34,730 nucleotides of DNA from Oscillatoriales cyanobacterium PMM_0019 (GTDB lineage Bacteria > Cyanobacteriota > Cyanobacteriia > Cyanobacteriales > CASBRB01), in assembly GCA_949127975.1 (NCBI GenBank), contig CASBRB010000085.1, forward strand, positions 1-34,730, written 5' to 3'. Every line of letters starts with the position of its first letter. Within the stretch, counting starts at the first letter, position 1. The notes beneath the pieces are model-generated. The model was not told where the DNA came from. It worked only from the letters and a program-made list of their open reading frames with translations, and did not search any database. Position numbers and translations under genes: made by a program. This document shows positions 1 through 34,730 of the stretch, piece after piece.

Positions 1-238
1 AGCCTTGAGCGGAAGCAGGCAAGATAAGAGTAAAACTCCTGCCGCTAGAATGGTTTTTTTCATGGTTATATGGTTTCCTGGTATTTTTTCGCTAGTTCTT
101 AACCTTATAGCTTGGCTTTGCCAGGAGAGTAGGGGGCGTCGCCACGCACCCTACAGCTTAGGGCAGCACTACTGCCTACCCTATAAGTAATGGAGATTAG
201 CTGTTCATTTTTCCTATCCATTACAACGCTATCCGGAC
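1..238. other. No gene seen; GTAGGG hairpin at 129-154
   Basis: This stretch downstream of the SLH lipoprotein gene has no convincing coding region. It contains an 11-bp stem with one mismatch (GTAGGG/CCCTAC extended by GCGT/ACGC, loop CGCC) at 129-154. The same kind of short palindrome recurs after pyrF at 8864-8889 and, in altered form, inside pyrF, so it is most likely a dispersed palindromic repeat. It could also terminate the minus-strand lipoprotein transcript, but no T-run follows. Confidence 0.5.
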
Positions 239-1570
239 TTATTGGGTAACAGAATTTGATGGTGAGGCTTCTGGTGTCGGTGATGGGCTCTTTTGATTTT
301 TGAGTAATAGAGCATCTTTTGCCGATACACCTTCACCCTGGGAGCCAAAATACCACAAGGCAGCCGCAACTTCAGCACGGGTTACTGGTTTTTGAGGCTG
401 TAACAGCGTAGTATAGCCAAAAACGCGACGAATATTTGACTGATCTCCATTTTGGTAATCCGCCAACACTGCCCGCAACGCTTTGGGATTAATCCGAGAA
501 GTATCCTCAAAGCCCCAACTTTGTTTTACTGCTTCTAGTGAGGCAGATGGCAAAGTTCGACGAGTATCCAACGGCACTTTCCACAAAATTAGATTTTCCC
601 GCGTTAGGGGGGCATCAGGCTTAAATAGAACTGCTGTTGAGTCCCCACTCAAGGGGCTAGGAATTAACCCTGCCTCTGCTAAACCTTGAATTACTGGAAA
701 ATCTCGATCGCTGCGAGGAATATCTGGGTAAGCAGGTTGAGCGTCTGGCGACGCCAACCGAATTTGTTTGCCAGGATCGTTGGCATACATCTGATTATTA
801 GCAGCAAGCAGCCAGCGAAGGTATAGGCGGCGACTGATGATTTTACTGGGATCGAATTGGTTACTCTTTGAAGCAGCTTTGTCAGGCGTCAACACTCCCA
901 AGGCGGCTAAATCTTCAATATATGGACGTAATTGTGCTGGTGCTTTGTTGAGGTCGTTGAAAACAGAAGCACTACTCAAATTATCCTGTGTTGGGGTACT
1001 TGGTGTCGCAGTTGGCTGACTGCTTACGTCATTGCGGCTGTAATCGATAATAAATTTTGTGCCCTTTTGTGTGGTTTCAGGGGCAACTGTCGGACTAGGA
1101 GAGGATGTTTGGGCGCTGGTGTCGGTAGGGGAGTTGATTGACAGGGTAACTTGCAGGTTATTCCGACGCGCTATTAAATTGCCAGCATTATCATTAGTAG
1201 GCTGACTTACAATCTGCCAACCGTTGGTGGTAAATGCTTTCTGGTAAAAACTCTGGACTAAGTTACTAGCGTCGGCAGTCGTCCAAATGGTTTGCTCCCC
1301 TTGAGTGTCTGGCTTAACCTCTTGCAGTTGAGCGTTGGGATAAATCAGGCTCTTATCTGGAAAGTCTGCTGGCAGTTTGGCTAGCGTCGGGTTCTGAGTG
1401 GTTTTTTGAGTTGATGCGCCAAAAGTAACTGGGTTATCCTTTAGATTAGGATCTGCCGCTAAAGAGCCCTCTAGCCCCTTACTGTTATAAGGGTTGGCGC
1501 AAGAAGTCAATGATAGCAGTAAAGCGGCTATACTGGTAAAAATTATAGTAGGACGTTTGTTAAGTTGCAC
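239..1570 (-). CDS. SLH-domain lipoprotein
   Basis: 443-residue exported protein. The N-terminus has a basic start, a hydrophobic stretch (about residues 9-22) and a lipobox LTSC with Cys24 as the expected lipidation site, so a membrane-anchored lipoprotein is likely. Residues about 60-185 form a region of unknown function followed by a Ser/Thr/Pro-rich linker. Residues about 200-420 look like three divergent S-layer homology repeats: one starting VFNDL, a second around AYPDIPRSDRDF, and a third ending with VTRAEVAAALWYFG. SLH modules bind cell-wall polymers, which suggests a role in attaching the envelope to peptidoglycan. It is divergent from lepB, with about 118 bp between the two starts. 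The exact role is unknown. Confidence 0.8.
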   Translation of the reverse strand: MQLNKRPTIIFTSIAALLLSLTSCANPYNSKGLEGSLAADPNLKDNPVTFGASTQKTTQNPTLAKLPADFPDKSLIYPNAQLQEVKPDTQGEQTIWTTADASNLVQSFYQKAFTTNGWQIVSQPTNDNAGNLIARRNNLQVTLSINSPTDTSAQTSSPSPTVAPETTQKGTKFIIDYSRNDVSSQPTATPSTPTQDNLSSASVFNDLNKAPAQLRPYIEDLAALGVLTPDKAASKSNQFDPSKIISRRLYLRWLLAANNQMYANDPGKQIRLASPDAQPAYPDIPRSDRDFPVIQGLAEAGLIPSPLSGDSTAVLFKPDAPLTRENLILWKVPLDTRRTLPSASLEAVKQSWGFEDTSRINPKALRAVLADYQNGDQSNIRRVFGYTTLLQPQKPVTRAEVAAALWYFGSQGEGVSAKDALLLKNQKSPSPTPEASPSNSVTQ

Positions 1571-1688
1571 AGGGAACTTGAGAACGAGGTATATAGTTCT
1601 AGGCTAGCGCACCCTCGGCTATTTAATATTTGCCTATACTTTTGCAAACTATGAGAAACTAGAAATTTGGAACTTCTACATAGCTTTT

Positions 1689-2303
1689 ATGGAATCTAAG
1701 GAAAAAAATTTAGCAACGACGAAGATTTCTGTACCTGAGGGTGAAACCACGGCTAAAACTCCCCTGTTGGTGCGGATATGGCGATCGGGGGGAGAAAATC
1801 TCCAGATACTAATAATTGCCTTGGTTTTGGCGCTGTTAATCCGCACCTTTGTGGCGGAGCCTCGGTATATTCCTTCAGGTTCGATGCTGCCGACTTTGCA
1901 GGTGGGCGATCGCTTGGTGGTGGAAAAAATCTCTTACCTTTTTCGGATGCCTGCAACTGGTGATATTATTGTCTTCAATCCGCCACCACAGTTGCTGGAA
2001 CAAGGTTACACCAAAGACCAAGCTTTTATCAAAAGAGTGATTGCTGCACCAGGTCAAACGGTGAAAATTGATAATAACGCAGTTGTTTTAAATGACACCC
2101 CTCTAAAGGAAGATTATATAGCACAACCACCAAACTATAAATGGGGACCAGCACAAGTGCCTCAAGACAAATTATTTGTGATGGGAGATAACCGCAATAA
2201 CAGCAACGATTCCCATATTTGGGGGTTTTTACCTAAGAAAAATATTATTGGGCACGCTTTTTTCCGCTTCTGGCCACTCAATCGCTTTGGTTGGGTTTCT
2301 TAA
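1689..2303 (+). CDS. lepB: Signal peptidase I
   Basis: 204-residue type I signal peptidase (family S26), which cleaves signal peptides from exported proteins at the outer face of the membrane. One membrane anchor lies at about residues 38-55. Box B reads IPSGSMLPTL with nucleophile Ser65. The catalytic Lys115 is in the FIKRVIAAPG box, and the C-terminal box GDNRNNSNDSHIWG is intact. The length is normal for a cyanobacterial LepB, which has a single anchor rather than the two of E. coli. It is transcribed alone, divergent from the SLH lipoprotein gene. Identification is secure; cyanobacteria often carry two lepB paralogues and which one this is cannot be told. Confidence 0.95.
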   Translation: MESKEKNLATTKISVPEGETTAKTPLLVRIWRSGGENLQILIIALVLALLIRTFVAEPRYIPSGSMLPTLQVGDRLVVEKISYLFRMPATGDIIVFNPPPQLLEQGYTKDQAFIKRVIAAPGQTVKIDNNAVVLNDTPLKEDYIAQPPNYKWGPAQVPQDKLFVMGDNRNNSNDSHIWGFLPKKNIIGHAFFRFWPLNRFGWVS

Positions 2304-2371
2304 GACCTAAAGTCCTGACTACCGAAAAAATGGGGGAGTATGAGAGGGTAATCTTGAAGCCAGTTTAAGTA

Positions 2372-2986
2372 TCACCCATTAACGCTATGCCACAAGCGCA
2401 AATACTCCCCTCTCACATAAGAGTTTAGATTTGATGCCAAGTCAACAGGTAATTTATTAACTCTAATTAATTCTTGAATGTCTGCCAAATCTTTTAATCT
2501 ATCAGCAGCACTGATTCCTGAAGCTAATTTTAGTTCTATCAATTTTTCTAAGTTAACGACATCAATTCCTTCAATAACAATTGAAACTTCTTTAGGAGAG
2601 GGGAAACTAATGGGTTTTGGTAAACCATCTCCAGGAAACTCTCCTGATGTAATTATCTCAACCGTCACTCCAGTAGCAGTGTCCTTAAACATTCTTGTCG
2701 CTCCAGTAAATGCCGGAACAAATCCTTTTCCTACCATTGAACGACGAAACTCTTCTAATCCTTCAGGGGCTAACAAAACATCTACATCCTGAGTTAATCT
2801 AACATAACCATGAAATACCAAAGCCATTCCGTCAATTATTGCATAATCGATGTTCTTTTCTTGCAGTCGATTAGCTAGTGTTCTTAGAGTCGTATATACT
2901 TTTCCTTGCTGCATAAAAAATAAGTCTATTTCTTGCCAGATTTCAGTGATTGATGTTGATGTCGTTCGCTTCGTTGAAAAAACCAT
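2372..2986 (-). CDS. Nucleotidyltransferase-fold protein, AbiEii/MNT-like
   Basis: 204 residues. Residues about 50-72 carry a nucleotidyltransferase signature: a DGMAL segment, then HGYVRLTQDVDVLL, in which Asp67 and Asp69 are the likely metal ligands. This resembles the N-terminal half of AbiEii/AbiGii toxin-type and MNT-type nucleotidyltransferases, and of many uncharacterised NTases with a DUF6036-like layout. The C-terminal part (NLEKLIELKLASGI...ADRLKDLADIQEL) is typical of the helical region that follows in those proteins. No AbiEi-like antitoxin or HEPN partner is adjacent: the neighbours are lepB and, past about 155 bp of repeats, the HhH gene. Fold assignment is fairly firm; substrate and role are unknown. 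Confidence 0.65.
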   Translation of the reverse strand: MVFSTKRTTSTSITEIWQEIDLFFMQQGKVYTTLRTLANRLQEKNIDYAIIDGMALVFHGYVRLTQDVDVLLAPEGLEEFRRSMVGKGFVPAFTGATRMFKDTATGVTVEIITSGEFPGDGLPKPISFPSPKEVSIVIEGIDVVNLEKLIELKLASGISAADRLKDLADIQELIRVNKLPVDLASNLNSYVRGEYLRLWHSVNG

Positions 2987-3000
2987 ATTAAATTCAATTG

Positions 3001-3078
3001 TCAGGAGTTAGGAGTTAGGAGTTAATTAATTAGTGAATTAGTGGGGGATTCAGACCCGCCTTGGGTTGGTAGCCGGAT
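3001..3078. repeat. Heptanucleotide repeats plus a shared 24-bp motif
   Basis: 3001-3025 holds about three tandem heptamers of the TTAGGAG type, a short tandemly repeated repetitive sequence common in cyanobacteria. Immediately after, 3055-3078 (beginning CCCGCCTTGGGTTGG) matches the last 25 bases of the window (34705-34727) at all but about four positions, so it is probably one end of a dispersed element. The rest of the gap up to 3141 shows nothing. Confidence 0.55.
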
Positions 3079-3141
3079 CTATGAAGCAACTCGGACAAAT
3101 GGAGCATAAGAAATCTACCTCTACGGGACGGGTAGTTCATC

Positions 3142-3654
3142 CTAACAAAACCGCAAATAGTGCATTAGCTGTGCTGTCAGCTTCCCAGGAAGCAACAGGC
3201 GTTGCTGGAAATCCACTAAGTTGCGGTAGGAACCAGCAGTGAGACGATTTTGCACTACGGCTAAGGCAAGAGACTCCTCAACACCTGGAATTTGAGTTAA
3301 TTGCTCAACTGTAGCAGTGTTGGGGTTAACTCTTGAGATATTATTAGCCTCGTCGTAGTAACAAAATCTGAGTACAGGCTCTAAAGGTTTTAGCCTATGT
3401 ACAGGAATGGCTAGCGCTGCGGCAATATCTTCCAGGCAGTAGAAGGGAACGCCGTTTTTCTGGAGTTCCACAAGTAACCGCCCCTGATGAATCGATATCC
3501 CAGGCAGTCTCAGCCAGTCATCCACACTCGCTTGATTGACGTCAATTTTGATACCCAGTTCCGCTGCCACTGCAATTTCTTGAGCTGATTGCAGGCGGTA
3601 GTAAGGGTCGTTTTGAAGCCGCGCCCGAATTAGCTGCCTCTGAAAAAGTGTCAT
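3142..3654 (-). CDS. Helix-hairpin-helix protein, ComEA-like
   Basis: 170-residue protein with two copies of a ComEA-type helix-hairpin-helix module. The first is at about residues 38-75 (VNQASVDDWLRLPGI...), the second at about 108-150 (VNPNTATVEQLTQIPGV...). HhH modules bind DNA backbone non-specifically, as in the competence protein ComEA and in UvrC. There is no signal peptide or membrane anchor, unlike ComEA itself, so a cytoplasmic DNA- or protein-binding role is more likely. Its start lies 9 bp after the stop of the TM2-domain gene on the same strand, so the two are probably co-transcribed. No experimentally defined function is known to me. Confidence 0.75.
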   Translation of the reverse strand: MTLFQRQLIRARLQNDPYYRLQSAQEIAVAAELGIKIDVNQASVDDWLRLPGISIHQGRLLVELQKNGVPFYCLEDIAAALAIPVHRLKPLEPVLRFCYYDEANNISRVNPNTATVEQLTQIPGVEESLALAVVQNRLTAGSYRNLVDFQQRLLLPGKLTAQLMHYLRFC

Positions 3655-3663
3655 CCTGCCTGC

Positions 3664-4059
3664 CTATGCCATACTGTCGAGCCACTGTCGGCGCTTTTGT
3701 TCAAATTCATACTCAGAAATCAGCCCATCTTGGCGAAGTTGCTCCAGTTGCCGCAGGGCGTCAGCTAGAGCATTTACCTGAGCAGGATCAATTCCTGCTG
3801 ATTTATTGGCAACGGACGATGCTCCGGGCATCACACCAAGATTAAAATTACTGTGAAACTCATCCCCGTCCTGTGCTAAATACCAAACCCCCTCAATGGC
3901 ACTAGCGATGTGAGGAAACGGCGTCCAAGATAGTAACACATAAAGCAGACCCCAGCCCCGTTGTCCCAAATAAAACTTGTGTAGCCCCGAAATGGGAATC
4001 AATATACCAGAAAACGCCAGTAAGGTGGCAACTGTTCGGCTTTTTGGCTTGCTCAACAT
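3664..4059 (-). CDS. TM2-domain membrane protein with SHOCT tail
   Basis: 131 residues. Residues about 8-75 form a TM2 domain: a first hydrophobic helix (LLAFSGILIPISGLHKFYLG) with the G-x-H-K/R-F-Y-L-G turn, then a second one (GLLYVLLSWTPFPHI). The C-terminal 35 residues (ALRQLEQLRQDGLISEYEFEQKRRQWL) are a clear SHOCT module, a short amphipathic element typical of small membrane proteins and thought to support oligomerisation. It is first gene of a likely pair with the HhH protein. Function is unknown. Confidence 0.8.
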   Translation of the reverse strand: MLSKPKSRTVATLLAFSGILIPISGLHKFYLGQRGWGLLYVLLSWTPFPHIASAIEGVWYLAQDGDEFHSNFNLGVMPGASSVANKSAGIDPAQVNALADALRQLEQLRQDGLISEYEFEQKRRQWLDSMA

Positions 4060-4187
4060 GATTGGGCTTGTTTGCGAAGGGAGAAAAAACTTGATTACAC
4101 TTAAAAGCAGATGCTTCTTCTATCATATTGTTTTTACTCTTACTCGATGCCCGGTTTCGCCCTGACTTAAAAGCTTTTCTTAACTAC

Positions 4188-4239
4188 CTGCTCCCGCGAG
4201 CAGTTTAGCTGCTCCCAGTTCGACCTATCTTAAGATAGG
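4188..4239. repeat. Hairpin plus perfect 16-bp palindrome
   Basis: In the 290-bp gap between the TM2 gene and the DUF1825 gene, CTGCTC/GAGCAG forms a hairpin at 4188-4203, and CCTATCTTAAGATAGG at 4224-4239 is a perfect 16-bp palindrome. A palindrome of this kind could be a dimeric regulator's operator for either divergent gene, or repeat debris. No promoter could be assigned with confidence. Confidence 0.45.
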
Positions 4240-4350
4240 CTGTTCGTGGCTGATACGGGAAACCGAATTTTGCGGGAACAGGGCGCTGCACTAAAATATG
4301 ACTAGAGGCGGCGCTTCTAACCAGTAGCTAAGGGAATTAATAAAAAAACT

Positions 4351-4674
4351 ATGGGATTCTTTGATTCTGAGATTGTCCAACAAGAAGCTAAGCAGCTGTT
4401 TGAAGATTATCAATCTTTGATCGAACTGGGAAGCAGATACGGGAAATTTGACCGCGACGGTAAAAAGCTGTACATCGAGCAGATGGAAGCGATGATGGAG
4501 CGCTATCGCATTTTTATGAAGCGCTTTGAACTGTCGGATGACTTCATGGCACAAATGACGATGCAGCAGTTGCATACCCAACTAAATCAATTTGGCATCA
4601 CACCCCAGCAAATGTTTGACCAGATGAATCTGACTTTAGAGCGGATGAAGTCCGAACTAGAAAAGCAAACTTAG
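4351..4674 (+). CDS. DUF1825 family protein
   Basis: 107-residue soluble, mostly helical protein of the cyanobacterial DUF1825 family (starts MGFFDSEIVQQEAKQLFEDYQ; ends NLTLERMKSELEKQ). The family is highly conserved across cyanobacteria, usually as a stand-alone gene, and has no assigned biochemical activity. The whole length is covered, with no signal peptide or membrane helix. The gene is monocistronic here: heptamer repeats follow, and the next gene is on the opposite strand. Confidence 0.85.
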   Translation: MGFFDSEIVQQEAKQLFEDYQSLIELGSRYGKFDRDGKKLYIEQMEAMMERYRIFMKRFELSDDFMAQMTMQQLHTQLNQFGITPQQMFDQMNLTLERMKSELEKQT

Positions 4675-4677
4675 TCC

Positions 4678-4726
4678 TTAGTCATTAGTCATTCGTCCAC
4701 AGCCAATGACAAATGACTTTTGACTA
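4678..4726. repeat. AGTCATT-type heptamer repeats between convergent genes
   Basis: Degenerate tandem copies of AGTCATT and its inverse (AATGACT) fill the space between the stops of the DUF1825 gene and the convergent PBP gene. This is a short tandemly repeated sequence of the cyanobacterial type. The two orientations can pair, so it may also work as a bidirectional terminator. Confidence 0.55.
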
Positions 4727-4727
4727 A

Positions 4728-6638
4728 CTAAGGGCGTTCAAATTTGTAAGGCGAGGGGAAGGGCTCCACGGGTACACCATCCAAAGCTTCGTACATAAAG
4801 CTACGCCAGATAGGTGCTGCATATACACCACCAGTAATGCCACCGCCCAAGGTGCGGTAGTTATCATTACCAACCCAAACCGCTGTCGCTAGTTGTGGTA
4901 CATAGCCGACAAACCAAACATCTCGCTCCGAGGATGTAGTACCAGTCTTACCTGCTGCCGGACGACCAATCTGTGCTTCCTTACCTGTACCGTTAGCAAT
5001 TACCCCTTGCAGCGTATTCGTCAGCGTTGCTGTAGCCCAAGGATCGAGAACTAACTTCGGGTGAGGAGTGTTATCGAGCAACACGTTGCCACTACTGTCG
5101 GTAACTCTGACAATACTCGTCGTTTCAGAATACCAGCCATTACTGGCAAAAGTGGCAAAAGCACCAGCCATCTCTAAAGGCGTTACACCAATCGCCCCTA
5201 AGGGTAAGGAAACCACTGGTTCAATCGGACTCTTAATGCCCAGGATGCGACAGGTTTGAATCACCTTATCCAGCCCTACAGCCCGCCCTATTTTCACAGC
5301 AGGCACATTACGTGATTGCTCTAAGGCTGTGCGAATAGATATCGGACCAGAGTACCCCCCGCCGTAGTTTTTGGGAGAGTAATAGCCGTTACCATCTCGA
5401 TAGCTAACCGGAGAATCATCAATCATCGAGTCCGGCGTATATTTACCACTGGCAAAAGCAGTGTAATAAACAAACGGTTTAAATGAAGAACCAGGTTGAC
5501 GCCTAGATTGAATCGCTCGGTTGAACTTACTTTTTTTATAATCTACCCCACCAACAAGAGCTTTAACAAAATGGGTTCGCGGATCTACTGCTGCCAGAGC
5601 CACCTGATCGGCATATACACCCTGATTACGCAGTCTGTGATACCAACGAATTACCGTTTCTTCTGCCATTCGTTGGAATTTATAGTCAACGGTAGTCTGG
5701 ACTCGCATTCCACCTTTTTTAACAGCATCCCTACCAAAGCGATCGTTCAACTCCTGAAGCACACTTTCTGTTATATAAGGAAGTGTACTACTCTGCCAAC
5801 TTTTAATCTCGCCCAGATTAATCGGTTGCTTACGCGCCGCTTCTTCCTCTTCCGGCGTAATCCATCCCAGTTCCCGCATCCGCGTCAAAACCTGGTACTC
5901 TCGCTCTTTTGCCTTCCTATAGTTAATAAAAGGACTGTATTCTTCTGGAGCCTGAATTAAACCTGCCATCATGGCACCTTCTGCCATGTTTAATTTAGAG
6001 GCGGGCTTGCTAAAGTAAGTTTCGGCTGCGGTTTGGGCACCATAATTGTTGTGACCCCAATATACTTGATTGAGGTACATTTCTAAAATTTCGTCTTTGG
6101 TGAAAATTTGCTCTAAACGGATTGCCAGCACGGACTCTGCTACTTTGCGGCTAAACTCGCGTTTATGAGAAAGAAACAAATTTTTCACCAACTGCATGGT
6201 GAGAGTCGAACCACCTTCTACAACTTCACCATGCACAAAGTTGGCTTTTATGGCACGACCAATGCTGCTAGGGTTAATGCCACGGTGAGAATAAAAGTGG
6301 CTATCTTCGATCGCCATTACTGCCCGCTTCAGATTCGGTGATATCTTATTCAGGGGTACAACTTCACGATTAGCTTCATCGTGAAGCGTGGCTAATAACT
6401 TGCCCTTAATGTCGTAAATGTAAGAGCTTTCCGTGGGAGCGTAACCCCGGAGAATGCGCACATCCGGCAGGTTACGGAAGCTAATCGCTAAACCAACCAG
6501 TCCCCCAGCAACCACAGAACTGGCGAGCATGGTGAGACCTAGGATGGTTCCCCCCGTTACTTTACTCACTCCCTTGACAAAATGAGAAAATTGTGATTCT
6601 CTTGTTATGCGTTTTTCTTGAAAAGTGCTAGACGACAC
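4728..6638 (-). CDS. Class A penicillin-binding protein (PBP1A type)
   Basis: 636-residue bifunctional peptidoglycan synthase, acting at the outer face of the plasma membrane to polymerise glycan strands and cross-link stem peptides. A membrane anchor lies at about residues 28-53. The GT51 glycosyltransferase domain (about 75-250) has the catalytic motif EDSHFYSHRG with Glu111, the EGGSTLTMQLVKN motif and RKVAESVLAIRLE. The transpeptidase domain (about 340-620) has SSFK with nucleophile Ser384 and Lys387, SRN at 442-444 and KTGT at 564-567. All catalytic motifs are intact. Cyanobacteria carry several class A PBPs, and sequence reading alone does not say which one this is. Divergent from tyrS across about 250 bp. 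Confidence 0.93.
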   Translation of the reverse strand: MSSSTFQEKRITRESQFSHFVKGVSKVTGGTILGLTMLASSVVAGGLVGLAISFRNLPDVRILRGYAPTESSYIYDIKGKLLATLHDEANREVVPLNKISPNLKRAVMAIEDSHFYSHRGINPSSIGRAIKANFVHGEVVEGGSTLTMQLVKNLFLSHKREFSRKVAESVLAIRLEQIFTKDEILEMYLNQVYWGHNNYGAQTAAETYFSKPASKLNMAEGAMMAGLIQAPEEYSPFINYRKAKEREYQVLTRMRELGWITPEEEEAARKQPINLGEIKSWQSSTLPYITESVLQELNDRFGRDAVKKGGMRVQTTVDYKFQRMAEETVIRWYHRLRNQGVYADQVALAAVDPRTHFVKALVGGVDYKKSKFNRAIQSRRQPGSSFKPFVYYTAFASGKYTPDSMIDDSPVSYRDGNGYYSPKNYGGGYSGPISIRTALEQSRNVPAVKIGRAVGLDKVIQTCRILGIKSPIEPVVSLPLGAIGVTPLEMAGAFATFASNGWYSETTSIVRVTDSSGNVLLDNTPHPKLVLDPWATATLTNTLQGVIANGTGKEAQIGRPAAGKTGTTSSERDVWFVGYVPQLATAVWVGNDNYRTLGGGITGGVYAAPIWRSFMYEALDGVPVEPFPSPYKFERP

Positions 6639-6893
6639 GGCGATTTCACTTCCTCAGTAAACAAAGCGGATGGGAGATTAGGTGCAAGGGGTAATGCCTC
6701 TCTATTAGGATTACAGATATTGACATATCTACGCTATATCCTACCCGCCACCAGGAAGCCAAGCTTAAATACTGGCGTTCTTTGAAGTCAGCCACCGGAT
6801 GACAGAATCGGAGGGTAAGCAGGGATTACCCAAGGGAGCGAGCGCGGAATGTTGATTAATTTAAGTATAACTAACCTGGATTTCTACCTAACT

Positions 6894-8129
6894 ATGACCA
6901 ACTCTTTTTCCTCAACGACATCACAAGACCTACCTTGGCTTTACCGAGGGATCAGTGAAATTTTTCCTTCTAAGCCTGACTCTGATAATACTACAGAAAA
7001 TTTAGCTCTCCTGATAGCAAAAATTAATCGACCTTTGCGAGTCAAACTAGGCATCGATCCCACTGGTACGGATATCCACCTAGGTCATAGTATTACCTTC
7101 CGCAAACTACGAGCGTTTCAGGATGCTGGTCATACTGCGATCCTGATTATTGGAGATTTTACCGCTCGGATAGGCGATCCTACTGGCAAATCAGATGTCC
7201 GTCGTCAACTTTCTCCGGAAGAGGTAGCCCAGAATGCCAAAACCTACTTGGAGCAGGTGCGTTCAATTCTCGATTTTGATACACCGGGACGCCTGGAAGT
7301 TCGCTACAACTCTGAGTGGCTCTCTAATCTAAATCTAGAAAAAATTCTAGGCTTGTTGTCCACTATGACGGTGGGGCAGATGCTAGCAAAGGAAGGATTC
7401 GCCGAGCGCTATGAAAAAGAGAACCCGATTTACCTGCATGAGTTCCTCTACCCGTTGATGCAGGGTTATGATTCAGTGGCAATAGAGGCTGATGTGGAGT
7501 TAGGGGGTACAGACCAAAAATTTAATCTAGCTGTAGGCAGAGATTTACAACGGCATTTTGGTCAAACACCTCAGTTTGCCGTCCTGATGCCAATTTTAGT
7601 GGGAACAGACGGCGTTCAGAAGATGTCGAAGTCTTTGGGCAATTATGTGGGGTTGTCGGAAGATCCGCTGACAATGTACTCGAAGCTGGAAAAAATTCCT
7701 GACTCGCTCATAAAAGACTATTTTGAGCTGTTGACGGATTTGCCCCTAGAGCAACTGCCGGAGAATCCGCGCGATCGCCAAAAACTCCTGGCCCTAGAAA
7801 TTGTTACCCAGTATCACGGTAAAGAAGCCGCAATCGGAGCGCAACAAGCCTCCCTCAACCTGGTACAAGGAAAAACCAATATTAATACCGATGCGGTTCC
7901 AGAATTTTCCCTGGATGGGATAGAATTTCCGGTTACGTTGTCCTTTATTCTTAAGGCAAGTGGTTTGTGTTCGAGTACTTCAGAAGCACGACGGCAGATT
8001 CAAGGAGGGGCAGTGCGAGTAGATGGCGAGCGGATCTCAGAAATCAACCAAAGCTTTGATTCCCCGGAATCCCTTAACGGTAAAGTGTTGCAGGTCGGCA
8101 AGAAAAATTTTCTCCGAATGGTAAGGTAA
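6894..8129 (+). CDS. tyrS: Tyrosyl-tRNA synthetase
   Basis: Class I aminoacyl-tRNA synthetase that charges tRNA-Tyr. The Rossmann domain has [15 protein letters not shown] with the HIGH-equivalent HLGH, the tyrosine pocket GGTDQKFN, and the KMSKS loop (QKMSKSLGN). The C-terminal 65 residues are an S4 RNA-binding domain ([17 protein letters not shown]). This is the longer, S4-containing TyrS subtype usual in cyanobacteria. Start choice: an upstream in-frame ATG at 6849 has a better GGGAG ribosome site, but it adds 15 residues unlike any TyrS known to me, and homology favours the ATG at 6894 (MTNSF). The gene is followed 3 bp later by pyrF, so they form an operon. Confidence 0.93.
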
Positions 8130-8132
8130 ATT

Positions 8133-8867
8133 ATGTCGATCGCCGATCGGATTATTGTACCCCTGGATGTGCCGACTCAAGCAGCAGCGATCGCTTTAAT
8201 TGAACAACTGCCCCAGGTAACTTTTTGGAAAGTCGGGCTAGAATTGTTTGTCAGCAATGGAGCAGAAATTCTCAGCAAGCTAAAAGAGGGCGTTTCCCCG
8301 CATAGCCAGGGGAAGATGCGGATTTTTTTAGATCTGAAGTTTCACGACATCCCCAATACTGTCGCTGGTGCCTGTCGCTCTGCTGCTAGTTATGGAGTTG
8401 ATTTGCTGACAATTCACGCTACTGCCGGACGCTCGGCACTAAAAGCAGCTCAGGAAGCTGTAGGAGAGGGGGCGTCTCGTCAAGGCGTTCCACCCCCTAA
8501 ATTAATTGCTATTACCTTGTTGACAAGCTTAAATTCGCGGGATTTGGCGTTTGATTTAAAAATCCCCTTGGAGTTGCCAGAGTATACCTTACAAATGGCG
8601 CTTTTAGCCAAGGATTGTGGCTTGGATGGAGTTGTTTGTTCGCCCCAAGAGGTAGCACAACTGCGACAAATCTGTGGCGATGAGTTTCTCCTAGTATGTC
8701 CGGGAGTGCGACCTAGTTGGGCTAAAACACAGGATCAAAAGCGATCGCTTACTCCCGCAGCCGCCTTGAAAGCTGGTGCCGATTACCTAGTTATCGGGCG
8801 TCCCATCACTGCCGCTGCCGATCCTGCTAATGCCTGGGCAAGGCTTTGCGATGAGCTAGAGTTGTAG
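8133..8867 (+). CDS. pyrF: Orotidine 5'-phosphate decarboxylase
   Basis: 244-residue TIM-barrel enzyme that converts OMP to UMP, the last step of de novo pyrimidine synthesis. The substrate loop VPLDVP holds Asp12. The signature DLKFHD gives the catalytic Asp67-Lys69-Asp72, and the phosphate-binding end VIGRPIT is intact. It begins 3 bp after tyrS. Two segments look inserted relative to other PyrF proteins: residues about 51-62 ([12 protein letters not shown]) and about 111-122 ([12 protein letters not shown]). In the DNA both are palindromic (8289-8316 and 8468-8497), and the second shares GTCTCGTCA with the hairpin that overlaps the stop codon. Both lie in loops at helix ends, so the enzyme is probably still active. 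Confidence 0.93.
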
Positions 8868-8889
8868 GGGCGCGTCTCGTCACGCCTAC
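8864..8889. repeat. Palindromic repeat overlapping the pyrF stop codon
   Basis: GTAGG/CCTAC with an inner CGT/ACG pair forms a hairpin that includes the TAG stop of pyrF (8865-8867). It belongs to the same short palindrome family as 129-154. It could attenuate read-through into the next gene, but there is no T-run. Confidence 0.5.
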
Positions 8890-8891
8890 GT

Positions 8892-9524
8892 ATGTTGGTG
8901 AATATGATCATGGTCGCCATATTGTTGGGATTTATTTTTACCTTTAAAATGCCCAGTCCCGTACAGTCTTTCTCTATTCCTCAGTCAAACCAAAAACTCA
9001 AAATTAAGGGCGTGGTGGGACGCACCCCTACAATACTAAATCCTCCCAAAAATTGCCCAACTGATGTGGAGATGTTAACGGCAGAAATGTTGCGGGATTT
9101 ACCCAGCTATGCTAATCGGATTATTCAACTTTCCCGTCACAGAGGCACAACCAGTGATTATACCTCCCTTTACATAATAATAGCAGGACGCCCAGAGTTT
9201 GCTCCCCTAAGCCTTGGTCCTGGTAAATATAACCCAACTGACTCAGCAGCCGACTTGAAACCGCCTCAGCAAGTGTTTTTTACCACCCTAGAGCGGCAGT
9301 ATCGAGATGGCAAAGTGGCTGAGTTAGAGAATTACCACTGGCTATTTTTAACTTATACCAAGGAGGGTTGGCAGTTAGCGATGATATATTCTCAGTTCGG
9401 TTCCTACCCAGCTACCACCCCTCCAACTGCACCACAGGAAAGTAGTAATGGTATTATTGGTCAGGCAATTCGCATCTGGTTAAGGGATTGCCGCGCTGGT
9501 AATATTAAACCTTTGGCAAATTGA
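8892..9524 (+). CDS. Exported or anchored protein of unknown function
   Basis: 210 residues that I do not recognise beyond the impression of a conserved cyanobacterial hypothetical. An N-terminal hydrophobic stretch (about residues 4-20) could be a signal peptide or anchor. The mature part has two cysteines (in NCPTDVE and RDCRAG) that could form a disulfide. The central region (DLPSYANRIIQLSRHR...YIIIAGRPEFAPL) and a later segment (GWQLAMIYSQFG) read as a compact alpha/beta domain. It follows pyrF by 24 bp and precedes the PucC-like gene by 17 bp on the same strand, so it may be co-transcribed with both. Codon use looks native. No ribosome site stands out. Confidence 0.6.
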   Translation: MLVNMIMVAILLGFIFTFKMPSPVQSFSIPQSNQKLKIKGVVGRTPTILNPPKNCPTDVEMLTAEMLRDLPSYANRIIQLSRHRGTTSDYTSLYIIIAGRPEFAPLSLGPGKYNPTDSAADLKPPQQVFFTTLERQYRDGKVAELENYHWLFLTYTKEGWQLAMIYSQFGSYPATTPPTAPQESSNGIIGQAIRIWLRDCRAGNIKPLAN

Positions 9525-9541
9525 ACTATGAGTTTTGAGTT

Positions 9542-10894
9542 ATGAATAATGCCCCCAAAATAAACCTGCTCACTATGTTCCAACTGGGCTTATTTCAGAT
9601 GGGACTAGGCATCATGTCAATCCTGACGCTAGGAGTGCTTAACCGAATAATGATCGATCCAAAACTCCTAGCAGTGCCAGCGACAATTGCAGCAGGTGCT
9701 ACGGCAATGTATTTGTTTGTTTCCCCAGCACGGGTTTGGTTTGGGCAGATGTCCGATGCCAAAAAGCTTTGGGGCTATCACCGCACGGGATATATCTGGA
9801 CTGGTTTGTCGCTGCTAGCAGTTTTTGTGTTTTTAGCTGTGCAGGTGATTTGGCAGTTGGGTGCTAGCAAGGTAGACGGCTGGACTCCACAAAGTACCGC
9901 TTGGGCGGCACTTTTGGCTCTGATATTTGCCTTATATGGGCTTTGTCTTGATGCCAGTTCTACACCTTTTGCTGCTCTTTTAGTGGATGTATCGGATGAG
10001 GATAACCGCTCTAAGCTGGTAGGAATTGTGTGGTCGATGTTGATGGTAGGAATTGTAGTTGGAGCGATTGTCAGTAAAAAATTGTTAGAAGGACTGACTT
10101 TAGAAACTTTGCAGGCGTCAGTCAACCGTTTGTTTATTATTATGCCTGTCGCGGTTGTTTGCCTGGGATTTATTGGCACTATTGGGGTAGAAAAGAAATA
10201 CTCCCGATTTGCCTCCCGATCTATATTAACCGATCGGCATATCAATCTGGGCACAGCTTTCAAGATTTTGACGGCTAGTCGCCAAACTGGGCTATTTTTT
10301 AGCTTCTTAATGGTGATGACGATTAGCTTGTTCTTGCAACAACCAATTCTAGAGCCTTACGGCGGCGAAGTGTTTCACATGACGGTAGCTCAGGGTACGC
10401 TTTTAAATGCTTCTTGGGGTACTGGGGTTTTGCTGGGAATGAGCTTGACGGGATTTTTGGTTGTGCCTCGTCTGGGTAAACAAAAAACAGCTAAGTTGGG
10501 GTGTTGGTTGACTGCTTGCAGCTTTGGGTTAGTCATTGCTACTGGTTTTACAGCTAATCCAACTTTGCTGAAAGCTGCCGTGCTGTTGTTTGGGATCGCT
10601 TCTGGGGTACTTACTAATGCAGCGGTGAGTTTGATGTTAGATTTAACCACGGCTGAGACAGCAGGAACATTTTTGGGCGCTTGGGGATTAGCTCAGGCTG
10701 TAGCTCAAGCGTTAGCCGCCGTAGCAGGTGGGGGACTGCTGGATATCGGGAGGAGGTTGCTGGTAACGCCGTCTTTAGCTTATGGTTTGGTGTTTGCTGT
10801 CTCAGGATTAGGGATGGTTTTGGCGGTGGTTTTACTAAACCAGGTAAATGTATCGCAATGGTTGACTGAAAACACCCCTCCTGATAAGCTGTAG
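9542..10894 (+). CDS. PucC/BCD-family MFS transporter
   Basis: 450-residue membrane protein with about 12 hydrophobic segments, of the PucC/LhaA (BCH1, BCD) branch of the major facilitator superfamily. Signature parts are the N-terminal FQLGLFQMGLGIMSILTLGVLNRIM, the loop WFGQMSDAKKLWGYHRTGYIW and the central LLVDVSDEDNRSKLVGIVWSM. In purple bacteria PucC and LhaA assist light-harvesting complex assembly and are thought to handle bacteriochlorophyll. The cyanobacterial homologues are assumed to act in chlorophyll delivery or assembly, but the substrate is unproven. It ends the tyrS-pyrF-unknown-pucC plus-strand run. Immediately downstream is the relic IscB element. Confidence 0.88.
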   Translation: MNNAPKINLLTMFQLGLFQMGLGIMSILTLGVLNRIMIDPKLLAVPATIAAGATAMYLFVSPARVWFGQMSDAKKLWGYHRTGYIWTGLSLLAVFVFLAVQVIWQLGASKVDGWTPQSTAWAALLALIFALYGLCLDASSTPFAALLVDVSDEDNRSKLVGIVWSMLMVGIVVGAIVSKKLLEGLTLETLQASVNRLFIIMPVAVVCLGFIGTIGVEKKYSRFASRSILTDRHINLGTAFKILTASRQTGLFFSFLMVMTISLFLQQPILEPYGGEVFHMTVAQGTLLNASWGTGVLLGMSLTGFLVVPRLGKQKTAKLGCWLTACSFGLVIATGFTANPTLLKAAVLLFGIASGVLTNAAVSLMLDLTTAETAGTFLGAWGLAQAVAQALAAVAGGGLLDIGRRLLVTPSLAYGLVFAVSGLGMVLAVVLLNQVNVSQWLTENTPPDKL

Positions 10895-10960
10895 AAGGTT
10901 GACAGAATGAAGGAATTCCAAGAAGCATATTTTCTCAATCTCGCACCAATGCACGGCAAG

Positions 10961-11219
10961 CTATCCACCAATCAACGGACAGCACTGGACAACCAGCATT
11001 GACCTTGAATAGATAGCCAGGTTAAGTCCTTTGCGGACTACGTTAAGGAGGTCATGACACCCATAGGTGCTTTCCAGCTTATGGCTCTGTCGTTGGAGAT
11101 TAAACAGGTGTATTTGGTTAAACCAGTGTCTTCGACAAGGGTAAGCCTCTTTAACATTGCCGTTAGCGCAGCGGTCCCTCTTAGGGACGGAAAACATAAC
11201 CCTAGAAATAGGAGGACAA
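10961..11219 (+). ncRNA. Omega RNA (HEARO) of a relic IscB element
   Basis: This non-coding stretch sits directly 5' of a truncated iscB, the position of the omega RNA in IscB loci. It aligns by eye with the RNA upstream of the intact iscB at 28299-28542. Both have GGNCAGCA at the scaffold start (10977), then a hairpin (here CTGG/CCAG). Both have AAGTC...GACTACGTT, here closed as AGTCC/GGACT (11025-11029 with 11035-11039). A third hairpin, CCATA/TATGG (11061-11084), replaces CTACAGA/TCTGTAG. Both have AACATTG near the 3' end, and here a hairpin GTCCCT/AGGGAC (11174-11188) precedes the ribosome site. The stems are kept with different bases. Any guide would be the roughly 16 bases before 10977. 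The exact 5' end is uncertain. Confidence 0.72.
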
Positions 11220-11510
11220 ATGTCTAATTTTGTATTTGTGATTGACACCAACCATCAACCACTAGACCCAATCCATTCAGGTCAAGCAAGATGGTTACTC
11301 AAGTCAGGCAAGGCAGCGGTGTTTCGTCGCTATCCGTTCACGATTATCTTGAAATATGTCGTTCCCAAACCAAAAATACAACCTCACCAACTCAAGATTG
11401 ATCCAGGATCGAAAGTTACTGGCTTATGTATCGTACAAGGCGAGGGAAATGTAATTTGGGGCGCACAATTGACGCATCGTGGGCAAGAGATTAAGAGCGA
11501 TCGTCCTTGA
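11220..11510 (+). pseudogene. iscB: Truncated IscB (PLMP and RuvC-I only)
   Basis: 96 residues matching the first fifth of the intact IscB at 27015-28298. It keeps the PLMP-type segment (VFVIDTNHQPLDPIH, then AVFRRYPFTIIL) and RuvC-I (KIDPGSKVTGLCIV). It ends abruptly right after HRGQEIK, where the intact protein continues into the arginine-rich bridge helix. The bridge helix, RuvC-II, HNH and RuvC-III are all absent, so no nuclease activity is expected. The start at 11220 is supported by GGAGGA 5-10 bases upstream; an earlier in-frame ATG at 11157 would run through the RNA region. The break at about 11490-11510 runs into the ribosome site of the next gene, as if the element's 3' part had been deleted. 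Confidence 0.85.
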
Positions 11511-11519
11511 AGGAGAAAA

Positions 11520-12332
11520 ATGACGGATTTTTGGGAGACGGTTTTAAACTTGGCTCAGACAACTACTGCCAAAGTGGGGACTCAGTTGTTAGCTGATTTT
11601 GGGCAGGTGCAGGCTTCGCAAAAGGATGATGGCACTTTGGTGACGCAATCCGATAGCTGGGCAGATGAACAGATAAAGGATGCTCTGGCTGCTACTTTTC
11701 CCCATCACGACGTCCTCAGCGAAGAAGCAGAACACAGGTTTCAGGGTGCTGAATGGTGTTGGGTAATCGATCCCCTGGATGGTACTACCAATTTCACCCG
11801 AGGGATTCCTCTGTGGGGAATTGCTCTCGGTTTACTTTATCAAGGCACACCAGTGTTTGGGTATGTTCATTTTCCCCCAGTAAAGCAAACCTTTCACGGC
11901 TTTTGGTACGGCTCTTCTCAACTCACAGGTCCCACAGGCGCATTTCTCAACGATAAATCTATTCGCCCTAGTGAAGACGATCCTAGCAACAATCACTTCT
12001 TCAACTTGTGTGCCCGCAGTACATCTGTAATAAAACCAGGCTTCCCCTGCAAAATCCGGATGTTGGGTGTCGCCAGCTACAATTTTCTCGCTGTCGCCGC
12101 TGGCATCGCCCTAGGTGGAGTAGAGGCAACACCCAAAATTTGGGATATTGCTGGTGTCTGGGCAATTGCGCAAGCCGCTGGTGCAGTTTGGGTGCCACTG
12201 GAATCAAAACCAATTTTTCCCCTGGAAGTTGGGCAGGATTATGGCAAGCGTCCTTTTCCCACTTTAGTTGTTAGCCGTCCTGAACTTGTGCCAGTGCTTA
12301 AACCTTTGGTAGAATCCGTTAGCTGTCGATAG
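11520..12332 (+). CDS. Inositol monophosphatase family protein
   Basis: 270-residue member of the lithium-sensitive, Mg-dependent phosphatase family (IMPase/HisN/SuhB type). The metal site is visible: SEEAE with Glu68/Glu69, then WVIDPLDGTTNF with Asp84 and Asp87, and the C-terminal motif WDIAGVWAIAQAAGA. Family members dephosphorylate inositol phosphates, histidinol phosphate, PAP or fructose-1,6-bisphosphate, and the substrate cannot be read from sequence. A good ribosome site (AAGGAG) lies just before the ATG, immediately behind the truncated iscB. So the relic's deletion ends a few bases upstream of this gene's translation signals, and any native promoter may have been replaced. Confidence 0.88.
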   Translation: MTDFWETVLNLAQTTTAKVGTQLLADFGQVQASQKDDGTLVTQSDSWADEQIKDALAATFPHHDVLSEEAEHRFQGAEWCWVIDPLDGTTNFTRGIPLWGIALGLLYQGTPVFGYVHFPPVKQTFHGFWYGSSQLTGPTGAFLNDKSIRPSEDDPSNNHFFNLCARSTSVIKPGFPCKIRMLGVASYNFLAVAAGIALGGVEATPKIWDIAGVWAIAQAAGAVWVPLESKPIFPLEVGQDYGKRPFPTLVVSRPELVPVLKPLVESVSCR

Positions 12333-12420
12333 GTGTATTCTTAAATACCAATAATCATCCCATCTTCAGATAGATGTTGGTTACAATCCAGAAGTTTTAG
12401 TTTAGGGAAAGATTAAACTT

Positions 12421-12627
12421 TTGCGTCGGATGATGAATCAAAAACAAAGAACAATTTTATTTGATAGCTCGATATCTAAAACAGTCAACTGCCCGAGATG
12501 TAGTTCCCAAGAAGTTGGTCGGACAAAACGCATAGGGATGATTGACAATTTTATGTCTTACCTGGGGTTTTACCCTTACTACTGTCACGAACACGATTGT
12601 AGGAAGCGCTTTTATAACGTTCGCTAA
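12421..12627 (+). CDS. Small zinc-ribbon-like protein
   Basis: 68 residues with a likely metal site: CPRC at about residues 24-27 and CHEHDC near residues 56-61. The rest is basic and polar, ending in KRFYNVR. Two paired Cys/His knuckles suggest a zinc ribbon for structural or nucleic-acid binding. A TTG start at 12421 sits 9 bases after GGGAAAG. ATG codons at 12430 and 12433 are alternatives that remove only three or four residues. It is a single gene between the phosphatase gene and the convergent ChaN-like gene. I do not recognise a named family. Confidence 0.55.
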   Translation: MRRMMNQKQRTILFDSSISKTVNCPRCSSQEVGRTKRIGMIDNFMSYLGFYPYYCHEHDCRKRFYNVR

Positions 12628-12662
12628 GTCATCTGAAGTCAGCGCTTTTTCCCTGGCATACT

Positions 12663-13562
12663 TTAATCATCTTCTTCCCAATTGAAGTCTGTAATCGGCT
12701 TTCCCTTACCTGATGAACCGTCTTCAGTAGGAGTTAGCAAAACCGAACGTTGGACTAACTGTCGCTTGCCAGTAACTATATCGAAACGTCGGGCGACGCG
12801 GCTGGGTATACCGTAGCCATAAGCTATATGAGCTTGCCCAGCTAGCACTACCACTTGATAATCTGGGTTCGTTTTTAAAAACTGGGCGATTGCATCTGCC
12901 ATTGTTTCATCCCATAAAACTTGAGCTGTGAAAAAACGCTCAAAATTTGTACTGTTACCTTGCCCTGTCTGATGATGCATTTCATACACCTGCTGGGATA
13001 TCTGGCGATACTCTTGGTTATCAGTGCGGATTTCTGAAATTGGGGGAATATATTTCAGTTGTGTTGGTGTTAAACTCTCTAAACCTTCACGGGCAACTTG
13101 GTGCGTTACTTCTGTAGGGGTGTTCACAGCCAAAACTGGCAGGTGATGTTCTTTAGCAAACCGTAGGATAGGAGCATAATATTCCCAAGGAAAGCCCCAT
13201 CGCAGGTTATACTGAGTTTGTTCCACTAGCTGAGTTTCTGTTATCTTGCCCGCCAGATATTGATCGAGGATGTTTTGATAGGGGCGCTGGAACATCTCCA
13301 TAGCGATCGCTATACTTTGATGATGCTGATAGAGTTGCTGTATAATATCTAGTTCAGCCTGATGATCTGATGGGCTTGAGTGTATTTCTCCTAGGTAAAC
13401 AACGTCTGCCTTGGTTATTTTCTGCAAAACTTCCTGCTGATGTGGAGTATGGGAGTATTCTTCTAGCTGTGGCAAAGCGCTGAGGTCATAAGCAGTGGTA
13501 GTGGAGAATATAATAATGCCTAAACAACAGGCGCACAATTTAGCAATCTGACGTGTTTGCAT
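12663..13562 (-). CDS. ChaN-like haem-binding family protein
   Basis: 299 residues with an N-terminal hydrophobic export signal (about residues 8-24) and no clear lipobox. The core matches the ChaN/Tiki (haem-binding uptake) family: VVYLGEIHSSPSDHQAEL with GEIH at 58-61, the AMEMFQRPYQ segment, and the C-terminal VVVLAGQAHIAYGYGIP. In Campylobacter ChaN binds haem and is linked to iron uptake; in Tiki relatives the same GxxH residues form a protease site. Cyanobacterial homologues are uncharacterised. No iron regulon genes are adjacent, so an iron role is only family-based. Divergent from the thioesterase gene by about 77 bp. Confidence 0.82.
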   Translation of the reverse strand: MQTRQIAKLCACCLGIIIFSTTTAYDLSALPQLEEYSHTPHQQEVLQKITKADVVYLGEIHSSPSDHQAELDIIQQLYQHHQSIAIAMEMFQRPYQNILDQYLAGKITETQLVEQTQYNLRWGFPWEYYAPILRFAKEHHLPVLAVNTPTEVTHQVAREGLESLTPTQLKYIPPISEIRTDNQEYRQISQQVYEMHHQTGQGNSTNFERFFTAQVLWDETMADAIAQFLKTNPDYQVVVLAGQAHIAYGYGIPSRVARRFDIVTGKRQLVQRSVLLTPTEDGSSGKGKPITDFNWEEDD

Positions 13563-13639
13563 GAAAATTCCTAGGCTTCATTGCAGGCATTATGTACAAT
13601 TTCTGAACAGAAAGTCAAAAATGTACTTTTGAGGACAAT

Positions 13640-14143
13640 TTGCAAGTGTCGGCAGAACAACAGACACCAGAACAACTCCCACCTATCGACGCTATAGAAA
13701 AGCAGTGTTTGAGGATAGCTGCTGATAACTGGTTTGAGTACCCAGTGTTCGCGCACCCGCACCATACTGATTATGCTGGTAATGTATGGCATGGTACTTA
13801 TCTAACTTGGATGGAAGAGGCGCGAGTCGAGTGCTTGCGCTCTATTGGCATCGAGTTTGCCAATTTAGTAGCCTTGGGGTCTGATTTGCCAGTGGTAGAA
13901 CTTTCAGTGCGCTACCATCGACCAATTCAGATGGGCATGGCGGCTGTGGTGAAGACGCGAATGGCAGATATGAAGGGCGTCCGCATCAATTGGGACTATC
14001 AAATCCAATCTTTGGATGGCAAGGAACTTTACTTAACTGCACGGGTAACTTTGGTAGCGGTCGATCGAGAAAAGGGGAAGATTTTGCGCCAGCTACCATC
14101 GACGGTAAAAGATGCTTTGTTAAGGGTAATGGGTGATAGGTGA
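13640..14143 (+). CDS. Hot-dog acyl-CoA thioesterase (4HBT family)
   Basis: 167 residues. Residues about 36-150 form a 4HBT hot-dog domain: HPHHTDYAGNVWHGTYL with Asp44 as the likely catalytic acid, then WMEEARVECL along the long helix, and VELSVRYHRPIQMG. Such enzymes hydrolyse acyl-CoA or acyl-ACP thioesters as dimers or tetramers; the substrate here is unknown. It is clearly different from the short DHNA-CoA thioesterase of phylloquinone synthesis. The start is a TTG at 13640, 7 bases after GAGG; the GTG at 13646 is an alternative. Convergent with the M15 peptidase gene across heptamer repeats (14144-14228). Confidence 0.85.
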   Translation: MQVSAEQQTPEQLPPIDAIEKQCLRIAADNWFEYPVFAHPHHTDYAGNVWHGTYLTWMEEARVECLRSIGIEFANLVALGSDLPVVELSVRYHRPIQMGMAAVVKTRMADMKGVRINWDYQIQSLDGKELYLTARVTLVAVDREKGKILRQLPSTVKDALLRVMGDR

Positions 14144-14230
14144 TGGGATTGTTGAGCATTGAATGTTGAGTTAAAAGAAATTATTCAAAACTCAAAACTT
14201 TTCCATCACCAATCACCAATCACTAATAAA
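14144..14230. repeat. Short tandem repeats between convergent genes
   Basis: Degenerate tandem runs of the GTTGAG/ACTCAA type and ATCACCA units (tandem ATCACCA near 14208-14223) fill the gap between the thioesterase stop and the M15 peptidase stop. They are typical cyanobacterial short tandem repeats. Opposed units can pair, so bidirectional termination is possible. Confidence 0.45.
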
Positions 14231-15310
14231 TTAGTGTCCATTATAGGACCAGTGGGGAGGATCGTAAGTTAGCTTATACACCCCATAGGAAGCACCCACG
14301 TCAAACAGATCTTGATTTTCCGAGCCATTGCGCGGATCGCCGATTTGTACAATGTTGCCATTACCATCCCGGATTTTGAGCGTACCTTGCCAGGTAATAT
14401 TCCAGTCAATTGCTAGCCTTTGCGTATGAAGAGACTGTAGAGCAACGGGATTACCACCAATGCCATAGATATCTATCATCTGTGATGCGGCTAAAAGTGA
14501 GCCTGCCTGCGTATAATGTACCCAGTCTATACTCACACCGTCCATAGGTGGCACTTCCCCTGGCTCGATCTCGCCGCGATCGATCTGGGCAGCATAATGC
14601 ATCAGGTAAGCTCTTGCGGTCGGTCGATAGGTAGCTGTAATTATAATCTGGGCACCTGCATCAATCATTGCTTTTTGAAACGTCTGCACGTTTTCGCGAA
14701 ATGGCGAGGCTAAATCGGAAATAGCGCGACTGGTGGGAAAGTAGTAGTACCACTGGGGTCCACTAAGCATAAACCTTAATCGTTTAGCATAGTTGGTAAG
14801 AATATCTAACGCTTGACGGTAATCAGTTCCCAATTTCTGCTTAGTAGCGTTAGAGAGGTTTTTATCGAAATCTGCCCAGATGCGCACATCTCTTTGCAGG
14901 TAAGCTTCACCTAAACCCTTGGTACTTGTAGGTCCAAAATTGCCATCTACGTCTAGAGGGGGATGTAGTTCGGAGATATTATTTAAGTTTGCTTGCAAGT
15001 CTTGAACTTCTTGGATACCAAAACCAAGGTAACTTAGCAACAGCCCACTAGAAAAATTGGGAACTTTGAAAATAAAACCTTGTTTCAGAGCTAGGGCGTA
15101 TGTGGTATTGTCCACGAGACCCTTGACAGGCAAAGCATTCTTTGCTTGATAGTTGCGTGTTGCTGTGTCAGTAAGCCCGCCAAAGTCTCCATCAACTGTC
15201 CCAACAGGATATTCAGCTTCCTGTAAAAACCTCTGCCAAGCAATCACAGGAATTCCCTGAGAGCCTTTTTGGATTGTAGTCAAGTTCAGTACACTGGTGT
15301 TGAAAGCCAT
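14231..15310 (-). CDS. Peptidoglycan-binding protein with M15-type peptidase end
   Basis: 359 residues. Residues about 12-75 form a PG_binding_1 repeat (IQKGSQGIPVIAWQRFLQ...VDGDFGGLTDTATRNYQ), and about 98-135 look like a second one (VQDLQANLNN...DVDGNFGPTSTKGL). The C-terminal domain has the zinc triad spacing of M15 (VanY/D-Ala-D-Ala carboxypeptidase): SLHTQRLAID gives His295 and Asp302, and DPPHWS gives His353. This predicts cleavage of peptidoglycan stem peptides. No signal peptide is seen, so export could be non-classical, or the protein could be a phage-like lysin. Its ATG is 10 bp after the dxr stop with GGGGA upstream, so it is probably translated from the dxr transcript. Confidence 0.78.
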   Translation of the reverse strand: MAFNTSVLNLTTIQKGSQGIPVIAWQRFLQEAEYPVGTVDGDFGGLTDTATRNYQAKNALPVKGLVDNTTYALALKQGFIFKVPNFSSGLLLSYLGFGIQEVQDLQANLNNISELHPPLDVDGNFGPTSTKGLGEAYLQRDVRIWADFDKNLSNATKQKLGTDYRQALDILTNYAKRLRFMLSGPQWYYYFPTSRAISDLASPFRENVQTFQKAMIDAGAQIIITATYRPTARAYLMHYAAQIDRGEIEPGEVPPMDGVSIDWVHYTQAGSLLAASQMIDIYGIGGNPVALQSLHTQRLAIDWNITWQGTLKIRDGNGNIVQIGDPRNGSENQDLFDVGASYGVYKLTYDPPHWSYNGH

Positions 15311-15320
15311 AATGTCCCCG

Positions 15321-16493
15321 TCAATAAGCGATGCTAGTTGTTAACCCGATAACTTCCTGTCTTGCCCAACGATCGGCCGCCAAAATTTCATCTAAAGACG
15401 GAGTTGAACGGTTTTGGCTAGTAAAGCGATCGCACACCGATTCAATACAACGGGCAATATCCAAAAATCGGATTTTTTCGTCTAAAAATAGCGCCACAGC
15501 CTGTTCATTTGCCGCATTCAACACCGCAGGCATTGAACCCCCAGATCTACCAGCAGCATAAGCTAGCTGCATACAGGGATACTTTTGATGATCTGGTTCC
15601 CGAAAAGTCAAATTCCCAGCCTTTACCAAATCTAATCTTTTCCAATCAGTATAAATGCGTTCCGGCCAAGATAAAGCATAAAGCAGGGGTAAACGCATAT
15701 CCGGCCAACCTAACTGAGCTAAAACTGAGGTATCCTGCAACTCGATCAACGAGTGTATAATGCTTTGGGGATGGATGACAATCTCAATCTGGTCGTAATC
15801 CATACCAAAGAGGTAGTGGGCTTCAATTACTTCCAGCCCTTTATTCATCAAAGTAGCAGAATCTACAGTAATTTTGCGACCCATAGACCAGTTGGGATGC
15901 TTCAGGGCATCGGCTACCGTGACTGACTCTAACTGCTCCACCGGCCAATCCCGGAAAGCGCCTCCAGATGCCGTGAGCAGAATCCGCCTTAAGCCGCCTG
16001 ATGGCACACCCTGGAGACACTGAAAAATTGCTGAATGTTCTGAGTCTGCTGGTAGCAGTTTAACACCATGTTGCTGCACTAGGGGCAGAACGACTGGTCC
16101 ACCAGCAATCAGGGTTTCCTTATTCGCCAGGGCAATGTCTTTACCAGCAGTAATCGCGGCAACAGTTGGTAACAAACCTGCACAGCCGACGATGCCTGTT
16201 ACTACCGTTTCTGCGTCGCCGTAGCGAGCGACTTCAATTACACCAGCATCCCCTGCCAGTATGATGGGTTGGGGGCTCAGATCGGCAACTGCTTGCGTGA
16301 GTTCTGGCAATTGCTCTCGATCGCAGATAGCGACAATTTCAGGACGAAATTGCCGAATCTGCTGTGCCAGCATGGCCATATTGCGCCCAGCCGCTAATCC
16401 CACAATCCGAAAGCGATCGGGGTATTGAGCTACGATGTCTAAAGTTTGCGTACCGATGGAACCAGTAGAGCCAAGGAGAGTAATCGCTTTCAC
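15321..16493 (-). CDS. dxr: 1-Deoxy-D-xylulose 5-phosphate reductoisomerase
   Basis: 390 residues. It catalyses the NADPH-dependent conversion of DXP to MEP, the first committed step of the MEP isoprenoid pathway that feeds carotenoids, chlorophyll phytol and quinones in cyanobacteria. The N-terminal NADPH-binding GSTGSIG is at 8-14. [12 protein letters not shown], the metal-binding [10 protein letters not shown], the flexible-loop [10 protein letters not shown] and [22 protein letters not shown] are all present and intact. Length is normal. It is divergent from tsaB across about 80 bp and followed closely by the peptidoglycan-binding peptidase. Confidence 0.96.
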
Positions 16494-16572
16494 AATAGCT
16501 TCTTAATTAACCGCAACTTTACTATAAGGTGATTAGAACTAATTCTTCACAAACGACTAGCCCTAAAAATAC

Positions 16573-17283
16573 ATGGAGAGTCTGGAGCCAAACAAATACA
16601 GTTTAGCCATTCACACCACCAGTCCAGAACTCGGTCTAGCTCTGAGCAACTTTGCTGATGATTCCCGCTGCCAAACTTGGAATTTAGGGCGCGACCTATC
16701 TACCTTGATGCACCAACATCTCACCGATTTCATCCAACCGCAGACGTGGAGAGATTTGGCGTTTATTGCCGTAGCCAAGGGGCCAGGCAGCTTTACTGGC
16801 ACCCGCATCGGTGTTGTTACTGCCCGTACACTGGCTCAACAGCTAGATATTCCCCTGTTTGCCATCTCCACCTTAGCTGCTGTGGCATGGGAGTTAGCAC
16901 AGAATCTGGAAATAAATCCCAATGGTGCTTACGCACTGCAAATGCCTGCCCAACGCGGTCAAATTTTTACCGCCATCTACCAGTTTCAAATCCCATCTCG
17001 ATTAACCCAGGTAATGCCTGATACCGTAACCACACCCGACGCTTGGAAGCAAACTCTGGAAACTTTAGAGATACCCTATCAACCGATCGATATTCCAGTT
17101 GGAGCCTTATTGGGTGCATCGGTTTCGAGTCTGCTAAAACTCGCCTATCTAGACTGGCAACAAGGAAAGCGCCCCCACTGGGCAGAGGCGCTACCTTTTT
17201 ACGGACAGCATCCGGTAGCGGATAAAATTAATTCTTCTTCCGTCGCCGGAGAAGTGCGATCGCCGGAACCAGAGCTAAACTAA
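16573..17283 (+). CDS. tsaB: tRNA threonylcarbamoyladenosine protein TsaB
   Basis: 236 residues. TsaB is the non-catalytic partner of TsaD in making t6A at position 37 of ANN-decoding tRNAs. The ASKHA-fold N-terminus (YSLAIHTTSPELGLAL) and the family signature AKGPGSFTGTRIGVV are clear. Length matches E. coli TsaB (231). The last 56 bases overlap the 3' end of the convergent broken PEP-CTERM gene, so the final residues (NSSSVAGEVRSPEPELN) are probably not conserved. The overlap may have arisen as that gene moved or decayed. Confidence 0.92.
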   Translation: MESLEPNKYSLAIHTTSPELGLALSNFADDSRCQTWNLGRDLSTLMHQHLTDFIQPQTWRDLAFIAVAKGPGSFTGTRIGVVTARTLAQQLDIPLFAISTLAAVAWELAQNLEINPNGAYALQMPAQRGQIFTAIYQFQIPSRLTQVMPDTVTTPDAWKQTLETLEIPYQPIDIPVGALLGASVSSLLKLAYLDWQQGKRPHWAEALPFYGQHPVADKINSSSVAGEVRSPEPELN

Positions 17284-17801
17284 ACAAAGACATTGTGGAT
17301 GGTTCCGGAACACTCACTAATTGACCAAAAAGACCATTTGCCTCGTCGTTAATGCCTGCGGTGAAGAAGAGTTGATTTGTTTTTCCGGCATTACCACCAT
17401 TGCCGAAAGCTAACCCCCACAGACCTTGAATTGCGATCGGATTACCGTTAGCGTCCTTCAGTTGACCTAGGTAAGCGTAGGTGTTGGGATCGAAAGCATT
17501 AATGTTGCCATCGCCAAAGTTGCCTACAAGCAAATCGTTGCTGAATTGACCGAAATTAGCAGGAGCAAGAGCTAAACCCCAAGGAGAGTTGAGAGGACCA
17601 TTTAACTAAATTGGGATCGACGTGGGCAGCAGGAGCAAATCCGCTGGCAGCAAGCTGAGCTTGATTGTCGGTAACTAGATTGATTTGTTGGTAGAATTGG
17701 GCAGCAACGGCAGGACGAGAGAGTGATGCTACAGATGCTAAAGTCAGCACACCCAGCACCGTAACTGTGCTTGGGCGGAGGAAGCTATATAGCAAAGTCA
17801 T
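17228..17801 (-). pseudogene. TIGR03118-type PEP-CTERM protein with internal deletion
   Basis: Two coding pieces on the minus strand. The first (17801 to about 17607) has a signal peptide ending AVAAQ, then YQQINLVTDNQAQLAA and a break after DPNLV. The second (about 17603 to 17228) reads GPLNSPWGLALAPANFG, DGNINAFDPNTY, GLWGLAFGNGGNAG and FFTAGINDEANGLFG, then a PEP-CTERM sorting tail (VPEPSTMSLFSLALVPAIALLRRRKKN). These are the two ends of a TIGR03118-family protein, usually 350-400 residues, so roughly half of the gene is missing and the junction shifts frame. PEP-CTERM proteins are exported and sorted by exosortase. The broken gene cannot make the full product. Confidence 0.8.
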
Positions 17802-18198
17802 ACTTTTATCTCCTTGGTAAAGTCAGAAAAAACAAATGATTTGAGCCAAATACAAGACAACCCACTACAACGGGTTGGGGAGATAAATTTGCATCAGATT
17901 ACTGATTTTTTTAAGGATTGCTTCGGAAAGTGAACAGCTCAAGGCTGGGTAGATGAGGATTAAGCTGATGCAGTAATTACAAGCACAGTTTAGCGTCAAA
18001 AACGGCAGCAACCAAATTTAGTAACAAAAATTTAACAATCCCCCTTAAAAATGAGTTGACCGGAAAATTGGGGAGTCTGAAAGGGTGCGATTGAAGACAC
18101 TATGATTCATCTATGTGGATAAATCGCACCCCCTCAGGTAAATGCAGCTATCTCTAGCAAGTGCCTGCCTTATAGGCATGGGGTGGCTTCAGGTGTTA
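17802..18198. other. Gene-free gap with two inverted repeats
   Basis: No coding sequence is supported. CAACCC/GGGTTG forms a hairpin at 17858-17877, upstream of the broken PEP-CTERM gene. A larger inverted repeat spans 18077-18137: GGGTGCGATT (18083-18092) pairs with AATCGCACCC (18122-18131), and CTGA/TCAG extends it past two mismatches, enclosing 29 bases. A further small hairpin near 18161-18176 (TGCCT/AGGCA) lies just downstream of the Rieske gene on the minus strand and could be its terminator. Confidence 0.5.
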
Positions 18199-18639
18199 TT
18201 ACCTACCTTTTATCAAGACAGAATTTCCTTCTATTCTTGCTTCATAAGTTGTTAAGGGCTTTGATGCAGGACCATTAACCACCTCGCCATTTGGATCGAA
18301 TCTAGACGCATGACAGGGACAGACAAACTTATTTTTGTCCGGAATCCAATTCACTCTGCAACTTCGGTGAGTACAGGTGGGATTAACCGCATATAAGGTA
18401 TTGGTTTCAGCCGGATTCCGAATCACCAAAACTGGCCCTACTGTCGAGTTTTCGGTGTAAAGAAAGCCTTGGTTATCTAAATCAGCAACTGGGCCGACAG
18501 ATTGAAACCCATCATCACCATCGAAACTGATAGCAGTTTCTGTGTTAGTAAGGGTTTCTGAGCTGGCAGCGATCGCCACGGGCAGACTACTAGCAACCAA
18601 ACCAACTCCAACCCAGATTAAAAAATCACGACGTTCCAT
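18199..18639 (-). CDS. Tat-exported Rieske [2Fe-2S] protein
   Basis: 146 residues starting MERRDFLIWVGVGLV, a twin-arginine signal with a hydrophobic core. The Rieske fold follows with box 1 CTHRSC (Cys89, His91, disulfide Cys94) and box 2 CPCHASRF (Cys107, Cys109, His110), so all cluster ligands and the disulfide pair are present. It is smaller than and distinct from the cytochrome b6f PetC subunit. It looks like a periplasmic or lumenal electron carrier of unknown partner. Start: an ATG six codons upstream is possible, but AAGGAG lies at the right distance from the ATG at 18639. It is the second gene after the SLH-porin, with about 20 bp between them. Confidence 0.88.
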   Translation of the reverse strand: MERRDFLIWVGVGLVASSLPVAIAASSETLTNTETAISFDGDDGFQSVGPVADLDNQGFLYTENSTVGPVLVIRNPAETNTLYAVNPTCTHRSCRVNWIPDKNKFVCPCHASRFDPNGEVVNGPASKPLTTYEARIEGNSVLIKGR

Positions 18640-18658
18640 AAACAACTCCTTAATCAAA

Positions 18659-20620
18659 CTAGAAAGTAAAACTGGTGCGTATTACGCCAATTAACAACGT
18701 GTCATTCTGACTGTTATTCTCCGGGCTGGTAATTATAATAAATCCCGGAGTAATAGCAATATAGTCATTAATTGCATAACGATAAAATGCCTCAAAATGG
18801 TAGGAAGTATCTGGTTCCGCTCCTCCAATAACTTGCGTAAAATTGGTATTATTTGAAGCGTAAGTGTTGGAAATTACCTTAGGCGGTTGACCAACCACAA
18901 TTCCTAACAAGTTGCCCTGTTTGCCTAAATTGGAAAAAGCCAATTCCACAGCCCAGTTGAAAATTTCAGCCTTATCTCCCGATGCTTCCAGGTACTGAGC
19001 CAAGCTATAACCAGCCCAACCTGCCAGCGTAACTTTAGGGTTAAATCGATAGGCAAGTTCTACTCCATAGGAGTTAACGATCGCCCTCGATTGAGTGAGA
19101 CTTGGGAAGGGATTGGTAGCCAGTTTACTTCCTGTTTCACGGTCAAATGTACTATTGTCATCTCCTGATAAGTCAGAACTATAGGAGTTAGCGTAAGTTA
19201 AGCCCAAGGTGAGGGGATCGATCGGATTGAGCGTGAGATGCGCCATAGCAACATAAGCATCATTGAATAGCCCAAATTGCGGATTATTCGATGCTCCCGC
19301 ACCAGCATAAACTAGGGTCAATTTTGCGTCCGAGTTAAAGGTATAGGTGAAGGCTGCACCCCGGACATTCTCGCCCCCAAGCCGAAATATAGGGTTGAAG
19401 CGCCCAAACTTGGAAATAGCGCCATTATCATCATCTAGCAGCGGTGATACTTCCGCTACAATGCCTTCAAGTATCTCGTAAAGTTCCTGCTGGGGCGTAA
19501 TAATAACCTGGATTTTCTTTCCAATGGGGAAGCTATAATTGAGAACGCCGAGGGCAAACTGATTGTCATTATCTCCATCAAAAGCCAAACGACCATAGTT
19601 AGTGCCGGTAGCGTGCTTCAACTCAGGGGTATTTTGAGCTTGTAAACGAATAAACAACTGATCTTTCCCCGTAAAACTGGTATCAAATTCCAGTCGTACC
19701 CGATCGCTGAAGATGATATTGTTGTCTCTAGGCTTACCAAAGTTTTCGCCATCGTCAATCCCGTAAATTGCGTTAGCTTGCCTTGTCGCGAGCGGCGTAC
19801 CATCATCGTTAAAGAGCAGGTTGCCTTTAGAGTCCCGATATTGGGTGTTGGGGTTGTTAGTCCGATCAAAAGAAGGGATAAAGTTTCGACTCACGGCTTG
19901 TTTACCACCGTTGACTCCAGCGGCAGCAAAGATGATTTGTGCATGGAATGTGGTGGTGGTAGAAAACTGTTGAGCTTCAATTTTAGCAGTGCGAGCTTCC
20001 AGGGCATTTACGCGCGATCGTAAAGTCGCTAATTCCGGAGCAAATTCTTGTTGCAACTTTTGTAGAGTCGCCAAGTCTTCCTTCCTTACTGAATTAGCTG
20101 TTCCCGCTGTAGCCAGTTGATTGACGCGGTTTAGGGCAGCATTCAATCCGGCGGCAAATTCATATCTAGTCAAGGTACGGTTGCCACGGAACTTACCGTC
20201 TGGATATCCGCTAATAATACCATAGCGCTCTACGAGAGATTGCAGTGCCTGAAAAGCCCAATCAGTGGGTTGCACATCAGACAACCGGGAAACTGAGGTG
20301 ACTTGTGTCATGGGATTGTTGCTGTCGCTGTCAGAGTTGTCTGAGCTGATTGGTTCTAAAGCACTAGGAGTCTCATTAACTGAGGCCACTGGTGACACTG
20401 GCATTACCTCAGGATTACTGAGGCTCACGCCAGTAAGTTTGGCACGTTCGGATATATATAAGTTCGCCAATGGTTTCAACTGCCTTGCGGTTGGCATTGT
20501 CGCTGTCGCTTCACGGGTTGCGGGTGTTTCCTGTGTGTTCGCGGCAGTAATCACCAGCATCGCCCCAAAAATAGCTTGGCTGACTAGCTTTAAACTCCAC
20601 AAAATTTTATTCATTGACAT
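18659..20620 (-). CDS. SLH-domain outer-membrane porin (OprB family)
   Basis: 653 residues. A signal peptide lies at about residues 5-30 and a low-complexity Ser/Asp/Pro linker at about 60-110. One SLH domain follows at 113-165 (LSDVQPTDWAFQALQSLVERYG...GYPDGKFRGNRTLTRYEFAAGL), then a coiled coil at 182-217 and a beta-barrel of about 430 residues ending in Phe, the usual outer-membrane signature. This is the standard cyanobacterial porin layout (SomA/SomB, iron uptake porin): the SLH domain holds the barrel to the peptidoglycan-linked polymer and the barrel passes small solutes or ions. A strong promoter lies upstream, and the Rieske gene follows directly. Confidence 0.92.
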   Translation of the reverse strand: MSMNKILWSLKLVSQAIFGAMLVITAANTQETPATREATATMPTARQLKPLANLYISERAKLTGVSLSNPEVMPVSPVASVNETPSALEPISSDNSDSDSNNPMTQVTSVSRLSDVQPTDWAFQALQSLVERYGIISGYPDGKFRGNRTLTRYEFAAGLNAALNRVNQLATAGTANSVRKEDLATLQKLQQEFAPELATLRSRVNALEARTAKIEAQQFSTTTTFHAQIIFAAAGVNGGKQAVSRNFIPSFDRTNNPNTQYRDSKGNLLFNDDGTPLATRQANAIYGIDDGENFGKPRDNNIIFSDRVRLEFDTSFTGKDQLFIRLQAQNTPELKHATGTNYGRLAFDGDNDNQFALGVLNYSFPIGKKIQVIITPQQELYEILEGIVAEVSPLLDDDNGAISKFGRFNPIFRLGGENVRGAAFTYTFNSDAKLTLVYAGAGASNNPQFGLFNDAYVAMAHLTLNPIDPLTLGLTYANSYSSDLSGDDNSTFDRETGSKLATNPFPSLTQSRAIVNSYGVELAYRFNPKVTLAGWAGYSLAQYLEASGDKAEIFNWAVELAFSNLGKQGNLLGIVVGQPPKVISNTYASNNTNFTQVIGGAEPDTSYHFEAFYRYAINDYIAITPGFIIITSPENNSQNDTLLIGVIRTSFTF

Positions 20621-20678
20621 TTACTGCTGCTGACTGGCTTCCCATGTCGTGAAAGAGGCATGAGGATGAACGGATTTT

Positions 20679-20707
20679 ATTATCATGCTATTGAGAAATA
20701 CTGTCAA
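20679..20707 (-). promoter_or_regulatory. Sigma70-type promoter of the porin-Rieske operon
   Basis: Read on the minus strand: -35 TTGACA (20707-20702), a spacer of exactly 17 bases and -10 GATAAT (20684-20679). This is a near-consensus promoter. Transcription would begin near 20672, giving a leader of about 50 bases before the porin ATG at 20620. Confidence 0.65.
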
Positions 20708-20766
20708 CTATATTGCAAAATATTCCTAAGTATGCATCTCTGGGATATAGCCGAATGGCACGCTTG

Positions 20767-21030
20767 TTAAGCACTGGGGAAGGGGAAGATGTGCAGCAGG
20801 GGGTAATCAGGTGTTTTTAACCTGTAGGGGCGGCGAGAGCGGAAATTGAGGAAATTGGTATTAGTGCCATCAATTTCAACGAAATTAGTCGCACTACCCA
20901 AAATGTTTAGCCGTTTTGTTTCATATTGCAACCGCCCGATTCCCAACTGGTTATTTTTCGGAGAAAGCACCTCAATAATGGTCACGACTTCCTCAGTTTC
21001 CACAGCCCTAATTTCTAAGTAGGTGGGCAT
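20767..21030 (-). pseudogene. DUF4058 fragment
   Basis: 87 residues. The first 35 (MPTYLEIRAVETEEVVTIIEVLSPKNNQ) match the middle of DUF4058 proteins, which normally run about 250 residues with an N-terminal SPFPGMDPYLE-type start. That N-terminus is missing and no ribosome site precedes the ATG. The C-terminal half drifts into sequence not typical of the family. It is best read as the remains of a DUF4058 gene, a family abundant and often dispersed in cyanobacterial genomes and of unknown function. Confidence 0.6.
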
Positions 21031-21091
21031 AAATAAACGTGGGGTACTAGATGCTGGTATGGTAGAAATGGCAACCTATTGTTTATCGAAA

Positions 21092-21199
21092 CTGGAAATA
21101 GTCTGGGATAAATACAATGGAGAATATGACGAAAAAAGAATCTGCCTTAAAGAAGAAGTTGGAGTCTTGGAGCGTGCGGCAAAATATCAAAGTTAAGTA
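21092..21199 (+). pseudogene. Uma2 (DUF820) remnant
   Basis: 21092-21135 is nearly identical to 24074-24117 inside the intact Uma2 gene, covering the catalytic-core region around KYNGEYDEK. It breaks down after GAAAA, continuing only loosely similar (GVL...) to a stop near 21197. No start, N-terminus or coiled-coil end is present, so this is a non-functional fragment. Nothing else coding is seen between the DUF4058 fragment and the reductase gene. Confidence 0.6.
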
Positions 21200-21311
21200 T
21201 ACGCGATCGCCCGAACCAACCCTCGAACTAATTTTTTAGGCTTGAGCTTCAATTGTTGTTGCATTCCTAACTAGGGGCGAATTCTGACTATTTCTTCACG
21301 GGAGACACTTC

Positions 21312-22376
21312 ATGGACATCACTAGACGAAATTTCCTTTTGAAGACAGCTTCAGTTTCAGGTTTGGCCGCAGTGTTGGCAGCCAATGAAGGTTTGTGGAA
21401 ACCACTATTAGCTGCAAGTCCTGAAACCGAAGCTTCATCTAACCAGGCAGCAAGTCAAAATACAACCAGAAACGGTGATATGCTCTACCGGAATCTGGGT
21501 AGCACAAAAGAACAAGTCTCCGTACTTGGCGTGGGTGGGCACCACATCGGACGACAGAAAGACGAACAGGAAAGCATTAAGATTATCCATAGCGCCATTG
21601 ATCGCGGCATCAATTTTATGGACAATAGCTGGGATTATCACAACGGTGGCAGCGAGATTCGCATGGGTAAGGCGCTCCAAGACGGTTACCGCCAAAAGGT
21701 TTTCCTAATGACCAAAATAGATGGTCGCACCAAAGAGTCTGCCGCCCAGCAGATCGATGAGTCGCTCAAACGCCTGCAAACGGACCATGTCGATTTGATG
21801 CAATTTCATGAAGTCATTCGCATGGAAGACCCCGATCGCATCTTCGCCCCAGGTGGCGCAATGGAGGCGATGCAGGAGGCGCAAAAGGCGGGCAAAGTAC
21901 GCTATATCGGCTTTACGGGACATAAAGACCCCTTGGTGCATCTGAGAATGCTGCAAGTCGCTGCTGAAAACAAATTCCGTTTTGACACGGTGCAGATGCC
22001 GCTTAACGTCATGGACGCCCATTTTCGGAGTTTCGGAAACCAAGTTTTGCCCACCCTCGTAAAGGAGCAAATCGGCGTACTGGGCATGAAATCTATGGGA
22101 GATCAAATTATTTTAAAGAGCAATACTGTAACACCGATTGAATGCCTCCACTATGCGATGAACCTGCCAACTTCAACAGTGATTACAGGCATTGACAGCA
22201 TGAAAATTCTAGACCAGGCAATAAATGCGGTGCGCACCTTTAAGCCGATGAGTGAAGAACAAGTCTCGGACTTGCTTGCTAGAACTGCAACTGCTGCTGC
22301 AAAAGGTCAGTACGAACTATTCAAGACTAGCAACCGTTTTGACAGTACGGCTAAGAATCCGAAATGGTTAGGTTGA
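21312..22376 (+). CDS. Tat-exported aldo/keto reductase
   Basis: 354 residues. The N-terminus (DITRRNFLLKTASVSGLAAVLAA) is a twin-arginine signal, so folded export to the periplasm or lumen is predicted. The rest is an aldo/keto reductase TIM barrel with the catalytic tetrad visible: Asp104 and Tyr109 in MDNSWDYHNGGSE, Lys135 in MTKIDGR and His166 in MQFHEV. Such enzymes reduce carbonyls with NAD(P)H. An exported member would need its cofactor bound before export, as for other Tat substrates. GGGAGA 8 bases before the ATG supports the start. It is a single gene, flanked upstream by Uma2 debris and downstream by a very stable hairpin. Confidence 0.9.
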   Translation: MDITRRNFLLKTASVSGLAAVLAANEGLWKPLLAASPETEASSNQAASQNTTRNGDMLYRNLGSTKEQVSVLGVGGHHIGRQKDEQESIKIIHSAIDRGINFMDNSWDYHNGGSEIRMGKALQDGYRQKVFLMTKIDGRTKESAAQQIDESLKRLQTDHVDLMQFHEVIRMEDPDRIFAPGGAMEAMQEAQKAGKVRYIGFTGHKDPLVHLRMLQVAAENKFRFDTVQMPLNVMDAHFRSFGNQVLPTLVKEQIGVLGMKSMGDQIILKSNTVTPIECLHYAMNLPTSTVITGIDSMKILDQAINAVRTFKPMSEEQVSDLLARTATAAAKGQYELFKTSNRFDSTAKNPKWLG

Positions 22377-22516
22377 CTGTATCGAAACCAATCCCATACT
22401 TGGACTTGTTGCTCTGAGTTTTAAAGGATCTGCACCCTATCCACTGGCTGGTAAAGATGCTCAAACCTTCGCTCACTGTTTACTAACGAACCGCTATCGC
22501 CTTCTTTTGAAGACCA

Positions 22517-22555
22517 GCATCCCCAACTCCAACCCAAGGTTGGAGTTGGGGGTGC
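22517..22555. repeat. 18-bp perfect stem with 3-base loop
   Basis: CCCCAACTCCAACC (22521-22534), loop CAA, GGTTGGAGTTGGGG (22538-22551), extended by GCA/TGC with one G-U pair. There is no T-run, so it is not a canonical terminator, though it lies 140 bp after the reductase gene. The entry sequence GACCAGCAT resembles the GGTCAGCA and GGACAGCA that open the omega-RNA scaffolds elsewhere in the window, so it may be a third trace of an IS200/IS605-type end. Confidence 0.6.
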
Positions 22556-22650
22556 GGAATGTCAGTAGATCGAAAACTTTTGGCCTACGTCGTTGCTACC
22601 AACCTATATAACATTTCCAGCCAAATAGCCACTATCAAAAGATATATTTA

Positions 22651-22679
22651 TTGACGACACCTGGGTTCGGCTGTATTAT
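22651..22679 (+). promoter_or_regulatory. Candidate promoter upstream of the pilin pseudogene
   Basis: TTGACG (22651-22656), 17-base spacer, TATTAT (22674-22679). The match to sigma70 consensus is good, but it lies about 230 bases upstream of the pilin start, so assignment to that gene is tentative. Confidence 0.4.
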
Positions 22680-22908
22680 TAGCAAAACTAATCAATCATC
22701 TTATGACTTGGGTTGAAAAGTCGATGACAAGTCGAACAGTACTCAAAGAAGTCAATGCTGAACTCAAATAGTCGTCGGATTTAATTAGAATTAAGCTGTT
22801 CACCATTTAAGTCGCGGAGGAGTCCTAAGCTAGTCAAGGGTTTCAGCCTCTGAAAACGCAGTTTAAATGCTAAACAGCTTATAAGCAATATTAAAGGAGA
22901 TACGACAA

Positions 22909-23517
22909 ATGAGTAAACATTCTTTGGACGACTACCCTGCACTTGGTTCATCAAATTTCTCATTCAAGACTGAGCTAAAATTTAAATTCCTGCAATACCT
23001 GAACCAGCAAAAGCAAAATCAAGGTTTCACAAAGTCTGAACTGCTAAATGCGCTAGGGGTTATAATTGTCGTCGGAATATTGGCAGTTATAGCTTTGCCA
23101 ATTTTTCTGGGCTAAGACGGCTGTGGGTGTGAACAATACCCTGAAGCTGAAGTTTATGTAGCCTCTATGAACAAAGGACAGGAATATTATTTTACCAAAA
23201 AAGGCACATTCGGTACTGACATCTCATCCTTGGGTATCGGGATTAAGACCCAAACGGTTAACTATGTTTACCACACAACTGTAATTGGTTCGGGAACAAA
23301 CCAAAATGCATTTAGCTATGCCATATTAAACGACTCTAAGTTAGATCTAAAGAGCTATTCTGGCTTAGTATCTCTGACTCAAGCAGGCGCTACAAGTAAG
23401 ATTGTGTCTATTTTGTGTGAAACCAAACAAGCAGGTGTTCCTGCTATTAAACCTATTAGTAGCAAGCAGTGCGCCCCTGGATCGATCGAGATTGGTAGAA
23501 CTTCATCGCCACCCTAG
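22909..23517 (+). pseudogene. Type IV pilin-like G/H protein with in-frame stop
   Basis: The reading frame encodes a cyanobacterial type IV pilin-like protein. A short leader is followed by KTELKFKFLQYL, the prepilin cleavage region QGFTKSELL (Gly before Phe+1, Glu+5 kept) and a hydrophobic helix GVIIVVGILAVIALPIFLG. A TAA at 23113-23115 then interrupts the same frame. After it the frame continues as pilin head: VYVASMNKGQEYYFTKKGTF, SSLGIGIKTQTVNYVY and a Cys-bounded tail. The 15 codons after the stop (DGCGCEQYPEAE) differ from the expected NQANKAKQSEAK, so there are small changes as well as the stop. Ribosome site AAAGGAG is strong. The last codons and stop lie at a junction with copied Uma2 sequence. 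Confidence 0.75.
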
Positions 23518-23617
23518 CTGAATCCCAATTAGAACAAGAAAGGCAACGATCTCAAAGACTAGCTGAGCTAATCAGAGAAAGAGGGATTAACCTCTTATAT
23601 TTGCATATCTAATCCAT
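23508..23617 (+). repeat. Copied 3' end of a Uma2 gene
   Basis: This 110-bp segment aligns without gaps to 24440-24549, the last codons and stop region of the intact Uma2 gene, differing at about 11 positions. It begins exactly at the end of the pilin frame: the pilin's final Pro codon and TAG stop come from this segment. It is the trace of a lost Uma2 gene fused to the pilin by recombination. 23618-23758 shows nothing further. Confidence 0.8.
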
Positions 23618-23758
23618 TCCTATCCCTCACACCTCAATTATTATAGGTTGGATTGAGGTAAGTAGGCTAGCCTTTCGCGTCACGGAAATTCCCTCGGTGA
23701 CTGGAAGGAAGCAGTGCTAGGGAACTATACTATAGATAACTCTCGAAAGTGAGCAATC

Positions 23759-24544
23759 ATGCTAGACTACAACTCATCAACCTATTTGCCGACGGCGAGA
23801 GAATTACCCGACTCAGACGAAACTCCCGTGGATAACGAGCTGCAAAACCTAATCCCCAACCTCTTACTATTCATCCTAGCCTTATTCTGGTCAGAACGAA
23901 TGGACTGGTTTTTTGGGGTAGATATGGGGATATACTATATACCAGAACAAGAGCATCCCACACCAATTGTGCCAGATGGGTTTCTCAGCTTATCGGTAGA
24001 GCAGCGCAAGGGAGAACATGGGCGTTTAAGTTACGTGCTCTGGGAAGAAAATTATGTAGTACCCAGCCTAGCCCTGGAAGTAGTCTCGTCTAAATACAAT
24101 GGAGAATATGACGAAAAGCTAGAAAAATACGAAGGATTAGGAGTTTTGTATTACGTAATCTACAACCCAGAATATTGGCGTAGACATAAACATCAACCTT
24201 TGGAAGTATATAAATTACTCGCAGGGAAATATGCGCGACAAACCGGGGAGCCAGTCTGGATGCCAGAAATCGGGTTAGGAATTGGACGACAAGAGGGGAG
24301 ATTTGCCAATTGGCAGAGAGAGTGGCTGTACTGGTATGACGGTGAGGGGAATAAATTAGCAGCACCAGAGGAGTTAATCGAGCAGGAGCGGCAACGAGCC
24401 ACCCTAGCTGAATCCCAATTAGAGCAAGAACAGCTTAGAGCCACCCTAGCGGAATCCCAATTAGAACAAGAAAGGCAACGATCGCGCATACTAGCTGAGC
24501 TACTCAGAGAAAGAGGGATTAACCTATCAGATCTGGATATCTAA
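23759..24544 (+). CDS. Uma2 (DUF820) family protein with coiled-coil tail
   Basis: 261 residues. Residues about 15-190 form the Uma2 PD-(D/E)xK nuclease-like domain, with IVPDGFLSL, then LALEVVSSKYNGEYDEKLEKYEGLGV carrying the acidic and lysine core, and YYVIYNPEYW. The C-terminus (about 203-261) is a charged coiled coil built on a 14-residue repeat (RATLAESQLEQE), ending RERGINLSDLDI, common in cyanobacterial Uma2 proteins. The family is very abundant in cyanobacteria; nuclease activity is assumed from fold and its biological role is not established. It is the intact relative of the fragments at 21092 and 23508. Confidence 0.88.
   Translation: MLDYNSSTYLPTARELPDSDETPVDNELQNLIPNLLLFILALFWSERMDWFFGVDMGIYYIPEQEHPTPIVPDGFLSLSVEQRKGEHGRLSYVLWEENYVVPSLALEVVSSKYNGEYDEKLEKYEGLGVLYYVIYNPEYWRRHKHQPLEVYKLLAGKYARQTGEPVWMPEIGLGIGRQEGRFANWQREWLYWYDGEGNKLAAPEELIEQERQRATLAESQLEQEQLRATLAESQLEQERQRSRILAELLRERGINLSDLDI
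24392..24475 (+). repeat. 42-bp tandem repeat inside Uma2 coiled coil
   Basis: Two adjacent 42-bp units (14 codons, RATLAESQLEQE-type) plus a partial third encode the coiled coil. Units differ at few positions, so copy number could change by slippage. Because it is a multiple of three the frame would be kept. Confidence 0.65.
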
Positions 24545-24624
24545 TCCATTTGCTCTAAGGCGTGCTTCCCAAGCATCAAAATCAATCTGTCCGTTCGCAT
24601 CTCTAGGAGGTTCAATGGGACGTT

Positions 24625-24645
24625 CTGGACGAGGGGGGCGTCCAG
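24625..24645. terminator. Possible bidirectional terminator hairpin
   Basis: CTGGACG/CGTCCAG stem with a 7-base purine-rich loop, between the convergent Uma2 and permease genes, 15 bases after the permease stop. No T-run is present on either strand, so termination is inferred from position only. Confidence 0.35.
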
Positions 24646-24659
24646 GCGGTTCCTGTCCC

Positions 24660-25892
24660 TTACTGTTGTAAACTTCGGGGATCGAGGGCATCCCGCAACC
24701 CATCACCCAGTAAGTTAAAAGCCAATAGTGTCAGAATAATCAACAGCGCGGGTGGCCAGATTAGCCACGGCTGTAGGACTAAAATTGAAGCATTGGTTGC
24801 CAGAGACAGCATATTGCCCCAAGAGGGATCGGGTTGCTGGATGCCTAGACCAATCAAACTCAAAATTGACTCAGCTATGATAAAACTGGGAATCGACAGC
24901 GTTGCCGAAATAATAATATAGCTAGCTGTCTGGGGCAAAACATGGCGAATAATAATGTAGAGCGGTTTAGCACCCATCGATCGCGCAGCTTGCACAAATT
25001 CCCGCTCTTTAATCGACAATACCTGTCCCCGAATCACCCGTGCTAAACCTGCCCAGCTAATTAATGAGGTAATCAGCACAATCAACAAAAACCGCTCGGC
25101 ACTGCTTAGTCCAAGTGGCAGCACTGCAGCTAGAGCTACTAACAGATATATAGACGGGATCGTCATCAGCACTTCCACCAAGCGCATTAAGATGGCATCA
25201 AACCAGCCACCGAAATAACCGGAAATGCCTCCAACTAACATACCGATAGGATAGGTAATGGCAATGCCCAGCAGACCAACGCTGAGGCTGATTCTACTAC
25301 CATAAACTAAGCGACTGAATTCGTCGCGGGCTTGCTCATCTGTTCCCAACAGGTTAAATTTAGTTTCTCCCAGAGTGCCAAAGAGGTGCAAATTGCAGGT
25401 GAACCCTTTGAAAATTGGCACTCCAACCCATTTCAGTTGGTATCCATCCTGTGAGGTACCGACCCCAGGTGTGGCAGTTGGAGCGGAATTTTTACTCTGA
25501 CTCGTCTTTACAGGTTTTGGCGGCTTAGTTTTTGTTGGAGCCACCTTTTCCCATGTGGGTACTGGCAGGCTAATCGAAAACAACTGGTAGGTTGGTCCCC
25601 GAACCAACAAGCGCAGAGGCGACGGTTTTTGTTTATCTACAATCAGTTCGCGAGCGCCCGTCTGCATATCAGTTGGTCCCTGAGTAGTGGGATAAACGTG
25701 AGGATCAAACTGCCCCCTGTCGTTGAACCAGTAGATTTGGGTGGGTGGCAGCAGTGAACCATCTAGCTGGGAATCATAGGCATCGTAAGGGGCAACAAAT
25801 TCAGCCGCGATCGCACTCAGGTAAAAAACTAACAACAACAAAGCTCCAAAGCGAGCCAGAGAATTCTTTTTAAGTTTCTGCCACCAGTTCAT
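24660..25892 (-). CDS. OppC/DppC-type ABC transporter permease
   Basis: 410 residues. One membrane helix at about 13-33 is followed by an unusually long periplasmic section (about 34-185) with a Lys/Thr/Pro-rich linker, then five helices. The core matches the oligopeptide/dipeptide/nickel permease family: LFGTDEQARDEFSRLVYGSR-like entry (here LLGTDEQARDEFSRLVYGS), the EAA loop EFVQAARSMGAKPLYIIIRH and the terminal LLGDGLRDALDPR. Ordinary OppC proteins are near 300 residues, so the extra 100 or so come from the periplasmic section. No binding protein, second permease or ATPase is adjacent, which is usual in cyanobacteria where these genes are scattered. It starts 4 bp after the HD gene's stop, so they form an operon. 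Confidence 0.9.
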   Translation of the reverse strand: MNWWQKLKKNSLARFGALLLLVFYLSAIAAEFVAPYDAYDSQLDGSLLPPTQIYWFNDRGQFDPHVYPTTQGPTDMQTGARELIVDKQKPSPLRLLVRGPTYQLFSISLPVPTWEKVAPTKTKPPKPVKTSQSKNSAPTATPGVGTSQDGYQLKWVGVPIFKGFTCNLHLFGTLGETKFNLLGTDEQARDEFSRLVYGSRISLSVGLLGIAITYPIGMLVGGISGYFGGWFDAILMRLVEVLMTIPSIYLLVALAAVLPLGLSSAERFLLIVLITSLISWAGLARVIRGQVLSIKEREFVQAARSMGAKPLYIIIRHVLPQTASYIIISATLSIPSFIIAESILSLIGLGIQQPDPSWGNMLSLATNASILVLQPWLIWPPALLIILTLLAFNLLGDGLRDALDPRSLQQ

Positions 25893-25896
25893 AAAT

Positions 25897-26778
25897 TTAT
25901 GCGCGAACCTGTTCCATTTCCATCAGTTTCCGGCGCTCTTCCTCGACAGTTTCGTGTTCAACCACAAACACATTCGAGTAGAGGTTGGCAATAATCTGTT
26001 TACCCTGTTGCGTCAGCGACAAGTAGCGCAGCGCATCTTTAACATAGGGAAAGACCCCCTGCCAGTAAAACTTCGGATAGTTGCGTCTTAGATCTCCAGG
26101 ATGGTTATAGTTTAAAGCCTTGTTTACTCCCGTTTCGTCGAATTCATAGTACAGTGCGCTGATTTTCTTTAGATAGCGGGGATCGCTAAGTTGACCGATT
26201 AAGTCGGAGGCTCTGACTAGGCCAGGATAATTAAGAGTGTCTTGATGATCCTCTGCTTTTGGCACTGGAAAACGGGTTAGTTCAATATTGTGCTTGATGA
26301 TCTCAGCATCAATCAATTTATGACCACAAAAGCGCTCTTCAATAAAGAGTTTTGCCCTGTCTACATGGTAAGGAGTCAGACCTGCATCGGAGGAGCCTGG
26401 AGGTAAACATACCATTTCTCCATTTTTCCCTGTGGCATACAATCTCTCCTCTTCTCTATCTTGCCGACAGACTCCTTTAACGTAGCCAATGTCATGGCAC
26501 ACCAGGGAAATGATGAAGTGCAACCAGTCTTCACAGGATACGCCACCTTCGCGGATGTGTCTGCCACGCAAGACTTCCTGTCCAACAAGTGTCACTAAAA
26601 TAGAGTGTTCGACGTTGTGGTATAGGGCGTCGCTGTTGGCGATATTTTCCATCGCCATACTTCCTGCCCAGGCGATAATGTCTTCGTGATCGGGCTTGTA
26701 TCCCCCGTAAGTGCGGTGGTAGCCTTCCCGAAGTCTTTGAACAAAGACATCAATTAAAATCTCGGTTGCGTTAAACAT
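25897..26778 (-). CDS. HD-domain metalloprotein (Npun_R2479 type)
   Basis: 293 residues. An HD phosphohydrolase-like core is seen: YHNVEHSILVTLVG with His54 and His58, CHDIGY with the His95-Asp96 pair, and further His residues in the GLTPYHVDRAK and KHNIEL segments. The overall sequence matches the cyanobacterial group I know as Npun_R2479-family HD-domain metalloproteins. HD proteins hydrolyse phosphomonoesters, cyclic nucleotides or (p)ppGpp; the substrate here is unknown. The layout YHNxEHS...HD resembles cyclic-nucleotide phosphodiesterases. Co-transcribed with the downstream permease gene. Confidence 0.8.
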   Translation of the reverse strand: MFNATEILIDVFVQRLREGYHRTYGGYKPDHEDIIAWAGSMAMENIANSDALYHNVEHSILVTLVGQEVLRGRHIREGGVSCEDWLHFIISLVCHDIGYVKGVCRQDREEERLYATGKNGEMVCLPPGSSDAGLTPYHVDRAKLFIEERFCGHKLIDAEIIKHNIELTRFPVPKAEDHQDTLNYPGLVRASDLIGQLSDPRYLKKISALYYEFDETGVNKALNYNHPGDLRRNYPKFYWQGVFPYVKDALRYLSLTQQGKQIIANLYSNVFVVEHETVEEERRKLMEMEQVRA

Positions 26779-26931
26779 CCTTGAGCCTCATGCTTGATTG
26801 AGTGCAGTGTTAAAAGCCTTACTTTATCTACGATGCAACAAATCTTTACTGAATTGTCTAGACAAAACTAATTTTCGGTTAAGGACTTGGCTTCCCAGGT
26901 AAAACCTGTGTATTCATCACCTAAAAACCTC

Positions 26932-26999
26932 CGGGAGTCTGGAAGCCCCGCAACTTTAGTTCGGGGAGGAAAGACGACGAGGCGAATAAATTCGCCGTC
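26932..26999 (+). repeat. 68-bp structured repeat, left copy bracketing iscB
   Basis: Begins CGGGAGTCTG and ends GCCGTC. Contains the hairpin GCCCCG...CGGGG and the palindrome GGCGAATAAATTCGCC. The right copy at 28568-28635 is the same 68 bases long, aligns without gaps in inverse orientation, and differs mainly in loops. It lies just beyond the iscB stop. Confidence 0.75.
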
Positions 27000-27014
27000 C
27001 AGACATTTGAGACG

Positions 27015-28298
27015 CTAGACACCATATGAGTAACCGTCCTTTTTGTGAATGGTTGAACAGTATTTGTGACTGATTCCAGCCACTCTACCTATCTTGGTAG
27101 AAATATCAAAACTACCAGTTGCACGGCATTGAACTCGACCTACATAAGTGCCTATTTTTTTGCCATTTGTGACAGCAGCTTTAATTATGTCTCCAGTCTG
27201 AAAACCGAAATGGACTTGTTTATTTGTGCGATGTCGCGTAGGAAACCCGTATTTATCGGTTCCTGACATTTTGCGAGTTCCGTGTCCAGATGCTTTAATC
27301 AACAACGGTTTAATTCCTTTGATGTTAAGAGCGGGGGTGGATTTACCAACACAAGCTGCATCAATCCAGTGCTGTTTTTCCAGGTTTTGGGCAGTCCGAT
27401 TGAACTTAGTCAACCCACCTGAACCTGTTTCGACTGGTAAATCAGTGGCTTTCAGTGTTTCTAGTAGCTTGAATCTGGTTGCATTGACAGCCGCAGTATC
27501 AGCCAGTGGTTTGTTTGCCTGTGTAAGGATTTTATTTGACTTTTCAGGGTCTTTTTTCAGGAAATCTTTGATATCCTTAGTCCCTTTCTTGATATTACAT
27601 TTTGCGCAGCTTAAGGTTAGGTTTGAAATTCTGTTTGAACCTCCTTTAGCGCGTGGGTGAATATGTTCTATCTGCAAAGGAACATCCTTGACACCACAGT
27701 AGGCACATTGTCTATCCCACTTTTCAAGCAAGTATTCGCGGGTTTCGTATCCTGCTAAAGTTCCTTGCTTGTATTCGTTTCCCTGAATATCCGGGTTCTG
27801 CATTAGTTGGGTGTCAAACCTTACTAATTCCTGTGATATGGCAGCGGTTGGGGCAAACTTGCTAAGACGTTTAACCCAAGTGTCAATGTTATGAACACGA
27901 CTCATGAGACTTGGTGGTAACCACCCATCTGGGCGTTTCCTGTTATCAAAACGTGGTTGACGATATCGAGTTTTGCGGTTACGGCGACTTCTACGCAGTT
28001 GACGGCGAGTAAGCATTGCATCTTTGATTGCAAAACCTCGGTGTTGAATCTCAGCAGCCCATACAACCTCTCCCGTAGCATCGAGTACGAGCGCTACCCC
28101 TGTGACTTTAGAGCCTGGGTCAACCTTTACTCTCAGCGGTTCTACAGGAGCTTCAGTATGTGATTCCTTTAGTATCAAAGTAAAAGGAAATCGTCTAAAG
28201 ACTGCCGCTTTCTTGTTTCTCAATAGTTGTCTTGCAAAAGCCGGATGAATTGGATATAATGGTCTTTTTTGTGAATCAATTACAAACACTTTGGACAT
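27015..28298 (-). CDS. iscB: IscB RNA-guided nuclease
   Basis: 427 residues with every IscB part in order. PLMP-type N-terminus (VFVIDSQKRPLYPIHPA, then AVFRRFPFTLIL). RuvC-I KVDPGSKVTGVAL with Asp60. Arginine-rich bridge helix at about 97-117 (RRQLRRSRRNRKTR). RuvC-II ISQELVRFD with Glu157. HNH with Cys198/Cys201, His212 and His214 (IEHIHPRAKGG) and CAKCN at 231-235. RuvC-III QHWIDAA with His310 and Asp313. C-terminal domain to residue 427 for target recognition. IscB proteins are the ancestors of Cas9 and cut DNA guided by an omega RNA. GGAGGG 5-10 bases upstream fixes the start. No TnpA transposase is nearby, so the element would depend on one elsewhere. Confidence 0.93.
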   Translation of the reverse strand: MSKVFVIDSQKRPLYPIHPAFARQLLRNKKAAVFRRFPFTLILKESHTEAPVEPLRVKVDPGSKVTGVALVLDATGEVVWAAEIQHRGFAIKDAMLTRRQLRRSRRNRKTRYRQPRFDNRKRPDGWLPPSLMSRVHNIDTWVKRLSKFAPTAAISQELVRFDTQLMQNPDIQGNEYKQGTLAGYETREYLLEKWDRQCAYCGVKDVPLQIEHIHPRAKGGSNRISNLTLSCAKCNIKKGTKDIKDFLKKDPEKSNKILTQANKPLADTAAVNATRFKLLETLKATDLPVETGSGGLTKFNRTAQNLEKQHWIDAACVGKSTPALNIKGIKPLLIKASGHGTRKMSGTDKYGFPTRHRTNKQVHFGFQTGDIIKAAVTNGKKIGTYVGRVQCRATGSFDISTKIGRVAGISHKYCSTIHKKDGYSYGV

Positions 28299-28542
28299 TG
28301 CTGTCCCTCCTTTCGGGTAATGTTAGCTTCGCCAATGTTTGATGCCGGTACTTTCCAAAAAGCACTGTCTTACCCCTCGTAAAACTGTTTAACTTTTTGG
28401 TTCTAGAGCTACAGACTAGCTTCGCATCTGTAGGTAGGAACTTTAACTCTTGCCTCAAACGTAGTCGAGTTTTGACTTAGGCTGGTCAGCTATCTGAAGA
28501 GAGAGGCATGAAGCCCCGTCTCTTTAGAGCGGGGTGCTGACC
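28299..28542 (-). ncRNA. Omega RNA (HEARO) of the intact IscB
   Basis: Non-coding, directly 5' of iscB on the same strand, as expected for an omega RNA. Stems seen: GGTCAGC (28542-28536) with GCTGACC (28490-28484), closing a region that holds the hairpin CCCCG-CTCT/AGAG-CGGGG. AGTC/GACT (28463-28477), followed by ACGTT. CTACAGA/TCTGTAG (28409-28433). A long-range pair GGGTAA/TTACCC (28375-28370 with 28320-28315) just before the ribosome site. The same succession occurs at 10961-11219 with different bases. The guide would be about 16 bases preceding the scaffold, at 28558-28543. Ends are estimated, not mapped. Confidence 0.82.
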
Positions 28543-28567
28543 CATGAATAATAATATACCATACGTT

Positions 28568-28635
28568 GACGGCAAATTTATTCGCCGAGTCGTCTTGACC
28601 CCCCGATTTAAAAATACGGGGCAAGCAGACTCCCG
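28568..28635 (-). repeat. 68-bp structured repeat, right copy bracketing iscB
   Basis: Inverse copy of 26932-26999. CGGGAGTCTG, GCCCCG, CGGGG, AAGACGAC and GGCGAATAAATT are identical in both. The single change at the palindrome centre (TTTGCC for TTCGCC) leaves it nearly perfect. It lies upstream of the putative guide. Confidence 0.75.
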
Positions 28636-28647
28636 AATTTAAGAAAG

Positions 28648-28663
28648 TGTGATTTATATCACA
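28648..28663. promoter_or_regulatory. Perfect CRP-type palindrome TGTGA-N6-TCACA
   Basis: TGTGATTTATATCACA matches the full CRP consensus in both half-sites, the sequence bound by SYCRP1-type cAMP receptor proteins in cyanobacteria. It lies 12 bases outside the right 68-bp repeat and about 350 bases upstream of iscB. On the other side no gene on the plus strand is supported for several kilobases. Which transcript it would control is unclear. Confidence 0.55.
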
Positions 28664-29277
28664 ATTTGTGTGTTTGGGAGCGATCGAGGTGTTGATGCGT
28701 TAGATCTTACCTTGGTTTCGGGGTGTCTACTCTCATTTTAGCTACAGCAGACAAAGATTGTGGGGATAACGCCGTTTTTGAGGCTCTGCCTTAATCAGGG
28801 AAAGCTGTTTCTTGTCGGTTTGCCTCCAATTTCCACCCCGAAGCCCGCCCCGGTGCCCTGTAAGTGTCGGTCAAAAAGGGAATGGGATTGGGGAGGGCGA
28901 TCGGGAAGAAAAGGCGCATACAATGAATATGGACGCAATAGGGCATATCTGACTTATCCCATGACCCAGGCGAAACACCAGTTTCAAAGTTTTGAAGAGT
29001 CCTATCCATTCACCGTTGTTTGGCGAACTTAACCTCACAGGCACCCAAATTTTTGAACAAAATCCACCCCACATTCCTGCTCCAAATTTTTGATTTGGGG
29101 GAGGTTAGGGTAGCTAGGGCTAGCCCTGCAATCGGTGTTTTTTCTGGGCTGGATAAAATCTACAAAGCTGATTCTTGTGTAGGGTGAGTTAGCGCTAGCG
29201 TAACCCACCGAGCTGAGAAATCTAATTCTAGCAGGAGTCAGGAGTCAGGAGTAAAGCCAAATTTCCAGGAAGCAATC
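28664..29277. other. Gene-free gap with a GGTGGGTTA-type hairpin and heptamers
   Basis: No coding sequence is convincing here. 29183-29209 is a long imperfect hairpin (GGTG-GTTA-CGC / GCG-TAAC-CACC) of the dispersed family also found at 32311-32340. 29232-29256 holds about three GTCAGGA heptamers. Two open frames of 60-90 codons exist on opposite strands, but neither has a ribosome site or family resemblance. Confidence 0.5.
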
Positions 29278-29868
29278 TCAGAGAGAGATCGCGGCTAAAA
29301 ACTCATCCACTGCATCAAACTGGTCATGATAGGTGATGTAGCGACAAAGCGTTTCGACTGGCAAATCTGGCAACAAAACACTGTCTTCAACGTTCTTATA
29401 ACTGCTTCCATCTGCTTTTAGATGGTGAATATTGAGAACACCATCTTCCCAAAACCAGACTTCTGCGACACCCATGCGGCGATAACCTTCCAGCTTATCC
29501 ACCCCACCACTGGTAATGACCACCTCAATGACCAGGTCTGGAAAGGGTTTACGAGTACTGAGATTATACGACTCATCAGGTTCGCTTCTTGCTCCCAGTT
29601 CCTGATTGCCCAGGGAAGGTCTGCCACGTCCATAGAACCGAATCCTTTTAGCCCTTAGATAGGCTTCGAGTAGCATTCGCAGGGTAGTCTTGAAATCCTC
29701 ATGTTCGGGGCTGATTGTCATAATTTCCAACTCACCATCCAGATAGCGCAATCTGACACCTGGGACGGTTTCAAAGGCTCTGTCAATATTTTCATATTGC
29801 TGCCAGCTTAGTTTGGGGATGACTTGCGCTTCCCGTTTTTTGGATGGAGGAAGTACTTGCATGCTCAT
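29278..29868 (-). CDS. Uma2 (DUF820) family protein
   Basis: 196 residues, one PD-(D/E)xK-like domain without a coiled-coil tail. It shows the family order: SWQQYENIDRAFETVPGVRL, LDGELEIMTISPEHE, RSEPDESYNL, FPDLVIEVVITSGGVDKLEGYRRMGVAEVWFWEDG. Asp and Glu of PDLVIEV and the Lys of DKLEGY are the presumed catalytic set. It belongs to a different subgroup from the 23759 protein, so it is not its recent duplicate. Start at 29868 with a weak AGGA site; the ATG two codons downstream (MQVLPP) is equally possible. Confidence 0.87.
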   Translation of the reverse strand: MSMQVLPPSKKREAQVIPKLSWQQYENIDRAFETVPGVRLRYLDGELEIMTISPEHEDFKTTLRMLLEAYLRAKRIRFYGRGRPSLGNQELGARSEPDESYNLSTRKPFPDLVIEVVITSGGVDKLEGYRRMGVAEVWFWEDGVLNIHHLKADGSSYKNVEDSVLLPDLPVETLCRYITYHDQFDAVDEFLAAISL

Positions 29869-29993
29869 TGAGATTGTCCTACACTATAATATCCAGCGAT
29901 CGCCCCGCCTACGCGGCAGATGTTGTCCTTCCTGTTGAGAAATTTCAAGGATTGGGGGCTAATGGCAGGTGTCAGGGACTTCTGGGATTTCAA

Positions 29994-30449
29994 TCAGGGT
30001 GATGAAGTAGGAGCCAGGGCAAACGCATTAAATTTTAATTCTAGGTCATACAGCGGCAGTTTTCCCATATTACGCAGAATTGCCAGGGTGTTGAGTACAC
30101 CTGGGAGACCGCCTTTAGTATCTACTCCAGCAGCAACGCATGCAGCAGCAAACTCTTGTGTATCTAGTGGACGGACGACACCCATTAGCCGTATTGGCTC
30201 TTGTATATTTAGAGCTTTGCGTTCCACAGCCAAAGCGTTAGCAGCCAACCAACAAATCTCACCGTACTGATAAGGTAGCATGACAACGCACAGTGTATTG
30301 TCATTCAGCAAAGCCTCTAGGTACGGTAAAACTCTGACATCTCTAGTGGGATACCTCCATAAATCTTTTAAAGCAGCAACACGTAGAGATATATCTGGAC
30401 TGTGCAAGTCCTGTACTAATTCTTCTAGCTCTTTATCAGTAAGCATCAT
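29994..30449 (-). CDS. Small HEAT-like protein, candidate immunity protein
   Basis: 151 soluble residues. The first half reads as HEAT repeats (LVQDLHSPDISLRVAALKDLWRY, then VRVLPYLEALLND and WLAANALAVER). The rest is a smaller domain (AACVAAGVDTKGGLPGVLNTLAILRNMG). HEAT-like proteins are one recurrent class of immunity proteins encoded just after polymorphic toxins. Here the gene starts 22 bp after the stop of a toxin-like domain on the same strand, which fits that arrangement. AGAGG precedes the ATG. Function is inference from order and fold, not from a recognised family. Confidence 0.6.
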   Translation of the reverse strand: MMLTDKELEELVQDLHSPDISLRVAALKDLWRYPTRDVRVLPYLEALLNDNTLCVVMLPYQYGEICWLAANALAVERKALNIQEPIRLMGVVRPLDTQEFAAACVAAGVDTKGGLPGVLNTLAILRNMGKLPLYDLELKFNAFALAPTSSP

Positions 30450-30471
30450 GACCTCTGTTTTTTCTGGTATT

Positions 30472-31206
30472 TTATCTTAATTTTTGACGCTTCACCGCTG
30501 CAATTAAATCGGCAAGTGTAGGATTTTGGGAAAGCCCCAGTCTTTCTTTTGTACCTTTGCCAATTTCGACTATTTCCTTAGCACGTTGTTGCCATCTTTG
30601 GAAGTTTCTATGTTCGCTTAGAGGAACCCCATCCACCAACATATATAAACGAGCTTCGTCTCTAGTTGGGTCAACTGCTGCTGCAACTGTACGCGAGATG
30701 TTCACTCTGCCGTTGGTAGCTGAGGCAACTTGTTGGGCAATGAAGTCATACTCGGACTCCAATGCCTTACTGTGAGCTTCCATGTAGTATAGCTCGAAGT
30801 TTACTCCCCATTGCCTTCTTTGTTGGCGTCCCATATTCTCTAGGTTGCTACCCATAAAATCGAAGCCTGTCTGTTGCTGAATTCGTTGCAATTCTTTTAT
30901 TTCTGTCATTTCATGCACGAGGAAACGGGCATCATTGACAGTGCCTTTGCCAGTCGCCAGATTCTTCCAGGCATTGTAATTTTGTCGGGCGAAGGCAATG
31001 CCAGGACTATCAAAGGTGTAGCGTTTTACAGCTTCAATCATTTGATTATCTACAGGAATACCGAACTCTTGCAGAGCATTTTTTACTTTATTGATGTCTG
31101 CCTGTTGCAACAGCTCGCCTCGCAGTTCCTTAACCCTCTCCTCAGGTAGATCCCATTCAATTGGATTAATACCAGCACGACCTCCATCTTTTTGGGCAGC
31201 ACTCAA
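30472..31206 (-). CDS. Toxin-like C-terminal domain, truncated at the N-terminus
   Basis: 244 residues from a TTG, but the frame stays open to 31299, just after a TGA at 31302-31300. The extra 31 residues are a Pro/Thr/Asp/Gly-rich linker (NQTPTPDEGQTTGDGKTD). The body has INPIEWDLPEERVKELRGEL, then a helical domain with NDARFLVHEMTEIKELQRI (His98, Glu99, Glu102), FDFMGSNLEN, and YYMEAHSKALESEYDFIAQQV (Glu143, His145). The His/Glu pattern suggests a metal or hydrolase site. A linker plus terminal domain followed at once by a small HEAT-like gene resembles the end of a polymorphic toxin and its immunity gene. There is no secretion domain or good start, so it is probably an orphan module. Exact family not recognised. 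Confidence 0.55.
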   Translation of the reverse strand: MSAAQKDGGRAGINPIEWDLPEERVKELRGELLQQADINKVKNALQEFGIPVDNQMIEAVKRYTFDSPGIAFARQNYNAWKNLATGKGTVNDARFLVHEMTEIKELQRIQQQTGFDFMGSNLENMGRQQRRQWGVNFELYYMEAHSKALESEYDFIAQQVASATNGRVNISRTVAAAVDPTRDEARLYMLVDGVPLSEHRNFQRWQQRAKEIVEIGKGTKERLGLSQNPTLADLIAAVKRQKLR

Positions 31207-31299
31207 AGGACTTTGCCCTCGCTCGATAGCAGGTGTGTCGGTTTTCCCATCACCAGTAGTCTGCCCCTCATCGGGAGTTGGAGTCTGATTTGGGTACAG

Positions 31300-31596
31300 T
31301 CAAAACCCGTTGGTTGTTCTTGAGTTTCAAGTACTTCCAAAGTAATATTACGAGTGCTAGTACTTATATGATAATCATATATCATTAGCCTGTCGGGGGT
31401 GATACTACCCCCACGGTCGTAGGGTGACGATCGTTCTCATGCCTGAAACCCCTTGCTGAGGTGAGTGTTGAAGCCATTGCTTCCGGTACGATGAAGCATA
31501 GAGCTAACTGATTTTCACCAAACCTGGGGATCGATCGGGCTGAACTAGCAGATCCTACATAAAAGTTGTATACTCGAGTAAGAGCAAGTGCCAACT
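31300..31596. other. Region between toxin-like domain and tRNA, probable gene debris
   Basis: No intact gene. On the minus strand a frame open from about 31436 reads MIYDYHISTSTRNITLEVLETQEQ near 31385-31310 and then runs out of frame with the toxin-like gene two bases apart, so it may be upstream toxin sequence separated by a frameshift. The part nearer the tRNA shows nothing. Confidence 0.35.
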
Positions 31597-31667
31597 GCGG
31601 GTGTAGTTCAATGGTAGAACATTGGCTTCCCAAGCCAACAGCGTGGGTTCGATTCCCATCACCCGCT
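31597..31667 (+). tRNA. tRNA-Gly (anticodon CCC)
   Basis: 71-nucleotide cloverleaf. The acceptor GCGGGTG pairs with CACCCGC, followed by discriminator T. The anticodon stem TTGGC/GCCAA encloses the loop TTCCCAA with CCC at 34-36. The T arm is GTGGG-TTCGATT-CCCAT. CCA is not encoded. A perfect palindrome CAGGATATATCCTG (31677-31690) follows and could mark the 3' end of the transcript. The rest of 31691-31857 shows no gene. Confidence 0.93.
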
Positions 31668-31857
31668 TGATTGAATCAGGATATATCCTGGCATTGGGCG
31701 CGAATTGTGTAATATTGCCAGAATCAAAGGCTGGTAAGGGTTCTGGAAAAATTTTCGCTCTGCTGACAGCTAACGCTATTGCCCCTCACCCAATCGGAGC
31801 TTCCCTACCAGCGTTAATCTATTTTGCTGGCTGACATGGTTTAGTCGCTCGCCTCAA

Positions 31858-32208
31858 TTAGTGAATCCCTACATCGATAAATCCGAGCATTTTCAGAACA
31901 GCCACCAGAGCAGCCACTGCTATCCCCCCGCCTACAGTGCGTAGCCAAAAAGCTTGACCATCAAGCCTTTTTTCAACATTTCCAATTTTTTCTTCTACTT
32001 TCTCTTTAACATTTCCAATTTTTTCCTGTAAAACTTTTACTTCAGCTTTAAACTCGACACCATTCTTGACTACTTCAGTCTTCAGTTCTGCTACATCCTT
32101 GGCAAGAGCATCGAACTTAGCATCGAACTTATGCTCTATTCTGTCTAGCTTTTGGTCGAGTTTAGCTAGCACGTCCTTTAAATCTATCTCAATGGTTGGC
32201 GTTGACAT
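31858..32208 (-). CDS. Coiled-coil protein with C-terminal membrane helix
   Basis: 116 residues. Residues about 6-85 are a heptad-rich coiled coil (KLDQKLDRIEHKFDAKFDALAKDVAELKTEV-type, then EKIGNVKEKVEEKIGNVEKRL), and 93-111 form one hydrophobic helix near the C-terminus. This tail-anchored layout is a frequent cyanobacterial hypothetical, similar in outline to DUF1640-type proteins. A 7-residue unit (EKIGNVK/EKIGNVE) is repeated. Function unknown; single gene between the tRNA and a repeat-rich gap. Confidence 0.7.
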   Translation of the reverse strand: MSTPTIEIDLKDVLAKLDQKLDRIEHKFDAKFDALAKDVAELKTEVVKNGVEFKAEVKVLQEKIGNVKEKVEEKIGNVEKRLDGQAFWLRTVGGGIAVAALVAVLKMLGFIDVGIH

Positions 32209-32535
32209 CTCTATCTACGTCCGATTATTTTAGCTTATTCCTATAATCAATCTATAACATATTTATAGGATAATTCTGATAAGGGATGCCTCTTACACCG
32301 CAGTGTGGATGGTGGGTTACACGAAGAGAGCTAACCCACCCTACAAATAGTCTTTAAGTCCATTAATCAAAATTAGGAAGTCACGATGAAAACCCACCCG
32401 AACCATCCCAAACGCATTTAAACAACTTACTCTCTCCCAATGGTAATGTTGGGTTTCGCTATCGCTCAACCCAACCTACAAAAATAAGTATATGGCTACA
32501 AATAATACAGCGTCGATATGCTCGATCGCTTACTA
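32209..32535. repeat. Gene-free gap with two hairpin repeats
   Basis: 32311-32340 is GGTGGGTTA/TAACCCACC with a 12-base loop. 32448-32475 is GTTGGGTT/AACCCAAC with a 12-base loop. Both are followed by CTACA (CCTACAAA). They belong to the GGTGGGTTAC...TAACCCACCCTACA family of dispersed cyanobacterial palindromes. No coding sequence is seen. Confidence 0.6.
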
Positions 32536-33216
32536 CTAATTCCGAATTTCATCTAACTTGGCACGCACCGCTTGGATATCTTGCCACATTAACCATTTGG
32601 GACTGTTTGGCTCCCGTGATGGGTTATACAGCAGGTAGGATGGGTGGAAAATTGGCATACACAAACGCCCTTCCCACTCAATCCAAGTCCCTCTAATTGT
32701 AGTAATGCCTCGCTTATCACCAAGCATACCGCGTACTGCGGTAGCACCAGTCAAAAGTATGATTTTTGGGTTTAATAGGCGAATTTGTTCTAACAGATAG
32801 GGTTTGCAAGCCTCGATTTCTTTAGGGGCGGGAACACGATTATTGGGTGGACGGCACTTGATAATGTTGCAGATATATACATCCCGTTCAGTATCGAGAT
32901 TGACAGACGCTATGATTTTTTCCAGCAGTTGCCCAGCTTTCCCCACAAAGGGCAAGCCTGTCTCATCTTCATTTTGCCCCGGTGCTTCCCCCACAATCAT
33001 AATGGGAGCCTGGAGATTGCCTCGTCCAACGACAGCATGAGTCCGAGTGTCTCCCAAACCACACCGATGGCAGCGCTGGCAATGCTCTGCTAGCTGGTTA
33101 ATCGTTTGATAGGTACCGGGAGGAATGGGAATTTTGGCATCTTTGGGAATCAACTCTAGCGCGGGTTCGCCAAAGTTTGAGTCGTCAAACAGATTGAGTT
33201 GTTTATCGTCGGACAT
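32536..33216 (-). CDS. Uracil-DNA glycosylase, family 4
   Basis: 226 residues. Family 4 (UDGa) enzymes remove uracil from DNA and carry a [4Fe-4S] cluster. Candidate ligands are in the HCQRCHRC segment (Cys46, Cys49, Cys52) and in NIIKCRPPNNR (Cys121) and EIEACKPY (Cys137). The active-site motifs GEAPGQNEDETGLPFVG (about 77-93) and the later FHPSYLL are intact. Cyanobacteria use this type beside or instead of family 1 Ung. It is a single gene, divergent from the phosphoribosyltransferase gene with 97 bp between. Confidence 0.93.
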   Translation of the reverse strand: MSDDKQLNLFDDSNFGEPALELIPKDAKIPIPPGTYQTINQLAEHCQRCHRCGLGDTRTHAVVGRGNLQAPIMIVGEAPGQNEDETGLPFVGKAGQLLEKIIASVNLDTERDVYICNIIKCRPPNNRVPAPKEIEACKPYLLEQIRLLNPKIILLTGATAVRGMLGDKRGITTIRGTWIEWEGRLCMPIFHPSYLLYNPSREPNSPKWLMWQDIQAVRAKLDEIRN

Positions 33217-33313
33217 AAATCTGGGTAAGTCGTGCCACCAAATAATCCTATCAACCCTAGGTGAAAATCGGTGATGATAAAGGCAATCGGGCTAGCAAGT
33301 GCCGGAGGAAACT

Positions 33314-34027
33314 ATGTCATCTGCCCCGCTGTTTAGCTCACGCACGGATGCTGGCAAACAGCTCCTTAAGTCAATCGAAAGTGAGCTTGCTCAACTTGAT
33401 GCTGTCGGTGTTTCTGTTCAACCTATTCTATATGCACTCCCTAGAGGCGGTATTCCAGTAGCCGCACCTATAGCGCAGGCTCTGGGTTGTCCGCTAGATA
33501 TCATAGTGGCAAAAAAAATTACCAGACCCCAAAACCCAGAACTGGCTATCGGTGCTTGTACCCCGTCAGGGCATGTACTCTGGTTGAGCTCGAAATCATT
33601 TCGTAAAAGCCAGCAGAATCAACAGGATGAACTCTGGCATCAAACCCAAGAAAAAGCCCAAGCGATGCTAGCTGAATTTTCCCCCTTTCGTCCCCAGGTT
33701 AGCCCGGAGGGTGCGATCGCGATCTTAGTTGATGATGGTATTGCCACTGGCATGACGATGGCAGTGGCAGCCCTAGCTTTGAGAGCGCAAAACCCAGCTC
33801 AAGTATGGATTTGTGCCCCAGTGGCACCCCTGGAATTAATCGAATGGTTGCAGCAATGGGCCGATCGCGTGATTGTGCTACAAACACCTCATCCGTTTCT
33901 CAGTGTGAGCCGCTTCTATGTCGAATTTCCCCAAGTGGAGACTAGCGTTGCCTTGGCTTATTTGCAGCAGCACAACCAACCGCACCTATCCCCACAACCA
34001 GCGCCTGATGACTCCAATGGTGAGTAG
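33314..34027 (+). CDS. Phosphoribosyltransferase family protein
   Basis: 237 residues. The PRPP-binding motif AILVDDGIATGMTM is clear, as are an upstream PRGGIPVAAPIA loop and the helix-strand DIIVAKKITRP that typify the ComF-like, stand-alone PRTase group (COG1926). The substrate base cannot be read from sequence. The start at 33314 follows GGAGG by 5 bases; an in-frame GTG 15 bases earlier is less likely. The last 15 residues (HLSPQPAPDDSNGE) look variable. Divergent from the glycosylase gene. Confidence 0.85.
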   Translation: MSSAPLFSSRTDAGKQLLKSIESELAQLDAVGVSVQPILYALPRGGIPVAAPIAQALGCPLDIIVAKKITRPQNPELAIGACTPSGHVLWLSSKSFRKSQQNQQDELWHQTQEKAQAMLAEFSPFRPQVSPEGAIAILVDDGIATGMTMAVAALALRAQNPAQVWICAPVAPLELIEWLQQWADRVIVLQTPHPFLSVSRFYVEFPQVETSVALAYLQQHNQPHLSPQPAPDDSNGE

Positions 34028-34067
34028 CTTTCAATCGCTGGTTTGAATTATCTTTTTTCTAGAATGG

Positions 34068-34129
34068 GAGCATTAGTCATTAGTTTTTAGCCCTTAGTTC
34101 CAAAGCTAATCAGCTATGACACTTGACTA
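34068..34129. repeat. CATTAGT-type short tandem repeats
   Basis: Degenerate units of CATTAGT and its inverse ACTAATG (34072-34090 and 34118-34134) flank a short spacer and can pair. They reach into the possible start codon of the next gene at 34130, which makes that start suspect. Confidence 0.5.
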
Positions 34130-34459
34130 ATGACTGATTACCAAGAGGAGTATAACCAATTAAACATGAGATTTTGGCAGTTTTGGTGGCGCACTTTAGT
34201 TATTTCAAGCCAGTACAATCCCCCTCGGTTCATTGAGCTAGTAATGTTATTACTGGCAATGTTATTGTTGCTCATCTGGGGCATTACAGACCAATGGCCT
34301 TACCTAGTTCTTAGCTTGAGCTATGTTATCGGGGCGTCAATGTCCATTTTAGTGCGGGAGGCGCAAGTACCCTCGTCCTACCCGCGCTTGCTCCAATTAA
34401 CAGCAGTGCTGTTATTAATCATTAGTTTGTCCGGTTTTCTAGCTATGAATTACTGGTGA
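34130..34459 (+). CDS. Small membrane protein of unknown function
   Basis: 109 residues with three hydrophobic segments (about 36-51, 57-72 and 86-105), preceded by RFWQFWWRTL. I do not recognise a family. The ATG at 34130 lies inside a heptamer repeat, while the ATG at 34166 (MRFWQFWW) is preceded by GAGGAG at a long distance of 16 bases. The true start could be either. A hairpin (TCCCTG/CAGGGA, 34483-34508) follows the stop and may terminate transcription, though no T-run follows. Confidence 0.6.
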   Translation: MTDYQEEYNQLNMRFWQFWWRTLVISSQYNPPRFIELVMLLLAMLLLLIWGITDQWPYLVLSLSYVIGASMSILVREAQVPSSYPRLLQLTAVLLLIISLSGFLAMNYW

Positions 34460-34609
34460 GCGATCGGCTGGCTTTTATTGACACTCCCTGCTCTCTAATA
34501 GACAGGGATTCTCCAGGTTTTATGCCTTATTTAACGCTGGAAAACCGAGCTGTCATACGAAGTATATTTAGCAGAAGTGAAATTACAATATGTGGCAGCA
34601 GCAAAAGAA

Positions 34610-34730
34610 ATGAGGGCTACCAGCCTAAAACGGGACAGTTTTGAGGCAGGGGGGCAGGGGGCAGGGGAGAGGGGGCTTTCAAAGTTTGATGATTTTTACC
34701 TTGTCCCGCCTTACGTTGGTAGCCGAAATG
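34610..34730. repeat. MITE-like inverted-repeat element enclosing G-runs
   Basis: 34614-34637 (GGCTACCA...CGGGACA) is the imperfect inverse of 34702-34724 (TGTCCCG...TGGTAGCC). The 8-base and 7-base outer blocks match perfectly. Between them 34645-34675 has four runs of 4-6 G separated by CA, CA and AGA. The element ends at, or runs past, the window edge. Its right end also matches 3055-3078. No coding sequence is seen from 34460 to the end. Confidence 0.6.

Follow-up and report, generated by a model that had tools for sequence, protein, structure and literature searches.

A truncated IscB element with a well-preserved ωRNA in Oscillatoriales cyanobacterium PMM_0019: probably a recent decay product

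The ωRNA and the IscB fragment

The window analysed here (34,730 nt, the whole of contig C85 in a draft cyanobacterial genome of 5.74 Mb) contains a HEARO RNA (ωRNA) at 10960-11200 of the forward strand, which forms the left end of an element and is followed by a fragment of an iscB gene (11220-11510, forward strand). The element is flanked by a gene for a PucC-family (MFS) transporter, its putative insertion host (9542-10894, forward strand; PF03209, 368.9 bits), and by a downstream gene of the inositol-monophosphatase family (11520-12332, forward strand; PF00459, 151 bits).

The Rfam cmscan analysis identified the RNA as a match to RF02033 (score: 103.2 bits, gathering score: 83, E-value 2.1e-20), with the model covered in its full length (positions 1-211); both this score and the conserved stems with compensatory changes place it in the HEARO/ωRNA family. 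AGTCC (11025-11029) pairs with GGACT (11035-11039), CCATA (11061-11065) with TATGG (11080-11084), and the 3' hairpin is formed by 11092-11100 and 11128-11136; around the CCATA/TATGG and 3' hairpins RNAalifold predicted a central long stem (11042-11052 with 11145-11155, forward strand; 15 sequences), which the single-sequence fold also reports. Among the 61 consensus pairs predicted for these 15 ωRNAs of the subfamily, 31 exhibit two-sided changes. The 10960 copy (L017) keeps 60 of the 61 pairs in the alignment of the 15 members, on a par with copies linked to intact nucleases, while scattering at random the positions at which it differs from the related copy on contig C507 left 46 pairs on average and 55 at most (5000 trials); its folding also beat 197 of 200 shuffles (z -2.5). 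The sequence-only reading of this DNA had described the same order of stems with changes that preserve pairing, and the consensus pairs and the RF02033 match bear this out; the RNA region it delimited is real, but starts at 10960 and not at 10961. The check with the Rfam HEARO model that it proposed for both copies of the window gives 103.2 bits at 10960 and 158.1 bits at 28317. It compared the stems with the intact locus of the window; that locus represents a different subfamily, so the C507 copy is the proper counterpart.

The unpaired 3' part of the 10960 ωRNA carries a 27-nt hairpin insert, GTTAGCGCAGCGGTCCCTCTTAGGGAC (11162-11188, forward strand), of the kind of cyanobacterial small dispersed repeats, which is missing in the C507 copy. 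Resembling inserts occupy the identical position in L015, L019, L022 and L150. We considered the insert as a marker of a sister relationship between L015 and L017; this use is weakened, as similar inserts recur there in other copies and in another genome. Two positions within ωRNAs, each with CG^AGG or a similar sequence, repeatedly harbour short hairpin repeats (GTTAGCGNAGCGG...), which lengthen an unpaired region or a loop there; the second position, in a hairpin loop, is occupied in L002, L016, L018, L021, L022, L025 and L027. An ωRNA from another genus has a similar hairpin insert in the equivalent place.

The IscB fragment (96 aa; PF14239 RRXRR, 102 bits) comprises the PLMP region and RuvC-I and ends before the bridge helix, matching only positions 1-90 of 314 in NF040563 (guided_IscB; 105.7 bits, cut-off 175). 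Of the parts of a functional IscB (RuvC-I/II/III, bridge helix, HNH and target-recognition region) only RuvC-I is thus left, which agrees with the earlier description of an IscB of 96 residues cut off after RuvC-I. The start signals noticed in that description are likewise in place: a Shine-Dalgarno sequence AGGAGG (11210-11215, forward strand), conserved in the C507 copy, and the ATG at 11220.

Insertion site

We fetched 80 named orthologous cyanobacterial loci with the inositol-monophosphatase-family gene; the transporter/phosphatase pair is syntenic in about 70 of them, and the 10960 insertion is absent from all of these ~70 syntenic relatives. In an uncultured Coleofasciculus (L124, 2352-4001) the gap between the two genes contains a different, unrelated gene for an RRXRR protein, an independent insertion; this protein is seemingly devoid of the HNH part (IsrB-like).

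IscB guides are 16 nt long. The expected guide of the 10960 ωRNA, CACCAATGCACGGCAA (10944-10959, forward strand, immediately upstream of position 1 of the HEARO model), is the element's own left flank and would represent former 3' codons of the transporter, copied from the host; TCGCACCAATGC occurs in this flank and also at the C-terminus of the transporter in Aphanothece sp. (L061). The right host flank, GCGATCGTCCTTGAAGGAGAAAAATGA (11497-11523, forward strand), would correspond to the former last transporter codons, with a stop overlapping the ATG of the next gene. When the left flank (...CGCACCAATGCACGGCAA) is fused with GCGATCGTCCTTGAAGGAGAAAAATGA at 11497, the product is RTNARQAIVLEGEK*, which reads RTNARQ|AIVLEGEK* and is in register with RTNAKEAIATVFESELD* of the Aphanothece protein (alignment score 22 against a maximum of 20 among 300 random joins, a modest margin). 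Since the joined flanks restore the C-terminus in register, we place the element within what had been the final transporter codons, adjoining the motif of its subfamily, an assignment read from the alignment of the flanks. A host-derived guide thus lies 5' of the scaffold in the transporter flank and the adjacent motif on the other side, where GCGATCG fits SYGATCG. The C-terminal transporter codons are also broken upstream of the ωRNA by a segment of ~80 nt (about 10862-10941), with an earlier stop at 10894; examined as a candidate repeat, this segment proved to be single-copy in the genome.

Subfamilies and the missing right end

The nearest relatives of the 10960 copy are the C507 copy, whose IscB is intact (457 aa) and belongs to the same subfamily, the stand-alone copy on contig C196 (L015), which has retained its right end, and a shorter copy on contig C412 (L026). 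Complete or stand-alone copies of this subfamily end with ...TTGTCCAC...GATTAGAGG....| followed by SYGATCG, and eight right ends of the subfamily read ...ATTAGAGG....SYGATCG. The SYGATCG motif is contained in HIP1 (GCGATCGC), the highly iterated palindrome, which is known to be a site of methylation; as the adjacent motif of a nuclease, such a sequence would be out of the ordinary and would occur very often in the host. Examples of this right flank in the subfamily are L033, L142, L143, L145, L152, L155 and L158. L026 (C412:9355-9566) is a stand-alone ωRNA that has lost the 3' pseudoknot part and apparently kept right-end-like sequence. The second subfamily ends with ...GGAG-N8-| before RTGA and includes the intact IscB 16 kb away in the window (427 aa; 27015-28298, reverse strand; NF040563, 454 bits), which is ~57% identical to the C507 IscB and is accompanied by its own ωRNA (28317-28541, reverse strand; RF02033, 158.1 bits).

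The right end of the subfamily (TTGTCCAC/GATTAGAGGCGTA) was not found at 11200-11520. Instead, the homology to IscB extends up to AAGAG[C]GAT (AAGAGGGAT in C507) and overlaps the host GCGATCG, so that the codon alignment and the SYGATCG right flanks of the subfamily locate a putative deletion junction, AAGAGCGATCG, at 11493-11503 of the forward strand. What is present is a HEARO RNA with the first ~94 codons of IscB, from a subfamily that adjoins CGATCG, with the right-end sequences absent and neither RNA nor fragment decayed. In our opinion the locus most probably decayed recently and represents the left half of an IscB-ωRNA insertion sequence that used to be complete. A complete element would first have entered the final codons of the PucC-type gene, with CAA on its left and GCGATCG on its right; everything from IscB codon ~94 up to and including the right end would then have been deleted, probably by way of the near repeat formed by AAGAGNGAT in IscB and AAGCGATCG in the host, i.e. 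microhomology with the GCGATCG target site. This microhomology is short and partly assumed, as C507 has AGGGAT and not AGCGAT. The order of insertion and deletion is inferred, since no relative has the same insertion. We also considered a deletion that ran via GATTA in the right end; its product would differ from the observed sequence, and the route via the host GCGATCG was preferred. The remainder should be neither excisable nor mobile, because the right end is gone. The decay in progress that the sequence-only reading had suggested as one possibility is supported by the loss of the right end, by the microhomology signature of the deletion and by the equal freshness of RNA and IscB fragment. 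If this scenario is correct, a single deletion that joins iscB to the target motif of the same element suffices to create a stand-alone ωRNA.

An already truncated copy could also have been inserted by an aberrant route, or the truncated unit (ωRNA with the 5' part of iscB) might itself be mobile and have been inserted as such. The latter we regard as quite unlikely: both host junctions look clean, and the subfamily does include ωRNA elements with internal deletions that have right ends (L152, L158), but every mobile derivative found retains the right end that the 10960 copy lacks. Neither of the marks of a mobile non-autonomous IS200/IS605-type element, i.e. both ends and multiple copies with the same ends, was found here, and no second copy with the 10960 junction was detected in PMM_0019 itself or across 293 genomes of its order.

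Preservation of the RNA and of the protein fragment

Comparison of the IscB fragment with the C507 IscB yielded dN 0.15, dS 1.47 (near saturation) and dN/dS 0.10. Polarised by six relatives, two derived residues fall in the fragment and six in the C507 protein, while none of 25 near-invariant codons is altered in the fragment, which is as constrained as the intact genes. By both bounds, from the RNA and from the fragment, the neutral divergence since truncation amounts to at most about 5%. Since the non-functional protein remnant shows no more decay than the RNA does, the integrity of the ωRNA needs no selection after truncation and is no evidence for a retained function. The argument implied earlier, that preserved stems indicate selection, therefore fails, and the test for post-truncation selection on the stems, which we tried, is uninformative given the equal preservation of the fragment. 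More generally, intact stems next to a dead nuclease are no proof of retained function if the protein remnant is equally fresh.

The comparison with close relatives that had been proposed as a check was made at the level of synteny and found no shared insertion on which selection on the stems could be read: the genus is represented by one genome, and no syntenic relative carries the insertion. Two pairs of orthologous stand-alone insertions in relatives were uninformative as to purifying selection: L194 and L195 are as identical in the flank as in the element, and L211 and L219 have near-identical elements with unlike upstream flanks.

ωRNA copies in the genome and possible partners

The genome contains 26 full or near-full HEARO copies (25 above the cut-off and one just below, at 81.8 bits) and only five intact IscB genes, which makes an ωRNA without a nuclease the rule in PMM_0019. 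Y1 transposase genes also occur, some of them containing stops. Stand-alone ωRNAs reportedly act together with IscB, as the original report of 2021 is said to have described. The ωRNA at 10960 may still be made by read-through, and the C507 IscB could in principle load it. The pair would then only protect the allele, cutting chromosome copies without the insertion.

It is thus conceivable that the ωRNA has been kept by selection as a guide in trans, loaded by an IscB encoded elsewhere (the best candidate being that of C507) and directed at the empty transporter site of sister chromosomes or of incoming DNA. The intact RNA, the presence of a same-subfamily IscB of 457 aa, the ratio of five intact IscB genes to 26 HEARO copies and the function of stand-alone ωRNAs with IscB reported in PMC9581776 are consistent with this. 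We nevertheless consider it unlikely, as the equally intact IscB fragment makes selection after truncation unnecessary, and no other site in the assembly that matches CACCAATGCACGGCAA with at most two mismatches and is followed by CGATCG was found among the matches listed. A site in sdhB has two mismatches and lacks the CGATCG motif, while among the best 20 matches with flanks one on contig C27 has three mismatches and is followed by TCGATCG, which is explicable by chance. In principle the ωRNA could guide the IscB 16 kb away, as suggested earlier; judging from subfamily relationships, however, the C507 protein would be the better-matched and more likely partner if the ωRNA acts in trans, and no second motif-flanked target with at most two mismatches was found among the matches listed. 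The recent deletion remains our preferred explanation of the locus.

Stand-alone ωRNAs at start codons of host genes

Stand-alone elements of the RTGA subfamily, about 380-450 nt long, end with CCCGGAGTTTTTTAG| directly before ATGA. HEARO elements were reportedly described in the original paper of 2009 as inserting before ATGA or GTGA. In 12 of the 16 readable stand-alone copies of the own genome the ATG after the element opens a host gene (L002, L003, L005, L006, L007, L009, L011, L014, L021, L022, L023 and L024), and 19 of 23 readable junctions in relatives start an open reading frame (L193-L198, L202-L205, L207, L211, L213, L214 and L217-L221; two pairs represent the same site). Element and host gene share the orientation, and many copies have GGAG 8 nt before the ATG. 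The genes behind the elements were assigned to families with Pfam; from their sequences we take those of the own genome to include sufB, sqdB, hetR, a rubredoxin, a transketolase-family and an NDH-2-like gene. The ωRNA thereby becomes the 5' leader of host genes such as sufB, sqdB, hetR, hemC, pdxH and others, in the own genome and in relatives.

The chance of the pattern is 2e-17 over all RTGA sites and 3e-11 over intergenic RTGA sites, with background rates estimated from the window. Placement at start codons is observed directly, and part of the pattern could be explained by purging of harmful insertions. Our literature search, which did not cover the original HEARO paper, found no report of such a placement, and a study of Limnospira expressly deferred the question of where HEARO RNAs are located to future analysis (PMC8400943).

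We speculate that orphan ωRNAs of this genome may form a maintained pool of ~390-nt elements located before start codons, with their own ribosome-binding site, which would serve both as leaders and as guides for intact IscB proteins, the 10960 copy being a newly orphaned member. We consider this rather doubtful as a whole, a judgement that applies jointly to the pool, to the putative leader or regulatory function of stand-alone ωRNAs and to the membership of the 10960 copy. The start-codon pattern nonetheless matters more than the relic at 10960: if stand-alone ωRNAs systematically insert at start codons together with a ribosome-binding site, they constitute a mobile family of 5' leaders across cyanobacteria, and their effect on the expression of essential host genes is a directly testable question.

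For the 10960 copy itself a regulatory role finds no support. It could have been exapted as the 5' leader of the phosphatase gene, ahead of whose start it lies in the same direction, other stand-alone ωRNAs being leaders of host genes, or as a regulator like TldR, which was also proposed from the sequence. This is very improbable: the insertion is recent, found in a single genome at a site that is not conserved, the former overlap of transporter and phosphatase genes has merely been pushed apart, and the 96-aa N-terminal remnant, which ends before the bridge helix and has neither HNH nor RuvC-II/III nor a target-recognition region, lacks what RNA-guided DNA binding needs. As TldRs keep the binding of guide RNA and DNA (PMC13418256), in a near full-length protein with a dead catalytic site, the protein remnant can be ruled out as a TldR-like regulator.

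Comparison with known systems

Like TldRs, the TnpB-derived RNA-guided repressors (PMC13418256), the locus combines a guide RNA with an adjacent nuclease-dead protein related to a transposon nuclease, but TldRs retain guide-RNA and DNA binding, whereas at 10960 most of the protein is missing and the source is IscB, not TnpB. Like the non-autonomous IS200/IS605-type elements exemplified by the internally deleted L015, L152 and L158, it has kept the left end with the ωRNA; unlike them, it has no right end. Stand-alone ωRNAs that act with IscB in trans, as cited in PMC9581776, similarly have no functional nuclease in cis and an intact IscB elsewhere; the 10960 copy, for which trans activity is a candidate property, differs from them in retaining a nuclease fragment and in the loss of the right end, and for these two reasons it is regarded as a deletion product. 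From typical RF02033 members it is distinguished by the 27-nt hairpin insert in the 3' part, by a nuclease gene of 96 codons and by the missing right end. In scoring above the curated cut-off, in covering the full model length and in its position directly 5' of iscB it corresponds to the HEARO RNA/ωRNA of IscB, and the locus is a real but ordinary relic of a known type of element.
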